Assembly: GCA_019753105.1 (NCBI GenBank)
Contig: JAIELJ010000004.1
Location: 1 to 64,000, forward strand
DNA from: Hyphomonadaceae bacterium
GTDB lineage: Bacteria; Pseudomonadota; Alphaproteobacteria; Caulobacterales; Aquidulcibacteraceae
DNA length: 64,000 nt
Reading direction: 5' to 3'
Below are positions 1 to 64,000 of this stretch, in pieces. How positions within the stretch are numbered: the first letter of the stretch is position 1; each line of letters opens with the position of its first letter. Below the pieces are notes generated by a model. The model saw nothing but the letters and a program-made list of their open reading frames with translations. It made no database searches and was not told the DNA's origin. The position numbers and the translations under genes are program-made.

Positions 1-1205
1 ACAAGCTGCCGTGTGTTTATCTCGTCGATAGCGGCGGCGCGAACCTGCCGCACCAGGCCGAAGTCTTCCCCGACCGCGACCATTTCGGCCGCATCTTCTA
101 CAACCAAGCACGCATGTCGGGCGAGGGCATCGCCCAGATCGCCTGCGTCATGGGCTCATGTACGGCGGGCGGCGCTTACGTGCCGGCGATGAGCGATGAA
201 ACCGTCATCGTCCGCAACCAAGGCACCATCTTCCTCGGTGGCCCGCCGCTGGTGAAAGCCGCGACCGGCGAAGTGATAAGCGCCGAAGATCTCGGCGGCG
301 GCGACATGCACGCGCGCCGCTCCGGCGTTGTCGATCATCTCGCCGAAGATGACGCGCACGCGCTGCATCTCGTGCGCCGCATCGTTGCAAACCTCAACAC
401 CGTGAAGAAAGTCGGCCTCGACGTGCGGGAACCCGTTGCGCCCGTATACGACGCCGAAAGTATCTACGGCGTCATCCCTGACGACGTGCGCACGCCGTAC
501 GATGTGCGCGAAGTCATCGCGCGCATCGTTGACGGCAGCGAGCTTGACGAATTTCGCCCGCTCTACGGCCCGACGCTCGTTACCGGCTTTGCGCGCATCT
601 GGGGCATGCCGGTCGCGATCCTTGCGAATAACGGCATCCTGTTCAGCGAAAGCGCGCAGAAGGGCGCGCACTTCATTGAGCTGGCCTGCAAGCGCGGCAT
701 TCCGCTGCTCTTCCTGCAAAACATTTCCGGCTTCATGGTCGGCGGCAAATACGAAGCGGGCGGCATTGCGAAAGATGGCGCAAAGCTCGTCACCGCCGTT
801 GCATCCGCCGAAGTGCCGAAGTTCACCGTGCTGATCGGCGGCTCGTTCGGCGCCGGCAATTACGGCATGTGCGGCCGCGCCTATTCTCCGCGCTTCCTCT
901 TCACCTGGCCCAACTCCCGCATCTCCGTCATGGGCGGCGAACAAGCAGCATCCGTGCTCGCGCAAGTGAAACGCGACGGGATGGAAGCCAAAGGCGAGAC
1001 GTGGGCGAAAGCCGACGAAGAAAAGTTCAAGGACCCTATCCGCGCCCGCTACGAAGAAGAGGGCAGCCCGTATCATGCTACGGCGCGCTTGTGGGATGAC
1101 GGCATCATTGATCCCGTTCAGACGCGCGATGTGTTGGGCCTTGCGATCAGCGCGAGCCTGAATGCGCCAATACCCGAAACACGCTTTGGCGTGTTTAGAA
1201 TGTAG
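1..1205 (+). CDS. mccB: Methylcrotonyl-CoA carboxylase, carboxyltransferase (beta) subunit, 5' end cut off
   Basis: Biotin-dependent carboxyltransferase that moves CO2 from carboxybiotin to 3-methylcrotonyl-CoA in leucine degradation. The reading frame is open from base 3, and the first residues include [12 protein letters not shown] and [13 protein letters not shown], which are typical of the family, so the true start lies upstream of the window. Gly-rich acyl-CoA binding segments ([15 protein letters not shown] and [14 protein letters not shown]) and the C-terminal [14 protein letters not shown] motif are present. The gene ends 9 bp before a small membrane protein and is followed by the biotin-carrying subunit, so all three are probably one operon. 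The Met at base 114 is internal. The family assignment is firm; methylcrotonyl-CoA rather than another acyl-CoA as substrate rests on family resemblance and the partner gene. Confidence 0.93.
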
Positions 1206-1214
1206 GAGCGGACT

Positions 1215-1544
1215 ATGTTGCTGTACGCATTTCTACTCATCCTGCTGTTTCGTCCGAGCTACGGATTGCTTGGATGGTTCTCGGCGGCCTTTGCCGTTCT
1301 GTTTGTCGGCATGAGTGCGCTCGCCTTGAATTTTTCGGATCCGCTCGTTTGGAATTCACTAGGTGAGATCGTCGGAACGGCGCTTATCAATGTCGTGATC
1401 TTCAGCGTGATCGGCGCGCTCATCGTCATGGTTCGCGGCGACAAGAGCAAATCTCGCTCAAGCAAGAAGCTCGACAAGGAAATGGAACAAATTCGCGCCG
1501 ATATCGCCGCGCGCGAAGGCCAACAACAACCACCTCCACAATAA
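1215..1544 (+). CDS. Small membrane protein of unknown function inside the mcc operon
   Basis: A 109-residue protein with two or three hydrophobic segments: residues about 1-35 (LLYAFLLILLF, then LGWFSAAFAVLFVGMSALAL) and about 57-76 (ALINVVIFSVIGALIVMV). A charged, probably cytosolic tail of about 35 residues is rich in Lys, Glu and Gln (KSKSRSSKKLDKEMEQIRADIAAREG) and may be helical. The gene sits 9 bp after mccB, and its stop codon directly abuts the mccA start codon with no gap, so it is certainly co-transcribed. I recognise no family. It could be a membrane tether or simply an operon passenger. Confidence 0.75.
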   Translation: MLLYAFLLILLFRPSYGLLGWFSAAFAVLFVGMSALALNFSDPLVWNSLGEIVGTALINVVIFSVIGALIVMVRGDKSKSRSSKKLDKEMEQIRADIAAREGQQQPPPQ

Positions 1545-3458
1545 ATGCTTAAATCCGTCCTCATCGCAAACCGTGGCGAGATTGCCCGCCGCGTCATTCG
1601 CACAGCCAAGCGTCTCGGCGTCCGCACGGTCGCCGTTTATTCCGACGCTGACGCCAAAGCGTTGCACGTGCGCGAAGCCGATGTTGCCGTGCACATCGGC
1701 GCGTCGCCCGCGAAAGAGAGCTATCTGCGCGGCGAGAAGATCATCGCTGCCGCGAAGCAAACCGGCGCCGAGGCGATCCATCCGGGTTACGGCTTTCTCT
1801 CCGAGAACGCCGACTTCGCGCAGGCTGTCATCGATGCGGGGCTGATCTGGATCGGGCCGAAGCCGGACTCGATCCGCGCGATGGGCCTTAAGGACGCCGC
1901 CAAGAAGCTCATGGCCGAAGCCGGCGTGCCGACGACGCCCGGCTATCTCGGCGAAGATCAAAGCGAAGAGCGCTTGGCTAAGGAGGCCGACGCGATCGGC
2001 TATCCGGTGCTGATCAAAGCCGTCGCCGGCGGCGGCGGCAAAGGCATGCGCAAGGTCGAGAAGAAGGCTGATTTCAGGGCCGCGCTCCAATCGGCCAAGC
2101 GCGAAGCCGCGTCATCGTTCGGCGATGATCGCGTGCTGCTCGAAATGTATGTGCAGCGCCCGCGCCATATCGAGGTGCAGGTGTTCGGCGATACACACGG
2201 CAATGTCGTGCATTTGTTCGAGCGCGATTGTTCGCTGCAGCGCCGCCACCAGAAGGTGATCGAAGAGGCGCCCGCGCCGGGCATGGACGAAGCGACGCGC
2301 AAAGCCGTCACCGACGCGGCCGTGCTCGCCGCGCGCGCCGTGAACTATGTCGGCGCCGGCACCATAGAGTTCATCGCCGACGCCAGCGAAGGCCTCCGCG
2401 CGGATCGCGTGTGGTTCATGGAAATGAACACGCGGCTGCAAGTCGAGCATCCGGTGACGGAAGAGATCACCGGGCAGGATTTGGTGGAGTGGCAGCTCCG
2501 CGTAGCGAGCGGCGAGACGCTGCCGCTGAAACAGGAAGAGTTGAAGATCAATGGCTGGGCCATGGAAGCGCGGCTCTACGCGGAAAATCCAGAGACTGGG
2601 TTTTTGCCGTCCATCGGCAAGGTCTATGGCTTCAGCCAGTTTCTCGGTCATGGGGTCCGCTTGGACTCGGCAGTCGAACAGGGTGACGAGATTACGCCGT
2701 TCTATGATCCGATGATCGCCAAGGTTATCGTTCACGGCGCTGACAGACGGGATGCGCTGACGCAATTTCGCGCTGCATGGGATCGAGTGTTCGTGTGGCC
2801 AGTGAAGACAAACGCGGGGTTTATCGGTCGGTGCATCCACGATGAGCGATTTGCCTCTGGCGACATCGATACGGCGCTGATCGAAACGCGAGGCGAAGCT
2901 CTGTCGGCCGTTCCGCCGCCGAGCGAAGGGATGCTGCGGAGCGCCGCGATAGCGTTCTCAAACGAGCATGATCAAGATCGGCGCTGGCCTTCGCCAGACC
3001 TGCTTGTTCGTACGCCGTGGTCAGACCTTCGGGGCTTTCGTTTGAACGCTCAGCCATCTGTTATTGCTCGTGTGCGCTGGAGAAATGAGACTTATCTGGT
3101 CGATCTCACAGACGCCGAACAAACACGCGGCGGTTTTCGACAACCAAGCGGTGAGCTTGTATTGTTTGATCGTGGCGAAGCCTACGAATTCACACTCGAC
3201 ACCGGCGAGCGCAGCGCAGGTGAAGCCGCCGCCGGCGATGGCGCGATCCTTTCGCCGATGCCGGGCAAGATCGTCTCCGTCGCGGCGAAAGCCGGCGCGA
3301 AGTTGAAGAAGGGCGATCCCATCCTCGTGCTCGAAGCCATGAAGATGGAGCACACGCTGACCGCGCCGTTCGATGGCGAGCTTGTGGAGCTGAACGCGAA
3401 AGCAGGCGCGCAGGTGAGTGAGGGCGTGGTGTTGGCGAGGCTAGAAGCCGGTAGCTAG
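1545..3458 (+). CDS. mccA: Methylcrotonyl-CoA carboxylase, biotin carboxylase and carrier (alpha) subunit
   Basis: 637 residues. It carries out ATP-dependent carboxylation of its own biotin, which then feeds the beta subunit. The N-terminal biotin carboxylase part starts KSVLIANRGEIARRVIRTAK. An ATP-grasp core follows (AVAGGGGKGMRKV at about 165-177, then FMEMNTRLQVEHPVTE at about 290-305), and a C-terminal biotinyl domain carries EAMKMEH, whose Lys is the biotin attachment site. Length matches MccA/AccC-BCCP fusions. It begins immediately after the stop of the small membrane gene and shares an operon with mccB. A propionyl- or geranyl-CoA carboxylase is the main alternative. Confidence 0.93.
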   Translation: MLKSVLIANRGEIARRVIRTAKRLGVRTVAVYSDADAKALHVREADVAVHIGASPAKESYLRGEKIIAAAKQTGAEAIHPGYGFLSENADFAQAVIDAGLIWIGPKPDSIRAMGLKDAAKKLMAEAGVPTTPGYLGEDQSEERLAKEADAIGYPVLIKAVAGGGGKGMRKVEKKADFRAALQSAKREAASSFGDDRVLLEMYVQRPRHIEVQVFGDTHGNVVHLFERDCSLQRRHQKVIEEAPAPGMDEATRKAVTDAAVLAARAVNYVGAGTIEFIADASEGLRADRVWFMEMNTRLQVEHPVTEEITGQDLVEWQLRVASGETLPLKQEELKINGWAMEARLYAENPETGFLPSIGKVYGFSQFLGHGVRLDSAVEQGDEITPFYDPMIAKVIVHGADRRDALTQFRAAWDRVFVWPVKTNAGFIGRCIHDERFASGDIDTALIETRGEALSAVPPPSEGMLRSAAIAFSNEHDQDRRWPSPDLLVRTPWSDLRGFRLNAQPSVIARVRWRNETYLVDLTDAEQTRGGFRQPSGELVLFDRGEAYEFTLDTGERSAGEAAAGDGAILSPMPGKIVSVAAKAGAKLKKGDPILVLEAMKMEHTLTAPFDGELVELNAKAGAQVSEGVVLARLEAGS

Positions 3459-3501
3459 AAATCAGAAATCAGAAACTTCTGGCTTCTGATTTCTGGTTTC
3501 T
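3458..3501. terminator. Bidirectional hairpin between convergent genes
   Basis: Arms 3458-3475 and 3484-3501 pair over 18 bp with one G-T pair around an 8-base loop. Each arm is built of short direct repeats of the type atcagaa. It separates mccA on the plus strand from the acyltransferase gene on the minus strand and begins on the last base of the mccA stop codon. There is no strong T-run, so intrinsic termination is inferred from position and stem strength. Confidence 0.6.
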
Positions 3502-3502
3502 T

Positions 3503-4162
3503 TCAGCTCATCACGAACTGCGACTCTTCCTTCTCAGGATGGCGCACAGCGTCGCCGAAGCTTTCGTTCACGCCGACAACAGCAGCAGGCGGCACGTTGG
3601 CGTTGGCGGGCACATTCGCGCCAGGGCCGATCTTCGCGCCTGCACCGATAAACGCGTACGAACCAATCCGCACTGGCCGCACCAAAACGCGCGAGCCCGC
3701 GCCCTCAAGCTTGCGGCGCACGTGTGCGGCGAGCTCAACTTCACGCGAAAACACGACGCGATTGCCGATATCCATCAAGCTGCGGTCGAGAACGTCCATC
3801 CGCACTGGCCATTCGACGCCGTAGCCGATGCGCGAGCCCCACATGCGTAGCCAGAGCGAATAGAAGCCCGGAAACACGCGCAGCAGCGATTCAAGAAATG
3901 GTAGCGCGTCGTAGAAGGCTTGGATGTGATGCGCTGCCAGCCACGGGCAGAACGCGCGCCCGTCAATGCATGCAACGCCATGCTTCAACGGCGCCCAGCG
4001 AAACATAACGCGCTGAACCATTGGCGGCAGAAAGAAGATCACGAAGATAAAGAGCGCTGCGCTCCACAGCGATGGCCACGCCGCAAACACGCCCAGCACG
4101 ACGAGGCCGATGACGAACATCATCAGCGGAAAGTACGCGAAAACCCGATCCCAGCGCGTCAT
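3503..4162 (-). CDS. Membrane-anchored left-handed beta-helix acyltransferase-like protein
   Basis: 219 residues. The N-terminus has two hydrophobic segments (about 8-30 and 34-50). A soluble domain follows whose C-terminal half (about 105-200) shows irregular hexapeptide repeats (IGYGVEWPVRMDVLD, IGNRVVFSREVEL, IGSYAFIGAGAKIGPGANVP) expected of a left-handed beta-helix acetyl/acyltransferase. A modification role on a sugar or lipid at the cytoplasmic membrane is likely, but the substrate cannot be read from sequence. It lies 9 bp downstream of ptsN on the same strand and may be read through from it. The fold call is good; the activity is uncertain. Confidence 0.6.
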   Translation of the reverse strand: MTRWDRVFAYFPLMMFVIGLVVLGVFAAWPSLWSAALFIFVIFFLPPMVQRVMFRWAPLKHGVACIDGRAFCPWLAAHHIQAFYDALPFLESLLRVFPGFYSLWLRMWGSRIGYGVEWPVRMDVLDRSLMDIGNRVVFSREVELAAHVRRKLEGAGSRVLVRPVRIGSYAFIGAGAKIGPGANVPANANVPPAAVVGVNESFGDAVRHPEKEESQFVMS

Positions 4163-4171
4163 CGGCGCGCC

Positions 4172-4639
4172 TTAAGCAGCGTCGACGTGCGCGGTCCCGG
4201 CGATCAACGCGTAGAGATCGTCCGCGCCGCGCGCTGCACGCAGCTTATCGCGCATGTCCGCACGTCCCAACAAACGCGAGACACGTGCGAGCGCTTTCAA
4301 GTGATCGCCGCTCTTATCGGGTGACGAGAGCAACATGAAAACGAGATCGCAAGCGCGCCCGTCCAAGCCCTCGAAATCCTGCGGGATCTCAAGTCGTGCA
4401 AAAACGCCAATCGGTTGAATGATGCCGAGAACCGGTGTGTGCGGGATCGCTACTCCGTTGCCGACGCCAGTGCCCTTGTTGCGCTCGCGCATAAGCACAG
4501 CTTCGAAGATGGCGCGCGAATCGAGGCCGGAGACACGCGCAGCCGCCTCAGACATCGCCTGCAGCGCCTGCTTGCGTGATGTTGCCGCCAAACGGGGCAA
4601 AATCGCCTCTGGCGCGATCAAGTCGCCTAGTTCGTTCAT
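4172..4639 (-). CDS. ptsN: Nitrogen-related PTS enzyme IIA (PtsN)
   Basis: 155-residue EIIA-Ntr domain protein, a phosphorelay regulator that receives phosphate from NPr and adjusts nitrogen, potassium and stress responses. The phospho-acceptor His lies in GNGVAIPHTPV at about residue 66, in the expected context. Length is normal for the family. It follows hpf on the same strand with a 57-bp gap, the usual neighbour pair in Proteobacteria. rpoN, often part of the same cluster, is 2.4 kb upstream beyond an inserted gene group. Confidence 0.92.
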   Translation of the reverse strand: MNELGDLIAPEAILPRLAATSRKQALQAMSEAAARVSGLDSRAIFEAVLMRERNKGTGVGNGVAIPHTPVLGIIQPIGVFARLEIPQDFEGLDGRACDLVFMLLSSPDKSGDHLKALARVSRLLGRADMRDKLRAARGADDLYALIAGTAHVDAA

Positions 4640-4696
4640 TCCGCCACTTCCCCGCGCGAGGCCGCTGCATGAGCGGCGCCAACGCTTGTGAAACCC

Positions 4697-5302
4697 TTAA
4701 GTTCCGTTGCGCACCTTCGCGCGCTCCGGGTCGATCCAGCCGATATTGCCGTCCGGCCGGCGATACACGACGTTCAACGCGCCATTCGCGGCATTGCGAA
4801 ACATTTGTGCCGGTGAATCAGACAAATCGAGCTGCATGACTGCCATCGAAACAGTCATTGTGCGGACAGAAACGGTCGTCTCCGCAATGACTAGCGGAGG
4901 ATCCTCCGCCGGCGCCGACATGTCCGAGTCGGCTTCACTTTCCTCATTCCACGGGGCGAGCACATACGACGCCGCATCCTCGGCGGGAAGGGGAGATTTG
5001 TGATCGGCGTGGTGATTCCGCAGCCTGCGCTTATAGCGCCGTACTCGTTTTTCTAGTTTTTCAAGGGCGTCGCCAAAGGCGCTATGTGCGTCACCGCCAT
5101 GGCCGCTGGCCTGAAGCGAAATGCCGGATGGAAGATGGACGAGGCAGTCGACGGCGATGCCGACGCCATTCTTGCCAACTGTGACGACAGCATCTGTCGC
5201 GCGATCGAAGTATTTGCTGACGCTGCTCTCAAGTTCAGTTTCGATGCGGGTTCTGAGCGCTTCGCCGACATCCATTTGCCGGCCGGCGACCTGTACACGC
5301 AT
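4697..5302 (-). CDS. hpf: Long-form ribosome hibernation promoting factor
   Basis: 201 residues. An N-terminal S30AE/YfiA domain (MRVQVAGRQMDVGEALRTRI, then the basic KRVRRYKRRLRNHH) is followed by an acidic linker and a C-terminal dimerisation domain (AQMFRNAANGALNVVYRRPDGNIGWIDP). That is the long form, which joins 70S ribosomes into 100S dimers in stationary phase. The start at 5302 is chosen because the family begins MRVQV and an AGGAGG Shine-Dalgarno sequence lies 5-10 bases upstream; an upstream in-frame start at 5404 would add 34 residues foreign to the family. It is followed by ptsN. Confidence 0.93.
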   Translation of the reverse strand: MRVQVAGRQMDVGEALRTRIETELESSVSKYFDRATDAVVTVGKNGVGIAVDCLVHLPSGISLQASGHGGDAHSAFGDALEKLEKRVRRYKRRLRNHHADHKSPLPAEDAASYVLAPWNEESEADSDMSAPAEDPPLVIAETTVSVRTMTVSMAVMQLDLSDSPAQMFRNAANGALNVVYRRPDGNIGWIDPERAKVRNGT

Positions 5303-5533
5303 GAAGACCTCCTGTAGTTGCCGCGAGTGTGCGGAGAGAGCCTTCGGGACCGGATCCCGCCCCCACAGGACAGCCCCGATGCCATGCAATAAAGGTAGGC
5401 TCACGCATGGGGTGGGTCAACGCTGCAATACTCAATTGGGCGCCAGAAAAAGGCGCTTCGCCGCATCCGCGAGCATGGCTCTTTGCGCGCGCCTTGGAAT
5501 GTCCCATTTCTGGCCGCTGAGGGGCCAAATCTA

Positions 5534-6463
5534 ATGAGCAGCGCAAACGTATCTGGGAGCAGTGCAGCAAGCGCTGTCTCGAGCCAGTGGCTCGATCTCG
5601 TTGCGATCATCGTGTGCACGCTGGCGTGGGGCACGACTTGGTACGCGATCACGCTGCAACTCGGCGTCGTCGATCCCGTCATCTCAGTTGTCTACCGATT
5701 TACGCTCGCGGCCGTGTTGTTGTTCGCGTGGTGTTTGTTGCGCCGCGAGTCGCTGATGCTGACGCGCGCGCAGCATGTCGCCGCGTTTGGTGTTGGCCTT
5801 TCGACGTTCGCGATCAACTACGCGCTCGTCTATATCGCCGAGCAATGGGTGACGTCCGCCGTCGTCGCGATTGTGTTCGCAGCGATGGCGTTCATGAATT
5901 TGATCGGCTTCCGCATCGCGTTTGGCCAGCGCGCGTCAATGCTCGCGTGGCTCGCCGCTTTGCTCGGCATTGCCGGCATTTGCTTGTTGTCGTGGGACGA
6001 AGTGATGTCGGCGAATTTCGATACTCTGGCGATGACGGGGATAGGGCTCACTCTGCTCGGAGTCGCGGCGTCGGTTGTTGGCAACATTTACGCGCGGCGC
6101 GGGGAGATTGCGGGCTCTACGATTGCTGCGTCCACCGGCTGGGCGATGGCGTATGGCGCGGGGATTCTGGCGCTTTATGCGCTCGTCACCGGCAAGCCCT
6201 GGGCGTTCGAGTTTACAGCGGAATATCTGCTTTCGCTTCTGCACCTTTCGCTGATCGGCTCGGTGATTGCGTTTTTGATGTATTATGGCCTTGCACGTCG
6301 GCGCGGCTATGCGCTCGCATCCTACATCTCAGCGCTTGCGCCGCTCGTTGCGATGGTGGTCTCGACGATGTTCGAAGGAAAAAGCTGGGGCGTGCTCGCG
6401 CTCGGCGGCGTGGCGCTCGTTCTGTTCGGGCAATTCCTGCTGTTGCGTTCGAAGCGGACCTAA
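5534..6463 (+). CDS. DMT-superfamily transporter (EamA type)
   Basis: 309 residues with about ten hydrophobic helices in two EamA repeats. It is probably a drug/metabolite exporter; the substrate is unknown. Characteristic segments include LAWGTTWYAI near the start of helix 1 and LIGSVIAFLMYYGLARR in the second repeat. The start at 5534 has GAGGGG 9 bases upstream and is preferred over an upstream in-frame ATG at 5483 that would add 17 non-family residues. It is divergent from hpf and overlaps the end of the convergent lipoprotein gene by 4 bp. Confidence 0.82.
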   Translation: MSSANVSGSSAASAVSSQWLDLVAIIVCTLAWGTTWYAITLQLGVVDPVISVVYRFTLAAVLLFAWCLLRRESLMLTRAQHVAAFGVGLSTFAINYALVYIAEQWVTSAVVAIVFAAMAFMNLIGFRIAFGQRASMLAWLAALLGIAGICLLSWDEVMSANFDTLAMTGIGLTLLGVAASVVGNIYARRGEIAGSTIAASTGWAMAYGAGILALYALVTGKPWAFEFTAEYLLSLLHLSLIGSVIAFLMYYGLARRRGYALASYISALAPLVAMVVSTMFEGKSWGVLALGGVALVLFGQFLLLRSKRT

Positions 6464-7371
6464 GGCAGCGCGCGCAACGCGGCTTCGGCGCCGGGCAGGA
6501 GCACGTCGTCCGCCGTGTTCTCGCTCAGGCGCGCATTGATCCAGATCGCCTGAATGAACGCCGTCATGTTGTGGCGCTTGGCGAGGCCCGCTTGTGAGCC
6601 GAACGCATCGCTCCAGGCATTGAGCGGCGCTGGCTGCATCAGTTGCTCGAACCAGGCTGTCCACTCCGCTTCCGTGAACACACCGCGCCGCGCCATGAAT
6701 AGGATCGGCCGCATGAGGCGTTCGGACTCACCGTACGTGTAGAAGTGCGTTGTCGGCGCGACTTGGGCTCCGACCGCATCGCGGATTGCTCGCATATGTG
6801 AGGGCGCGTTGAAATTCGGATCGAGGACGATCTGCATCAGCAGATCCGCACCGTGCGCGACGCCGTGTCTCCAGCCTTCGTGTTCATCAAAGCCGCGATA
6901 ATCGCTTATGCCGAGCATATAGGCCGACGATTGGGCGACGATTTCGTCATACATCGCATCGTCAAAATACCCGTTGATGCGATCGGCCCGCACCAATTCC
7001 GAAAGCGCGAGAGCTGCAAAAGGCCGCGCAAATCCATCCGCATCTGGCCCGCGCATCATCGCCAGAGTCTCGTTGGTCAAGTTGGTGCGCGTGGCGACCG
7101 AAAGCTGCTCGCCGCGTAGCATCGTGGTCAGCCCTTCATAGGCAATCCTATCGCGGAGAAACGGATCTGGCGAGGCGAGGCACGCAATCAAATCACGCGC
7201 GAACCGCTCGCGCTCCGCTGTGTCCGCGATCTGAAACTCCGCGGCGCGCAGCGCCTCAAGCGCGGCGCGATCGTACCCCGCGGGCGGGCAGGCCGGGACT
7301 TGCGTGCTGCTCGCTGGCGCTGTGGCGCAAGCGGCGAGGAGCAGCGTGGCGGCGAAGGCGGCGTTTTTCAT
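6460..7371 (-). CDS. DUF2785-like lipoprotein
   Basis: 303 residues starting with a lipoprotein signal (AATLLLAACATAP, lipidated Cys at about 15), so it is probably anchored facing the periplasm. The mature part is alpha-helical and resembles the DUF2785 family, with the segment HEGWRHGVAHGADLLMQI typical of that group. No catalytic motif is recognised. Its 3' end overlaps the convergent DMT transporter gene by 4 bp. Confidence 0.6.
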   Translation of the reverse strand: MKNAAFAATLLLAACATAPASSTQVPACPPAGYDRAALEALRAAEFQIADTAERERFARDLIACLASPDPFLRDRIAYEGLTTMLRGEQLSVATRTNLTNETLAMMRGPDADGFARPFAALALSELVRADRINGYFDDAMYDEIVAQSSAYMLGISDYRGFDEHEGWRHGVAHGADLLMQIVLDPNFNAPSHMRAIRDAVGAQVAPTTHFYTYGESERLMRPILFMARRGVFTEAEWTAWFEQLMQPAPLNAWSDAFGSQAGLAKRHNMTAFIQAIWINARLSENTADDVLLPGAEAALRALP

Positions 7372-7463
7372 GTGTCTAGCCCATACCGCTCCGTGGGCGT
7401 CCGCAAAACCGATGCGACGAACCGCGTGGTTGGGATGACGGACGGGCGCTCAAAGCCGCTCGT

Positions 7464-7643
7464 TCAGCGCAGCTTTGCGATGGTGAGCTTATCGGCTTTG
7501 GCGCGGTCCTTGACCGATTCCTCGCTGCGCGTCAGCGCCTTGGCGATCGCCTTCAGCGACATGCCTTTGCTGGCTAGCAAATGCAGCTTCTGCAGCTCGT
7601 CATACGTCCAAGGCTGACGATGCCGCTCAAACCGTTCCGCCAT
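7464..7643 (-). CDS. Tiny helix-turn-helix protein
   Basis: 59-residue ORF starting MAERFERHRQPWTYDELQ and ending TIAKLR. The core reads WTYDELQKLHLLASKGMSLK then AIAKALTRSEESVKDRAKAD, a three-helix Myb/SANT- or sigma-4-like helix-turn-helix with W and hydrophobic positions correctly spaced. It is probably a small DNA-binding protein. It lies 57 bp downstream of rpoN on the same strand and could be co-transcribed with it. The coding call rests on the plausible fold and normal codon use; the function is unknown. Confidence 0.6.
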   Translation of the reverse strand: MAERFERHRQPWTYDELQKLHLLASKGMSLKAIAKALTRSEESVKDRAKADKLTIAKLR

Positions 7644-7700
7644 GGCGTGATCCTCTCGATGCAGAGGGACCCTTGCACGGTTCGCTGCGATTGTCGCTGC

Positions 7701-9179
7701 TCAGAACCCAGCCGCCAGCTTTCGCTTGCGCTCTACCGAGCTCGGGATCCGCAGGCTCTCGCGATATTTCGCCACCGTGCGGCGTGCGATGTCGATGCCT
7801 TTTTCGCGGAGGATTTCGACGATGCGGTCGTCGGAGAGGATATCCATCTCGCCTTCGCGCTCGATCAGACCCTTGATCTCGTAGCGCACGGCTTCGGCCG
7901 AGTGGCTTTCGCCGCCATCTGAGGCGTTGATGCTCGCGGTGAAGAAGTATTTCAGCTCGAACACGCCGCGCGCGCAGGAGAGATATTTGTTCGACGTCAC
8001 GCGCGAGACGGTCGATTCATGCATCTCGATCGCGGCGGCCACCGTCTTCAAATTGAGCGGGCGCAAGTGCGCGACGCCCTTATCGAAGAAGCCGTCCTGC
8101 TGGCGCACGATTTCGCGCGCGACTTTCAGGATCGTCTTCGCCCGCTGGTCCAAGCTCTTCACCAGCCATGACGCGTTCGCCGCGCATTCCTGCACGAATT
8201 GCTTGTCTTCCTCGCGCTTGGCCGATTTCGACACCGTCGCGTAGTAACGCTGGTTCATCAGCACGCGCGGCATGGTGTCGGAGTTGAGCTCAACCAACCA
8301 AGTGCCGTCCGGCGCTTGTTTGATGTAAACATCCGGCGCCACCGACTGGATATGACCGCCGCCAAAGCCTGCGCCGGGTTTCGGCGTCAGCGCGCGGACT
8401 TCCGCGACCATGTCCATCAGGTCTTCGCGATCGACTTCGCAGATGTGCTGCAAGCGCTCGAAATGGCCTTTGGCCAAGAGATCGAGGTTGCCGACCAGCT
8501 TCTCCATCGCAGGATCGAAGCGATCGCGATCTTTAAGCTGGAGCGACAAGCACTCAGCGATATCGCGCGCCATGATGCCGACAGGCTCGAAGCCTTGCAT
8601 CACGCGCAATACGTTCTCGACCTGCTCGACCGGCGCGCCGATACGCACGGCGATTTCGCGCACATCCGCGCGCATATAGCCCCAATCGTCCACCGCATCG
8701 ATCAGCACGCCGCCGATGAGGCGCTCGACCGCATCGAGGCCGGCTTCCGTCAGTTGCGCGTCGAGATGTTCGGCGAGCGTCAGATCATTCGCCAGCGTAT
8801 CTTCGATGCCGGGCATGTCGTCGAAGCTCTTGCCTGACGAGGCCTTCGACCAATCGGTGAGGGGCGCCGCACCCGCTTCGGCGAGTTCGTTGGCGCTCAA
8901 ATCCGGCGCGATGTCAGCGACCGATACGTCGAGTGCTGCTTCCGCCGGCGCCATGCCGCTATCGAACTCAAGCGCCTGTGCGTCGCCGCCATCGCTTTCG
9001 CTCTTCGCTTCGGTCGAGCCTTCTTCGCGCTCGAGCAGCGGATTGCGTTCGAGTTCGCCATCGACGAACTCTTGCAGCTCAACATTGGAGAGTTGCAGCA
9101 GCTTGATCGCCTGCTGCAATTGCGGCGTCATCACCAGGGCCTGGCCCTGGCGCATCTCTAGACGGGGTGTCATCGCCAT
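7701..9179 (-). CDS. rpoN: RNA polymerase sigma-54 factor
   Basis: 492 residues. Region I is Gln/Leu-rich (MRQGQALVMTPQLQQAIKLL), followed by an acidic region II, the core-binding region III and a C-terminal helix-turn-helix. The RpoN box reads ARRTVAKYRESL near residue 470, and the protein ends SSVERKRKLAAGF. It directs activator-dependent transcription of nitrogen, motility or stress genes. It follows lptB by 14 bp on the same strand, the standard alphaproteobacterial order. All regions are present, so it should be functional. Confidence 0.96.
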   Translation of the reverse strand: MAMTPRLEMRQGQALVMTPQLQQAIKLLQLSNVELQEFVDGELERNPLLEREEGSTEAKSESDGGDAQALEFDSGMAPAEAALDVSVADIAPDLSANELAEAGAAPLTDWSKASSGKSFDDMPGIEDTLANDLTLAEHLDAQLTEAGLDAVERLIGGVLIDAVDDWGYMRADVREIAVRIGAPVEQVENVLRVMQGFEPVGIMARDIAECLSLQLKDRDRFDPAMEKLVGNLDLLAKGHFERLQHICEVDREDLMDMVAEVRALTPKPGAGFGGGHIQSVAPDVYIKQAPDGTWLVELNSDTMPRVLMNQRYYATVSKSAKREEDKQFVQECAANASWLVKSLDQRAKTILKVAREIVRQQDGFFDKGVAHLRPLNLKTVAAAIEMHESTVSRVTSNKYLSCARGVFELKYFFTASINASDGGESHSAEAVRYEIKGLIEREGEMDILSDDRIVEILREKGIDIARRTVAKYRESLRIPSSVERKRKLAAGF

Positions 9180-9193
9180 GTGCGGGCCCCGGT

Positions 9194-9970
9194 CTAGTGG
9201 TAATCTTTGCCGAGATACCTTTCGCGAACGACCGACGAAGCCATCACCTCGGAGGGTGAGCCTTCGAACATCACTTCGCCGTCAAACATGATCGATGCAC
9301 GGTCCACGATCTGCAGCGTTTCGCGCACATTGTGGTCGGTGATCAGAACGCCAAGCCCGCGCTGCTTCAGAAACAGCACAAGCTCGCGGATGTCGTTGAT
9401 GGCGAGCGGGTCGATGCCTGCGAAAGGCTCGTCGAGCAGCATGAACGACGGACGTGTCGCCAGAGCCCGCGCGATTTCGACCCGACGCCGCTCACCGCCC
9501 GAGAGGGCAGATGCAGGCGCATCTTTCAGATGGTCTACGCGCAACTCGGCGAGCAGCCCGTCGACGATTTCGCGGCGCTGCGAGCGGTTACGCTCGGAGA
9601 GCTCGACAATCGACATGACGTTCTGTTCGACGGTCAGACCACGGAAGATCGACGGCTCTTGTGGGAGATAGCCCACGCCAAGCCTTGCGCGTTGGTACAT
9701 AGGCAGTGTTGTGACGTCCTGGCCGTCCAACAAGATTTGCCCCTGGTCCACGCGTACGAGCCCCGTAATCATATAGAAGCAGGTCGTTTTGCCTGCTCCG
9801 TTGGGGCCCAACAAACCAACGACTTCGCCGCGGTTGACGTGCAGAGACACGTCTTTGACCACGCGGCGGCCGCGATAGGATTTCCCGATCGAAACCACGC
9901 CAAGACCGCCTTGAGCAGTCTGAGCATCAGCCGAACGGCTTGCAGCGCCCTGGGTGCTCATATGCACCAC
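9194..9970 (-). CDS. lptB: LPS export ABC transporter ATPase LptB
   Basis: 258 residues. Walker A is GLLGPNGAGKTT, the signature is LSGGERRRVEIARAL, Walker B is FMLLDEPFAGIDP and the H-loop is ITDHNV. The ATPase powers extraction of lipopolysaccharide from the inner membrane. The start is a GTG at 9970; an ATG three codons later (9961) is equally possible, and neither has a clear Shine-Dalgarno. It lies 31 bp after lptA and 14 bp before rpoN on the same strand. Confidence 0.95.
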   Translation of the reverse strand: MVHMSTQGAASRSADAQTAQGGLGVVSIGKSYRGRRVVKDVSLHVNRGEVVGLLGPNGAGKTTCFYMITGLVRVDQGQILLDGQDVTTLPMYQRARLGVGYLPQEPSIFRGLTVEQNVMSIVELSERNRSQRREIVDGLLAELRVDHLKDAPASALSGGERRRVEIARALATRPSFMLLDEPFAGIDPLAINDIRELVLFLKQRGLGVLITDHNVRETLQIVDRASIMFDGEVMFEGSPSEVMASSVVRERYLGKDYH

Positions 9971-10001
9971 GCGCGGCTAAGATTTCGTAACGATTGGGCG
10001 T

Positions 10002-10547
10002 TCACTGGCGCGGTTGGCCCGAATTTTGCCCGCCCTCGCTGGGGACAAACACCCCGCGGACCCGGCCGCCGCCCTGCGGACGGATCACCGTCCGGCGATT
10101 GCCGATGTTCAAGACCAGGGTTTCGCCGCGGATGACGTTCTCGTCCGACGCCACCACGACATTGCCCGAGAAGGTCACGCTGTCCTGCGAGATTTCGTAG
10201 ACGGCGCGGTTGCCGCGCGCGGATTGCGATGGCCGCACGTAATAGACTTCGCCCTCCGCGATCATGCGCTCGATATCGCCCGAGCCCAGGCCCTGCGCAT
10301 TCGTGGCGGCGCCGGACGACGAGCTGAAGAAGAGCGTGATGCGATCGGCGCGCAAACGCGCGTCGTTCTGGACGATATCGACATCGCCCACGAGCACGAG
10401 GCGGCGTTCGCCGTCAAAATACTCGAGATTGTCAGCCGAATACGAAACCGGGCCGCCGCCTTCGCTCAGTTGAGCGTGTGCGGGAGCGGCTGCGAATGCG
10501 CTCAGCAAGAATGCGCCGGCGGCGATCAGAATACCTGCGGGCCTCAT
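10002..10547 (-). CDS. lptA: LPS periplasmic bridge protein LptA
   Basis: 181 residues with a cleavable signal peptide (ILIAAGAFLLSAFAAAPAHAQ, cleavage after about residue 26). The OstA/LptA beta-jellyroll core includes YSADNLEYFDGERRLVLVGD and ITLFFSS. It forms the periplasmic bridge that carries LPS to the outer membrane. Its ATG overlaps the lptC stop by 4 bp, so it is translationally coupled. The C-terminus is Gly/Arg/Gln-rich and low-complexity, as in many LptA proteins. Confidence 0.92.
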   Translation of the reverse strand: MRPAGILIAAGAFLLSAFAAAPAHAQLSEGGGPVSYSADNLEYFDGERRLVLVGDVDIVQNDARLRADRITLFFSSSSGAATNAQGLGSGDIERMIAEGEVYYVRPSQSARGNRAVYEISQDSVTFSGNVVVASDENVIRGETLVLNIGNRRTVIRPQGGGRVRGVFVPSEGGQNSGQPRQ

Positions 10548-11194
10548 GGGCTATCGTCCCCCGTCTGCGCACTGCGGTCAGGAATCTGGCCGCGGACACC
10601 GCCCCGAAGCACCAGGGCCCGGTCACTGTCCCGTAGTTCATAACTTTCGGCTGAGAGCACGCCAAGGGGTCCGGCGCCGGTAACGCCGCCACGGCCGGTG
10701 AGTGTCCCGGCCTCAAGGTCGACCATCATGTTGGGGGTGGTGAACCGGTTGCCGCCAGCGTCGGAAAACAGCACCTCGCCATCGAAAACCACGGTTTGGG
10801 CCTGCTCGTCATAAATCCCCCGGGGGGCGAGCATAATCGTTCCGGCCTCGGTCCGATAAACTGGGGCGACCAGCTCGATCGGCTGATTCTCGCCCGGCTG
10901 GCGCTCTGCCATTTCGGCTGAGAGCTGGTAGGGGCCACCATTATCGGTCTGGCCGATGAAGCGGGGATTGATCATCCGGAGCGGCTCAGCCGAGGCGTAC
11001 TGGCCTGCGTTCGAGACGCCCTGGATGGCGTGCAGCGTCATAAACACGAAGACCGCGGCAAATGACGCACCGGCAGCAGCCACAAATCCGCGGCGCAACA
11101 AGCCGATCAGCCGCGAGCGCCGGCGCGCCTTGCGCAGCGTCTGGGCGCGCTTGGGCTCCCAGTCGAAATTGGCGTAGTGGGCGGTCGCAGTCAT
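10544..11194 (-). CDS. lptC: LPS export protein LptC
   Basis: 216 residues. A basic N-terminus is followed by one membrane helix (about 35-57, FVAAAGASFAAVFVFMTLHA) and a periplasmic LptC/YrbK-type beta-jellyroll (INPRFIGQTDNG, YQLSAEMAERQ, YRTEAGTIMLAPRGIYD). It docks LptA onto the LptBFG complex. It is the first gene of the lptC-lptA-lptB-rpoN run and overlaps lptA by 4 bp. Confidence 0.88.
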   Translation of the reverse strand: MTATAHYANFDWEPKRAQTLRKARRRSRLIGLLRRGFVAAAGASFAAVFVFMTLHAIQGVSNAGQYASAEPLRMINPRFIGQTDNGGPYQLSAEMAERQPGENQPIELVAPVYRTEAGTIMLAPRGIYDEQAQTVVFDGEVLFSDAGGNRFTTPNMMVDLEAGTLTGRGGVTGAGPLGVLSAESYELRDSDRALVLRGGVRGQIPDRSAQTGDDSP

Positions 11195-11331
11195 GGTCCA
11201 GCGCGCTTTTCACCCGCCGGGGCGGCGGAAGCAAGGCGAGGCGTCTGTCGGACGCATTGGTCGCAAACGGGGGTGGCGGCGGCGTCCGCGCGTCCTAGAT
11301 CAACGTCGACAGATACAGGGGACCATAACGC

Positions 11332-12549
11332 ATGCGACACCTCACGTTCTTGGCCGCGATCATTATCGCTGCGTGCAGCGGCGCGCCGGCCGATAGCCAG
11401 ACTCCAAACGTTGCGGGCGCGCCGGTCGAGCAGGGCCGCGCCAACGCGCCATTCCAGCCGGCCTTCGCGGGGCAGACACGCGCGCCCGCGCAGAGCACGA
11501 ACGTCACCATCGCCACCCAAGAAATTGCCTCCGGCCTCAATCATCCCTGGGGCATCGCCGTCATGCCGGACGGCAATCTCCTCGTCACCGAACGCGCCGG
11601 GCGTTTGCGTGTGATCACGCCGGGCGGCCAAGTGTCTGATCCGATCGCGGGTTTGCCGGCTGTGTTCGCGAATGGACAGGGCGGTCTGCTCGACGTCGCG
11701 CTCTCGCCAAATTTCGCAAGCGATCGGTTGATCTACTGGTCCTATGCCGAGCCGCGTGACGGCGACACCAATTCCACCAGCGTCGCGCGCGGGCGCTTGA
11801 ACGCCAATGCAACGGCGGTCGAGAACGTCCAGCGCATCTTCCAGCAGCACCCTGCTTGGCGCTCGCGCGGCCACTTCGGCTCGCGTCTTGTGTTTGATCG
11901 CGAAGGCCGCCTCTACATCACGCTCGGCGATCGCCAGGGCGATGACACGCGCGGCTTCGCGCAGGATCGCTCCAATACGATCGGCAAAGTTGTGCGCATC
12001 AATGCCGATGGCAGCGTGCCGAGCGACAATCCGTTCGTCGGCCAAAGTGGCGTTTCGCCTGAGATCTGGTCCTACGGCCACCGCAACGTTCAGGGCGCTG
12101 ACATTCATCCGGACACGGGCGCTCTCTGGACCATCGAGCACGGGCCGCGCGGCGGCGATGAACTGAACCTCACACGCGCTGGCCTGAACTATGGCTGGCC
12201 GGTGATCTCCTACGGCATCGAATATCGCGGCGCGCAAGTCACCGAAGGTATCGCCGTGCGCGATGGCATGGAGCAGCCGAATTATTATTGGGATCCAGTG
12301 ATCGCGCCGGGCGACATGGATTTCTATCGCGGTGCGCTCTTTCCGTGGCGCGGTGATTTGCTGATCGCGGGTCTCAACACGCGCTCGCTCATCCGTGTGC
12401 GCCTCGATGGCGAACGTGTTGTCGGCGAAGAGCGCTTCGCCCTCGATGTCGGCCGCATCCGCGATCTCGCCGAAGCCGCAGATGGCTCGATTTATGTCGT
12501 GACCGACGAAGACAATGGCCGCGTCATTCGTCTAACGCCACAGAGCTGA
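11332..12549 (+). CDS. PQQ-dependent aldose sugar dehydrogenase-like lipoprotein
   Basis: 405 residues with an N-terminal lipoprotein-like signal (LTFLAAIIIAACSGAP). The rest is a six-bladed beta-propeller of the soluble glucose/sorbosone dehydrogenase family: LNHPWGIAVMPDGNLLVTER, GGLLDVALSPNF, SRGHFGSRLVFDREG, EIWSYGHRNVQG and EHGPRGGDELN, the last two carrying PQQ/calcium-site residues. It would oxidise aldoses to lactones in the periplasm. A GGGGA Shine-Dalgarno precedes the ATG. Substrate specificity is not readable. Confidence 0.85.
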   Translation: MRHLTFLAAIIIAACSGAPADSQTPNVAGAPVEQGRANAPFQPAFAGQTRAPAQSTNVTIATQEIASGLNHPWGIAVMPDGNLLVTERAGRLRVITPGGQVSDPIAGLPAVFANGQGGLLDVALSPNFASDRLIYWSYAEPRDGDTNSTSVARGRLNANATAVENVQRIFQQHPAWRSRGHFGSRLVFDREGRLYITLGDRQGDDTRGFAQDRSNTIGKVVRINADGSVPSDNPFVGQSGVSPEIWSYGHRNVQGADIHPDTGALWTIEHGPRGGDELNLTRAGLNYGWPVISYGIEYRGAQVTEGIAVRDGMEQPNYYWDPVIAPGDMDFYRGALFPWRGDLLIAGLNTRSLIRVRLDGERVVGEERFALDVGRIRDLAEAADGSIYVVTDEDNGRVIRLTPQS

Positions 12550-12559
12550 TGCGGAGTGC

Positions 12560-12587
12560 GGAGCGCGGGGTTCAAGCCCCGCGCTCC
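12560..12587. terminator. Hairpin between convergent genes
   Basis: Perfect 11-bp GC-rich arms at 12560-12570 and 12577-12587 with a six-base loop, placed 11 bp after the sugar dehydrogenase stop and 7 bp before the stop of the convergent DUF4168 gene. No long T-run follows, so the terminator role is inferred. Confidence 0.65.
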
Positions 12588-12593
12588 AAACAG

Positions 12594-13223
12594 CTATTCC
12601 ATTCCGCTCGGCGCAGTTTGGGCCAGCGTGTTCAGCCGCGTCTGCAATTCCGGATTCGACCGGATTTGAGCGGCGATGCCGTTATACGTCTCGATATCGA
12701 GATTGTTGCGTTGGAGGATGCCGCGAATTTGCTCGGCCGCTGCCGCGCGCTCCGCATCTGTGCCAGAAGCGAGCGTCGCATTTATCGGCTGAATTTCGAT
12801 GCTCGCGGCGATGAAAGAGCGCAACTGCGCATCGGAGAAGCTATCGCCGACAGCAGCGACAGAAATGCGGTTGTTGAGCGCCTGATCGGTTCGCGCCGCG
12901 CTCAGGATGGCGTTGTACTGGTCGGGCGTGATGCCGTTTTCCTGCAGAATTTGGCTGATCCGCTGCTGATTGGCGGCTTGTTGCTCCGGCGTTGCGCCAG
13001 GCGAGATCTGATTGATCTGCTCGCGCGCGCGCACGAAAGATTCAATTTGCGCGTCCGTGTAGCCGCTCGTGGCCGGCGCCGGCGTGGACATTTGTGGCGC
13101 TGATTGCGTTTGAGGCGCAGCACTCCGTGGCGCCGCCGCGACTGCGGTGTCGTCGCCATTACTCGCGCACCCTGCAACGCCCAGCAGCGCCGACGCTGCG
13201 ACCATGGTTGAAAAGCGCTTCAT
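12594..13223 (-). CDS. Lipoprotein with two DUF4168-like repeats
   Basis: 209 residues from the ATG at 13223, which has GGAG 8 bases upstream; a longer in-frame reading from 13313 adds residues unlike a signal. The lipobox is LLGVAGCAS. After a Pro/Gln/Ala-rich linker come two related helical units, one starting YTDAQIESFVRAREQI (about 55) and one starting FSDAQLRSFIAASIEI (about 127), each with the pattern of DUF4168 (an amphipathic start helix, then a 'Q..I..IL...I....YN.I' motif). It is probably an outer-envelope protein; the biochemical role is unknown. Confidence 0.7.
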   Translation of the reverse strand: MKRFSTMVAASALLGVAGCASNGDDTAVAAAPRSAAPQTQSAPQMSTPAPATSGYTDAQIESFVRAREQINQISPGATPEQQAANQQRISQILQENGITPDQYNAILSAARTDQALNNRISVAAVGDSFSDAQLRSFIAASIEIQPINATLASGTDAERAAAAEQIRGILQRNNLDIETYNGIAAQIRSNPELQTRLNTLAQTAPSGME

Positions 13224-13309
13224 GTGGTGCTCCAGATCCGTTGCCCCGCGGAAACACAAAGCGTGCGGCGGCGACACGGTTCCGGAGTTCCGTTCGGTTC
13301 CGCTGCGAT

Positions 13310-13777
13310 TCACAGGTCGCGGGCTGCCACAAGCAGACGATCGAGCAGCGCGTCCAGTTCTCGCCGCTCACGTGCATCAAGCGCACGCAACAGCTTTTCC
13401 TCCGTCGCCAATGCGATTGGCGCGATGCGCGCATGCACGCTCTCGCCCTGAGCCGTGAGCTGCAAAATCTGGCGCCGCGCATCTTCCACATCTGCGCGCG
13501 TCTGGACGCGCTTGGCGCTCACGAGCCGCGCCACTGCGCGCGAGACGGCGACTTTGTCCATCTCCGTCGCTTCCGCGATTTCCTTGGCTGTCAGCCCAGG
13601 CTGGCGGCCGAGCACGGCGATGATCCGCCATTCCGGGATGGTGAGGTCAAAAGTCTTCGCGTAGCGCGCCGCGATCGCGCGCGAGACACGGTTCGACAGG
13701 ATCGAGAGCCGATAGGGGAGGAAATCCTCCAGAACCAGCAATTCGGCTGGTGCCGGTTTCCGCTTTGCGCTTGCCAT
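13310..13777 (-). CDS. MarR-family regulator next to hppD
   Basis: 155 residues with a winged-helix DNA-binding domain (LTIPEWRIIAVLGRQPGLTA, then KEIAEATEMDKVAVSRAVAR) and a C-terminal dimerisation helix (ERRELDALLDRLLVAARD). It is divergent from hppD with a 52-bp gap that holds a near-perfect palindrome, so it probably represses hppD and itself in response to an aromatic ligand. That role is inferred from layout; the family call is firm. Confidence 0.88.
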   Translation of the reverse strand: MASAKRKPAPAELLVLEDFLPYRLSILSNRVSRAIAARYAKTFDLTIPEWRIIAVLGRQPGLTAKEIAEATEMDKVAVSRAVARLVSAKRVQTRADVEDARRQILQLTAQGESVHARIAPIALATEEKLLRALDARERRELDALLDRLLVAARDL

Positions 13778-13779
13778 TG

Positions 13780-13793
13780 GTTTCAGATGAAAC
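13780..13793. promoter_or_regulatory. Probable MarR operator
   Basis: Inverted repeat GTTTCA-GA-TGAAAC, flanked by further symmetric A/T positions. It lies 2 bp upstream of the regulator's start codon and 36 bp upstream of the hppD start. This is the size and symmetry expected for a MarR dimer site, and its position would let one dimer block both genes. Confidence 0.6.
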
Positions 13794-13829
13794 TAAATCG
13801 GAGGAAAGATCAAGCGCGAGGAAACGCTC

Positions 13830-14903
13830 ATGGCCGACCTGTTCGAAAATCCGCTCGGAACCGATGGTTTCGAGTTCGTCGAGTTCACCTCGCCCGAGCC
13901 TGCGCTGCTCGCGCAATATTTCGAACAAATCGGCTTCACCGCCGTCGGCAAGCACAAGAGCAAGAATGTCATTCGCTACAAGCAGAACGACATCAACTTC
14001 ATCCTCAACATGGAGCCGTCAGGCCACGCCGCCGACTTCCGCGCCGCGCACGGACCTTCCGCCAACGCCATGGCGTTCCGCGTGAAGGATGCGAAGTTCG
14101 CGCTCGAAGAAGCCGTGAAGCGCGGCGCCAAAGCAGTGACGTCGCCTGTCGGCCCCGGCGAACTCCACATCCCGGCCATCGAAGGCATTGGCGGCGCCTA
14201 CATCTATCTCGTCGATCGCTATGGCGCTGAAAGCATCTACGACGTCGACTTCGATCCGATCCCCGGCGCCGATGAATCGAAGAACTCCATCGGCCTCACT
14301 TATCTCGATCACCTCACGCACAACGTCTTCCGCGGCAACATGAACACGTGGGCTGATTATTACGAGCGCATCTTCAACTTCCGCGAAATCCGCTATTTCG
14401 ATATCGAAGGCAAGGTCAGCGGCCTCTTCTCAAAAGCGATGACGAGCCCGGACGGCAAGATCCGCATCCCGCTCAATGAATCGAAGGGCGAGGAAGGCAA
14501 AGTCGATCAGATCCAAGAGTATTTGCAGCGCTACCAAGGCGAGGGCATTCAGCACCTCGCGTTCGGTACGGACAATCTCTACGAAGTCGTCGATCGCCTC
14601 CGCGCGCGCAATGTCGAGCTGCAAGACACGATCGAAACCTATTTCGATCTCATCGACACGCGTCTGCCGGGCCACGGCGAACCGGTGGAAGAACTCCGCA
14701 AGCGCCGCATCCTCATCGACGGCGCGCCGAGCGAAGGCCAAGGCTTGCTGCTGCAAATCTTCGGCAAGGACGCGGTTGGCCCTATCTTCTTCGAGTTCAT
14801 TCAGCGCAAGGGCAATGAAGGCTTCGGCGAAGGCAATTTCAAAGCGTTGTTCGAAAGTATCGAACTCGACCAGATCCGCCGCGGCGTGTTGAAGGCTGGA
14901 TGA
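13830..14903 (+). CDS. hppD: 4-hydroxyphenylpyruvate dioxygenase
   Basis: 357 residues. It converts 4-hydroxyphenylpyruvate to homogentisate with Fe(II) and O2, the second step of tyrosine degradation. Two VOC-type half domains are visible. Iron-ligand contexts are YLDHLTHNVF (His at about 161), IQHLAFGTDN (His at about 239) and FFEFIQRKG (Glu at about 318). The C-terminal helix motif NFKALFESIE is typical of bacterial HPPD. It is divergent from the MarR gene across a palindrome and overlaps the next gene at its stop codon. Confidence 0.96.
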   Translation: MADLFENPLGTDGFEFVEFTSPEPALLAQYFEQIGFTAVGKHKSKNVIRYKQNDINFILNMEPSGHAADFRAAHGPSANAMAFRVKDAKFALEEAVKRGAKAVTSPVGPGELHIPAIEGIGGAYIYLVDRYGAESIYDVDFDPIPGADESKNSIGLTYLDHLTHNVFRGNMNTWADYYERIFNFREIRYFDIEGKVSGLFSKAMTSPDGKIRIPLNESKGEEGKVDQIQEYLQRYQGEGIQHLAFGTDNLYEVVDRLRARNVELQDTIETYFDLIDTRLPGHGEPVEELRKRRILIDGAPSEGQGLLLQIFGKDAVGPIFFEFIQRKGNEGFGEGNFKALFESIELDQIRRGVLKAG

Positions 14904-15958
14904 TGCGCGCTTTTTTTGCGCTCGCTCTGCTCGCGCTCAGCGCTTGCGCCACTGCGCCCGAACCTGCGCCACGCTGGTCGATCATCGTCCACGGCGGCGC
15001 GGGCGTTATTGAGCGCGCGAACCTGACGCCGGAAGTCGAAGCGCAATACCGCGCATCAATGCAGCGCGCGCTGACGACAGGCGGCGCAATCCTTGATCGC
15101 GGCGGCTCGTCGCTCGACGCAGTCGAAGCCGTCATCCGCGAAATGGAAGACGATCCGCTGTTCAATGCGGGCCGTGGCGCTGTCTTCACCGCCGAAGGCC
15201 GCAACGAACTCGACGCCTCGATCATGGACGGCCGCACCCGCGCCGCCGGCAGCGTCGCCGGCCTCACGCGCATACGTCACCCGATCAGCGCCGCGCGCGC
15301 AGTGATGCAAAACTCGCGGCATGTGATGTTGATCGGCGAGGGCGCCGAGACGTTCGCGCGAACGCAAGGTCTAGAAGAGGTTGATCCGTCGTACTTCTTC
15401 ACCGAACGCCGCTGGCAGCAGCTTGAAGAAAACCTGCGCGCAAATAGTTTGCCAATTCCGCCACGCCCGGCGGGCGCGCCGCCAGCGCCGCGCGCGCATC
15501 TCACCTGGCCCGACGATCACCAGTTCGGCACGGTCGGCGTCGTCGCGTTCGACACAAACGGCGACATCTCAGCCGGCACATCAACGGGCGGCACCACAGG
15601 CAAACGCTGGGGCCGCGTCGGCGATGCGCCGATCATTGGCGCCGGCACCTACGCGCAGAACGGAATCTGCGGCGTCTCCGCTACTGGCACGGGCGAGTTC
15701 TTCATCCGCGTCGGCGTTGCACGCGATATCTGCGCGCGCATGGAGTTTAACGGCGAAAGCGCGCAGGAGGCGGCCGACAATGTCATCGCCGAAGTTGGCG
15801 CGACCCTGAACAATCAAGGCGCTGCGGGCGATGGCGGCGTGATCGTGCTCGACGGTGAGGGGCGTCCCGCCTGGGCTATGAACACGCCCGGCATGTACCG
15901 CGCTTGGCAATCGGCCGGCGGCGAGCCCACGATTCAGATCTTCGCGGACGAAGAATGA
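14900..15958 (+). CDS. Isoaspartyl peptidase / L-asparaginase family lipoprotein
   Basis: 352 residues with a lipoprotein signal (LALLALSACATAPEP). The plant-type asparaginase/isoaspartyl-dipeptidase fold is shown by IIVHGGAGVIERAN near the N-terminus, and by FGTVGVVAFDTNGDISAGTS with GGTTGKRWGRVGDAPIIGAG. The Thr of FGTVG is the expected autocleavage site and nucleophile. It would hydrolyse isoaspartyl dipeptides or asparagine, here probably in the periplasm. Its ATG overlaps the hppD stop, so it is co-transcribed with tyrosine catabolism although it has no obvious place in that pathway. Confidence 0.85.
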   Translation: MMRAFFALALLALSACATAPEPAPRWSIIVHGGAGVIERANLTPEVEAQYRASMQRALTTGGAILDRGGSSLDAVEAVIREMEDDPLFNAGRGAVFTAEGRNELDASIMDGRTRAAGSVAGLTRIRHPISAARAVMQNSRHVMLIGEGAETFARTQGLEEVDPSYFFTERRWQQLEENLRANSLPIPPRPAGAPPAPRAHLTWPDDHQFGTVGVVAFDTNGDISAGTSTGGTTGKRWGRVGDAPIIGAGTYAQNGICGVSATGTGEFFIRVGVARDICARMEFNGESAQEAADNVIAEVGATLNNQGAAGDGGVIVLDGEGRPAWAMNTPGMYRAWQSAGGEPTIQIFADEE

Positions 15959-16039
15959 TAATTTGTTCCGTCCCCACGGCACTAAAGCCGATCTCGCCCG
16001 TTGAGCACTCGGGACCTGCCGGTTCCCGGGGAGCACTTC

Positions 16040-16228
16040 ATGTCAACATTCGTAATTTACGCGATCGGTTATCTCATTCTTCTTGCCGGCCTGATCTATG
16101 GCGCGGTTCTGCTTGGCGTTCAGACGCAATGGATTGTCGTAGGCGGGCTGGTGATGCTTGGTCTCGGCATCGCGCTGGGCGTCGGCAAGACGCGCACAAA
16201 AGACGTCCCCACCGATCATCAACCGTGA
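16040..16228 (+). CDS. Small two-helix membrane protein
   Basis: 62 residues from the ATG at 16040, preceded by GGGGAG. Two hydrophobic helices (VIYAIGYLILLAGLIYGAVL and IVVGGLVMLGLGIALGV) and a short charged tail. It lies between the asparaginase-like gene and the VOC gene on the same strand. I recognise no family; such proteins are common in alphaproteobacterial operons. Confidence 0.6.
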   Translation: MSTFVIYAIGYLILLAGLIYGAVLLGVQTQWIVVGGLVMLGLGIALGVGKTRTKDVPTDHQP

Positions 16229-16265
16229 GCGACGCGCGCCCTGCGCAGTCGCAGGAGCGCGCATC

Positions 16266-16832
16266 ATGCCGATAACCAACGGCATCCATCACGTCGCCTA
16301 TCGCTGCAAAGACGCGAAGCAAACCGTCGAGTTTTATCGCGACGTCTTCGACATGGATTACACCACCGCCTTCGCCGAGGATCATGTCCCGTCGACCGGC
16401 GAGTACGATCCGTACATGCATGTCTTCCTCAATGCCGGGAACGGCAACGTGCTCGCCTTCTTCGAACTTCCAAACCAGAAAGACATGGGCCGCGACGAGA
16501 ACACGCCGGCCTGGGTCCAGCACATCGCGTTCAAGGTCGAGAGCCTCGGCGCGCTGATGGCCGCGAAAGCGCGCGCGGAGTCCAAAGGCCTCGACGTGCT
16601 CGGCCCAACCGATCACGGCATCTTCAAATCAATCTACTTCTTCGACCCCAACGGCCACCGCCTCGAACTCACGGCGGATACGGGTACTGCGGAAGAGTAT
16701 GCGGAACTAAAGCGCGTAGCGCCCGCCATGCTCGAAGAGTGGAGCCGCACCAAGAAAGCCCCGCAGCACGCCGCTTGGCTGCACGAGAAAGCGCGTGCAG
16801 CGCACAATGCGAAGTCGCGGATCGGCGAGTAG
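16266..16832 (+). CDS. VOC (glyoxalase/dioxygenase fold) protein in the tyrosine cluster
   Basis: 188 residues from the ATG at 16266, which has CAGGAG upstream. A single VOC domain spans about residues 5-135: ITNGIHHVAYRCKDAKQTVE, FYRDVFDMDYTTAF, AWVQHIAFKVESL and FFDPNGHRLELTADT, giving the usual His/His/Glu metal-site pattern. It might act on a ring-cleavage product or a side metabolite, but the substrate is unknown. It lies between the HPPD and maleylacetoacetate isomerase genes. Confidence 0.75.
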   Translation: MPITNGIHHVAYRCKDAKQTVEFYRDVFDMDYTTAFAEDHVPSTGEYDPYMHVFLNAGNGNVLAFFELPNQKDMGRDENTPAWVQHIAFKVESLGALMAAKARAESKGLDVLGPTDHGIFKSIYFFDPNGHRLELTADTGTAEEYAELKRVAPAMLEEWSRTKKAPQHAAWLHEKARAAHNAKSRIGE

Positions 16833-16851
16833 TCGCGGTATTTCATTCGGC

Positions 16852-16917
16852 GTCAGCCTGAGCCTGTCGAAGGCCGAACCGTAGCACCGGGTCGCGCTTC
16901 GACAAGCTCAGCGTGAC
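16852..16917. repeat. Intergenic inverted repeat (REP-like)
   Basis: Arms 16852-16873 and 16897-16917 are imperfect inverted copies centred on cctgtcgaag and cttcgacaagc, with a 23-base spacer. It fills most of the 130-bp gap between the VOC gene and maiA. The composition is that of dispersed intergenic palindromes seen in many proteobacterial genomes; copy number cannot be judged here. Confidence 0.55.
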
Positions 16918-16964
16918 GCTACTCTGTGCTCGCACTTGAGCGTGAGATCGCCTAAAGTGTGGTC

Positions 16965-17615
16965 ATGCTCAAGCTCTACGATTACTGGCGTTCCTCCGCC
17001 GCCTATCGCGTCCGCATCGGGCTCAATCTGAAGAACGTCGATTACGAGAGCATCCCGATCAATATCGCGCCGGGAACGGACGAGCAGATGCGCGAGCCGT
17101 ATCGCTCGAAGAACCCGCAAATGCGCGTGCCCGCGCTCGAAACCGAGCAGGGGATCATCACACAATCGCTCTCGATCCTTGTGTGGCTCGATCAAACCTA
17201 TCCGAACCCGCGCCTGATGCCCGCCGATCCGTGGCTCGGCGCGCAAGTGCGCTCGTTCGCAACCACGATCGCCACCGATATCCACCCGCTCAACAACACA
17301 AGCGTGCTGACGCGGATTAAGCTCGAGTTCGGCGCCAACGAAGATCATGTCGGCGAATGGTATCGCCATTGGATCAAGCTCGGCTTCAACGCGCTTGAAC
17401 ACCAAGTCGCGAACCATCCCGACACAGCATACGTCTTCGGTGACGAGCCAACGCTCGCCGACGTTATGCTCGTCCCGCAAATGGCCAATGCGCGCCGCTT
17501 CAAGACTGATCTCTCGCCATTCCCGCGCCTCGTCGCCTGGGATGGGAACGCCCGCAAGCATCCCGCCTTCATCAAAGCCGCGCCGGAAAATCAGAAGGAC
17601 GCCGTGAAGCCATGA
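16965..17615 (+). CDS. maiA: Maleylacetoacetate isomerase (zeta-class GST)
   Basis: 216 residues. The N-terminal thioredoxin-like domain starts LKLYDYWRSSAAYRVRIGLN. The bacterial zeta-GST active-site motif SSAAYRVR has Ala where eukaryotic enzymes have Cys, as is usual in Proteobacteria. The C-terminal helical domain is normal. It isomerises maleylacetoacetate to fumarylacetoacetate. The ATG at 16965 is preferred over an in-frame GTG two codons earlier. It overlaps the next gene by 4 bp. Confidence 0.9.
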   Translation: MLKLYDYWRSSAAYRVRIGLNLKNVDYESIPINIAPGTDEQMREPYRSKNPQMRVPALETEQGIITQSLSILVWLDQTYPNPRLMPADPWLGAQVRSFATTIATDIHPLNNTSVLTRIKLEFGANEDHVGEWYRHWIKLGFNALEHQVANHPDTAYVFGDEPTLADVMLVPQMANARRFKTDLSPFPRLVAWDGNARKHPAFIKAAPENQKDAVKP

Positions 17616-18619
17616 AACTCGCATCGCTCCGCCACGGCCGTGACGGCAAACTCGTTGTCGTCTCCGACGATCTCGCTTGGTACGCGCACGCCGGCCCTGA
17701 AGTGCCGACGCTGCAAGCCGCACTCGATGATTGGACGCACGCCGAGCCGCGCTTGCGCTCTGTCAGCGAAGGGGTGAACAACGGCACGATCCTGCGCGAG
17801 CGCTTTCATGAACGTGAGGCCGCATCGCCGCTGCCGCGCGCCTATCAATGGGCAGATGGCTCGGCTTACGTGAATCATGTGGCGCTGGTGCGCCAAGCGC
17901 GCGGCGCGAAGATGCCTGAGACGTTCTGGACCGATCCGCTCATGTACCAAGGCGGCAGCGATGTCTTCCTCGGCCCGCGCGATGCGATCCCCCTCAAAGA
18001 CGAAGCCTGGGGCTGCGATTTCGAAGCGGAAGTGGCCGTCATCGTCGATGATTGCGAAGCCGGCATCAGCGCGGCAGACGCCAAGAAGCGCATCCGCCTC
18101 GTCATGCTCGTGAACGATGTCAGCCTGCGCAATCTCATTCCGGCGGAGTTGGAGAAGGGCTTCGGCTTCTTCCAATCCAAGCCATCATCCGCGTTCTCAC
18201 CGGTCGCGGTCACGCCCGATGCGCTCGGCGACGCATGGCGCGACGGCAAACTGCATCTGCCGATGCACGTCACGCTCAACGGCAAAGCCTTCGGCGCGGC
18301 AAATGCCGGCGAAGACATGACGTTCGATTTCGGCCAGCTCATCGCGCACGCTGCCAAAACCCGTGACCTCGCCGCGGGCACGATCATCGGCTCAGGCACG
18401 GTTTCGAACCGTGGCGAAGACGGCGGGCCGGGTAGGCCGGTCAGCGAGGGCGGGCGCGGCTATTCGTGCATCGCCGAACAACGCATGATCGAGACGATCC
18501 AGTCCGGCAAACCGATCACGAACTTCTTGAAGCGCGGAGACCGCGTCGAGATCGAAATGCGCGACGCAAAGAACCACTCGATCTTTGGCCGCATCGAACA
18601 GGAAGTAGCCAAGGCCTAG
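17612..18619 (+). CDS. Fumarylacetoacetase
   Basis: 335 residues of the FAH fold. Metal and catalytic context appears in DEAWGCDFEAEVAVIVDD (Glu/Asp ligands), VNDVSLRNLIPAELEKGFGF and SKPSSAFSPVAVTPD, with GTIIGSGTVSNRG near the C-terminus. It cleaves fumarylacetoacetate into fumarate and acetoacetate, the last step of tyrosine breakdown. Its ATG overlaps the maiA stop, so the two enzymes are coupled. Its stop overlaps the convergent SDR gene by 4 bp. Confidence 0.9.
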   Translation: MKLASLRHGRDGKLVVVSDDLAWYAHAGPEVPTLQAALDDWTHAEPRLRSVSEGVNNGTILRERFHEREAASPLPRAYQWADGSAYVNHVALVRQARGAKMPETFWTDPLMYQGGSDVFLGPRDAIPLKDEAWGCDFEAEVAVIVDDCEAGISAADAKKRIRLVMLVNDVSLRNLIPAELEKGFGFFQSKPSSAFSPVAVTPDALGDAWRDGKLHLPMHVTLNGKAFGAANAGEDMTFDFGQLIAHAAKTRDLAAGTIIGSGTVSNRGEDGGPGRPVSEGGRGYSCIAEQRMIETIQSGKPITNFLKRGDRVEIEMRDAKNHSIFGRIEQEVAKA

Positions 18620-19359
18620 AACGGTATTCGAGCGCCGTCCCAAGCAAAGGCCTGGCCGCTTTGCGCGGGCGTCAATGAATCGATCACAGCCAGAAGACGC
18701 TCGGCGCTGTACGCGGGCGTGAAGAGTTTCTCCGCCGCGACACCGCGCTGGAACGGCGCCGAGAGCGCAGCGTCCACGGTGCCGGGATGGAGCGCGACGC
18801 AGATAGCTTCGCGGCGTTGTCGCGCCAGCTCGATGGCGCATGTGCGTACGATCTGGTGCAGCGCCGCCTTGGACGCGCGATACGACGCCCAACCGCCGAG
18901 GCGGTTGTCTTCAATCGAGCCGACACGCGCGGAAAGCGCCGCAAACACCGCCTTTCGATCGCGCGCCAATAAAGGCAGCATGTGCTTCGCGATCAGAGCA
19001 GGGCCCGTCGCGTTGATCGCGAACGCGTGCGCGAAGGCTTCTGCTGAGAACTCCCGCCATGTTTTCTCGGGCTGCATCGACGCTTCGTGCAGAACGCCGG
19101 TCGTGACGAGCACCAAGTCCAGCGCGCCATCCGCGCCGAACCGCGCAGCCGCGTTGGCGATAGTGTCTTCGCGGGTGAGATCAAAATGGAACGGCGTAAC
19201 CTTCTGGCGCACTGCGTTCGGAGCCGAGCGTGAACCGGCAAAGATCGCGCCGACACGTTCGTCAGCTGCAAGCCGCTCCAGAATTGCAGCGCCGATACCA
19301 CCCGAGGCCCCGAAGAGCGCGACGCGCATTGGTGCAGTGAAGCTCGAAAACGCAGTCAT
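18616..19359 (-). CDS. Short-chain dehydrogenase/reductase linked to the photolyase
   Basis: 247 residues with a Rossmann fold. The cofactor motif is FGASGGIGAAI near residue 17, NAT appears in AFAINATGPALIAK, and the catalytic Tyr/Lys are in YRASKAALHQ. Its start codon overlaps the stop of the photolyase gene (ATGA), so the two are translated together. The substrate is unknown. A later ATG at 19329 would also give a complete fold, but the coupled start is preferred. Confidence 0.8.
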   Translation of the reverse strand: MTAFSSFTAPMRVALFGASGGIGAAILERLAADERVGAIFAGSRSAPNAVRQKVTPFHFDLTREDTIANAAARFGADGALDLVLVTTGVLHEASMQPEKTWREFSAEAFAHAFAINATGPALIAKHMLPLLARDRKAVFAALSARVGSIEDNRLGGWASYRASKAALHQIVRTCAIELARQRREAICVALHPGTVDAALSAPFQRGVAAEKLFTPAYSAERLLAVIDSLTPAQSGQAFAWDGARIPF

Positions 19360-20882
19360 GTCAGCGCCTCCAAAAATGTGGAGGCATCGCGCTCAATCTC
19401 GGCGCGGCGCTCATCGCTCATGCGATCAAGTGTTTTGAACATTGGCGCGATGCGCGGATTGCTGCCGAGCGCCGCACGATTGCGCGCGAGGAAATCCCAA
19501 TAGAGATAATTGAACGGGCACGCCTTAGCGCCGCTCTTCAGCTTCACGTCGTACGCGCAGCCTTTGCAATAGTCGGACATACGATCGATGTAAGCGCCGC
19601 TTGCCGCGTAGGGTTTCGATGCCAGCAAGCCGCCATCGGCGAACTGGCTCATGCCGATCGTGTTCGGCGCCTCGACCCACTCATAGGCATCGGCATAAAC
19701 GGCGAGATACCATTCATGCACCTGAAACGGATCAATGCCGGCGAGCAGCGCGAAATTACCGGTCACCATGAGCCGCTGAATGTGGTGTGCGTAAGCTTCC
19801 GTTTTGGTCTGGCCGAGGGCTGCGGCCATGCACGCCATCTCGGTTTCAGCTGACCAGTAGAACCAAGGCAGATTCCGCGTCGCACCAAGCGCGTTGCGGC
19901 GCACGTAATCGGGCCCCTCGCGCCAATAAATCCCGCGCACATATTCACGCCAACCAAGGATTTGGCGAACAAAGCCTTCCACCGCGTTCAGCGGCGCGCG
20001 CCCTTGGCGATACTCGTGCTCGGCGCGTGCGCAGATATCGCGTGCATCGAGCAAGCCGACATTAAGATACATCGAGATGATCGAGTGGTAGAGGAACGGC
20101 TCGCCCTCGAGCATCGCGTCCTGATAGTCGCCAAAGTTCGGCAAAGCCTCTTTTAGGAAATGCTCTAACGCGCGCTCAGCGGCATCGTGCGTCACGCCGA
20201 ACCAGAACGGCGTCAGGTCGCCGAAATGATCGGCGAAGCGCGCTTCGACGAGGTGGAGAACGCTTTGTGTTTCCGCATCGGGCTCAAAGCGCGGCGGGCG
20301 GGGCATGAAGAGGTCGGCCTTTGCCGGCTTGCGGTTCTCCGCATCGAAGTTCCAGCGTCCGCCCGCGGGTTGATCGCCATCCATCAAGATGCCGCTGTCG
20401 GAGCGCATCTCGCGATAGAAGTATTCCATGCGCAATTGCTTGCGGCCCTGTGCCCAATCCTTGAAACGCGCGTGCGAGCAGATGAAGCGTGTGTCTTGGC
20501 GGATCTCGACGGGGACGCCGAACGCGGCTTCCCAAGTCTCCATGTCAGCGGCAAGGCGATGCTCGCCGGCTTCCGTAACAATCACTTCGCTTAAGCCGAG
20601 GTCATTGAGCGCACGCTGCACTTCGCCTTTTAGCGTGTTCGTGTTCTCCGGATCATCGAGTTTGACGTATCGGACAATGACGCCGTCGGCGCGCAGCTTT
20701 GCTGCGAAGGCCCGCATTGCGGCGAACGCGAACGCGATCTTCTTTTTGTGGTGGCGCACATAGGTCGCTTCATCGGCAACCTCCGCCAGCAAGACCACGT
20801 CGTTCTGCTCGTCCAAATCACGCAACGCAGCGATCCGCGGGCTCAGCTGATCACCCAAGATGAGGCGCAGAGTTTTGGACAC
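19356..20882 (-). CDS. Iron-sulfur cryptochrome/photolyase (PhrB/CryB type)
   Basis: 508 residues of the deoxyribodipyrimidine photolyase-related (FeS-BCP) family, which repair (6-4) photoproducts with FAD, a lumazine-type antenna and a [4Fe-4S] cluster. The N-terminus TLRLILGDQLSPRIAAL is typical. Cys351, Cys439, Cys442 and Cys455 match, with a constant offset of one, the cluster ligands I recall for Agrobacterium PhrB (350/438/441/454). The flavin region HHIQRLMVTGNFALL is intact. It is followed by a coupled SDR and is divergent from a DUF2256 gene. Confidence 0.9.
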   Translation of the reverse strand: MSKTLRLILGDQLSPRIAALRDLDEQNDVVLLAEVADEATYVRHHKKKIAFAFAAMRAFAAKLRADGVIVRYVKLDDPENTNTLKGEVQRALNDLGLSEVIVTEAGEHRLAADMETWEAAFGVPVEIRQDTRFICSHARFKDWAQGRKQLRMEYFYREMRSDSGILMDGDQPAGGRWNFDAENRKPAKADLFMPRPPRFEPDAETQSVLHLVEARFADHFGDLTPFWFGVTHDAAERALEHFLKEALPNFGDYQDAMLEGEPFLYHSIISMYLNVGLLDARDICARAEHEYRQGRAPLNAVEGFVRQILGWREYVRGIYWREGPDYVRRNALGATRNLPWFYWSAETEMACMAAALGQTKTEAYAHHIQRLMVTGNFALLAGIDPFQVHEWYLAVYADAYEWVEAPNTIGMSQFADGGLLASKPYAASGAYIDRMSDYCKGCAYDVKLKSGAKACPFNYLYWDFLARNRAALGSNPRIAPMFKTLDRMSDERRAEIERDASTFLEALT

Positions 20883-20943
20883 GTGAAGGTACGCGTATCC
20901 AGACGCAATGGATCACGCCCGGCCGTTACGGTAGACCTGATCA

Positions 20944-21105
20944 ATGGCCAAGAACGCGAACGGTCCGCGCATGGATAAAGCTAATCTGCCGCAGAAAACC
21001 TGCGCAGCGTGCGGCCGCCCGTTCGTTTGGCGCAAGAAATGGGCGCGCGACTGGGAGAATGTGCGCTTCTGCTCCGACCGCTGCCGCGCCGACGCGAAGC
21101 GCTAG
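20944..21105 (+). CDS. Small DUF2256-like zinc-ribbon protein
   Basis: 53 residues. The core has two Cys pairs, [14 protein letters not shown] and FCSDRCR (C-x2-C and C-x3-C), plus the conserved WRKKWARDW stretch of DUF2256. A small zinc-binding protein of unknown role; this family is often found next to FeS photolyases, as here, with a 61-bp gap to the divergent photolyase start. A second in-frame ATG at 20971 is possible. It ends overlapping the stop of the convergent acyl-CoA synthetase gene by 4 bp. Confidence 0.8.
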
Positions 21106-22622
21106 GTGCGCGCCGCGTACGCATCGCGCAGTTCGCGCTTCAGTATCTTGCCGATATGGCTGCGCGGCAGCTCATCGATGAGGCGCACGTCTGAGACGCG
21201 CTGCATCTTGCCCAAGCGCTCGTTTGCAAACGCTTTCAGCGCCGCTGCGTCCGCCCCGCGCGAAACGACGAACGCCACTGGCGTCTCGCCCCATTCCGCG
21301 CTCGGCACGCCAACGACAGCGACATCGGCGACGTCTGCATGCTGGCGCAGCACTGCTTCGAGGTCGCTCGGATAAATGTTGAAGCCGCCGGAAATAATCA
21401 TGTCCTTCTTGCGGTCCATCAGTTCGATGAAGCCGTCTGCGTCGTAACGGCCGACATCGCCGGTGCGAATGAAGGGCAGGCCTTCGGGCGAAATCCAGAT
21501 CGCGGCGTCGGTTTGCTCTTTGCGATTATGATAGCCGCTCATCATGATCTCGGAGCGGCCGACAAGTTCGCCGACTTCGCCGCGCGGCAATTCTTGACCG
21601 TCATCATTAATGACGCGAATGTCGTGCCCTGGCGCCGGCATGCCCACAGTGTGCAGCTTGTTTGGAAAAAGGTGCGCGGCGAGCACGCATGTCCCGCCGC
21701 CCTCGGTCATGCCGAAATACTCAATCAGCCCGCCGGGCCAACGCTTCAGGATGTCGGCCTTCAGTTCGGCTGAAAATGGCGCCGAGGTGCAGAACTTCAT
21801 CACGAAGCTCGAGAGGTCGTATGCGCTAAAATCGTCGCGCGCCATGATGCGGCTATACTGCACCGGCACGAGCATTGTGTGGGTGACGCGATGCTTCGCC
21901 GCCAGCGCAAGATATGCGCCCGCTTCGAACTTCTTCATCAGCACAGCCGTGCCGCCGAGTGCCAGCGTGGGGAAGAAGCTGACGAGCGTGGTGTTGGAGT
22001 AAAGTGGTGTCGAGAGCAGCGTCACCGCATCCGGCCCGTAGCCCATGCTCACCGCGCGGGCGACGTGCTGAAAGCGCATGCCGTGGCTTTGAACGATGCC
22101 CTTTGGCGTTCCCGTCGTACCGGACGAGTAGATGATATTGAACGGCATCTCCTTGGAGATGATCACCGGTGCGGGCTTCGCGCCTTCCGGTGAGATAAAC
22201 TGATCGTGGCGCACGCCCGGCGCGCCGTCATCCAGTCCGACCAGCTTTGCGTTCACGCTGCCGAGCCGATCTCCCAGTGCATCGGCGACGCTCTCATCAA
22301 GAAAGAAAACTTTGGCGCTGCAATCGGCGACCATGTCGACGATGCTTTCCGGCGTTGAGGAGGGGGCGATCGGCGCAACCGCAACGCCGGCGCGCAGTGC
22401 GCCAAGAAACGCGCACGCATATTCGATGGAGGTTGCCGCGCAGATCGCCACGCTCTCGCCCGGTGCAACGCCGTCGCGCTGCAACGCTGCAGCGACGCGA
22501 TCCATCACAGCGTCGAGTGCGCCGTAAGAAAGCTGCCGCTCGTCTTGAATAAGTGCGATCTTCTCGGGGTTCGCCGCAGCGAACGCGTGCATGAGCTGGG
22601 GGACTGGCGTGAACGTTTCCAA
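21102..22622 (-). CDS. Acyl-CoA synthetase (AMP-forming)
   Basis: 506 residues of the class I adenylate-forming family. The P-loop-like motif is [19 protein letters not shown], the adenine motif is YFGMTEGGG, the hinge is [15 protein letters not shown] and the catalytic Lys context is [11 protein letters not shown]. It activates a carboxylic acid as acyl-CoA; the chain type is unknown. The start is a TTG at 22622 with GGGAG 8 bases upstream; the first internal ATG (22592) would drop ten residues. It is last in an rnd-cupin-acs run on the minus strand. Confidence 0.88.
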
Positions 22623-22624
22623 GC

Positions 22625-22978
22625 TCAGATCTCCCGCCGAGGCGCCGCGGTTGCGACATCGCCGGTGTTGGGCGTTCCCGTCGGCTCGATCAACAGCACG
22701 TGCGCTTCATGCTCGGCATAAGGCGCGTGTTCCACACCCTTCGGCACGACGAACATTTCGCCTTGCTTCAACGCGACATCGCGATCGCGCAGACGAATGA
22801 TCATCTCGCCTTTGACGACGAGGAAGAAGTCATCTGTGTCGTCATGCTTGTGCCAGGGAAACTGGCCCTGTAGCTTCACCACCATCAGATCGTGACCATT
22901 GAAACCGCCGACAACGCGCGGCTGCCAATGGCCCTCAAACAACGAGAGTTTCTCGCCGAGATTGATGACGCCGCTCAT
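22625..22978 (-). CDS. Cupin-domain protein
   Basis: 117 residues with a single small beta-barrel: LQGQFPWHKHDDTDDFFLVV and the second motif LKQGEMFVVPKGVEHAPYA carry the His/His/Glu/His metal ligands. Members are metal-binding enzymes or sensors with unknown substrates. Its ATG overlaps the rnd stop by 4 bp and it lies 2 bp before the acyl-CoA synthetase start, so the three genes are one operon. Confidence 0.8.
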   Translation of the reverse strand: MSGVINLGEKLSLFEGHWQPRVVGGFNGHDLMVVKLQGQFPWHKHDDTDDFFLVVKGEMIIRLRDRDVALKQGEMFVVPKGVEHAPYAEHEAHVLLIEPTGTPNTGDVATAAPRREI

Positions 22979-23628
22979 GAGTGCGCGAAAATGTCGGTCT
23001 CTTCCCAGCCGGCGAGATCGAGAGCGGCGCGTGTCGGCAGGAAGTCGAAGCAGGAGCGCGCGATCTCGGTGCGGTTCTCGCGCGCCAGCATGTCGTCGAG
23101 CTTGGCCTTGAGCTGATGTAGGTAAAGAACATCGGACGCAGCGTAAGAGAGTTGCGCATCGCTGAGTTCCGCCGCGCCCCAATCGCTCGATTGCTGCTCT
23201 TTGGAGATGTCGCGGCCGAGTACCTCTTTGGTGAGGTCTTTCAGCCCGTGACGATCCGTGTACGTGCGCACCAGTTTCGAGGCGATCTTGGTGCAATAGA
23301 GCGGCGCGCAGATGATCGAGAGATCGCGCATGAACATGGCGATGTCGAAGCGCGCGAAGTGAAAGAGCTTCAGCTTATCCGGATCAGTCAGCGCGCGCTT
23401 CAGGTTCGGCGCGTCATAGGTTTCGCGATCGAGCTGCACGAGGTGAATCTCTGAGCCGCCGTCGGAGAGCTGCACCAGGCAGAGCGGATCGCGCACCAGC
23501 GAGAGGCCCAGCGTCTCGCTATCGACGGCGATCGAGCCGTTGAACGTCACGTCGGCGGGGAGGTCGCCCTTGTGCAGATAAACGACGACATTGCGACCGT
23601 CGGCGGTCAGGGAAAGTTTTCGTGTCAT
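22975..23628 (-). CDS. rnd: Short ribonuclease D / 3'-5' exonuclease
   Basis: 217 residues containing only the DEDDy exonuclease domain: IAVDSETLGL (DxE), FHFARFDIAMFM and SYAASDVLYLHQL (YxxxD). It lacks the HRDC domains of E. coli RNase D, which is the usual alphaproteobacterial form. It trims RNA 3' ends. In relatives this gene often sits before lptC; here it is 12 kb away in an operon with a cupin and an acyl-CoA synthetase. Confidence 0.88.
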   Translation of the reverse strand: MTRKLSLTADGRNVVVYLHKGDLPADVTFNGSIAVDSETLGLSLVRDPLCLVQLSDGGSEIHLVQLDRETYDAPNLKRALTDPDKLKLFHFARFDIAMFMRDLSIICAPLYCTKIASKLVRTYTDRHGLKDLTKEVLGRDISKEQQSSDWGAAELSDAQLSYAASDVLYLHQLKAKLDDMLARENRTEIARSCFDFLPTRAALDLAGWEETDIFAHS

Positions 23629-23660
23629 GCGCGCGGCTTAGTCCAATTCATCGGCGCGCG

Positions 23661-25634
23661 CTAGCGCCCGGTCCGAAGCCGCACGCCTAACCGGAACGCG
23701 CGGGGCGGGCCGAAGCTTTCGATGCCATCGGCCGTTTCGGCCGTCTCCAGATCGGCGTCCAGTGCATTGTCGAGCGCGGCATAGACGGACACTTGATCGG
23801 TCAGCGCCTGTTCGGCGCGGAGGTCGAGCGTCAGCGCGCCCTCCAGCACGCGCGAGTTCAGGTCGTCCTCGAAGCGCTCGCTTTCGTAGATGAGCGCGCC
23901 GGAGAGCGTCAGCCGATCCGTCGCGCGCCAATCAAGGCCAGCGCTGGCGCTCCATTCCGGCGCCTGCGCGGGCCGCAGCGCATCGAGTGGCCCTCCGTCA
24001 AACCGCGCATGCGTATAGGCAAGCGCTGCGCGCCAGTTCAGCGTTTCGTTCAGCATGCCCTGTGCTTCGGCTTCAACGCCAGTCGCCTCGATCAAGCCCG
24101 CATTCTGCCGTTGCCGATAGGCGCCGCCGGCGGGGACAAAGACGCCCGGCGGAAACGTGCCAGGCCCTGCGCCGAGCGTGACGTTCACGATGGCGTCGTC
24201 GAGCCGCGCCGCGAACACGCCCGCGCTCCAAGACCATGTGCGGTGCTCACCGCCGATCGCCGCATCAAGGCCAAGCAAGCGCTCCGGCTCGAGCGCGGCG
24301 TTCGCCTCGGTGACGTCATTGCCGACCCGGAAAGGGCGATGCAGTTCGTTCAAAGTCGGCGGACGGAAGCCAGCGTATGCGGCGCCGCGGACGAACAATT
24401 CGCCGAACTCACGCCGCGCGCCCAGCCGCGCCGTCGGCGCGACGGTTTCGGAATCCTCCGGTGTGAAGTTGAGTGTGGGCGCGCCTGTCGCGAGCAGTCG
24501 CTCGATGCGCCGCCCATCTTCCGCGCGCGTGACATCGACGCGTACGCCGCCGGTCAACAGCCAATCACCGCTCTCACGCCAGCCCTCGGCATAGAGCCCG
24601 CCCGTCAGCGTCCGCCCGCCAGCGATGCGTGAGCGGGTAAACGCACCGCCCATGAACGAGAACAATTCCTGCGTCTCGCCATCCGCCGCGCGCAGATCGG
24701 CGCCGATCTCGACGCCGCTAGCATCGCTGCTCCAGCGCACCGCAGCGTTCGCGCCCCAGCCGAGCGCCGGTGTCGCGTACTGATCGTTTGCTGGCGTTGT
24801 CGTATTGCGTCCCGGCGCTACAGCGACGGAAGAATTGGCAAGATCGGACTCGATCGCCCACGCTTGCACGCGCCACGCCATATCGCCGCGCGGCTCGGCC
24901 AGCGTCACGCTGAAGCTTGTGCCTTCTGACATAGATTCCGCGCCAACCAACCCAGCGCTGCGCCATTCCGAATACGCGCCAAGCCGTGCCGATAGCACCA
25001 AGGATTCGCCGCGCCACTCCGCGCGCGCGACGCCTGCGACGGAGTCAGACGCGAGCGCCACATCGGCAAGTCCGCGCCCATCACGCACCGCGACCCAGCC
25101 GTCGCTCACTTGCGCAGAACCCGCGAGCATCAATGAGAACGCCCCATCGCCAACTTCGCCGGCGCCGGAGAAACGCGCATAACCCAACTCACCGGCTTCA
25201 GCATTGAGCGCCGCGCCCGGCCCGCGCCGCTCACGCAAACGCACGCTGCCTGTCAGCGCGCCCGCGCCGTAAGGCCCCGCGCCCGCGCCACGCAATACGT
25301 CTGCGCCCTCGATCGTCTCCGCCAGCAAAGCGCCCCAGATCACCCAGCCGCCGAACGGATCGTTCATCGGCTGGCCGTCGAGCGTCACCAGCGCGCGCCC
25401 CGCGCCGGACGGCGCGATCGCGCGCACGGAGAGGCCTTGGATCGTCGGATTGGCTGCAGCGCTATCGTTACGGCGAAACAGCGCAACGCCCGGCGCCACG
25501 CGCAGCGCTTCATCCAAGCGCACCGCATTTTCAATCAGGACAGGATCGATCTCGAACGACGAATACGTCTCTTCGCCCGCCGCCTCCAGCAGGCGAGGGG
25601 CTACGACAACGACTTCCTCGGGCGGGGCGTCCAT
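23661..25634 (-). CDS. TonB-dependent receptor, no signal peptide visible
   Basis: 657 residues. The plug domain (EALRVAPGVALFRRNDSAAA, IQGLSVRAIAPSGAGRALVT, GAGPYGAGALTGSVRLR) is followed by a 22-strand-type barrel with many W/Y/R alternations, ending in an aromatic/hydrophobic strand (FGPPRAFRLGVRLRTGR). The ligand is unknown. The first ATG gives the sequence MDAPPEEVVVVAPRLLEAAG, with no hydrophobic signal, and an in-frame TAG lies three codons upstream, next to an intergenic palindrome. It may be N-terminally truncated or may rely on a non-standard start. Confidence 0.78.
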   Translation of the reverse strand: MDAPPEEVVVVAPRLLEAAGEETYSSFEIDPVLIENAVRLDEALRVAPGVALFRRNDSAAANPTIQGLSVRAIAPSGAGRALVTLDGQPMNDPFGGWVIWGALLAETIEGADVLRGAGAGPYGAGALTGSVRLRERRGPGAALNAEAGELGYARFSGAGEVGDGAFSLMLAGSAQVSDGWVAVRDGRGLADVALASDSVAGVARAEWRGESLVLSARLGAYSEWRSAGLVGAESMSEGTSFSVTLAEPRGDMAWRVQAWAIESDLANSSVAVAPGRNTTTPANDQYATPALGWGANAAVRWSSDASGVEIGADLRAADGETQELFSFMGGAFTRSRIAGGRTLTGGLYAEGWRESGDWLLTGGVRVDVTRAEDGRRIERLLATGAPTLNFTPEDSETVAPTARLGARREFGELFVRGAAYAGFRPPTLNELHRPFRVGNDVTEANAALEPERLLGLDAAIGGEHRTWSWSAGVFAARLDDAIVNVTLGAGPGTFPPGVFVPAGGAYRQRQNAGLIEATGVEAEAQGMLNETLNWRAALAYTHARFDGGPLDALRPAQAPEWSASAGLDWRATDRLTLSGALIYESERFEDDLNSRVLEGALTLDLRAEQALTDQVSVYAALDNALDADLETAETADGIESFGPPRAFRLGVRLRTGR

Positions 25635-25646
25635 CGCTCGCTACCA

Positions 25647-25748
25647 GTCATTCCGGGGCAACGCGTAGCGTTGAACCCGGAACCCAGAGGCAAACGATGT
25701 GTTGGTGGCCCCTGGGTTCCGGATCACGCTACGCGTGTCCGAAATGAC
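25647..25748. repeat. Long intergenic inverted repeat
   Basis: Left arm 25647-25687 and right arm 25711-25748 match as imperfect inverted copies (cattccgg...gcgtagcg...acccggaaccca against its reverse complement). It spans nearly the whole gap between the receptor gene and the upstream peptidase-like gene. It looks like a dispersed palindromic element rather than a terminator, because of its size and because it ends beside the receptor's start codon. Confidence 0.6.
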
Positions 25749-25762
25749 GGAGAGACGCGCAC

Positions 25763-27529
25763 TCACTCCGCGCCATCCAGCGCTTCATACGTCACAAGTG
25801 TAAACCTCGTGCGTTCGCTCGCGCGCATACGCTCGGCGATGACTTCGTGCAGATCGGGCCGCCACGTCGTCCAGCGATCAATAAAGGCGTTGGCCGCCGC
25901 GCGGTCGCCATTGCGCTGCAACGCCAGCGTTTCGCGCAGCAGCGAGGTCACCGCTGCATCATAGCGCCTGTGATCGATGCGCAAGCGCCCGTTCTCGAAG
26001 CGCAGTGCGCCATGCTCCATGAACCAGTTCCATTGGATGAGCTGCATCGTCTGATACGGCTGCTCGCGGCGCGGCCGGTTCTTTTGCACCACGCGGCGAA
26101 TGCCGGAGGCGTAGATCGCGCGCAATTGCGCTTCGGTGATGCGGTTGCGATCGCGCAGCAGGCGTGCCGCCGTCAGCGACACGAGATCGGCCTTCATCTC
26201 TTCGAGCAGATCGGCGGTATCTTCCAACGCCACGTCGAGATCGCGCCCGTCCGCTGTCTGATCGACGCCGAGATAGTGGCCAATCTCATGCCAAAGCGTG
26301 CGGTAGAAGCCGCCCTCGGGCGTCAGATCGCCAGCTTGCGACTCGATCACGGCCGCTTGGTAGGCGCGGTTGGTTTCCTGAAAGAGTTCGTCGTTCAACA
26401 GAATGTTGCCGCGCATCAGAATCGTGCGGCCATACTGGCGCGCGAGATACGCCTCATTGGGCAGGATCGTTGCCGTATTGGCGCCGCGCGCTTGGCCGAA
26501 ATCGGCGATGACATTGTAAACGCCAACCGGAATGTTCGAGCGCACTTCGCGGTCGCTCTCATAGGGCAGCAAATCTTCGACGGCCTGAATGTCCTGCAGC
26601 GCCGATTGCAATTCATCGCTGCGCGCGCGGTCGCGCACTAGGAGTGAGAGCGAGAAGAACGATTTCACGCCATAGAGCGCATCGTCATACGTCTCGTACG
26701 AGCCGATCTGCGCATTGAGATTGCCGGTGAAACGGCCCGTGACCCAAGCCGCATCGCCGCCTTCGTAATCGTCGGAGATCAAGTCACGCGCGCGCAAGCG
26801 CAGATAACGCGCGAACGCCGCGTCGCCGCTCTCGACATCGTCCGCCGCTGCGTTGAGATGCGCATACACGCGCATGATGTCGTCGGCATAAGCAACTGAG
26901 TACGGCACAGCGAGATAATCGGCGTTGGTGCGCAGGCGCTCACGCAAGCCTGGGTGCAGCGTGTCGAGTGCTGCGTAACGATCGAGCGCCGCCAGGGCGC
27001 GCCGCCGGCTTTCCGGGGTGGCTGCCCAAACAACACTGCGATCGTCGAGCAATTCGTTGCGCCGCTCCGGATGCGCGGCGAAAAACGCATCGAGCGTCTC
27101 GCGCGTCGTGCCGGCGGGATATACATTCCGCGCCGGCGCATCTGGATTGATGCCCGCGAGGAACGGCTCGCGCGTGTTGTCCAGCGTCGATGCAACAGCG
27201 CCCGCGTTCAGGCGGAAGAGATCGCGCTCCAGCGCAAGCTCCGGATGCGCCTCAAGATAAGCCGCCGCGGCCAGCGCCTGCGGATGGCGCTGATCGAGAT
27301 AAAGCCGCTGCAAAATCTCGCCCGCCGCCAGTAACTCAACCACCGCCGCCCGCTCACCCGCGCTCAGCGCCGAGAGATCGGGATCAAGATGTGTCCGCTG
27401 CGTCCGCGACAGGATCTGCTCAATCCGCGCATCCTCCCAAGCCGGGCCGATGCCGGCGGTAGAGATCGGCGCGGTCGCGGTGGCGCACGCGGTGAGGGAA
27501 AGGGCGAGGGCGGAGAGGAGATAGCGCAT
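25763..27529 (-). CDS. M49-like zinc peptidase lipoprotein
   Basis: 588 residues with a lipoprotein signal (LLSALALSLTACATATA). A zinc-binding motif HEIGHYLG at about 411 is followed about 30 residues later by EEMKADL, in the arrangement HExxH...ExxxxD seen in bacterial relatives of dipeptidyl peptidase III (M49). Extended helical regions precede it. It is probably an envelope-anchored metallopeptidase or a related hydrolase; the substrate is unknown. It lies upstream of the TonB receptor on the same strand, separated by a palindromic repeat. Confidence 0.65.
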   Translation of the reverse strand: MRYLLSALALSLTACATATAPISTAGIGPAWEDARIEQILSRTQRTHLDPDLSALSAGERAAVVELLAAGEILQRLYLDQRHPQALAAAAYLEAHPELALERDLFRLNAGAVASTLDNTREPFLAGINPDAPARNVYPAGTTRETLDAFFAAHPERRNELLDDRSVVWAATPESRRRALAALDRYAALDTLHPGLRERLRTNADYLAVPYSVAYADDIMRVYAHLNAAADDVESGDAAFARYLRLRARDLISDDYEGGDAAWVTGRFTGNLNAQIGSYETYDDALYGVKSFFSLSLLVRDRARSDELQSALQDIQAVEDLLPYESDREVRSNIPVGVYNVIADFGQARGANTATILPNEAYLARQYGRTILMRGNILLNDELFQETNRAYQAAVIESQAGDLTPEGGFYRTLWHEIGHYLGVDQTADGRDLDVALEDTADLLEEMKADLVSLTAARLLRDRNRITEAQLRAIYASGIRRVVQKNRPRREQPYQTMQLIQWNWFMEHGALRFENGRLRIDHRRYDAAVTSLLRETLALQRNGDRAAANAFIDRWTTWRPDLHEVIAERMRASERTRFTLVTYEALDGAE

Positions 27530-27631
27530 GCGGATGAGCTAGCACGCACAGGGGCAAGGCCCAACGAAAGTGCGATAATTGGAACTCAGAGCGAGGCGTA
27601 AGCCATCCGAAGCTCGCCTGTGGAGCGCACC

Positions 27632-27689
27632 GTCCTCCTTCGCCGAGGCTTCGGAGGACATCCTAGCCTCGCTTCGCGAGCGTAGGATG
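27632..27689. repeat. Two adjacent hairpins directly after tRNA-Leu
   Basis: Hairpin one has perfect 7-bp arms at 27632-27638 and 27653-27659. Hairpin two has 14-bp arms at 27659-27672 and 27676-27689 with two mismatches around a three-base loop; its outer end runs into the CCA of the tRNA. The pair could end tRNA transcription, and its composition also fits a dispersed intergenic palindrome. Confidence 0.5.
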
Positions 27690-27774
27690 GTGCCCGGAAG
27701 AGGACTCGAACCTCCACGCCCTTACGAGCGCCAGCACCTGAAGCTGGTGCGTCTACCAATTCCGCCATCCGGGC
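27688..27774 (-). tRNA. tRNA-Leu (anticodon CAG)
   Basis: 87-nt tRNA with a seven-pair acceptor stem (GCCCGGA/TCCGGGC), encoded CCA, D-arm GCGGAATTGGTAGACGC, anticodon stem CCAGC/GCTGG around the loop TTCAGGT, a long variable arm typical of Leu and the T-arm GAGGTTCGAGTCCTC. It reads CUG codons. Confidence 0.97.
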
Positions 27775-27867
27775 ACGTTTAGTTCGGTAGAAGAGGGCGC
27801 GGTTTAAGGGAGGGGCCAAGCGGCGTCAATGCGGGGCGTGCGGGCCGGAATGCTATAGGCTGGCGGC

Positions 27868-28239
27868 ATGGATTTGGAGATCACCGGGCCCGGCCAGTTC
27901 GCGGTGGACGTCGTCGGCGTCTCCCGGCGTCAAGATGTGCTGGCGGCGGTGGTCGAGCGGCACGGGCGGAGCGGGCGCACGGTGACGGTCGACGCCATCC
28001 TCGTGCTCGAAGACTCAAACCCACACGACGCCAACGCCGTGCGCGTCGAGATTGACGGCGCGCTCATCGGCTATCTCAGCCGCGACAACGCCCGCCGTTG
28101 TCGCGCCGATCTCGCCGCCGCCGGCCAACCGCGAGCGACCGTGCGCTGCAAAGCGCGCATTGTCGGCGGCTTCGAAACGTCAGACGGAGAACGCGCGCAT
28201 TTTGGCGTGCGCCTAGATCTGCCGCCGATGGAAGGCTGA
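27868..28239 (+). CDS. HIRAN-domain protein
   Basis: 123 residues. The pattern is FAVDVVGVSRRQDVLAAVVE, then EDSNPHDANAVRVEIDGALI and GYLSRDNARRCRADL, matching the HIRAN domain. That domain binds DNA ends or damaged DNA and occurs alone or fused to helicases. Here it stands alone, and its stop overlaps the following membrane-protein start (TGATG). A role in DNA repair or restriction is a family-based guess. Confidence 0.75.
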   Translation: MDLEITGPGQFAVDVVGVSRRQDVLAAVVERHGRSGRTVTVDAILVLEDSNPHDANAVRVEIDGALIGYLSRDNARRCRADLAAAGQPRATVRCKARIVGGFETSDGERAHFGVRLDLPPMEG

Positions 28240-28802
28240 TGGAAACGCTCCGCAAACACGCCCTGATGCTCGCCGCCTTTCTCTGGGGCGTGGCGGAGGC
28301 GACGTTGTTTTTCTTCGTGCCCGACGTGATCCTCTCTTACATCGGCGTGCGCCAAGGCCCGCGCGCCGCCGCGAAGGCTTCGCTGATCGCAGCGTGCGGC
28401 GCAGCGACCGGCGGCGTCCTTATGTACCTTTGGAGCCAGAGCGATCCGGCCGCCGCGCGCGCCGCCGTCGAAGTCGTGCCCGCCATCAGCGCCGAGATGA
28501 TCGCCCGCGCCCAGGTCGCCATGAGCGGCGACTGGTTCGGGGCGACGCTCTTCGGCCCGCTCACCTCCACGCCCTACAAAGTCTACGCGATCCTCGCCCC
28601 CTCGAGCGGCGTGCCGGTCTGGGCGTTCGCGCTGGCCTCGATCATCGCGCGGCTGCCGCGGTTTCTGGGGGTCGGCATCGGCGTCGCCCTGGTCGCGGCG
28701 TACCTCCGCCGCCGGAAGCTGCCGGAACGCACCATCCTGGGCATCCTGGCCGGCTGTTGGGTCGTGTTTTACGTCCTATTTTTCAGCCTGATGCCCGGTT
28801 GA
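28239..28802 (+). CDS. Integral membrane protein of unknown function
   Basis: 187 residues, with the start coupled to the HIRAN gene stop. About four or five hydrophobic segments: LMLAAFLWGVAEATLFFFVP, SLIAACGAATGGVLMYLW, VWAFALASIIARLPRFLGVG, IGVALVAAYL and LAGCWVVFYVLFFSLM. The layout faintly recalls YqaA/DedA-type (SNARE-associated) proteins, but I would not assign the family firmly. Confidence 0.65.
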   Translation: METLRKHALMLAAFLWGVAEATLFFFVPDVILSYIGVRQGPRAAAKASLIAACGAATGGVLMYLWSQSDPAAARAAVEVVPAISAEMIARAQVAMSGDWFGATLFGPLTSTPYKVYAILAPSSGVPVWAFALASIIARLPRFLGVGIGVALVAAYLRRRKLPERTILGILAGCWVVFYVLFFSLMPG

Positions 28803-28864
28803 GCGCCCCGTGGCAGCGCGTCCGCTTGGCGCCCTGGGCGGGCGTCTATACTTGAGCGCCTGAC

Positions 28865-30670
28865 ATGACTCCCCGCGACCTTATCCGCAATTTCTCGATC
28901 GTGGCTCACATCGACCACGGCAAGAGCACGCTCTCCGACCGTCTCATCCAGACGACCGGCGGCCTCACCGCGCGCGAGATGACCGAGCAGGTCCTCGACA
29001 ACATGGACATCGAGAAGGAGCGCGGCATCACCATTAAGGCGCAGACCGTGCGCCTCGATTACAAGGCCAAGGACGGCAAAGACTACGTCCTCAATTTGAT
29101 GGACACGCCCGGCCACGTCGACTTCGCCTACGAAGTCTCCCGCTCACTCGCCGCCTGCGAAGGCGCGCTTCTGATCGTGGATGCGAGCCAAGGCGTCGAA
29201 GCGCAGACGCTCGCCAACGTCTATCAGGCGCTCGATCTCGATCTCGAGATCGTGCCGGTGCTGAACAAGATCGACTTGCCCGCCGCCGAACCCGATCGCG
29301 TCAAGCAGCAGATCGAGGATGTCATCGGCCTCGATGCGTCCGAAGCGATCCTCGCCTCCGGCAAAACCGGCGAGGGCATCAACGAGCTGTTAGAGGCCAT
29401 CGTCACGCGCTTGCCGCCGCCGAAATCGGGCGACGCCAACGCGCCGCTCAAGGCGATGCTGGTCGACGCTTGGTACGATGCTTATCTCGGCGTCGTCGTG
29501 CTCTTCCGCGTCATCGATGGCGTGGTGAAGAAGGGCATGCGCATCAAGCTGATGCAGACCGGCGCCGATTATAACGTCGATACGCTCGGCGTGCTGCGCC
29601 CGCGCCGCGAAGAGGTGGCCGAGCTCGGCCCCGGCGAAATCGGCATCCTCACCGGCTCGATCAAAGAAGTCGGCGACGCGCGCGTCGGCGACACCATCAC
29701 CGAGAACAAGCGCGAGACCGCCAAAGCGCTGCCGGGCTTCAAGCCGGCGCAGCCTGTCGTCTTCTGCGGTCTCTTCCCGCAAGACGCTGCGAACTTCGAA
29801 GATTTGCGCGCGGCGATGAGCCGTCTGCGCCTCAACGACGCCAGCTTCTCCTTCGAGATGGAATCGAGCGCGGCGCTCGGCTTCGGCTTCCGCTGCGGCT
29901 TCCTTGGGCTTTTGCACCTCGAAATCATTCAGGAGCGCTTGAGCCGCGAGTTCAATCTCGATCTCATCGCGACGGCGCCATCCGTCGTCTACAGAGTCCA
30001 CATGAACAACGGCGACGTGAAGGAGCTTCACAATCCCGCCGATCTGCCGGACGTCGTCTACATCAAGGAAATCGAAGAGCCGTGGATCAAAGCCACGCTG
30101 CTCACGCCCGACGAATATCTCGGCCCCATCATCAAGCTCTGCCAGGATCGCCGCGGCATCCAGAAGGATCTCTCTTACGTCGGCTCGCGCGCGATGCTGG
30201 TCTATGAGCTGCCGCTCAACGAAGTCGTGTTCGATTTCTACGACCGGCTGAAGAGCATCTCGAAGGGCTATGCCAGCTTCGATTATCAGATCATCGGCCA
30301 TCGCGTGGGCGATCTGGTGAAGATGTCGATCCTGGTGAACGACGAACCGGTCGACGCGCTCTCCATGCTGGTACACGCCGGCCGCGCTGAATCACGCGGC
30401 CGCGCCATGTGCGAGAAGCTGAAAGAACTGATCCCGCAGCACTTGTTCAAAATCCCGATCCAAGCCGCCATCGGCGGCCGCATCATCGCCCGCGAAACCA
30501 TTTCTGCTTTGCGCAAAGACGTGACGGCCAAGTGCTACGGCGGCGACGCCTCGCGCAAACGCAAGCTCTTGGACAAGCAAAAAGCCGGCAAGAAAAAGAT
30601 GCGCCAATTCGGGAAAGTAGAAATTCCGCAGGAAGCGTTCATCGCGGCGTTGAAGATGGATGAGGATTAG
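28865..30670 (+). CDS. lepA: Elongation factor 4 (LepA)
   Basis: 601 residues. It is a translational GTPase that back-translocates or remodels ribosomes under stress. Domains in order are the G domain ([33 protein letters not shown]), domain II, an EF-G-like domain III, domain V and the LepA-specific C-terminus ([18 protein letters not shown], then GKKKMRQFG). Full length and typical in every motif. Confidence 0.98.
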
Positions 30671-30734
30671 CGACCCCTGTGTGGTGAAGGCGCGGCGCGG
30701 TCGAGACCAGTTATCAATCATTAGGAAATAGGCG

Positions 30735-31352
30735 ATGTTTGCATGGATCGCTGGACTGGTTGCCGCAGTTATGGCTGGCGTAGTTGTCGAGCGCTTCCGG
30801 AGCCGACCGCGAGTGGTTTGGTACACGCTTCCGCGCGCATCATTTGTGCTGTCGCTTGAAACTAAGAACCCGGTCCCAGTCCACGCAGAGATACTGGTGG
30901 TCCAAAATTTAGGCAATGCATCGGCGGAGGATGTCGAGGTGACGCTCTTGATCCCTCCGCAACCTGGTTGTCTTTCAGTCGCGCCGCCAAGAGCCTTTCA
31001 GACTGAGCCGGTTTCTGGCGGACAGTACCTGATGAAGCTTGGGAGCCTGGCACCGCGCGAATGGATAAACATCCAGGTCCTTTACAACGCGGTCACTCCA
31101 ACCGTAACAAACGTAAGAGCCAAGAACGCGTTGGTTGCGCCACGCCAGATCATCATCAGTCCGAGACTGCCGCAGGCTGCCTACCTCGGCATGCTGTTGC
31201 TGATGACCGTTGGGGCCATTGTGGTCCTCGCTGGCGTCATATGGGGTGCGCAGATCGCGATAGACGTGGCGAGCGACTTGCTTCAACCGCCGTCAGCGTC
31301 GATCCCCGCGAGCGGTCAGGCTGCTGTCTCGTCGGGTGCATACTCGCGATAG
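30735..31352 (+). CDS. Membrane protein with an extracytoplasmic beta-sandwich-like domain
   Basis: 205 residues. An N-terminal membrane helix (about 2-20) and a C-terminal one (about 150-172, LGMLLLMTVGAIVVLAGVIW) flank a segment with alternating hydrophobic strands (AEILVVQNLGNASAEDVEVT, LGSLAPREWINIQVLY) that recalls Ig-like/DUF11-type folds. GC content and codon use appear less biased than in neighbouring core genes, suggesting acquisition. Its last 37 bp overlap the convergent hydrolase gene. No family recognised. Confidence 0.55.
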   Translation: MFAWIAGLVAAVMAGVVVERFRSRPRVVWYTLPRASFVLSLETKNPVPVHAEILVVQNLGNASAEDVEVTLLIPPQPGCLSVAPPRAFQTEPVSGGQYLMKLGSLAPREWINIQVLYNAVTPTVTNVRAKNALVAPRQIIISPRLPQAAYLGMLLLMTVGAIVVLAGVIWGAQIAIDVASDLLQPPSASIPASGQAAVSSGAYSR

Positions 31353-32428
31353 TCATAAAAGAAAATTCTAGGAATATTCGGTTCGCTGGGATTTCCGCGA
31401 AGCTTCGACGCTAGTTGTGAATTCAGCTGAACCACAAGTGTCCGCTTCTCGTTCTCCTTTGCGTACGACAATCGTATGGCCGCCGTGCTGCTTTGTTTTT
31501 TCGTCTCTATGACGGTGGTGACGTGCCAACGTGTCGACAAGATCGTGACAAAGTCGAAGGCACGAGCCTCCCTCGTAGCATTCGCCTGCTGCAACGCTTC
31601 GTTCGCGAGCTCTAGCACTGCAGGGTCGTCAGGGTCGCTGAGCGGTGAGAGGAAACCTACCGCTCCGGCCTTTGCTTGAGAATTCACCACAAGAATGTCG
31701 TTGCGAACGAGACAGCTGACATACAGAGCGACGTCGTTTGCAGGTGGTAGAATTGGTGTGTGTGAGAACCCGGCTGGGTCAAGGACGAGATATGCCACGT
31801 CGGGTTGCCAGCGCGCTCCGCGGCCGTCGAAGATAATGCCGCTGAAGGCACCACCAGCATGCTGTTCCAACAATCCCTGCTGAACAGTCAATCCTTGGCA
31901 ACTCGCTAGTACGCACGCCATTTGAACATCCGGCGACTTGTCCGCGCGCCGCGCATCTCCAATCGTGGTATGGACAATGCTCATCACGTGAGTGGAAGGC
32001 GTGCCAAGATGGACGACCTTATCGTCACTTGGTACCCATTCGCCACCGCTGCTCAGCCGAGCGAGCCGCGAACCGCCAAACAATCGTAACGCTGCCACTG
32101 CTTCAAAAGATTTGTTTTGAGAAACTTGGGTTTCGCGTCGCGCCGCTACGAGCGCGGCCCAAGCTGGCATGCCCCGACCAAGATGGTCATCAAGCCGACG
32201 GACGAATTCCAGTATCTCCGGGACGTCACCAGCGCAGGCTAATGCGACGTTCTTTCTGCGAAACAGTTTGAAAGCGGATTCCTCGATTACCCCCTTAGAG
32301 TTCGCAATGTGCTGCTCCCCAAAACTTGAGAGTGGTGAGCGGGGCGAGTGAGCGTTCGTCCGTGTCGTCGCGGAGTCGGCGATGATGAAGACGCTGTCTC
32401 GGTGCTTCCAAGCGACAACATAGGTCAT
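31316..32428 (-). CDS. Proteasome-like Ntn hydrolase domain protein
   Basis: 370 residues from the ATG at 32428. The protein begins Met-Thr-Tyr (MTYVVAWKHRDSVFIIADSA), so removal of Met would expose an N-terminal Thr, and strands 1-2 resemble HslV/proteasome beta subunits. A further parallel is FKLFRRKNVALACAGD at about 58-73, like the KI...vA.AGa region with the catalytic Lys. The C-terminal third is unrelated and mixed alpha/beta. A longer reading from 32614 would hide the Thr and has no better start signal. The gene lies between lepA and a structured gap, convergent with a two-TM protein. Activity is inferred from fold resemblance. Confidence 0.6.
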   Translation of the reverse strand: MTYVVAWKHRDSVFIIADSATTRTNAHSPRSPLSSFGEQHIANSKGVIEESAFKLFRRKNVALACAGDVPEILEFVRRLDDHLGRGMPAWAALVAARRETQVSQNKSFEAVAALRLFGGSRLARLSSGGEWVPSDDKVVHLGTPSTHVMSIVHTTIGDARRADKSPDVQMACVLASCQGLTVQQGLLEQHAGGAFSGIIFDGRGARWQPDVAYLVLDPAGFSHTPILPPANDVALYVSCLVRNDILVVNSQAKAGAVGFLSPLSDPDDPAVLELANEALQQANATREARAFDFVTILSTRWHVTTVIETKKQSSTAAIRLSYAKENEKRTLVVQLNSQLASKLRGNPSEPNIPRIFFYDYREYAPDETAA

Positions 32429-32788
32429 CCCTCTGCGTACCACGAGTCGCTCGGGCCTGGGCGCGACGCACCCATCGGTCGTAGAAAATCTATCCCACAC
32501 CCCCGTCAACAGCCGTATCATCCCGCCATCGCTCCGCTTGGAGAGCAGTCGGCAGCCCTGTTCGAACGACGCGCGAGCGATGTGATTGAGCGTGGAAGGA
32601 TGATGGTCCTCCACTCGGCGCGCGAAAGCGCGAACGTCGATGCGAGAGGGCTCGTGGCGGCGGAGTGGAGGTGAGGCGTGCGCGCCAGGGATCTGCTGGT
32701 TGAACCAATGCCGGTTACAGCGCGCGCGTTGACGCCATCATCTTTGAAGCCCGCGGGGTGACAACCGCACGGGAGTACGCACCGGAAC

Positions 32789-32953
32789 GCGATGTGCTCG
32801 AACGCATCGCCCCGCACGCAGCCGGCGATCCTGCCAGGGGAGTGAAACACCTCCCTGTGCGGAGCCGGCGTCTAGCAATCACGGGACGCGGATCGACCGC
32901 GTCTTTCCGCGCTGTGAAAACAGCGCACTTTCGGCGCGACCGATCCGCGTCCC
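32789..32953. ncRNA. Candidate structured RNA in a 700-bp gene-free gap
   Basis: The 32429-33127 gap has no convincing gene. It contains three strong hairpins: 32789-32810 (8-bp stem including one G-T pair, six-base loop), 32835-32857 (10-bp stem with one mismatch, three-base loop, with outer CCGCAC/GTGCGG arms at 32812-32817 and 32857-32862), and 32883-32953 (perfect 13-bp outer stem, symmetric internal loop, and an inner 7-bp stem closed by GAAA). A TTTTT run follows at 32963-32967. I could not match it to RNase P RNA, tmRNA, SRP RNA or a riboswitch I know. The strand is unclear. Confidence 0.4.
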
Positions 32954-33075
32954 GCTCTCTACTTTTTGGCGCTCCCGCGCAACAAGGATGACGCTTGCCC
33001 CGGATTTGGCGGCCTTGTGACCCCCGGCACGGCGCGGCTCCCACAAACAGGGGAGGACATTTCAATCGACAACGC

Positions 33076-33104
33076 CCCGCGCGGCGCGCTAAGGCGCGCG
33101 CGGG
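33076..33104 (+). promoter_or_regulatory. GC-rich leader hairpin before a lipoprotein gene
   Basis: An almost pure G/C inverted repeat (CCCGCGCG... against ...CGCGCGGG with a TAAG apex) lies 24 bp upstream of the lipoprotein start and just before its GGGGAG ribosome site. It could attenuate or protect the transcript; that is inferred. Confidence 0.35.
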
Positions 33105-33127
33105 ATTTGAGGGGAGAGAGGTTCCAT

Positions 33128-33721
33128 ATGCGCACTTTGGTATTGGCGGCGGTCGCCGCGCTCGCATTGACGGCTTGCAACCAGGCCGGCAGCGGCCCAG
33201 CGCTTCCGCGCGTTCAAGAAGGCGCACAAGCGCCGTCGGAGCTCAACCCGCCGACGTCCGGCGTGCAGCAAGTGCAGGTCTCGGAAGAGGTTCGTCAAAA
33301 CCTCACGCAATACATTACTGCGCAACTCGATCAGGTCGCTGGCGCCATCGGCATGACGGCCGTGGCGAACGGCGAAGCCATCGTTGCGATGCAGCCCGGC
33401 ACCGATAACCGCATGGTGCTGCCGCTCACCGCGGGCACGCCCTATACGTTCATCGGCGCCTGCGATGACGACTGCAACAACGTCGATATCGAACTGATCA
33501 GCATGACCACGGGCGGCGTTGTCGCGTCCGACATGCTGGCCGACGATTTCCCGATCGTGAACTTCACGCCATCGGAAAACGGCGACTACATGGTGCGCCT
33601 GATCCTGCAGACCTGCTCACAAGCCCCGTGCTTTGCCGGCTCGCGCGCACTGAGTGGTGTTGCGGGCGCGGCTGCGCCGGCCCCGGCGGCGGCCGAAGGC
33701 GGTGCTGCGGGCGATAAGTAA
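33128..33721 (+). CDS. Lipoprotein of unknown function
   Basis: 197 residues from the ATG at 33128, which has GGGGAGAG upstream. The lipobox is ALALTACNQ. The mature part has a beta-rich section (NRMVLPLTAGTPYTFIGACD, FTPSENGDYMVRLILQTCS) that resembles bacterial pre-peptidase C-terminal-like or sugar-binding sandwich domains, with four Cys that could form disulfides. It ends in an Ala/Gly-rich low-complexity tail. Its function is not recognised; it is convergent with the next gene, whose stop directly abuts its own. Confidence 0.65.
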   Translation: MRTLVLAAVAALALTACNQAGSGPALPRVQEGAQAPSELNPPTSGVQQVQVSEEVRQNLTQYITAQLDQVAGAIGMTAVANGEAIVAMQPGTDNRMVLPLTAGTPYTFIGACDDDCNNVDIELISMTTGGVVASDMLADDFPIVNFTPSENGDYMVRLILQTCSQAPCFAGSRALSGVAGAAAPAPAAAEGGAAGDK

Positions 33722-34144
33722 TTACGCGTAGGGGAAACAGAGTTCGCGCGGCAGTTCGATTTTGAAGTGCCGCGCGAGCGCCTCGATCTTATCGGCGTGC
33801 TCGGCATAGGGATCGTCATTGTTGGGGCCGACAATGATGATGCGGAAGTTGATCTGGTTGCGGCCCTGCGGCGGCAGCATCGCTGTCGCCAGGCCCTCGC
33901 CGTCATCGGCGCGCAGCGTCAGAAACATCGGCATCGTGCGCGCGATGTGGCCCTTGAGGCCGATCGCCTGCTCGAAACCCGGGGCGCCGGCGGGCGCGCG
34001 ATAGCTCTCCCGGGCCGCGGCTTCGAAGCGGCGGAAGTACTTATCGACTTGATGACGCAGCAATTTCGCCTCGGCCTCAGCCTCGGCTTCCGTCTCGAAG
34101 CGAAACCACGTCGCACCGTTTGGCGCATCGCAAACATATTGCAT
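33722..34144 (-). CDS. Conserved-looking hypothetical protein
   Basis: 140 residues from the ATG at 34144 (an upstream in-frame start at 34174 adds ten). The sequence begins MQYVCDAPNGATWFRFETEA and continues with an Ala/Glu-rich helix, then ARTMPMFLTLRADDGEGLAT and INFRIIIVGPNNDD. No family recognised; a small soluble cytoplasmic protein. Its 5' half overlaps, in another frame of the same strand, the reading frame of the gene described at 33919-34428. Confidence 0.55.
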   Translation of the reverse strand: MQYVCDAPNGATWFRFETEAEAEAEAKLLRHQVDKYFRRFEAAARESYRAPAGAPGFEQAIGLKGHIARTMPMFLTLRADDGEGLATAMLPPQGRNQINFRIIIVGPNNDDPYAEHADKIEALARHFKIELPRELCFPYA

Positions 34145-34428
34145 GCGTCCAATGTAGCGCAGAGTTCGGAACAAATTATGGAGCTGCGTGCATTTTCATG
34201 CAGCGAGCCGATGGCGAGGCCAACGATGAGGCCAACCACGCCCGCAGCGACGGCGTCGCCATTGTCGCGATCACGACGATAATGGTCGCGATGGCGCCGG
34301 TCGCGGCCGCGATAATCGTGGCGATCGCGGTCGTGATAGCCGTAGCGCTGCGCGCTGGCTTCTACCGGGCTGAAAGTGGTGGCGAAAACGGCGGCCGCGG
34401 CCACAGAGGCCAAGATTTTGCGCAACAT
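33919..34428 (-). pseudogene. Secreted basic glycine-zipper protein, 3' part probably degraded
   Basis: The frame starts at the ATG at 34428 with GGGAG upstream, giving MLRKILASVAAAAVFATTFS and a signal peptide. An Arg/Asp/His-rich stretch (DRDRHDYRGRDRRHRDHYRR) and a glycine-zipper helix (AVAAGVVGLIVGLAIGSL) follow. After that helix the sequence loses any family character and the open frame runs 226 bp into the next gene in another frame. The expected Tyr/Gly-rich and Cys-containing C-terminus is missing. It is either a truncated gene with an overlong tail or a frameshifted one. Confidence 0.4.
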
Positions 34429-34563
34429 AAGCATGCTCCCGCCCCGACCATCCGCCCTGGCGCCTGAACGCAAGCTGAATCCAAGCTGAACGGATTTCCG
34501 CTTCAGCCGTTGTCGGATCGGACCAGGACGGCGCGTCCTTGGGATGAGATGAAAGGAAACGAA

Positions 34564-34917
34564 ATGCCTTATGTCGATGGATTTGTGCTCGCGGTTCCGA
34601 AGCAGAATTTGGACGATTACAAAGAGATGGCGCGCAAGGCGAGCGAGGTCTGGATGGATCACGGCGCGCTCTCTTACGTCGAATGCATTGGCGATGATGT
34701 TCCCCATGGCGAACTGACGTCGTTCCCGCGCGCCGTGCAGGCCAAGGATGACGAGATCGTCGTCTTCTCCTGGGCCACCTACAAAGATCGCGCCGCCCGC
34801 GACGAAGTCATGAAGAAGGTCATGGAAGACCCGCGCCTGAAGTACGATCCGGCCAAGATGCCGTTCGATGGCAAGCGGATGATCTTCGGCGGCTTCGAAA
34901 GTTTCATCGCGATCTAA
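34564..34917 (+). CDS. DUF1428 (YbaA-like) protein
   Basis: 117 residues from the ATG at 34564, preceded by AAGGAAA. The family pattern is PYVDGFVLAVPKQNLDDYKE, ARKASEVWMDHGALSYVECI, AKDDEIVVFSWATYKDR, and it ends FDGKRMIFGGFESFIAI. A small ferredoxin-fold dimer; its role is unknown in any organism I know. It is a complete single gene, convergent with the M3 peptidase across a hairpin. Confidence 0.9.
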   Translation: MPYVDGFVLAVPKQNLDDYKEMARKASEVWMDHGALSYVECIGDDVPHGELTSFPRAVQAKDDEIVVFSWATYKDRAARDEVMKKVMEDPRLKYDPAKMPFDGKRMIFGGFESFIAI

Positions 34918-34923
34918 TGAGAA

Positions 34924-34949
34924 GGGCGCGTCCATCGCTGGACGCGCCC
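34924..34949. terminator. Hairpin between convergent genes
   Basis: Perfect 11-bp arms (GGGCGCGTCCA and its complement) with a TCGC loop, 7 bp after the DUF1428 stop and 25 bp before the stop of the M3 peptidase gene. It probably ends both transcripts. Confidence 0.7.
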
Positions 34950-34974
34950 CCAATCATTGCAGCGCCAACGGCTG

Positions 34975-37185
34975 TTAGTGGCCGCCGCCACCGCTCGCCG
35001 GCGGGTTGACCGGGAAGCCGCGTGCGCGGAGCAGCGCGTCGACGTCCGGATCGCGGCCGCGGAAGCGGCGATAGGCTTCGATACGGTCGCTCATATTGCC
35101 TTCGGCGAGGATGATGTTGCGCATGCCCGCCGCGATCTCCGGGCTGAACACGTTGCCCGACGCCTCGAAATATTCCCACGTATCGGCGTCCATCACTTCC
35201 GACCAGAGGTAGGAATAATAGCCGGCCGAGTAGGCGTCGCTCGAGAAGAGGTGGCTGAACTGCGGCAAGCGGTGACGCATGGCCATCTCGCGCGGCATGC
35301 CGAGCGCGGCCAGCGTATCGCGCTCGAACGCGTCCGGATCGGTGACCGGGTCGGTGCGATAGTGCATCGCCATGTCGACGAGTGCGGACGAGAGATACTC
35401 TACGGTTGCGTAGCCCTCGTTGAAGGTCGAGGCATTATTGATGCGATCGACGAGCGCCTGCGGCATCGGCTCACCCGTGCGGTAGTGACGTGCGAAGCGA
35501 TCGAGGATCGGCCGCGAAAGCACCCAGTGTTCGTGCACTTGGCTCGGATATTCGACGTAGTCGCGCGGCGTGCCGGCGAGACCCGGATAATCGACTTCCG
35601 ACAAGAGGCCGTGCAGTGCGTGGCCGAATTCATGGAAGAGCGTGCGTGCATCGTCGAGCGAGATCAGGATCGGTTCGCCCGGCGCGCCGCGCACGAAGTT
35701 GTTGTTGTTCGAAGTGATCGGCGTGATCGTCGTTCCGGTATAGGTCTCGTGGCCTTGATAGCCCGACGCCCACGCGCCCGAGCGTTTGCCGGTGCGCGCG
35801 AAATTGTCGAGATAGAACAGGCCCTGATACGAACCGTCGCGATCGGTGACTTCGAACACGCGCACGTCCGGATGGAAGACCGGCACGGTGCCGGTGATTT
35901 CGCGGAACGATAGGCCATAGAGCTGGTTGGCCATGTAGAACGCGCCTTCGACCATGTTGTCGAGCACGAAATACTCGCGCACTTCGTTCTGGTTGAGGCT
36001 GTAGCGGTCACGGCGGACTTGCTCGGCGTAGTAATTGTAGTCCCACGGCTCGATCGTGATGTTGGCGCGCTGGCGGTTGGCGATCGCCTGCATGTCGGCG
36101 ACTTCCTGGTGCACGCGCGCAACGGCTGCCGGCCATACGCGCATCATCAGGTCCTGAGCGCGGTCGGGATCCTGGGCCATCGTGTCGGCCATGCGCAGAT
36201 GCGCGTGGGTTTCGAAGCCGAGGATCGTCGCGCGTTCGGCGCGTAGGGCAAGAATTTGTGCGATGATCGCGTTGGTGTCGTTGGCGTCGCCATTGTCGCC
36301 GCGGTTCTTGAATGTCGTCCACACTTGCTGGCGCAGGCGGCGGTTTTCAGAGAACGTCAGGAACGGATCGACGCTCGAGCGCGTGTTGACGACGGCCCAG
36401 GCGTTCGGCTGACCGCGCTCGACGGCGGCAGCGCGCAGCGCATCACGGATGCCTTGTGGCAAGCCGGCAAGATCGCGCTCGTTGTTGATGAAGATGGCGG
36501 TGTTCTCGTCCGCGAGCAGGCGGCGGTTGAACTCGGTGAACTGGCTCGAAAGCTCTTGGTTGATCGCGCCGAGGCGCGCTTGCTGCTCCGGCGTGAGGGC
36601 GGCGCCCGCGCGCACGAATTGATTGTGCGTGCGCTCAAGCAGACGCAATTGCGTCGGCGTGAGATTGAGCGAGGCGCGGCTCTGATAGAGCGTGTCGATG
36701 CGGTTGAAGAGCGCGCGGTTGAAGGTGATGGCGTTTCCGGCGGCCGTCAGGCGCGGCGCCCATTCGGCTTGCACGGCTTGCACGGCAGGCGTCGAAACGT
36801 TGGCCGACATCACCGAGAAGATTGTGCCGGCGCGATCGAGGTGTGCGCCAGCCGATTGCATGGCTTCGATCGTGTTGGCGAAAGTCGGCGCAGCCGGATT
36901 GTTGGCGATCGCATCGACTTCGGCTTGCTGAAGCGCGATGCCGATTTCGAATGCGCTCGGCAGCAGTTCAGGATTGGCCTGATCCCACGGCGGCACGCCG
37001 CCATGAATGCCGGTCCACGGCTTCAACAGCGCGTGCTCGTTCGCCTGCGCCGTGAGGCGAGCGATTTCAGATTGTGCCGCGGCATAAGCTTGCGTGGAGC
37101 CGGCGGTGGTCGTGCCGGGCGTCGTCGCGCAGCCTGCGATTGGAACGGCGGCCGCGATGAGCGCGGCGAGGACGTAGTTCTTCAT
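34975..37185 (-). CDS. M3-family oligopeptidase lipoprotein (Dcp-like)
   Basis: 736 residues from the ATG at 37185. The signal is AALIAAAVPIAGCATTPG with a lipobox Cys. The long helical M3 fold ends with the zinc motif LFHEFGHALHGLLSEVDYPG (HEFGH) and, downstream, substrate-site residues in SYLWSEVMDADTWEYF. Length fits peptidyl-dipeptidase Dcp plus a lipoprotein signal. It trims short peptides, probably in the periplasm. Single gene, divergent from the next lipoprotein with a 212-bp gap. Confidence 0.9.
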   Translation of the reverse strand: MKNYVLAALIAAAVPIAGCATTPGTTTAGSTQAYAAAQSEIARLTAQANEHALLKPWTGIHGGVPPWDQANPELLPSAFEIGIALQQAEVDAIANNPAAPTFANTIEAMQSAGAHLDRAGTIFSVMSANVSTPAVQAVQAEWAPRLTAAGNAITFNRALFNRIDTLYQSRASLNLTPTQLRLLERTHNQFVRAGAALTPEQQARLGAINQELSSQFTEFNRRLLADENTAIFINNERDLAGLPQGIRDALRAAAVERGQPNAWAVVNTRSSVDPFLTFSENRRLRQQVWTTFKNRGDNGDANDTNAIIAQILALRAERATILGFETHAHLRMADTMAQDPDRAQDLMMRVWPAAVARVHQEVADMQAIANRQRANITIEPWDYNYYAEQVRRDRYSLNQNEVREYFVLDNMVEGAFYMANQLYGLSFREITGTVPVFHPDVRVFEVTDRDGSYQGLFYLDNFARTGKRSGAWASGYQGHETYTGTTITPITSNNNNFVRGAPGEPILISLDDARTLFHEFGHALHGLLSEVDYPGLAGTPRDYVEYPSQVHEHWVLSRPILDRFARHYRTGEPMPQALVDRINNASTFNEGYATVEYLSSALVDMAMHYRTDPVTDPDAFERDTLAALGMPREMAMRHRLPQFSHLFSSDAYSAGYYSYLWSEVMDADTWEYFEASGNVFSPEIAAGMRNIILAEGNMSDRIEAYRRFRGRDPDVDALLRARGFPVNPPASGGGGH

Positions 37186-37397
37186 GTGATGAAACCCCCA
37201 AACGGATCGGTTGAGGTCGTTTTGGGCGCTCGAGGCCGCTCGGGGCAAGGCTGACGGGCGCCTGCCGCCACGAAATCGACCAGTTTGCGACGAGCGGCCC
37301 ATGCTTGTCGGCGAATAGCGACTCGGGGTTTCGGGGCGAGGGGCAGGCTGCTACACCCCGGACCGAGGGTTTCAAACAGTCTTGGGAGGACGTCGGA

Positions 37398-38060
37398 ATG
37401 CGCTCTTTAGCGATAGCCTTGATTTCGGCCTTGGCGCTGGCGGCTTGCGGCCAAAGCGGAACCACAGCAGACGGCGCCGCCGCCGATGCTGATGGCGGCG
37501 GCCTCTTTCCAAACCTCTTCAGCGCCGCTTACCGCGCAGAGGCCAATGTGACCGGCGAGAACGGCGAGGCCATGCCGATCGTCATGATCCGCGACGGGCG
37601 CAGGCTGCGCATGGAATTCGCCACGGGCGAGGGCGCTACGACCATCATTACCAATGCCGAGACGGCCGAAAGCTTCATCATCACAACGGCCGAAGGCCGC
37701 ACCATCGCCATGCGCGCCGCGGGCCTCGATCAGCATTTTACCGACCCAGCCGATAGCTGGGGTGGCGAAATCTCCGCCAACGCCACACGCACCGGCAATT
37801 GTTCGGTCGCCGGCGAGACGGGCGCCGAATGGACCAAGACCACCGCCGAAGACGGCACCGACACCGTCTGCGTGACCCAGGACGGGATCATTCTGCGCGC
37901 GACCGATGACGGCCGCACTGTGTGGGAAACGACACAAGTTCAGCGCGGTCCGCAGGCTGCTTCGCTCTTCGAACTCCCGGCAGGTGTCCAGGTCATGGAT
38001 CTGGGCAACATGGGCGGGATGATGGAAGAGATGATGCGTCAGCAACGCAGCCAACGTTAA
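37398..38060 (+). CDS. DUF4412-like lipoprotein
   Basis: 220 residues from the ATG at 37398, with GGGAGGA upstream. The lipobox is ALALAACGQ. The mature domain (MPIVMIRDGRRLRMEFATGE, TIITNAETAESFIITTAEGR, GAEWTKTTAEDGTDTVCVTQ) has the strand pattern of DUF4412/LolA-like outer-membrane-associated proteins. It ends Met/Glu/Gln-rich. Envelope role inferred; ligand unknown. Confidence 0.65.
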   Translation: MRSLAIALISALALAACGQSGTTADGAAADADGGGLFPNLFSAAYRAEANVTGENGEAMPIVMIRDGRRLRMEFATGEGATTIITNAETAESFIITTAEGRTIAMRAAGLDQHFTDPADSWGGEISANATRTGNCSVAGETGAEWTKTTAEDGTDTVCVTQDGIILRATDDGRTVWETTQVQRGPQAASLFELPAGVQVMDLGNMGGMMEEMMRQQRSQR

Positions 38061-38087
38061 GCCGCAGTTCGCGTCAAAGGTTTAGAC

Positions 38088-38111
38088 GGCGCCCTGCTGC
38101 AGCAGGGCGCC
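38088..38111 (+). terminator. 24-bp perfect palindrome after the lipoprotein gene
   Basis: ggcgccctgctg and its exact complement follow each other with no spacer, 28 bp after the stop codon. It would form a very stable hairpin with a small forced loop. No T-run, so intrinsic termination is uncertain. Confidence 0.5.
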
Positions 38112-38180
38112 GCAACCCGTTGTGTAGCGCCGTTTGGCAGGCTAGACGACGTGGCTCGGTCGAGGGACTCCGAACGCTAA

Positions 38181-39299
38181 ATGGTTAATTTTGCTGACGT
38201 CGCTGCGTTCGCGCCGGATCTTGCATCCGATGTCATGCGTCTGCTGCCGCGTGAGTTCCAAGACGCGTTCGTGCAATCGCCGAACCTCTTCATGCTGTTT
38301 GCGTCGATGGGCTTGGCGGCGGTCGCTGTCGTCTCATTCTGGATGCTCACTGGCATGGGCAAGGCCAGCCGCCTTGCGCGCATCGCTCTGCGTGCGCAGG
38401 CGCTGAAGCGCACCAAGGATCACCGCGCGCTCGTGCTGATCGCCGAGATCGAAGGCGGCGACAGCATGCTCCGCCAGGAGATGAAGGAAGCGATCGAAGA
38501 CAATTTCGGCATGTTCTCGTTCGAGCAAAACGTGCAGGTCGATCTCTTCCCGATCAAACTCAAAACCGTTCCAGCGAACGCGCATCCTGAAACACGCCGC
38601 CGTATCGCGGTGGAGGCAGCCGACGCGCTTGAGCGCTCGGCGGCGGATGTCATCGTCTGGGGCCGCAAGACCATCCTCGGCAAACTCGATCTGCGCCTGA
38701 CGACGCTGCCAGGTTATGGCCGCACACATGACGTGCAGGATTTCCAGCTCACGTGGCGCGTCGGCCGTCCGGAAGAGATTGTGCAACGCGCGCTCGCGTT
38801 TGCACTCGCGCGCAAAGCGCGACCGGTTTTGCACCGCCCGCAAGATTACAAGCCCGAGCGTCTGCAGCCGATCGTGGAAAGCCTCGACAAGATGGTCGAT
38901 GCGCGGCCCACTGAAATCAGCGATAATCTGCAGCTCGATATTCTCTCCGACTTCGCGTCAGGCGCACTCAGCCTCGGTGAGCGCGGTGGTCACATCAAGT
39001 GGCTGACGAAAGCGCTCGATGCGCGTCAGCTCTATCTCGACAAAGTCGATCGCACGACCGACCCGGGCGCATGGGGCGCGGCACAACAAGAGATCGGCCG
39101 CGCGCTCACAGCGCTCGGCGAACGCGAAGGCGCGCGCGACAAGCTGGAAGAGGGCGCTGCGCGCCTGCGCTTGGCGATGGATGCGCTCCGCTCAACGGAT
39201 TCGCTGCAGCAAGCCGAAGTCGCGCTCCGTGCGCTGCAACGCGCTGAACAAACGCTGCAGCAACGCCGCCGCGTCGGCCTGCGCTGGCCGGCAGCTTAG
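38181..39299 (+). CDS. Membrane-anchored helical-repeat protein of unknown function
   Basis: 372 residues. One membrane helix at about 35-57 (NLFMLFASMGLAAVAVVSFW) precedes a cytoplasmic part. The middle (about 95-200) contains AADALERSAADVIVWGRKTI, reminiscent of periplasmic-binding or TIR-like sensory folds but not assigned. The C-terminal 150 residues have TPR-like helical pairs (WGAAQQEIGRALTALGEREG, AALRALQRAEQTLQQRR). No clear Shine-Dalgarno at the ATG. Function unknown. Confidence 0.6.
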   Translation: MVNFADVAAFAPDLASDVMRLLPREFQDAFVQSPNLFMLFASMGLAAVAVVSFWMLTGMGKASRLARIALRAQALKRTKDHRALVLIAEIEGGDSMLRQEMKEAIEDNFGMFSFEQNVQVDLFPIKLKTVPANAHPETRRRIAVEAADALERSAADVIVWGRKTILGKLDLRLTTLPGYGRTHDVQDFQLTWRVGRPEEIVQRALAFALARKARPVLHRPQDYKPERLQPIVESLDKMVDARPTEISDNLQLDILSDFASGALSLGERGGHIKWLTKALDARQLYLDKVDRTTDPGAWGAAQQEIGRALTALGEREGARDKLEEGAARLRLAMDALRSTDSLQQAEVALRALQRAEQTLQQRRRVGLRWPAA

Positions 39300-39301
39300 C
39301 A

Positions 39302-39378
39302 CGGGGATCGGTTTTCGGGGATCGGGGCTCGGTGCGCGCTTGAATTAGCGCCGTCCGATCCTCGAAAACCGACCCCCG
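39302..39378. terminator. Large inverted repeat between convergent genes
   Basis: Arms 39302-39325 and 39355-39378 match with two mismatches over 24 bp; each arm itself contains the direct repeat ggggatcgg. It lies between the stop codons of the helical-repeat gene and msrA. It is built like the hairpin at 3458-3501, from duplicated short words, so a shared repeat origin is possible. Confidence 0.55.
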
Positions 39379-39388
39379 ACAACCTAGC

Positions 39389-40030
39389 TTAAGCGACGCC
39401 GGTCCCGATCGGACAACTCACGCCGGTGCCGCCAATGCCGCAATAGCCGTTGGGGTTCTTCGCCAAGTATTGTTGGTGATAGTCCTCGGCGTAAAAATAC
39501 TCGGGCGCATCGCGTAGCTCGGTGGTGATTGCGCCGAAGCCTGCGGCTCTGAGCTTTTCGTCATAAGCGCTGAGCGCGCGCGCAGCGGCCTCCTTCTGTG
39601 CACCACTCGTTGTGTAAATCGCCGAGCGATATTGCGTGCCGACATCGCCGCCCTGGCGCATGCCTTGAGTTGGGTCGTGGTTCTCAAAGAAGATCTTCAG
39701 CAGCTGCTCGTAGCTGATGACCTTCGGATCAAAGATCACGCGCACGACCTCTGTGTGCCCGGTCCGGCCGGAGCACACTTCCTCGTAGGTCGGGTTTGGC
39801 GTCGTGCCGCCGGCATAGCCCGCTGACGTGCTCCAAACGCCTGGCGTCTGCCAGAACTTGCGTTCCGCGCCCCAAAAGCAGCCGAGGCCGAACACAGCCT
39901 CTTCGAGGCCAGCCGGGAAGGGCGGCTTTATCGCGTTGCCATTGACGAAGTGGGTGGCGGACGTCGGGATCGGATTAGCGCGGCCGGGCAGGACATCCTC
40001 GGGACGCGGCATGGTAGTGGATCGGGCCAT
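39389..40030 (-). CDS. msrA: Peptide methionine sulfoxide reductase A
   Basis: 213 residues from the ATG at 40030, with AGGAG 5 bases upstream; a start 46 codons earlier would add non-family residues. The active-site motif is [13 protein letters not shown] with the catalytic Cys, and [20 protein letters not shown] and [15 protein letters not shown] are typical. It reduces methionine-S-sulfoxide. A further Cys occurs in the C-terminal GVSCPIG and could be the resolving Cys. Single gene, convergent with 38181-39299. Confidence 0.93.
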
Positions 40031-40222
40031 AGGCTCCTCGCTTTGGGTTGCCATGAATGTAGGTGGCCGCAGCACCCTGCGCACCCCTGGGAGGTTGGGG
40101 CGCGATACAGTCTCTGGCGGGGAGAGCGGCGCTGGCGGCTTCGTGAGAGAGATACGCCGCAGCATCAAGCCCGGTTACGCGTCTTGCGCCGGGCGTCGGC
40201 GCCCGCCATAACCCGCCGCTCC

Positions 40223-40312
40223 GGACAGGTGGCCGAGTGGTTGAAGGCGCACGCCTGGAACGCGTGTATAGGTGCAAGCCTATCGAGGGTTCGAATCCCT
40301 CTCTGTCCGCCA
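40223..40312 (+). tRNA. tRNA-Ser (anticodon GGA), probable attB site
   Basis: 90-nt tRNA with acceptor arms GGACAG/CTGTCC, encoded GCCA end, D-arm GTGGCCGAGTGGTTGAAGGC, anticodon stem CACGC/GCGTG around the loop CTGGAAC, a long variable arm (TATAGGTGCAAGCCTA) and the T-arm GAGGGTTCGAATCCCTC. It reads UCC/UCU codons. The integrase gene begins 160 bp after it, so its 3' half is the likely integration site of the element. Confidence 0.97.
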
Positions 40313-40413
40313 GCATGCTCCAGCCTGATCCAGCCTGACACGCCAACCCAATTGAATTTGCTGCGATTTGTGGTTCAGGTGAGATCGCTCGATATCGGTC
40401 CATCTCATCAAAC

Positions 40414-40464
40414 GTGGGGTATGTTTCGGGCACATACCCCACATACCCCACCAAGATACCCCAC
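40414..40464. repeat. Iteron-like repeats between tRNA-Ser and the integrase
   Basis: An 11-bp perfect inverted repeat (gtggggtatgt at 40414-40424 against 40432-40442) overlaps a row of three direct copies of ataccccac at 40434-40442, 40443-40451 and 40456-40464. It ends 8 bp before the integrase start codon. These could be arm-type integrase or excisionase sites, or an autoregulatory operator. Confidence 0.6.
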
Positions 40465-40472
40465 TTCGCATC

Positions 40473-41696
40473 ATGCCTCTCACAGAGCCCGAACTTAGGT
40501 CCGCGAAACCTGCGGCGCGCGCCTACAAACTCTACGACTCCGAAGGTTTGTTCCTGTTGGTCACGCCAAGCGGCGGCAAGATTTGGCGTTACCGTTTCAA
40601 GCTGCACGGCAAGGAGAAACTGCTCTCGCTCGGCGCCTATCCGAAGGTGGGGCTGACTGCGGCGCGCAAAAAGCGCAACGCCGCAATCGAGAAGGTGCAG
40701 GAGGGCATCGACCCAGCTGCCGAGCGCGCTGCCGCCAAGCTTCAACGTAAGCTCGCGAAGGCGCACACCTTCAAAGCCGTGGCGCTGGAGTGGCATGCGC
40801 TGCATGCGCATGAGTGGACGCCCGCTTATGCCAAGCAGATCATGAACCGGCTCGAGGCAGATGTCTTTCCTTCGATCGGGAGTCTTGATGTCGCCGAGAT
40901 AAATCCAGCCAAAATGCTGGAGGTGTTGAAGGCAGTCGAAGCACGGGGCGTGCTCGAAACCAATCGGCGTCTCAAGCAGTACTGCTCGGCGATATTCAGA
41001 TACGGCATTGCAAGTCAGTATTGCGAGCATGATCCTGCCGCACCGCTGAAAGGCGCACTCAAATCGCCGCCGCGGCCTAAACACCACAAGGCGCTAGCCA
41101 CCAACGAGGTCGGAGACTTCCTCATCCGCTTGGCCGCTTACGATGGCGAAGAAGAAACGCGGATCGCAATCAATCTGGCGGTGCTAATGGCGCCCCGCAC
41201 TACTGAACTTCGCGCGGCACGCTGGTCAGAATTCGCGGATATTGAGAGCGAGGAGGGGCTTTGGCGCGTACCGGCAGAGCGGATGAAGATGAACACCGCG
41301 CATCTCGTACCTTTGTCGCGCCAGTCGCGAGAATTACTAGCGCGACTGAAGGAACTCACCGGCAAGAGCGCTTACTTGTTCCCCAGCAGCGCGCCAGAGG
41401 GCTTCATGTCCAACAATACCATGTTGTTTGCGCTCTACCGGATGGGGTTTCACGGCAGAACCACGACGCATGGCTTTCGTCGGCTTTTCTCGACGGAGGC
41501 CAATGAGCATGGATGGAACGAGGACTGGATCGAACGGCAACTTGCTCACGACGAACGGGACCGTGTTCGCGCCGCCTACAACGCCGCGCAATACCTACCG
41601 CAGCGCCGCGAGATGATGCAGTGGTGGGCGGATCGACTGGAGAATCTTAAAGGCAGTGAGCTAGAGCGCCGCAGAAAAGAAGCGCTCAAGACATAG
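40473..41696 (+). CDS. int: P4-type tyrosine recombinase / integrase
   Basis: 407 residues. The N-terminal DUF4102 arm-binding domain is LTEPELRSAKPAARAYKLYD followed by GLFLLVTPSGGKIWRYRF; a SAM-like core-binding domain spans about 100-195. Catalytic residues are Arg242 (APRTTELRAARW), a Lys in MKMNTAHLVP, His333 and Arg336 (HGFRR), His359 (LAHDERDRVRAAYN) and Tyr369. All are present, so it should be active. It drives integration at, and excision from, the adjacent tRNA-Ser. The upstream region holds iteron-like repeats. Confidence 0.94.
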   Translation: MPLTEPELRSAKPAARAYKLYDSEGLFLLVTPSGGKIWRYRFKLHGKEKLLSLGAYPKVGLTAARKKRNAAIEKVQEGIDPAAERAAAKLQRKLAKAHTFKAVALEWHALHAHEWTPAYAKQIMNRLEADVFPSIGSLDVAEINPAKMLEVLKAVEARGVLETNRRLKQYCSAIFRYGIASQYCEHDPAAPLKGALKSPPRPKHHKALATNEVGDFLIRLAAYDGEEETRIAINLAVLMAPRTTELRAARWSEFADIESEEGLWRVPAERMKMNTAHLVPLSRQSRELLARLKELTGKSAYLFPSSAPEGFMSNNTMLFALYRMGFHGRTTTHGFRRLFSTEANEHGWNEDWIERQLAHDERDRVRAAYNAAQYLPQRREMMQWWADRLENLKGSELERRRKEALKT

Positions 41697-42012
41697 CCAG
41701 CCTGGGTAGGCCTGTTGGTCGCGGCCAGCCGTTGGTAGCGTTTGGTCTCGGCGGCTAGGTTTTGGCCCAAACTGGCCATTGGTAGGATTGTGTCGGCAGA
41801 GCGGAGATTGCCCCTGCGATCGATCGTCTTTGGTCAAGAATTGTCCGGTTCAACTTGAACGTGGACGCAGCGGATCGGGTTACGTGCGGGCCAGAGCGCC
41901 TTAATCACCAACATCCTGGACTGCGGGAAATGGCTTGCGCGCGCGCTGGTCAGCCCATATTCGCCGAGGGCTCTTCAAAGGGCGGTAACAAACTGGCGCT
42001 AACACTGATTCG
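41697..42012. other. 316-bp gap before the metal-efflux operon
   Basis: No coding frame is convincing here. It probably carries the promoter of the metal-efflux operon. A 13-bp palindrome, GTTCAA-C-TTGAAC, lies at 41848-41860, and short tandem variants of ttggtag/ttggtc occur near 41715-41790. No metal-responsive operator is recognisable with confidence. Confidence 0.4.
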
Positions 42013-42450
42013 ATGGCTTTGCTTCGCCAACTTCTGACCGGTCTGCTTGCGGTCGCCTTGACGCAATTTGGCGTTTTGGCGTCTGCGCCGGCGCATGCCC
42101 ATACAGATGGGATGGGGCATGGCGTTCGGGAAATCGTTGTGTCGCATGGGCACACGGATTTCGAACAGCCCAGCGGCGAGCACGATCACGGCGATCATCA
42201 CGACGACGATCATCATGACGATGCGATTGATGTCGAAGCCGCGCCAAGCGATTCCGCGCCTCAATCCGATGACACCGGGCACGGCGAGCACGCGCATGTT
42301 CACGGTCTGCAACAATTTGCGCCGACCGATGCAGCCGGCGCGCTCCCGATCCGAGCGGTCTATGCTGAGGTCCTGCACCCTGTCGATCTGACCGGTGTCG
42401 TCAGCCACTCAACTTACCCACCGCGGCGCCCTCCACGCACCTTCCTCTGA
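42013..42450 (+). CDS. Histidine-rich periplasmic protein
   Basis: 145 residues. A signal peptide (LLTGLLAVALTQFGVLASAP, ending AHAH) is followed by a His/Asp cluster (GEHDHGDHHDDDHHDD at about 56-71) and GHGEHAHVHG near residue 90. It is likely to bind Zn, Co, Ni or Cu ions in the periplasm and to buffer or hand them to the CzcCBA pump encoded directly downstream. Such His-rich leader proteins precede several czc-type operons. The coding call is good; the metal is not known. Confidence 0.7.
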   Translation: MALLRQLLTGLLAVALTQFGVLASAPAHAHTDGMGHGVREIVVSHGHTDFEQPSGEHDHGDHHDDDHHDDAIDVEAAPSDSAPQSDDTGHGEHAHVHGLQQFAPTDAAGALPIRAVYAEVLHPVDLTGVVSHSTYPPRRPPRTFL

Positions 42451-42513
42451 TCGAAACGCTGCGCCTGTCCACAGGGACGATGCGCGCTTGTTTGCGACAG
42501 AGGAGGGATTTCC

Positions 42514-43754
42514 TTGTCTTCCAATATTGTTGCGGCCCTAGTCGGGGTCGCGGGCGTCGTGGGCTTGTCCTGCGAGGCGGCTGCGCAAGCGCAAGAAGCG
42601 GTGCTAACGCGCGCCGATGCGCTCGCTCTCGCGCTGGCTGATGATCCGAGCATTGCTGCTGCGGATGCTGCGAGCCGCGCGGCCGATGCCGGGGCGCGGC
42701 AAGCTGGCCGTTGGAATAATCCGACGCTCGAAGTGCAGCGAGAGAACTTCGAAGGTTCTGGGCTCTACACTGGGTCGGAGCGGGCTGAGACGACATTCGG
42801 CCTAAGCCAGCCTTTGGAGCTCGGGGGTGACCTCGGCGCGCGACGTCGCTTAGCGCAGCGAGATCGAGACGTTGCGCGCATCGGCGCGGGGTTACAGCGG
42901 CTCGACATCATCGAAGAGGTTGAACACGCTTACATTGATGCGCAGGCGGCTGAGGCGGTGCGCGTACTCGCTGAAGAGCGTTTGGCTGTCGCGCGGGAGT
43001 TGGCCGAAGCGGTCGATCGTCGTGTGCGCGCTGCACGCGATCCGTTCATGGCGGGATCACGGTCGCAAGCCCGGCTGGCCGAGGCGGAAATCGAAGCGGA
43101 GAGCGCGCGTCGTGGCGCGATCAGCGCACGCCAGCGCTTGGCTAGCTACTGGCTCGGAGAGGGCAACTTTCAGGTTGATCTTGCTTCATTCGATCGGATG
43201 TCCGGCGATACTTCGGCACCAGGCGTCTCGCCCGACGTGGCATTGGCCGACGCCGAGACACAAAGAGCTGAGGCGCTGTTGCGGCTGGAGCAAGCGCGCT
43301 CGATCCCGAATGTCGATCTGCAGCTTGGATACCGCGAGTTTGAGGAGACCGACGAAAGCGCCCTCGTTGTCGGTTTCTCTGTTCCTCTCCAACTTTGGGA
43401 TCGCAATGCTGACGGCATCGCGCGCGCACGCGCCGATCGCGATCGCTTCGGTCATCGGCGTGAAGCGCGTGAGCGGGCTTTGGCGAGAGAGCGGGCGCTT
43501 TTGACCGATCAATTGGAGCGCGCACGACTCGAAGTCGCCGGGCTCGATGAGCGCGTCATTCCAAATAGCCAAGAAGCGCTCGACTTCGCGCGCGACGGCT
43601 ACGCGCGCGGGGCTTTTTCATACATCGACGTGCTGGAGGCGCAGCGTGCCCTTTCGGAAGCACGTCTGCGGCGCGTCATGGCGCTTCGTTCCTATCATCG
43701 CGCGCTTGCCTCGCTAGCGCGTCTGGCCGGCGTGCGCGCCGAGGAGATTTCACA

Positions 43755-43758
<4 letters not shown>
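42514..43758 (+). CDS. czcC: Outer-membrane factor of a heavy-metal efflux pump (CzcC/TolC type)
   Basis: 414 residues. The start is a TTG at 42514 with a strong AGGAGGG 6-12 bases upstream; no ATG lies nearby in frame. A signal peptide (IVAALVGVAGVVGLSCEAAA) precedes two OEP repeats of coiled coil (LTRADALALALADDPSIAAA; RVLAEERLAVARELAEAVD; EALDFARDGYARGAFSYIDV). It forms the outer-membrane duct of the tripartite pump. It overlaps czcB by 4 bp (ATGA). Confidence 0.88.
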
Positions 43759-48942
<5,184 letters not shown>

Positions 48943-48953
48943 GGACTGTGCCA

Positions 48954-49550
48954 ATGTACAACGCAGACTTGCCCACCCGCGCTGAATTGCCTTCGACGAA
49001 GCAATTGCTGCGCTCCACTCTGATCGCACTCGCCACCGCGACCGTCGCACTTGTGACGGCGGTGTTGCCTGCGGAATACGCGATCGATCCAACCGGCATC
49101 GGGCGCGTTCTTGGTCTGACCCAGATGGGCGAGATCAAGATGCAGCTTGCAGCGGAAGCAGCGCAGGATCGAGCCGGAGCCGAGACCGAGGCGCCGTTGA
49201 CCGAACCCGCCGACGCGCCGGTCGTCGTTGCGGATGCGCGTACGGACGAGATCAGCGTCACCTTGGCGCCGGGCGAGGGCGCGGAAGTGAAGCTGACCAT
49301 GCAGGAAGGCGCACGCACGCGCTATGAATGGAGCGTCGCGGGCGGCGTCGTGAATTATGATCTCCACGGCGACGGTCGTGGCAATTCAACCAGCTACCAG
49401 CAAGGGCGCGGCGTGCCTGGCCATAGCGGCGAACTGGAAGCGGCGTTCGATGGCAATCACGGTTGGTTCTGGCGCAACCGTGGCACTTCTGACGTGACCG
49501 TGACGCTTCGCGTTGTCGGCGCGCATACTGACATTCGCCGCGTGATCTAA
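48954..49550 (+). CDS. Single-pass membrane anchor protein of the metal operon
   Basis: 198 residues from the ATG at 48954, with AAGGA upstream. The N-terminus MYNADLPTRAELPSTKQLLR precedes one membrane helix (TLIALATATVALVTAVLPAE). The periplasmic part is Ala/Glu-rich, then a compact beta-domain (SVTLAPGEGAEVKLTMQEG, then GELEAAFDGNHGWFWRN). I recall such 'transmembrane anchor' proteins between HupE/UreJ-like genes in czc loci. It may link complex parts; function unproven. Confidence 0.7.
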   Translation: MYNADLPTRAELPSTKQLLRSTLIALATATVALVTAVLPAEYAIDPTGIGRVLGLTQMGEIKMQLAAEAAQDRAGAETEAPLTEPADAPVVVADARTDEISVTLAPGEGAEVKLTMQEGARTRYEWSVAGGVVNYDLHGDGRGNSTSYQQGRGVPGHSGELEAAFDGNHGWFWRNRGTSDVTVTLRVVGAHTDIRRVI

Positions 49551-49559
49551 GGTGAACCG

Positions 49560-50369
49560 ATGATGACCAAACGATTCCATCTCGCCATCGGTGCGTTCGT
49601 CGTTGCGCTGGCGACGCCCGCTCTCGCATGGGCTCATGGCGTGCCGAGTGCGGAGGCCGAACGCCTCGCCAACGGCAGCGTGCTCGACTACGCCGTCTCT
49701 GGCGCCATGCACATGGTCACCGGCTACGACCATTTGCTGTTCTTGTTCGGCGTGATGTTTTTCCTGACGCGGTTCTGGGACATCGTGAAGTTCATCACGG
49801 CGTTCACGATCGGTCATAGCATTACGCTTCTCGGCGCGACGTTCGCCGGCATTAGCGCGAACTATTATCTGATCGACGCCGTGATCGCGATTTCGGTGAT
49901 CTACAAGGGCTTCGATAACGTCGATGGATTCCGCAAAGGCTTTGGTATCGACCCACCGAACTTGTTGTTCATGGTGTTCGGTTTCGGTTTGATCCACGGC
50001 TTCGGTCTGTCGGCGCGGTTGCAACGGTTGCCGCTTCCGGAAGAGGGCCTGATTGAGCGGATTGTTGTGTTCAATGTAGGCGTCGAGCTTGGCCAGATCG
50101 CTGCGCTAATCGTCATGGTCGCAATCCTAGCCCTTCTGCGCCGAACAAAAGCGTTCGACGCCTTCTCCAAGATCGCCAACTATGGCCTCATTGCGGCTGG
50201 AGCGCTGTTGTTCCTCTTCCAAATGCATGGGTATTTGCATACGCGAAATCCCGATGAGTTTGGCTTCTCGGAAGACGCGCACTATCATGCGCATCAAGAG
50301 ATGGACGATGAGCTGGCGCGTCAACGCGAAGGACGCGACACGCTAATGCCAGCGGAGGATTTGCAATGA
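49560..50369 (+). CDS. HupE/UreJ family membrane protein 2
   Basis: 269 residues. A signal-like start (AIGAFVVALATPALAWAHG) is followed by about six helices with MVTGYDHLLFLFGVMFFLTR and FNVGVELGQIAALIVMVAIL, clearly homologous to the protein at 48196-48942. The C-terminus is His-rich (EDAHYHAHQEMDDEL), adding a likely metal-binding tail on one side of the membrane. Paralogue by duplication or separate acquisition. It overlaps the next gene by 4 bp. Confidence 0.85.
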   Translation: MMTKRFHLAIGAFVVALATPALAWAHGVPSAEAERLANGSVLDYAVSGAMHMVTGYDHLLFLFGVMFFLTRFWDIVKFITAFTIGHSITLLGATFAGISANYYLIDAVIAISVIYKGFDNVDGFRKGFGIDPPNLLFMVFGFGLIHGFGLSARLQRLPLPEEGLIERIVVFNVGVELGQIAALIVMVAILALLRRTKAFDAFSKIANYGLIAAGALLFLFQMHGYLHTRNPDEFGFSEDAHYHAHQEMDDELARQREGRDTLMPAEDLQ

Positions 50370-50710
50370 ACGGTATGAAGACGCTGCTTTTGGCGATCGC
50401 CTTGACGTTCTCCGTCGCGTCGCCCGCGCTCGCGCATCCAGACCACGACATGGTCGAGGAAGAGAACCCGCGCCTGCTCGCACTCAATAGCGCGAGCTAC
50501 GTTGTGGACCGCATGATCCAGCGCAACGCTATCCCGGCGAGTTGGGGAAGCATCGAGCCAACTTCGGCGTTTCTGCGTCAGCGCAACGGCGCGGATGAGT
50601 GGGTGGTGACGTTTCAAAACAGCGCCATCACCAATCCGGCCGAACGCACGCTCTATGTCATGCTGACCTATAGCGGCGTGTACATCGCAGCCAACTATAC
50701 CGGGCAATAG
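50366..50710 (+). CDS. Small periplasmic protein, DUF6488-like
   Basis: 114 residues. A signal peptide (TLLLAIALTFSVASPALAHP) is followed by a short domain (VVDRMIQRNAIPASWGSIEP, WVVTFQNSAITNPAERTLYV, LTYSGVYIAANYTG) that I believe belongs to DUF6488, a family seen beside heavy-metal efflux genes. The start is coupled (ATGA) to the second HupE/UreJ gene, so it is the last gene of the efflux operon. Confidence 0.65.
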   Translation: MNGMKTLLLAIALTFSVASPALAHPDHDMVEEENPRLLALNSASYVVDRMIQRNAIPASWGSIEPTSAFLRQRNGADEWVVTFQNSAITNPAERTLYVMLTYSGVYIAANYTGQ

Positions 50711-50713
50711 GGC

Positions 50714-52021
50714 TTACTGCGATGGCCAGCGCGGATGCAGCTCATCGATGACGTAGGCGTGCGCATGCGTTTCCACAGCGCCAGCGTGATGAGGGTGATC
50801 TGCTGAGAGATCGTCGTGCTGATGCGCGATTTCTTCTGGCTCGCGCGAGGGCCAAGCAAGCGCAGCAGAGGTCGCACCGACGAAGCAAAGAAGCGCGAGA
50901 GCTAGAAACGCGGCATCGACGCCCAATGATGCGCTAACGAAGCCCGCCACCGGATAGGCAATGAGCCAGCAAGCGTGGCTTAAGGCGAAATGGGCTGCAA
51001 AGAGCGCAGGGCGATCCTCCGCTTGAGAGGATCGGCGCAGTACGCGGCCGACTGGCGTTAGCGTCATGGAATATCCAGCGCCGAGCAAAATCCACATCGT
51101 CATCAAGCTGGCATAGCCACGAACAACGAGCGGTCCGATCGTCAGCAGAGCCGCCATCAATAGTGCGCCAGCAAGCATCACCCGCCGGTCAGGCAAACGG
51201 TCGAGCAGCGGCGGGAGTGAGACGGCTGCGATCATCGATCCAAGCCCGAACGACGCGAGCATCCACGCTGTCGCTTGCTGATCCAGTCCAAAATCCGACT
51301 GGACTAGAACGACCGTATTCACAAACGCCATCGCGCCACCCGCAGCAGAGGCAAGCGAAAGCGCCACGAGCCCGCGCAATCTGGGTGTTCGGAGAAAGAG
51401 CACTAGGCCAGCTGTGAGCCGCCGCACGAACGGCCTGGAAGCCGCGCTCCTCAGTGCGGGCAATGTTGTGGCAAGGACCAAAAGCGCTGAGGCGATAAGG
51501 CCCAGGGCGGTGCCGGCGAATAGCTGGTGGAAGCTTAGCACTGACAAGAGGAGCGCAGCGAGGACGGGGCTCGCAACGCTTTCCAAGTCAGAGGCGAGCC
51601 GCGAAAGCGAAAGCGCCTTGGTGTAATCTTGCTCGTTCGGGAGGACGTCGGGGATCATCGCCTGAAACGCGGGCGTGAACGACGCGGACGCCACGTAGAG
51701 CAGTGTCATCAGCGCGTAAATCTGCCAAGGCTCGCTGACGAATGGCAGTGATGCCGCCACGCCAGCGCGAACAAGATCGAGCGCAATTAGCAGGGTCTTG
51801 CGTGGCGCGCGGGCGGCAAGTGCGCTGGCGACTGGCGCAACCGCTACGTACGCGACCACCTTAAGCGTCAGCATCGCACCAAGAATTTCGCCAGCGCTCG
51901 CCCCAGCAATCTCATGTGCAAGCAAGCCAAGTGCGACCGTGGCCAACCCGGTTCCAAGGAGGGCGGCTACTTGGGCGCTGAACAGTAGGGCGTAGGTAGC
52001 TTGGCGGAGTGGTGAGAGCAT
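50714..52021 (-). CDS. MFS transporter with a histidine-rich C-terminal tail
   Basis: 435 residues from the ATG at 52021; an in-frame GTG at 52036 would add five. Twelve helices of the MFS_3/EntS type: ATVALGLLAHEIAGASAGEI, MIPDVLPNEQDYTKALSLSR. The last 35 residues are hydrophilic and rich in His/Asp (HQHDDLSADHPHHAGAVE), suggesting metal sensing or export. It is probably under the TetR regulator encoded just upstream on the same strand. It is convergent with the metal-efflux operon, a few bp from its end. Confidence 0.82.
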   Translation of the reverse strand: MLSPLRQATYALLFSAQVAALLGTGLATVALGLLAHEIAGASAGEILGAMLTLKVVAYVAVAPVASALAARAPRKTLLIALDLVRAGVAASLPFVSEPWQIYALMTLLYVASASFTPAFQAMIPDVLPNEQDYTKALSLSRLASDLESVASPVLAALLLSVLSFHQLFAGTALGLIASALLVLATTLPALRSAASRPFVRRLTAGLVLFLRTPRLRGLVALSLASAAGGAMAFVNTVVLVQSDFGLDQQATAWMLASFGLGSMIAAVSLPPLLDRLPDRRVMLAGALLMAALLTIGPLVVRGYASLMTMWILLGAGYSMTLTPVGRVLRRSSQAEDRPALFAAHFALSHACWLIAYPVAGFVSASLGVDAAFLALALLCFVGATSAALAWPSREPEEIAHQHDDLSADHPHHAGAVETHAHAYVIDELHPRWPSQ

Positions 52022-52036
52022 GTGCAATTGTAGCAC

Positions 52037-52110
52037 CGCTATAGCGTCATGACTTCGTATCTTCGAAAGCGTCCGTTTTGGCAGTCGCTCAGGAAATGTT
52101 AGCTATAGCG
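52037..52110. promoter_or_regulatory. Two GCTATAGCG sites between the tetR and MFS genes
   Basis: The palindrome CGCTATAGCG at 52037-52046 and the copy AGCTATAGCG at 52101-52110 lie in the gap between the regulator stop (52119) and the transporter start (52021). They could be operator copies for the TetR protein. The 9-bp core is identical in both. Short A/T-centred words can arise by chance, so confidence is limited. Confidence 0.4.
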
Positions 52111-52118
52111 GGCGAACG

Positions 52119-52622
52119 CTAAGCTAGGGCAGCGCGCTGGGCTGCGGCGCTTGCGATCATTTTCCGAGCAAGGATAGCGGCGGACGACGGGGTTTCGCCC
52201 GAGATCCAGAGCCTTATAAAGCCAAGCAAGCTGTCTGCGATGCGGAGCGCATCGTTGCGATTCAGGGCAGTGTCGCGCGCCGCTATCAATTGGCCGAGTT
52301 CTCGAACCACGCGACGAGCGAGTGGGCCGATCAAGATGTCCTGCGCGCCACGCCGTTGATCCCAGAAGTGTTCCAGTAGTTTGACGAGCCTTTGTTCGTC
52401 GGCTGCGCCAACGGCGGCGTCTGCTACAACGGAGAGCGGGCCGCCCATTGCCTCCAGCAACAGCGAATCCCGGTCATTAAAGTGACTGTACAGGGTCGAT
52501 CGGGCGACCCCGGCCTCCCGTAATAATTGCTTGACCGGTGGCCGCGTGCGGCGCGTCGCCAAAACCAATCGATTGAACGCGCTGATGATCGCACGCCGAG
52601 CGTTTGTCTCTGGTCGATCCAT
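52119..52622 (-). CDS. TetR-family regulator
   Basis: 167 residues. The N-terminal helix-turn-helix is PPVKQLLREAGVARSTLYSH, then FNDRDSLLLEAMG, followed by an all-helical ligand domain. It lies upstream of the MFS gene on the same strand, and divergent from a membrane-protein gene 97 bp away. It probably represses both in the absence of its ligand; the ligand is unknown. The family call is firm. Confidence 0.85.
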   Translation of the reverse strand: MDRPETNARRAIISAFNRLVLATRRTRPPVKQLLREAGVARSTLYSHFNDRDSLLLEAMGGPLSVVADAAVGAADEQRLVKLLEHFWDQRRGAQDILIGPLARRVVRELGQLIAARDTALNRNDALRIADSLLGFIRLWISGETPSSAAILARKMIASAAAQRAALA

Positions 52623-52719
52623 AAATCCTCGCCGATCGAACTTTTCACCGCATTAGTCCGTACGGCGCTGTCGCTGCCGCATCCTAAATGGCTTTTCGAC
52701 CAGAGTCATGGAGGGGCGA

Positions 52720-53319
52720 ATGCAGGCTACGACAAATACAGGCGATCGGCTCGCGGGCGGAGTTCTCGCGACAGCATCAGTTCTGTCTATTGTCGTCATG
52801 GCGCATCATCCAAGCGGTCCAGGGCATTCGGGTCTGAACCAGCTTGTGCACGGTGGCATGATGGCGCTCGTTTTGCTGATTTTCTCAGGATACGCGCGGC
52901 ACGCGATGCTGCGCGGACTGGGTCGGTTCTCGAGTCTTGCAGCGCTCATCATCTATGGCGCAGGCGTGGGGGCAAATCTGCTCGCGGCCACCATCAACGG
53001 CTTTGCCGCGCCGGCTGCGTTTGAGGAAGGTGTTTCGCGGGACGTGCTGCGCCTTTATTGGGAGCTTAATCAGGCGCTGGCCTACGGCGGTGTCTATGCG
53101 ACCTCATTGGCGTTCGCGATTTGGAGTTTCGGTCTGCTGCACGAACGCGGGCTGCGCCGGTTTATCGGCATTCTCGGGTTGGTTGCTGGGGTGGTCCCTG
53201 TGGGGCTGCTCGCCAGTGGCGTTGTCACCATGAATGTCGCCGGCGCATTTGTGATCTACGCGCTGCAGGCAGGCTTTGGCGTTATCATTGGCGCCGACCT
53301 CATGCGTAAGCGGACATAG
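52720..53319 (+). CDS. Multi-pass membrane protein divergent from tetR
   Basis: 199 residues from the ATG at 52720, which has GAGGGG 4-9 bases upstream (a nearby ATG at 52708 lacks such a site). About six hydrophobic helices, e.g. LAGGVLATASVLSIVVMAHH, MMALVLLIFSGYARHAMLRG, FIGILGLVAGVVPVGLLASG. The His-rich periplasmic-type loop HHPSGPGHSG near residue 30 might bind a metal. No family recognised. Likely regulated by the divergent TetR gene. Confidence 0.6.
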   Translation: MQATTNTGDRLAGGVLATASVLSIVVMAHHPSGPGHSGLNQLVHGGMMALVLLIFSGYARHAMLRGLGRFSSLAALIIYGAGVGANLLAATINGFAAPAAFEEGVSRDVLRLYWELNQALAYGGVYATSLAFAIWSFGLLHERGLRRFIGILGLVAGVVPVGLLASGVVTMNVAGAFVIYALQAGFGVIIGADLMRKRT

Positions 53320-53557
53320 AGCGGCGCAATCAAGTCTACGCTCTCTGGAAATATCGAGATCACGCTCGACACCGGCGCCGCCCTTGCTGGCTAACGCCGC
53401 CATCGGGAGGCGCTGCAGCGCGCCTAGCTTTCCGACTAGTCTGAGGCTGTGCGAATGTCCGCCTTCGGCGATAACTTGCCGGCCAAAGCAGTGATGACGA
53501 ACGGCAAGTTTGGATAAGGCGGACGACGATTCTTTCGTGGCGACCCGGACATCTCGC

Positions 53558-54763
53558 TTAGAGGCCGATCCCGAAGGGCAGGCGCAATTCCTTTGGTGCG
53601 GGCATGCGTGTTGGATTGGCGAGTGTGCGCGACACGTCTCGAGCGCGCGCCTGCATCAATGACTTTCGGATGTCGAGGTGGAGTTCCATCGCCTTGAGCG
53701 CGTCTTGCCAGCCTGGCTCGAAGCGAAGGACGTTGCGCCGAACCTCTTGCGCCAATCCCAAATTCTTCAGTTCGCGCAGGCGTGTCTTCAGCGCGTCGGT
53801 CATATCTGGCGAGCCGTTGGGTGCGCGAAGCTCGGCGAGACGAACTTGGCCTCTCTCATCGAGCTGGCCGGTAATCAGCTTATCAAGCCGTGTCGGCGCA
53901 TGCGCCAGCGCCTCGCGCTGCAGCGCCTCGCGTTCATCGTCGCGCGTTCGCTGTCCCAATCGATCCGTCGCCGCGTCGCGGGCGGCATTGCGAAAGCCGT
54001 GTTGGACGAACTCCCTGGGAATGACGAGGTCGCGCCCGTCCTCGCGCACGCCGCGCAGAACAATATGCGAGTGCGGGTTGTCGGTATCGAAGTGATCAAC
54101 CGCAAACCATTCGAGCTTGGTGCCGAGCGCCGTCTCGGCGCGCGCCATCACGTCGCGCGTGTAGGTCTTGAGGTCGCCGAGGCGGCCGCCATTCTCGGCC
54201 GACAGGATGATCCGAAAATGGCGTTTGTCAGACTGCGCCCAATGCTCGGCGAGGCGTGCGCCGCTCACGCTATCGCGCGCGGCGTCATAGAACACCCAAT
54301 GCTCCTGGCGCGGCGGTTGGCGGCGGTCGCTTTCATCCCGCGCCTGGGCGCCGTCTCGTTCCGTCTCAGCTCGTGAGAGCCAGACCTCCTCGGCCTTTGC
54401 GGCGGAGTCACGAGCGATGTAGCGCGCGTGAGCTTTGAGCGCTGCGCCGCCGCCCTTGGCGTGACCAAAGTAATGCAGCTTCACCACCGCTCTTTGACGC
54501 GCGTCGAACGCAAAGGGGGTACGTGGCGCGCGCTTGCGCGCAAACGCCCTCGCCAGCGCACGAGAAGAGCCGATCCGCTTCTGCAGCCGCGATGACAAGC
54601 CATCGCTACCCGCACGGCCGCGCGCACCGCCCTCGTGACGGCCAATGAGACTCTCTGCATCAAGCGGACGGCTGATGCGCAAGCGGGATCCGGGTGTAAT
54701 CACTTCTTCGCCCGGCGTACCACGAAGCAGCTTGCTGGTGCGGAACGTCGGAGGCTGCGACAT
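53558..54763 (-). CDS. MOB relaxase, VirD2/RlxS-like, short form
   Basis: 401 residues from the ATG at 54763; an in-frame start at 54862 would read through upstream repeats. The relaxase core has HFRIILSAENGGRLGDLKTY and the metal motif VDHFDTDNPHSHIVLRG (HxD...HxH). A winged-helix-like segment (LRELKNLGLAQEVRRNVLRF) follows, and the protein ends soon after. Related proteins usually run to 600-700 residues with a DUF3363 region, which I do not see here. It would nick oriT and pilot DNA. Upstream repeats at 54780-54810 may be part of oriT or the promoter. Confidence 0.82.
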   Translation of the reverse strand: MSQPPTFRTSKLLRGTPGEEVITPGSRLRISRPLDAESLIGRHEGGARGRAGSDGLSSRLQKRIGSSRALARAFARKRAPRTPFAFDARQRAVVKLHYFGHAKGGGAALKAHARYIARDSAAKAEEVWLSRAETERDGAQARDESDRRQPPRQEHWVFYDAARDSVSGARLAEHWAQSDKRHFRIILSAENGGRLGDLKTYTRDVMARAETALGTKLEWFAVDHFDTDNPHSHIVLRGVREDGRDLVIPREFVQHGFRNAARDAATDRLGQRTRDDEREALQREALAHAPTRLDKLITGQLDERGQVRLAELRAPNGSPDMTDALKTRLRELKNLGLAQEVRRNVLRFEPGWQDALKAMELHLDIRKSLMQARARDVSRTLANPTRMPAPKELRLPFGIGL

Positions 54764-54779
54764 GCGCGAGAAATCCGAG

Positions 54780-54810
54780 GTGGGGTGCAAGTAGGGTGCA
54801 GGTGGGGTGT
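54780..54810. repeat. Three 9-bp direct repeats with 11-bp spacing upstream of the relaxase
   Basis: Near-identical words gtggggtgc, gtagggtgc and gtggggtgt start at 54780, 54791 and 54802, one per 11 bp, that is, on one face of the helix. A reverse-oriented related word (cgcaccctgc) follows at 54813-54822. The set sits 16-60 bp upstream of the relaxase start. They may be binding sites for a relaxosome protein or a repressor, and the 54764-55043 gap is a candidate oriT. Confidence 0.55.
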
Positions 54811-55043
54811 CCCGCACCCTGCGATCATGCTCCACACCTTGTGTTTGTGCGAGATATTTCAAGCGCGTGGCGAAAGAAGTGACTCACCCTTTATCTAGCC
54901 ATCACCCACATTTTTTCGCACCCAGCCAACGTCGCTGTCGCAAGTCGTCTCAAGTGATGTTGCATCAGGACGTGAGTTATACGCCGCGATCGCTATTGAA
55001 GCGGCGCCAATCCCGCATGCGCGCGCACCGTGGTCATCAGATA

Positions 55044-55211
55044 CTAATGCGCGCCTTCACGATCTTGGGGCCGCAGCGTCGTCAGCAATCGAGCACTGAC
55101 CGCTGCAAGCGCGGTCAAGACATCGCCGGACTGCACATGGTCAGGCAAGTGACGCATAACTTCGTTGATGCGATTGGCGATATCGACGGCGAGATTGGAG
55201 TCGTCTGTCAT
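55044..55211 (-). CDS. Small hypothetical protein upstream of the relaxase
   Basis: 55 residues from the ATG at 55211: TDDSNLAVDIANRINEVMRH followed by LPDHVQSGDVLTALAAVSAR. It is predicted all-helical with an amphipathic pattern. It lies between the TraF-like gene and the relaxase on the same strand, so it could be a relaxosome accessory, but I recognise no family. An in-frame start at 55256 would add 15 residues. Confidence 0.5.
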   Translation of the reverse strand: MTDDSNLAVDIANRINEVMRHLPDHVQSGDVLTALAAVSARLLTTLRPQDREGAH

Positions 55212-55274
55212 GGCTCTTGCGTTCCTGCCAAGCGTGTCGCGGCGACCCATTATCATCTGCCGCGAGGCTGGTCT

Positions 55275-55781
55275 TCAAAGCCGCCGCCATACGCCCTCGA
55301 TTGTCTGGACATCGATCGGTCCCCAATAGCGCCCGTCGAAGGAGTCCGCCGTGTCGCCTAGGATCAAAACCTCGTCGGGACCAAGGACCCGGCACGCCTG
55401 CCAAGCCGGCAGCGCAGCACCGGTGCTGTCATACGCGCGGCGCTCATAGGAGACGCCGCCATTGAGGGTCACCTCATCGCCGCGCGCGCAGACATGGTCG
55501 CCCGCCAACGCTGCGACGCGCTTGATGAACCTGTCGCGCGGACCGTTGAAGCCGCGGGCCGCCGCCGCCGCCGGGGCGACATCAATGGCGCGCACCGTAA
55601 CAAACGAGCCGCGTTCGAGTGGCTCATCTGTCCGGAGATAGAATCCGACCGGCACCGAGGGCGTGTGATTGTAAAGGACGCGATCCTCGGCGGCTGGCAG
55701 GGCCAGCACAGCCAAGGCGACGAGCGCCGCTGCGCTCAGGACGGCAAGTATCGGCCATCGGCGTTGCACGCGCGCGAGCAT
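55275..55781 (-). CDS. traF: TraF-like S26-family signal peptidase
   Basis: 168 residues from the ATG at 55781. One membrane helix near residues 10-28 (LAVLSAAALVALAVLALPA) precedes the catalytic domain. The nucleophile is expected in NHTPSVPVGFYLRTDEP (Ser of SVPVG), the general base Lys in RDRFIKRVAAL, and the final box reads VLILGDTADSFDGRYWGPID. In conjugative elements, TraF matures the pilin. It lies upstream of the small protein and relaxase genes on the minus strand. Confidence 0.85.
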   Translation of the reverse strand: MLARVQRRWPILAVLSAAALVALAVLALPAAEDRVLYNHTPSVPVGFYLRTDEPLERGSFVTVRAIDVAPAAAAARGFNGPRDRFIKRVAALAGDHVCARGDEVTLNGGVSYERRAYDSTGAALPAWQACRVLGPDEVLILGDTADSFDGRYWGPIDVQTIEGVWRRL

Positions 55782-56217
55782 GTGGTTCGCGGACAGGGGC
55801 GCCAACTGGATGCACGCGAGCGGCGTGCCCGCCAAGCTGACTTCAGATCTTGACGGCAATCACGACGCCAGGTCGTCCTCGCAATAGAGAAAGTCTTGGC
55901 TTCGCGCTGCACCGGGGCCGGGGCACGCTTTGGCGGCAGCGATAGCGCTGATCTCTTCCAGAATGCGGCGACGGGTTCATGCCAGCTTTCGGGGCGCGAT
56001 CGTGGTTAGGGCGATTACGTCCTGGCCTCGTTTGCCAGACCAACGTCGGCTCCCGCCTCCGCCCGGTCCACTTCGGGAATTTCGCCCCCTGTGCTGCCGG
56101 CAGTGATCTTCACGCTCTTACCCCGATGCTTCGTTTGCTGTGGTTCGGTTCCAAAGCTAAGCGGTAAGCACGTCGCTCTGCAATTCGAGCCAAGGTCTTG
56201 CGATGCGCGGAGCGAAT
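55782..56217. other. 436-bp gap without a recognisable gene
   Basis: Between the traF-like and vapC genes, both on the minus strand, no frame has a convincing family or a good start. The minus strand holds an open stretch from about 56043 to 55843 that is Arg/Pro-rich and resembles no protein I know. It may include a decayed transfer gene and the traF promoter. Confidence 0.4.
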
Positions 56218-56613
56218 TTAGGCGGTTTCGATATCCGTCTGTGGAAAGTCATCGCCCTTGTAGAGAAGAGGCGCCTTCGCGGCGCGCGCGCAGGCGTAGG
56301 CGAAGCAATCCCCAAAATTGAGCGCTGCGGGATGGCGTGCTTTGCCGTAACGCGCATAAGCGTCGATCGCCAGATCGCGCGTTTCAGCTGGGACGGCGCA
56401 CACTTCGACGTTCGCCAGCTTCAAGAAGTCTTCAACGGCGAGGTGCGCATCTTTAATTTCCAAGCCAAGTCGGCGCGCCACAGCGATCGTTGTTTCCCAG
56501 ATCGCCAGCGGCGATGTGAGGCGCTGGTTGGAACTCTGCATACGCGCCAGCAGCTCGCGCGCGTCTTGCTCGCTGGTGAGGATGGCGGTGAGCGCCGACG
56601 CGTCGATGAACAT
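56218..56613 (-). CDS. vapC: VapC-type PIN-domain toxin
   Basis: 131 residues. The PIN domain begins MFIDASALTAILTSEQDARE with the first acidic residue in FIDAS. Other acidic sites occur in PLAIWETTIAVARRLG (Glu), LNFGDCFAYACARAAKAPLL (Asp) and YKGDDF. It is probably an RNase that cleaves initiator tRNA or rRNA when free of antitoxin. Its start codon overlaps the vapB stop (TGATG), the normal order being antitoxin first. Confidence 0.9.
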   Translation of the reverse strand: MFIDASALTAILTSEQDARELLARMQSSNQRLTSPLAIWETTIAVARRLGLEIKDAHLAVEDFLKLANVEVCAVPAETRDLAIDAYARYGKARHPAALNFGDCFAYACARAAKAPLLYKGDDFPQTDIETA

Positions 56614-56858
56614 CAGTGGTCACCATAAAGGCTGTCGACAAAATCCTTGTCGATAGGCTGTCCAGCGCTACGTCCTGCACGTGCGTGCAGTTCGCGCACG
56701 AAGGCCACGCCCCGTTCCACGAGGCCGGGAGCCTGTTCTTCGCGCTCCAATTCGTGTCGAAGGGCATCACGGACAACTTCGGTCTTACTAGCCTTTCGTA
56801 GCGTCGCGAGACGCTCGGCCAAGCGGTCGACCTCGGGGTCTTTAACAAATAACGCCAC
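56613..56858 (-). CDS. vapB: VapB-type antitoxin
   Basis: 81 residues, starting with GTG at 56858 and with GGAGA 9-13 bases upstream. The sequence ALFVKDPEVDRLAERLATLR followed by KASKTEVVRDALRHELER matches the ribbon-helix-helix-like PSK/VapB group. The C-terminal part (DKDFVDSLYGDH) would neutralise VapC. An operator-like palindrome lies directly upstream. The pair would stabilise the element in the host. Confidence 0.88.
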   Translation of the reverse strand: MALFVKDPEVDRLAERLATLRKASKTEVVRDALRHELEREEQAPGLVERGVAFVRELHARAGRSAGQPIDKDFVDSLYGDH

Positions 56859-56871
56859 TATATTCTCCGTA

Positions 56872-56899
56872 GGATATATAGATATCCCAATGGGGATAT
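56872..56899. promoter_or_regulatory. vapBC operator-like overlapping palindromes
   Basis: Two overlapping inverted repeats, GGATAT-atag-ATATCC (56872-56887) and ATATCCC-aatg-GGGATAT (56882-56899), lie 13-41 bases upstream of the vapB start in an AT-rich island. They are suitable for autoregulation by the VapBC complex. Confidence 0.55.
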
Positions 56900-56945
56900 A
56901 GAGTCAATAGCCTTGTGGTCTGCCGGCGAGGCCGAGGGGAAGTCA

Positions 56946-57308
56946 TCAGTATTCGCTCGGCAAGAAGATGACGTCGTTCTGCAGCCAGAGCGTAATTTCC
57001 GGCAGCGGAAAGTCAGTGAATGAGATGGCTTGAGACGTCACGCAATTGTGGTCGCCATCCTCGCACATGAGCACGGCGCTTCGGTCTTCAGCGACTTTCA
57101 GTAGCCAGACCTGGAAGGGTTCGGCGCGGACGCACGGGTCGTGCTGATGCGAGACGATGGCGTCCAACAGCCAATAGGCGCCGCCGGCTTCGGCAACATA
57201 GTGAGCGCCATCCGTGTAGGTGATCGAGGGCCAAAGCGGGTGGCGGTACCAATGCTCGCTGCCGGTGAAGCTGAGGAGATCGCTCGCGCGAAGGAGTTTC
57301 GACGACAT
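56946..57308 (-). CDS. DUF6876-like protein
   Basis: 120 residues from the ATG at 57308, with GGAGAC about 8 bases upstream. The sequence LLSFTGSEHWYRHPLWPSIT, then YTDGAHYVAEAGGAYWLLDA, and the C-terminal LPEITLWLQNDVIFLPSEY match a family (DUF6876) common on plasmids and ICEs. A soluble protein with several aromatic residues and two nearby Cys (ADRSAVLMCEDGDHNCVTSQ region). Function unknown. It lies downstream of a GC hairpin and the ssb-like gene. Confidence 0.75.
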   Translation of the reverse strand: MSSKLLRASDLLSFTGSEHWYRHPLWPSITYTDGAHYVAEAGGAYWLLDAIVSHQHDPCVRAEPFQVWLLKVAEDRSAVLMCEDGDHNCVTSQAISFTDFPLPEITLWLQNDVIFLPSEY

Positions 57309-57348
57309 GATGTTCGTCTCCGGTGAAGTGTGAGGATGTTGGCGGGGT

Positions 57349-57379
57349 GCGCCGCTCCCCACATCGCGGGGAGCGGCGC
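57349..57379 (-). repeat. 12-bp hairpin between the ssb-like and DUF6876 genes
   Basis: Perfect 12-bp arms at 57349-57360 and 57368-57379 with a seven-base loop; the sequence around the loop is ccccac-atcg-cgggg. It belongs to a set of similar GC hairpins found before several genes of the element. Confidence 0.6.
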
Positions 57380-57387
57380 TAATCGTT

Positions 57388-57732
57388 TCAGGCGGCTTCG
57401 CTGTCAGCGTCAGCCATGCCCAGCGACTTGACCTTGCCCTCGGCGGGATCGATGGCGACGAACACCTTGCCGACCCAGCGCGAGGTGGCGCGATCCTTCC
57501 AGCGATCGTGGCGCAGCACGCCTGTGACTTCGACCAGCACGCCCTGGCGCATCGCCTTGGCGGCTTCTTGTTGCGCTGGGCAGAAGATCTCGATGGTAAA
57601 GCGGTCCTTGCGTTCGCCGCTGGCCGCTTCGATCCAGAGTGAGACGATGTCGCTTGTGCCGCCGCGAAATTCGAGAGTGCGGACTTTCGGATCTTCCAGC
57701 AATTTGCCGGTGAGGGTGACGCGATTGTTCAT
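57388..57732 (-). CDS. Single-stranded-DNA-binding (OB-fold) protein
   Basis: 114 residues from the ATG at 57732, preceded by AAGGAG. The OB fold starts MNNRVTLTGKLLEDPKVRTL, then SDIVSLWIEAASGERKDRFT, AKAMRQGVLVEVTGVLRHDR and SRWVGKVFVAIDPAEGKVKS. It lacks the acidic DDIPF-type tail of chromosomal SSB, as is usual for element-borne versions. It probably coats transferred or displaced single strands. Confidence 0.8.
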   Translation of the reverse strand: MNNRVTLTGKLLEDPKVRTLEFRGGTSDIVSLWIEAASGERKDRFTIEIFCPAQQEAAKAMRQGVLVEVTGVLRHDRWKDRATSRWVGKVFVAIDPAEGKVKSLGMADADSEAA

Positions 57733-57751
57733 GGGGTGTCTCCTTTGCTTG

Positions 57752-57787
57752 TCCGCTTGAGAGCGGAGCCGCGGGAGATCGCCCGCG
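57752..57787 (-). repeat. Two tandem hairpins in the ssb-like leader
   Basis: A small hairpin (TCCGC/GCGGA, 57752-57767) lies next to a GC hairpin (CGCGGG/CCCGCG, 57770-57787), just upstream of the Shine-Dalgarno of the ssb-like gene. The same pair order (GC hairpin, then a small hairpin, then the ribosome site) occurs before parB. The surrounding 57733-58036 gap (304 bp) has no gene I can support. Confidence 0.55.
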
Positions 57788-58036
57788 ACGGCGCTTTTCG
57801 CGCCCGGCCACGAGGCGGCGGCTGCAAGGAGAAAATGGTGGGGCCCGCGTCCGCCAGGACCGAAGGCGGCGAAGCCGCGCGGGGTAACGATTTTGTCCTT
57901 GTGGACGACGACGGCCGGGCGGAGATGGCGACGGCGTGGGCGAACTCTTGCGGCGGACTTCAAGCCGCCACGCCGAGACAGCGCGTGATGCGATCCTAAC
58001 GCTCAGCGAATACGCTGTGGGGGGACTTGGGGTCCG

Positions 58037-58921
58037 CTAACGGGCTTCGGCGCGCGCCCAATCGTTCCAATCTGGATAGCCGCCGGGCGGCAGAGCCACT
58101 TCGCAAACGATAGAAGCTTCCACGCGCGCGCGTAGACGCGCTGCCGCTGCAAGACCTGCTTCATCATTGTCAGCGGCGATGATGAGCCGGTCGATGACGG
58201 GCGGCGGCCCAAACTGCGCGAGGTTTTCCGCGCTAAGGAACGCCCAGGCGCCGGCGCCAAGCGCGCGTCTGGCTGAGAGCGCCGTCTCCAAGCCTTCAGC
58301 AACGATAAGCGTGTCGCCCGGCGCATCGATGCGCACATAAGCGCCCATCAAACGACCGATCGTGCGGCGCGGTGTTGCAAGCGCTGCTTTGGAGGCGCCG
58401 TGCGCGGTGAGAAGGGTGACTTGAATGCCTTGTAGGCGACCTTCTGGATCAACCAACGCCGCAACGAGAGCGGGCCGGCTTTTCCGATCTTCAAGGCTTG
58501 TCATGCGGGGATGAAACCGAAGTACGTCGGGCCCCGCCAGTTCGCCCTCGATGGCGCGCCTGCGCAGATAGCGCTCGGCGGTCGTGTTGGCGACCGGCTG
58601 ACTCTCACTCCAGAGTCTAAGCATGCGAGCGTGACGATCTTCATCGCCGCGCTCGGGCTTAAGCCGCACGCTCGGCTCGCTCGGTGGCGGCGTTTGCGCA
58701 TCGTCCTCGTCGAGCAGGCCCAGATCCGCGAACTCGTCGCGCACAGCGCGCCAATCATCGCGCGGGCTGAAGCAATGAATGAGCACGCGGCCGTCCTCGG
58801 TCTCAAGCAGCGAGACCGAGCGGTCGGCGGGCCCATGTCCCGGCCCGCGCACGAGGGCGCGGCGTCCGCCATCCAAGAGGACGCCGCCCATCGCATCGAC
58901 AATGCGCTTAAGCCGCGACAT
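58037..58921 (-). CDS. Toprim-domain primase-like protein
   Basis: 294 residues from the ATG at 58921, which lies inside the last codons of the ArdC gene (coupled start). The N-terminal part resembles the primase zinc-finger-less region of plasmid and ICE primases (GGVLLDGGRRALVRGPGHGP). A Toprim domain follows: LIVAEGLETALSARRALGAG (Glu) and LIIAADNDEAGLAAA (DxD-like). It is probably a primase or topoisomerase-like helper for element DNA processing. Common next to ArdC in alphaproteobacterial elements. Confidence 0.85.
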   Translation of the reverse strand: MSRLKRIVDAMGGVLLDGGRRALVRGPGHGPADRSVSLLETEDGRVLIHCFSPRDDWRAVRDEFADLGLLDEDDAQTPPPSEPSVRLKPERGDEDRHARMLRLWSESQPVANTTAERYLRRRAIEGELAGPDVLRFHPRMTSLEDRKSRPALVAALVDPEGRLQGIQVTLLTAHGASKAALATPRRTIGRLMGAYVRIDAPGDTLIVAEGLETALSARRALGAGAWAFLSAENLAQFGPPPVIDRLIIAADNDEAGLAAAARLRARVEASIVCEVALPPGGYPDWNDWARAEAR

Positions 58922-59810
58922 CGCTCGCTCCAAGCGGCGGGCTTTTGTCGAGCAGCCAATCGACCGCCAATTGCGCGTGCGCCGCGGCGTGGAAGAAGGC
59001 GCGCTTGTCGGATCGGAGAATAGACATCCAGTGTCCAATATAGGCGGCGTGATCGAAGATGTGATCGGGCGGCAGCCGAAGATGGGCGCCAAGGATGGCC
59101 GCGCCAATCTCGGCGACCAATTCTTCGGCCGCGACGGCTTGTTTGTCGAAGCGCTTCGAGAGGTCGCGTCCAACCCGATGCGGCGCTGCTGTTGCGTGCA
59201 CCGCTTCATGGTTCAAAGTGGCGGCGTAAGCTTCCGCACCATCGAATGCGCCGAGGGGCGGCATGGCGATGACATCACGGCTCGGGATGTAGCAGGCCGT
59301 GTCACGTGAGAGCGCGCGGGCGATCTCCAATTGGGCAAACCAGTCTTCGTGCGCCGCGATTGGCGCGATGGCGCCGTCCGCGGGACGTGGATGAAACGCC
59401 TCACTCAAACCTTCGATCTGGTCGGCGTTGAAAGCCACATAGGCTTTCAGGAAGCGGAATGTTTCATCGCCTGAGCCGGTCTCGTTCAGCGCCGCGCGAC
59501 GCTGGGCGACGCCGTAATAAACGACAAGTTCGCCGCGCTCTCCTTTGCGCACATGAGCGCCGAGTTTGGCGGCCTGTCTGTAAGTCAGCCAATAAGGCGA
59601 GGCGTATCCGTGCGCGGCGGAGGCGAGCCAGAGCATGATGGTGTTGACGCCTCGATAGCATTCGCCATTGGCGCGGCGGGGCAAGACGGGACCAGTGCGG
59701 GCGCCGTCCCAGGGCTTGCGCCATGGCATCACGCCTTGTTCGAGAGAAGCGAGGATGCGTGCGTTGATGTCTGCGGCGATGTCGCGCCGCGCGTGTGCGG
59801 AAGGCGTCAT
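58908..59810 (-). CDS. ardC: ArdC-like antirestriction / ssDNA-binding metalloprotein
   Basis: 300 residues. The N-terminal ssDNA-binding ArdC domain (DIAADINARILASLEQGVMP, then WRKPWDGARTGPVLPRRANG) is followed by a zincin-like domain with NHEAVHATAAPHRVGRDLSK (HExxH). Such proteins protect incoming single-stranded DNA against restriction. The leader has a GC hairpin and the ribosome-site stretch GAGACACCC also seen before the ssb-like gene. It overlaps the Toprim gene start by 14 bp. Confidence 0.9.
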   Translation of the reverse strand: MTPSAHARRDIAADINARILASLEQGVMPWRKPWDGARTGPVLPRRANGECYRGVNTIMLWLASAAHGYASPYWLTYRQAAKLGAHVRKGERGELVVYYGVAQRRAALNETGSGDETFRFLKAYVAFNADQIEGLSEAFHPRPADGAIAPIAAHEDWFAQLEIARALSRDTACYIPSRDVIAMPPLGAFDGAEAYAATLNHEAVHATAAPHRVGRDLSKRFDKQAVAAEELVAEIGAAILGAHLRLPPDHIFDHAAYIGHWMSILRSDKRAFFHAAAHAQLAVDWLLDKSPPLGASDVAA

Positions 59811-59840
59811 GGGTGTCTCACTTGAGATGTGCGGGCGGCG

Positions 59841-59871
59841 CGATCGGCCCCGCGATTGCGGGGACCGATCG
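59841..59871 (-). repeat. GC hairpin in the ArdC leader
   Basis: CGATCGGCCCCGC at 59841-59853 pairs with 59858-59871 around a GATT loop (one bulged base). The CCCCGC/GCGGGG core is the same as in the hairpins near 57349 and 61805. Confidence 0.6.
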
Positions 59872-59892
59872 GCCTTGAGCGGAAGGGGGTGA

Positions 59893-61779
59893 TCAGTGCT
59901 GCGCGGCGAGCGAGGCTTCGGCGGCGTTGGTCAGCGCGAGCGCGCCTGCGCCAAGCGGCGTCACCAGGCAATCGGGCAACCAGCGCGACCCAGCGAATGC
60001 CTTGGCCGCTGCGTCCGCGAACTCGCTCTTCTTCAGCTTGGCCAGCGCCTTCAGTTTGGCGCTCTTCTTGGCTTCCGGCAGATCGGCGAAATCTGAGCCT
60101 TCGGCCAAAGCGTCGAGCGCGTATTGCTTCGACGTGCGCTGCCAGAAGGCGCTGTCGGGCGTCCAATGCGCGCTCATGTCGAGCCGGATTGCGGCGGCGA
60201 TCATGTCGGCGGAGCGCTGACGTTCGCGGTCCTGAGCGCTTACGCCCTCGTGGTGGAGATCGATGGTTTCGGCGACAAGGATCGCGAGGCACGAGAGCAG
60301 CGTCTCGTCATCGAGAGCCAACGCCTCGGCAAACGTCTCGGGGAAGGCGCGCGCGGCGCGCAACGTCGCAAAGAATTCGTCGTCGCCGAAGTCACGTGCT
60401 GTAGCGTTGATTGCGGGACCCACCAGATTCCCTGAACTCACGCTCTGCTGCGCCAGCGTGCACACCAAGAGCGCCAGCGCCACGTGGACGTCGTTTGCGA
60501 CGCCCGCCCGTATGGCGCGGGTGCGCGCAAGCGTGAGATCGCGCGTCAACGCCTTGCTCAGTGACGCACCGCCGGGGGCGCCTGCGTCTTCGTCGTCTTC
60601 GCTGCTGTCCCCGGGAGCCTTCGCCGTGTTACGCAGTTTATCGAGCGCCTTCAAATCCGCGCGGCGAATGAGCCCGCGCTGGATCGTGGGCTTGCCGTCA
60701 CGAGCGACGCTGACAATGGCGCCGGCGTGCGCCATCAAAGCGGGATCGTAAATGCGCGCGGCTTCGACGAGGGCGGCGCGTTCGCCATCGAGCGTCTCGC
60801 GCTTGTCCCACAGAGCGTCAGCGTCCGGGCCGTGCTCCATGCCTTCGAGTTCGCTATCGATACGCTCGATCTCGGCATCGACCGCATTGAGGTGTCGCTT
60901 TTCTTTGGGCGTAAGTTTGCGCTCGCCGGGGCGGAGGCGCTCGGCAGCGAGGCCTTCGATGTGGCCGCCCGCTAGATTGATTTCGGCCCAGCCCCAACCA
61001 TCCGTCAGAAGCGCGTCGCGGAGTGTCTCCAGCTTCTCTAGAGCGAGACGCTGCAGGATTTCGCCTTCCTCAAGGAAGGCGATGGTTTCCTCGAACAGAT
61101 CCTTGACGATGCGCCCGCCAGCGGCCGTGTAGGCGTCAACGCCGACGAAGAGCGCGAGACGATCGTTGAGTGGGGTGCGGCCTTGGGTGAGGGCGCTCCG
61201 AACAGCGTGAGCGCTGGTGATCGGCTTGGCCAATCCCTTGAAGACACGCTCCTGCGCCGCGTGATCGCCGATGCAGAAGGCGCGCGCGACATCGAGCGTG
61301 AGTTCGCCGCGCCGGTAAGCGGCGCGAATGCGCGGGCTTAAGTGCGCCAGCGCCAGGCGTTGTTCGACATGGCGGAGTGTCGTACCGAACCGTTGCGCGA
61401 CACCTTCCGGCGACTGGCCCGCCGCGACAAGCGCTGCGAATGCTTCCATCTCGTCCATGGCGTTCATCTCAACGCGTTGGACGTTTTCGGCGAGTGAAGC
61501 CTCGGCCGCGGCCGCTGATTCAACAATCTGACAGGGTGTTGGCCAGTCCTTGCCGCGTTCGCCTTGGCGAACGAGAAGCTTGAGCGCGGCGTGGCGACGC
61601 GCGCCGGCGACGACCGCGAACTTGCCGTCTTCGCGCGCGGTGACCGTTAGATTTTGCAGAAGACCGTGGGCGGCGATGGATGCGGCAAGCGCGTCGATAT
61701 CGCGTTTGCGCTCGGTGCGGCGGACATTGTCGTCGCTCTCGACGAGTTTGTTGAGCGGTATGAGTTGAAGTGCGGACAT
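59893..61779 (-). CDS. parB: Large ParB/Spo0J-family protein
   Basis: 628 residues, about twice a classical ParB. The N-terminal ParB domain reads LIPLNKLVESDDNVRRTERK, FAVVAGARRHAALKLLVRQG and AAEASLAENVQRVEMNAMDE. A helix-turn-helix follows (EGVAQRFGTTLRHVEQRLAL, then AHLSPRIRAAYRRGELTL). The remaining 400 residues are helical with no domain I recognise. Such large ParB-like proteins are found on alphaproteobacterial plasmids and ICEs, where they may act in partitioning or regulation. Divergent from luxR; no parA is seen in the window. Confidence 0.85.
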   Translation of the reverse strand: MSALQLIPLNKLVESDDNVRRTERKRDIDALAASIAAHGLLQNLTVTAREDGKFAVVAGARRHAALKLLVRQGERGKDWPTPCQIVESAAAAEASLAENVQRVEMNAMDEMEAFAALVAAGQSPEGVAQRFGTTLRHVEQRLALAHLSPRIRAAYRRGELTLDVARAFCIGDHAAQERVFKGLAKPITSAHAVRSALTQGRTPLNDRLALFVGVDAYTAAGGRIVKDLFEETIAFLEEGEILQRLALEKLETLRDALLTDGWGWAEINLAGGHIEGLAAERLRPGERKLTPKEKRHLNAVDAEIERIDSELEGMEHGPDADALWDKRETLDGERAALVEAARIYDPALMAHAGAIVSVARDGKPTIQRGLIRRADLKALDKLRNTAKAPGDSSEDDEDAGAPGGASLSKALTRDLTLARTRAIRAGVANDVHVALALLVCTLAQQSVSSGNLVGPAINATARDFGDDEFFATLRAARAFPETFAEALALDDETLLSCLAILVAETIDLHHEGVSAQDRERQRSADMIAAAIRLDMSAHWTPDSAFWQRTSKQYALDALAEGSDFADLPEAKKSAKLKALAKLKKSEFADAAAKAFAGSRWLPDCLVTPLGAGALALTNAAEASLAAQH

Positions 61780-61782
61780 GTG

Positions 61783-61817
61783 CGTTCGAGCCTTTGAACG
61801 GAGCCCCGCGTTGCGGG
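61783..61817 (-). repeat. Two tandem hairpins in the parB leader
   Basis: CGTTC/GAACG at 61783-61800 and CCCGC/GCGGG at 61805-61817 lie directly upstream of the parB start codon, in the same arrangement as in the ssb-like leader. Both leaders also share a GGCTCCG word. Confidence 0.5.
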
Positions 61818-61860
61818 AGTGCTGCGCGGGATCGCTTGCGCGACGCGTTCGCCTTCACGC

Positions 61861-61940
61861 CCGCGCCCTGAGGGGGCCTGGGTCGAGGGCTCGTTTATGA
61901 CGAGAGCGTAAGCGTCCCTCGACGCAGGGCCCCGGCGCGG
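61861..61940. repeat. 80-bp imperfect palindrome between parB and luxR
   Basis: Outer arms CCGCGCC/GGCGCGG (61861-61867, 61934-61940) enclose longer inner arms (61873-61889 and 61916-61933) around a 26-base apex that itself holds CTCGT/ACGAG. It lies in the 291-bp divergent parB-luxR gap. Size and symmetry fit an origin, partition site or regulatory hub; which one cannot be said. Confidence 0.5.
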
Positions 61941-62070
61941 GCAATGCAGGGCGTTGCGCAGGCGATGCCGCGCTCGCGCGCGCTGGGGATATTCTGGGCG
62001 ATGCGCGCTTTTGCTTGCCATGCACGCCAGAGTTGACTTTAGTGTTCGGGACTACAACGGGAGGACAAGA

Positions 62071-62808
62071 ATGCCTGCCGGCCAGGTCGCGCTCGACTTC
62101 ATCGATTTCTGCGAGAAGCAGACCGATCTCTTGGCGATAGAAAATCGCTTCGTTGCAACGCTCAATGCCCTTGGCTTCGAGCACATCGCCTGCGCGTCGC
62201 ACGTCGATCCGCTGCGGCCGCGCCCCGGCGCGGTCAGCATCGTCAATTATCCGATGGCGTGGCTGCAGCAATATTCAGCTGAGAATTTCGCATACATCGA
62301 TCCGGTATTTCTCGCCGCGCGCATCATGACCGCGCCTTTCAATTGGGATGAGTGCCTCTCCAAGATGCGCCTCGACCGCGCACAGAAGCGCGTGTTGGCC
62401 GAGGGCGCCGCTTATGGATTAACTGGCGGCATAACCATCCCGCTCCGCTCACCCGATGTCATCCCCGCATCGTGTTCGTTGGTCGCTGGCGCTGACGGCG
62501 TAGAGCCGCTCGATATGGCGCACACTTTGATGGTCGTCGTCTATGGACATGGCGCCATGCATAGACGGCTCAATCCGAATGCCTTGGTTGATCCGGTCGT
62601 GCTGCCTTCACGCGAGCGCCAGTGTCTGGCGCTTGCCGGGCAGGGCAAAAGCGACTGGGCGATAGGCGAACTGCTGGGCATCAACGCCCGCACCGCCCAC
62701 AATTCTATTGAGCGCGCCAAGAAGCGTTATGGCGTGTCGCACCGCGTACAAGCGGTCGTGCGCGCCGTGTTCGATGGCCAGATCATGCTCGACGATTTGT
62801 CGAACTAA
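62071..62808 (+). CDS. luxR: LuxR-family quorum-sensing regulator
   Basis: 245 residues from the ATG at 62071, with GGGAGGAC upstream; longer readings add Arg-rich non-family residues. The N-terminal autoinducer-binding domain shows WLQQYSAENFAYIDPVF and the acidic and aromatic pocket positions typical of TraR/LuxR. The C-terminal helix-turn-helix is LPSRERQCLALAGQGKSDWA then IGELLGINARTAHNSIERAK. It is followed by luxI, so it is the partner receptor, probably controlling transfer of the element. Confidence 0.92.
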   Translation: MPAGQVALDFIDFCEKQTDLLAIENRFVATLNALGFEHIACASHVDPLRPRPGAVSIVNYPMAWLQQYSAENFAYIDPVFLAARIMTAPFNWDECLSKMRLDRAQKRVLAEGAAYGLTGGITIPLRSPDVIPASCSLVAGADGVEPLDMAHTLMVVVYGHGAMHRRLNPNALVDPVVLPSRERQCLALAGQGKSDWAIGELLGINARTAHNSIERAKKRYGVSHRVQAVVRAVFDGQIMLDDLSN

Positions 62809-62830
62809 ATCGATTCGTCGCTTGTCAATG

Positions 62831-62844
62831 GGTCCCACGGGACC
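62831..62844. promoter_or_regulatory. Candidate LuxR binding site upstream of luxI
   Basis: Inverted repeat GGTCCC-AC-GGGACC (perfect 6-bp arms, partly extended by flanking bases), 55 bp upstream of the luxI start and 23 bp after the luxR stop. Position and size suit a lux-box-like operator, although it does not match the classical lux box. Confidence 0.5.
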
Positions 62845-62898
62845 TGTTACGCCATGCGCTCCAGAGCGGCACCCTCCGCGCAATTGCTCGGAGGCAAC

Positions 62899-63528
62899 AT
62901 GATCTACATCGTCACAGCGGAAAACCGGCGGCGCTTCTATCACTTGCTGACGGAGATGCATCGCCAGCGCAAACAAGTGTTCATCGATCAGCTGAAGTGG
63001 CGGCTCGAGGAGAGCGCAGGGCTGGAGATCGACGCCTATGACAGCGAAGATGCAATCTATCTCATTGAGGCGGCGACGCCACGAGGAGGGATCAGCGTCT
63101 CCGCGCGCCTCTTGCCGACAAATCGTCCGCACTTGCTGAGCGATCAATTCCGCGACCTGTGCGGTGCGGGGCCGCCATCAGGTCCCAATGTGTGGGAAGC
63201 AACTCGGTTTTGCCCCGCACCCGATACGGCATCTGGCGCGCCGCGGCGGATGCTGCTGGGACGCATCATCGCCGGCATCATGGAGACTGCGCTCCTCTTT
63301 GGCATTGATGAGGTGACGTACGTAGCGAGCGCCGCGTTGGCGCCGATGGCCAAAGCAGCGGGATGGCAGGTGCGCGCGCTAGGGGCGGGGCGCGGAAAGG
63401 GCCGCGACAAGATCCAAGCCTTCGCCGCGACGATTGACGCCGATGGGCTGAGACGCGTGCGAGCCAACTTCGATATCAGCGCGCCATTGACACGGTTTGC
63501 GCCGGCCGAGGCGGCGCGTGCGGCTTGA
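62899..63528 (+). CDS. luxI: Acyl-homoserine-lactone synthase
   Basis: 209 residues from the ATG at 62899, with CGGAGG 5-10 bases upstream. Conserved LuxI positions are visible: Arg/Phe/Trp in HRQRKQVFIDQLKW, Asp pair in EIDAYDSEDAIYL, Arg in SVSARLLPT, and Glu/Arg in VWEATRFCP. It makes AHL signals from S-adenosylmethionine and an acyl carrier; the chain cannot be predicted. It follows luxR in the same direction and is followed 16 bp later by a phytanoyl-CoA-dioxygenase-like gene. Confidence 0.93.
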   Translation: MIYIVTAENRRRFYHLLTEMHRQRKQVFIDQLKWRLEESAGLEIDAYDSEDAIYLIEAATPRGGISVSARLLPTNRPHLLSDQFRDLCGAGPPSGPNVWEATRFCPAPDTASGAPRRMLLGRIIAGIMETALLFGIDEVTYVASAALAPMAKAAGWQVRALGAGRGKGRDKIQAFAATIDADGLRRVRANFDISAPLTRFAPAEAARAA

Positions 63529-63544
63529 AATTGTGAAAAGCGTC

Positions 63545-64000
63545 ATGACTCTCATCTCAGCCAATTCCGACGATACGCTCACCGGCGATCTCGACGCCCT
63601 GCACCGCGATGGATTTCTCATTCTCGACGGTTTACTGAACGCGGAGGACCTCCGATCGCTGGCTGACGAGCTTGAGCCTTGGCTTCTGCGCACGCCGCGT
63701 TGCGAAGGCGACTTCCATGGCTGGTCGACAACGCGCGTCAATGGACTTTTGTCCAAGGCGCCGTTGGCGCAGCAACTCGCGCTGCATCCGCGCATCCTTG
63801 CGCTTGCAGAAGCAGCGCTCGCGCCGGCGTGTGATTGCATTCGCCTCAACATGACCCAGGCAATTCGCATTCATCCTGGTCAAAAGGCGCAAGCGCCGCA
63901 CCGCGATGAGGAGATGTGGCCCGCCGATCCGAACGGGCAGGTTTGGTCACTCAATGTGATGTGGGCGATCAGCGATTTTACCGAGGCCAACGGCGCAACG
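63545..64000 (+). CDS. PhyH-family Fe(II)/2-oxoglutarate dioxygenase, 3' end cut off
   Basis: The first 152 codons are present. The start is the ATG at 63545 (a GTG at 63533 is in frame). The N-terminus DGFLILDGLLNAEDLRSLAD is typical of phytanoyl-CoA dioxygenase-like enzymes, and the iron motif HxD occurs in APHRDEEMWPADPNG, followed by WSLNVMWAISDFTEANGAT. It lies 16 bp after luxI, so it is probably co-transcribed. It may hydroxylate an acyl chain, possibly of the AHL signal or its precursor; this is a guess. Confidence 0.75.
   Translation, partial: MTLISANSDDTLTGDLDALHRDGFLILDGLLNAEDLRSLADELEPWLLRTPRCEGDFHGWSTTRVNGLLSKAPLAQQLALHPRILALAEAALAPACDCIRLNMTQAIRIHPGQKAQAPHRDEEMWPADPNGQVWSLNVMWAISDFTEANGAT

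What the first reader, a model, noticed from the sequence alone, without database searches (positions are those of the whole stretch)
62071..64000. LuxR-LuxI followed at once by a PhyH-type dioxygenase on a mobile element
The dioxygenase gene starts 16 bp after luxI in the same direction, so it is probably under the same control. A 2-oxoglutarate oxygenase co-expressed with an AHL synthase could hydroxylate or otherwise tailor the signal or its acyl precursor, giving the element a private signal. The layout is seen; the role is inferred.
Basis: partly seen in the sequence, partly recalled or inferred. Interest (0 to 1): 0.7.

Follow-up and report, generated by a model that had tools for sequence, protein, structure and literature searches.

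The report
Quorum-sensing head on a lasso-peptide cluster
A signal gene, its receptor gene and an oxygenase gene travel together between bacteria on mobile DNA as one unit; here they stand at the head of genes for a knotted peptide, and the oxygenase most likely alters the signal itself.

Summary
The layout is confirmed: luxR 62071-62808, luxI 62899-63528, then a PhyH dioxygenase starting 16 bp later and running past the window end to contig position 64420. The unit luxR-luxI-phyH is already in print for sphingomonads (PMC3704786, PMC4288048, PMC5012321), its reaction unknown. New here: (1) behind it, outside the window, lies an isopeptidase-type lasso-peptide cluster, and the genome holds three luxR-luxI-phyH-gntR-lasso cassettes; (2) luxI-linked PhyHs form one clade (62 sequences, support 99/92), 59 of them beside luxI or a luxI remnant; (3) the cargo changes (lasso genes, type IV secretion, DUF2285, P2-like phage, nothing) while phyH stays; (4) PhyH distances track LuxI and LuxR (r about 0.9) better than the lasso cyclase (0.58); (5) of 47 lasso-B2 loci in 387 alphaproteobacterial genomes 4 have a PhyH neighbour, each with luxI. 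So PhyH belongs to the signal side rather than the peptide. Two loci keep a receptor gene and phyH without luxI, and published data show 3-OH-AHLs do not need PhyH; both favour action on the finished AHL. Tailoring versus inactivation is undecided; no product was measured. No structure was obtained: the service was busy at all 20 tries.

The parts
62071..62808 (+). luxR, autoinducer-binding regulator (245 aa)
   Evidence: Autoind_bind E 2.8e-24, GerE E 9.8e-9
62827..62848 (.). lux-box-like palindrome AATGGGTCCCACGGGACCTGTT, centre about 61 bp before the luxI ATG; weak in this copy
   Evidence: Read by eye; sites of this kind at this place in 23 of 55 relatives, including the near relative L009, but in the window copy the scan ranked another palindrome (15 bp before luxI) higher
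62899..63528 (+). luxI, AHL synthase (209 aa)
   Evidence: Autoind_synth E 1.4e-25; R24, F28, W34, D45, D48, R70, E100, R103 invariant in 36 sequences
63545..64000 (+). phyH, Fe(II)/2-oxoglutarate dioxygenase; 291 aa, continues to contig position 64420 beyond the window
   Evidence: PhyH E 2.1e-27; H119, D121, H191, R202 invariant in 43 sequences. Beyond the window (G000:C6): gntR 64422-65045, lasso precursors 65139-65258 and 65292-65423, lasso B 65475-66104, lasso C 66111-67877, isopeptidase 69880-67853 (-), TonB receptor 72837-69874 (-), FecR 80095-79124 (-), ECF sigma 80618-80061 (-)
59893..61779 (-). ParB-like protein, divergent from luxR
   Evidence: ParB_N E 3.6e-8
58908..59810 (-). ArdC-type anti-restriction protein
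   Evidence: ArdcN E 2e-34, MPTase-PolyVal E 2.9e-38
58037..58921 (-). Toprim-domain protein
   Evidence: Toprim_3 E 3.3e-17, DUF7146 E 9.5e-27
55275..55835 (-). S26 signal peptidase (TraF-like by position; inference)
   Evidence: Peptidase_S26 E 1e-21
53558..54763 (-). possible relaxase, below Pfam cut-off
   Evidence: Relaxase E 5.4e-5, 23.9 bits (cut-off 24.6)
40473..41696 (+). tyrosine integrase beside tRNA-Ser, probable near end of the element
   Evidence: Phage_integrase E 3.2e-16, Arm-DNA-bind_3 E 3e-23; tRNA-Ser 40223-40312

Best explanation
luxR-luxI-phyH is a portable quorum-sensing head. LuxI makes an AHL; PhyH, an intact Fe(II)/2-oxoglutarate oxygenase translated from the same message, oxidises the finished AHL; LuxR answers to the product and drives its own operon. 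The head is joined to exchangeable cargo of mobile elements. Here the cargo is gntR plus an isopeptidase-type lasso-peptide cluster (two precursors, B, C on the same strand; then AtxE2-family isopeptidase and TonB receptor on the other), so the lasso peptide is most likely made at quorum. Shown: gene order, conservation, one PhyH clade, co-divergence with LuxI and LuxR, exchange of cargo, conserved metal and co-substrate residues. Inferred: control of the lasso genes by LuxR, the AHL as PhyH's substrate, and that the change makes the signal private to the element.
For: 42 of 45 PhyH relatives have luxI adjacent; the three others are one contig end (L047) and two receptor-phyH loci (L049, L051). 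Own family, 60 genomes: 41 of 54 luxI loci have phyH 14-225 bp downstream (between matched stretches), and 25 of those 41 have lasso B within 3 kb. One PhyH clade of 62 (99/92): 59 luxI-linked (one of them a luxI remnant behind an IS21), 2 without luxI but with a receptor gene, 1 cut by a contig end; 20 fetched outgroup PhyHs, none beside a luxI, fall outside. Class sample: 5 of 5 PhyH loci over 370 bits are beside luxI; of 93 weaker ones 1 is. Mantel r (none of 500 permutations as high): phyH-luxI 0.90, phyH-luxR 0.885, luxI-luxR 0.83; in the lasso subset phyH-luxI 0.885, phyH-luxR 0.916, phyH-lasC 0.58, luxI-lasC 0.62. Cargo differs: lasso, virB (58), DUF2285 (61, 62), P2-like phage genes (123), none (L055, L057). 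43 of 47 lasso B2 loci in 387 genomes have no PhyH neighbour at E 1e-8, and the 4 that do all have luxI. Palindrome before luxI in 23 of 55 against a shuffled mean of 0.95, maximum 5; also before phyH in luxI-less L049. Nearest solved sequences are AndA (E 4e-32), DhiD, TlxJ and SwnH1, recalled as small-molecule oxygenases, not phytanoyl-CoA dioxygenase 2a1x (E 0.0025).
Against: No AHL from any of these loci was measured. In G409 (L129) a luxI inside the main LuxI clade stands without phyH. The six divergent pairs L057-L062 are one group in the PhyH tree, but their LuxIs fall among phyH-free LuxIs, so the pair is not inseparable. In PP1Y Lpl and pMC4 the lasso biosynthesis genes lie on the strand opposite to the head, so there they are not in its operon. 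Mantel tests compare genes that share genomes, and lasso C evolves faster (mean distance 1.67), which by itself lowers its r; LuxI tracks lasso C no worse than PhyH does. The lux-box-like site in the window copy is weak. The receptors of L049 and L051 match the autoinducer domain but not the GerE DNA-binding domain. PhyH tracks LuxR as well as LuxI, which does not choose between tailoring and inactivation.
Confidence: 0.5

Rival explanations
1. PhyH oxidatively inactivates or clears the AHL: a built-in timer or quencher expressed with the synthase, giving a pulse of signal.
For: Same linkage data. Receptor-phyH loci without luxI (L049, L051) would make sense as a receiver that removes others' signal. 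Co-divergence with LuxR (r 0.885-0.93) fits either reading.
Against: A quencher need not be the most conserved partner of one LuxI lineage (mean distance 0.88 for PhyH against 1.22 LuxI and 1.41 LuxR). Novosphingobium Rr2-17, one of five strains of a group with phyH beside novI in four of five pairs, is described as accumulating copious AHL (PMC11674143, abstract); whether that strain itself has phyH was not checked.
Confidence: 0.2
2. PhyH hydroxylates the lasso precursor or peptide, like CanE on canucin.
For: phyH lies on the same strand, with one gene (gntR) between it and the precursors; an Fe/2OG lasso hydroxylase is known (CanE, described in PMC9266682, passages).
Against: 43 of 47 lasso B2 loci in the class sample have no PhyH neighbour (a few lie near contig ends), and the 4 that do have luxI. 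Many luxI-phyH units have no lasso genes (16 of 41 in the family, some cut by contig ends). phyH-lasC r 0.58. Cores differ widely. L063 has a lasso cluster without luxI or phyH.
Confidence: 0.1
3. PhyH hydroxylates the acyl-CoA or acyl-ACP before LuxI uses it.
For: Family name and the textbook reaction of phytanoyl-CoA dioxygenase on acyl-CoA; the nearest solved LuxI sequences include a 4-coumaroyl-HSL synthase (6wn0) and 5w8a (BjaI by recall), recalled to use aryl- or acyl-CoA.
Against: NovI alone in E. coli gives C8 and 3-OH-C8, -C10, -C12, -C14-HSL (PMC11674143, passages). Phytanoyl-CoA dioxygenase is only a distant match (E 0.0025). phyH persists without luxI in L049 and L051.
Confidence: 0.1
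4. PhyH is a quorum-controlled output enzyme with an unrelated substrate that was joined to the unit once and has been carried along.
For: One origin of the pairing fits a single join; short gaps alone do not prove a shared pathway.
Against: Retention across three proteobacterial classes, through exchange of the cargo and where luxR (L057, L062) or luxI (L049, L051) is missing, with 52 invariant columns in 43 sequences.
Confidence: 0.1

Closest known systems
luxR-luxI-phyH synteny of Sphingomonadaceae (novR-novI-phyH; [quoted passage not shown]
   Same: Same order and strand; LuxI with R24/F28/W34; PhyH next to LuxI; a GntR gene behind phyH in one copy (PMC3704786, PMC4288048, PMC5012321, passages). 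pRSMS1 shows topology T.
   Different: Here outside Sphingomonadaceae, with a lasso cluster behind; the passages seen give no reaction for the bacterial enzyme, and PMC4288048 contains the words lasso, gntR and TonB 0 times.
Isopeptidase-containing lasso-peptide clusters (astexin, benenodin, sphingopyxin type)
   Same: GntR before the precursors, B, C, AtxE2-family isopeptidase (566 bits, cut-off 400), TonB receptor, FecR/sigma nearby: the architecture described as almost constant in PMC9266682 (passages).
   Different: Headed by luxR-luxI-phyH; that review has 'quorum' 0 and 'phytanoyl' 0 times. FecR/sigma lie about 6 kb beyond the TonB gene.
Quorum-sensing control of conjugative elements (TraR/TraI of Ti plasmids, recalled; ICEMlSymR7A with DUF2285 proteins)
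   Same: An element's own AHL system next to transfer or excision genes; two plasmids have DUF2285 right behind phyH, and DUF2285 proteins control transfer of ICEMlSymR7A (PMC10359603, abstract and passages).
   Different: An oxygenase between luxI and the cargo; that paper holds phyH, phytanoyl and luxI 0 times.
CanE, Fe/2OG lasso-peptide hydroxylase
   Same: Fe/2OG oxygenase in a lasso cluster (PMC9266682, passages).
   Different: PhyH here follows luxI, not lasso genes. The CanE sequence was not compared.

Membership tests
luxR-luxI-phyH unit | luxR, luxI, phyH contiguous on one strand | tested here: met
   three copies in the genome
luxR-luxI-phyH unit | PhyH falls in the luxI-linked clade | tested here: met
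   L005, L006, L007 inside the clade of 62 (99/92)
LuxI AHL synthases | Autoind_synth domain with the canonical invariant residues | tested here: met
   (E 1.4e-25); invariants R24 F28 W34 D45 D48 R70 E100 R103 (that these are the canonical set is partly recalled; R24, F28, W34 are named in PMC3704786)
LuxI AHL synthases | Makes an AHL | not testable with these tools
   needs expression and LC-MS
PhyH Fe(II)/2-oxoglutarate oxygenases | HxD...H facial triad and 2OG-binding Arg | tested here: met
   H119, D121, H191, R202 invariant in 43 (their roles assigned from recall of the family)
PhyH Fe(II)/2-oxoglutarate oxygenases | Acts on phytanoyl-CoA | not testable with these tools
   sequence is far from the solved phytanoyl-CoA dioxygenase (E 0.0025)
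Isopeptidase-type lasso-peptide cluster | B protein (lasso B2 model) | tested here: met
   72.9, 74.5 and 60.8 bits for the three copies, cut-off 33
Isopeptidase-type lasso-peptide cluster | Lasso cyclase (C) | tested here: inconclusive
   Asn_synthase E 2.2e-19; NF033561 macrolactam cyclase E 9e-35 but 120 bits against a cut-off of 300
Isopeptidase-type lasso-peptide cluster | Precursor with T at -2, G1 and an Asp/Glu at 7-9 | tested here: met
   six precursors in three pairs. The benenodin model matched five of the six, all below its cut-off of 33 bits (30.9, 29.0, 27.3, 22.2, and 16.8 for window A1, scanned without its first Met); window A2 was not matched
Isopeptidase-type lasso-peptide cluster | AtxE2-family isopeptidase | tested here: met
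   566 bits, cut-off 400 (window copy; not tested for the two other copies)
CanE-type lasso hydroxylase | Oxygenase follows lasso genes | tested here: not met
Integrative and conjugative element | Integrase, relaxase, type IV secretion and two attachment sites | tested here: inconclusive
   integrase at tRNA-Ser met; relaxase below cut-off; type IV secretion genes not searched for in the window element; no second att within 101 kb

The most novel reading that the evidence does not exclude
PhyH is a dedicated AHL-tailoring oxygenase: it turns a common AHL into an oxidised signal that only the co-travelling LuxR reads, so plasmids, integrative elements and P2-like phages each hold a private channel, which they use to time transfer or the release of a lasso peptide. 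I recall no dedicated tailoring enzyme in AHL quorum sensing; no literature search was made for that point alone.
Probability: 0.4. Interest if true: 0.86.

Novelty: new variant of a known kind. Interest (0 to 1): 0.63.

Why it matters
The luxI-phyH pairing has been reported since at least 2013 with its reaction unknown. The comparative data narrow the question to one cheap experiment: co-express luxI and phyH and measure the AHLs. They also join two fields: isopeptidase-type lasso peptides have no settled function, and here they stand behind a quorum-sensing head on mobile DNA, which suggests that they serve the element at high density. A phage contig with the same head widens this to phages.

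Tried and rejected
Lasso tailoring by PhyH was the first idea once the lasso genes appeared; it was lowered by the class sample and by lasso-free units. A far attachment site was sought by exact (14 bases or more) and fuzzy (up to 4 mismatches) match of the tRNA-Ser 3' end and not found. A search of viral contigs with the LuxI alignment found nothing, although L132 holds a luxI, so that search is insensitive. Structure prediction of PhyH, meant to show whether the clade-specific residues (D97, N102, V138, S208, R246, N248, D272) line the pocket, never ran: the machine was busy at all 20 tries.

Rows dropped and hand labels: one search left out L001-L004, L008, L010, L024, L047, L053 (short, duplicate or partial). 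One search skipped L082 and L027 and counted L040 as luxI-less because of overlapping open frames, although one search shows luxI beside it; I labelled L040 and the remnant L078 as luxI-linked by hand and removed identical sequences. One search skipped L082, L068, L071 and gaps under 40 bp; its 55 gaps still include near-copies. Scored candidates per genome were capped (8, 10, 6), so those counts are lower bounds. The 20 unlinked LuxIs were picked from the best-scoring ones, and the 20 outgroup PhyHs likewise.
Full report
CHECK OF THE OBSERVATION. luxR is 62071-62808, luxI 62899-63528, and the dioxygenase starts at 63545, 16 bp after the luxI stop, all on +. The window ends inside the dioxygenase; the genome (G000, 3.87 Mb, 20 contigs; the window is contig C6:1-64000) gives its end at 64420. 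Pfam names are Autoind_bind/GerE, Autoind_synth and PhyH. The Fe-ligand and 2OG residues H119, D121, H191 and R202 are invariant in 43 sequences (roles assigned from recall of the family).

WHAT LIES BEHIND IT. Directly after phyH come a GntR regulator, two small precursor genes, a lasso B protein and an asparagine-synthetase-like cyclase, and on the other strand an isopeptidase and a TonB receptor. The B protein exceeds the NCBIfam lasso_biosyn_B2 cut-off (72.9 against 33 bits) and the peptidase the AtxE2-isopeptidase cut-off (566 against 400); the cyclase model is reached only below its cut-off. The precursors carry the leader motif LGAATExTxG or close variants; by the usual rule (Thr at -2, Gly1, acidic residue at 7-9; recalled, the penultimate Thr also in the start of the abstract of PMC10368454) the window cores would be GIYDPIRKENFVDPEARDLQ and GVWDPLLKETHETPESFPM, ring G1-E9. 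The benenodin model matched five of the six precursors of this genome, all below its cut-off, and not window A2. The same genome has two further copies of luxR-luxI-phyH-gntR-A-A-B-C: L006 on C2, with two luxR genes and with VirD4- and VirB11-type genes beside it, and L007 on C14, beside a ParB gene and an ArdC-like gene (the latter by eye). A review of lasso modifications describes the GntR-precursor-isopeptidase-TonB-sigma/anti-sigma order as almost constant for isopeptidase clusters and holds the words quorum and phytanoyl 0 times (PMC9266682, passages).

WHAT IS CONSTANT AND WHAT CHANGES. A pattern scan of species genomes with the PhyH alignment alone gave 45 loci; 42 have luxI adjacent and 24 have lasso B and/or C downstream. 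In the window genome's family (60 genomes) 41 of 54 luxI loci have phyH 14-225 bp downstream (between matched stretches) and 25 of the 41 have lasso B within 3 kb. Of 13 luxI loci without phyH one ends its contig (G435:C100). Several of the 16 lasso-free pairs are cut by contig ends, but L055 (luxR-luxI-phyH between a pump and fab-type genes), L056 (near mobile-type genes) and L057 (luxI-phyH, no luxR found, among cys- and katG-type genes) are not cut downstream (neighbours named by eye). On named plasmids the same head precedes virB1-B2-B3-B4 (Sphingobium pRSMS1); gntR, sigma, FecR, TonB and a lasso cluster whose C, B and precursor genes lie on the opposite strand (Novosphingobium PP1Y Lpl, between TraG and trb genes, with AtxE2 isopeptidase, lasso B2 and benenodin peptide named in the record; Sphingopyxis pMC4, beside ParB, with lasso B2 named); DUF2285 regulators (Sphingobium YC-XJ3, Variovorax PBS-H4); and no lasso gene within 6 kb (Novosphingobium P6W). 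I looked at 7 of 69 plasmid records: 6 had the full head and the seventh (Methylocystis) a luxI remnant behind an IS21. An IMG/VR contig (L132) has luxR-luxI-phyH between an integrase fragment and P2-type portal, terminase, scaffold and capsid genes; a second (L133) has the end of phyH beside what look like the same genes (by eye).

IS PHYH TIED TO THE SIGNAL OR TO THE PEPTIDE? Class sample, 387 alphaproteobacterial genomes. luxI occurs in 59 genomes; PhyH is beside luxI in 4 of them (G000, G003, G339, G076), of which G000 and G339 also have lasso B there. Lasso B2 occurs at 47 loci in 37 genomes; PhyH at E 1e-8 is beside 4 of the 47 (G000 three times, G339), each time with luxI. PhyH relatives at E 1e-50 or better occur at 98 loci in 55 genomes; the 5 above 370 bits are all beside luxI, and of the 93 others (268 bits or less) only G076 is. 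In a maximum-likelihood tree of 84 PhyHs, 62 form one clade (99/92) with 59 luxI-linked, two without luxI and one cut off; 20 unlinked relatives and L070 lie outside, and so does L066 (G076), a long branch beside luxI whose place is unsure. A LuxI tree gives a clade of 53 (98/93), 52 with phyH and one (G409) without, while the six divergent pairs L057-L062 and L066 sit among unlinked LuxIs: against perfect co-inheritance. Distance correlations: phyH-luxI 0.896 (56 loci), phyH-luxR 0.885 (51), luxI-luxR 0.828 (49); within the loci that also have lasso C, phyH-luxI 0.885, phyH-luxR 0.916, phyH-lasC 0.584, luxI-lasC 0.619, luxR-lasC 0.583; with gntR, phyH-gntR 0.811 and gntR-lasC 0.546. Lasso C is the fastest-evolving gene, which lowers its correlation in part. 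So luxR, luxI, phyH and to a lesser degree gntR move as a block over changing lasso genes.

WHERE IN THE SIGNAL PATHWAY? Two Sphingosinicella loci keep phyH right behind a gene with an autoinducer-binding domain, with no luxI in the locus (L049, L051); Pfam's GerE DNA-binding domain was not matched in either receptor. For Novosphingobium Rr2-17, NovI alone in E. coli gave C8 and 3-OH-C8, -C10, -C12 and -C14-HSL; in Rr2-17 itself nine AHLs were named, and with novI overexpressed two more, uncharacterised, active spots were seen (PMC11674143, passages and abstract). So the common 3-OH group does not need PhyH. The closest solved sequences are AndA, DhiD, TlxJ, SwnH1 and PrhA (E 4e-32 to 8e-29), recalled as oxygenases of small molecules, with phytanoyl-CoA dioxygenase far behind (E 0.0025). 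I therefore favour the finished AHL as substrate. Residues fixed in the linked sequences but rare outside (N102 in 64 of 64 against 2 of 20; also D97, V138, S208, R246, N248, D272) are candidates for the binding site; without a structure this is only a list.

CONTROL. In 23 of 55 luxR-luxI gaps (near-copies included) a palindrome with at least 8 of 10 pairs is centred 55-78 bp before luxI; shuffled gaps give a mean of 0.95 and at most 5 in 200 rounds. Examples are ATAGGCACGTCCGTGCCTAT and AATGGGCCGATCGGCCCATA; L049 has AACCCCCTGATCAGCGGGTC before phyH. In the window the matching site is 62827-62848, but the scan there preferred another palindrome, so it is weak. That one message runs from luxI into the lasso genes is inferred from strand and short gaps.

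WHAT IS KNOWN. [quoted passage not shown] These cite Hao et al. 2010, which is not held and was not read. Searches for lasso peptide with luxI (8 papers), with phytanoyl (26, 2 papers), with quorum sensing and AHLs (54, 20 listed of 604), with isopeptidase and quorum sensing (94, 2 papers) and with conjugative plasmids in sphingomonads (113, 4 papers) listed no title or abstract start that joins a lasso cluster to luxI or phyH; only listings were seen. Searches for luxI or AHLs with phytanoyl-CoA dioxygenase or phyH listed the sphingomonad papers above and others that I did not open. The library lacks most subscription journals, so the lasso link may be in print elsewhere.

VERDICT.

Noticed in passing
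L132 5375-7807 (IMGVR_UViG_3300026078_000632); L133 1-477: luxR-luxI-phyH inside a P2-type phage contig, between an integrase fragment and portal/terminase/capsid genes; a second contig has the phyH end next to similar genes.
   Followed up: partly
L049 9089-10840; L051 9091-10819: Sphingosinicella loci with an autoinducer-binding gene directly followed by phyH and no luxI; the receptors lack a Pfam GerE match, and L049 has a FecR gene behind.
   Followed up: partly
L075, L076 (plasmids of Sphingobium YC-XJ3 and Variovorax PBS-H4): luxR-luxI-phyH followed at once by DUF2285 and HTH genes, the regulator type that controls transfer of ICEMlSymR7A.
   Followed up: no
   Followed up: no
L131 6511-9430 (MT835580.1, 'Bacteriophage sp.', unverified): A record labelled phage holds luxR-luxI-phyH-gntR and the start of a lasso B gene; perhaps a plasmid or integrative element, mislabelled.
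   Followed up: partly
L129 5813-6037; L056 8525-8716; L058 5322-5513: Small proteins of 63-74 aa follow luxI or luxI-phyH in lasso-free loci; they look alike by eye; two of them have no Pfam match.
   Followed up: no
window 42559-50710: Efflux genes (outer-membrane factor, AcrB-family pump; the rest by eye) between the integrase and the transfer-type genes, as further cargo of the element.
   Followed up: no
L063 8295-16728 (G421:C7): Lasso cluster with what look like isopeptidase, TonB receptor and FecR genes but no luxI or phyH, in a genome that also has QS-headed ones.
   Followed up: partly
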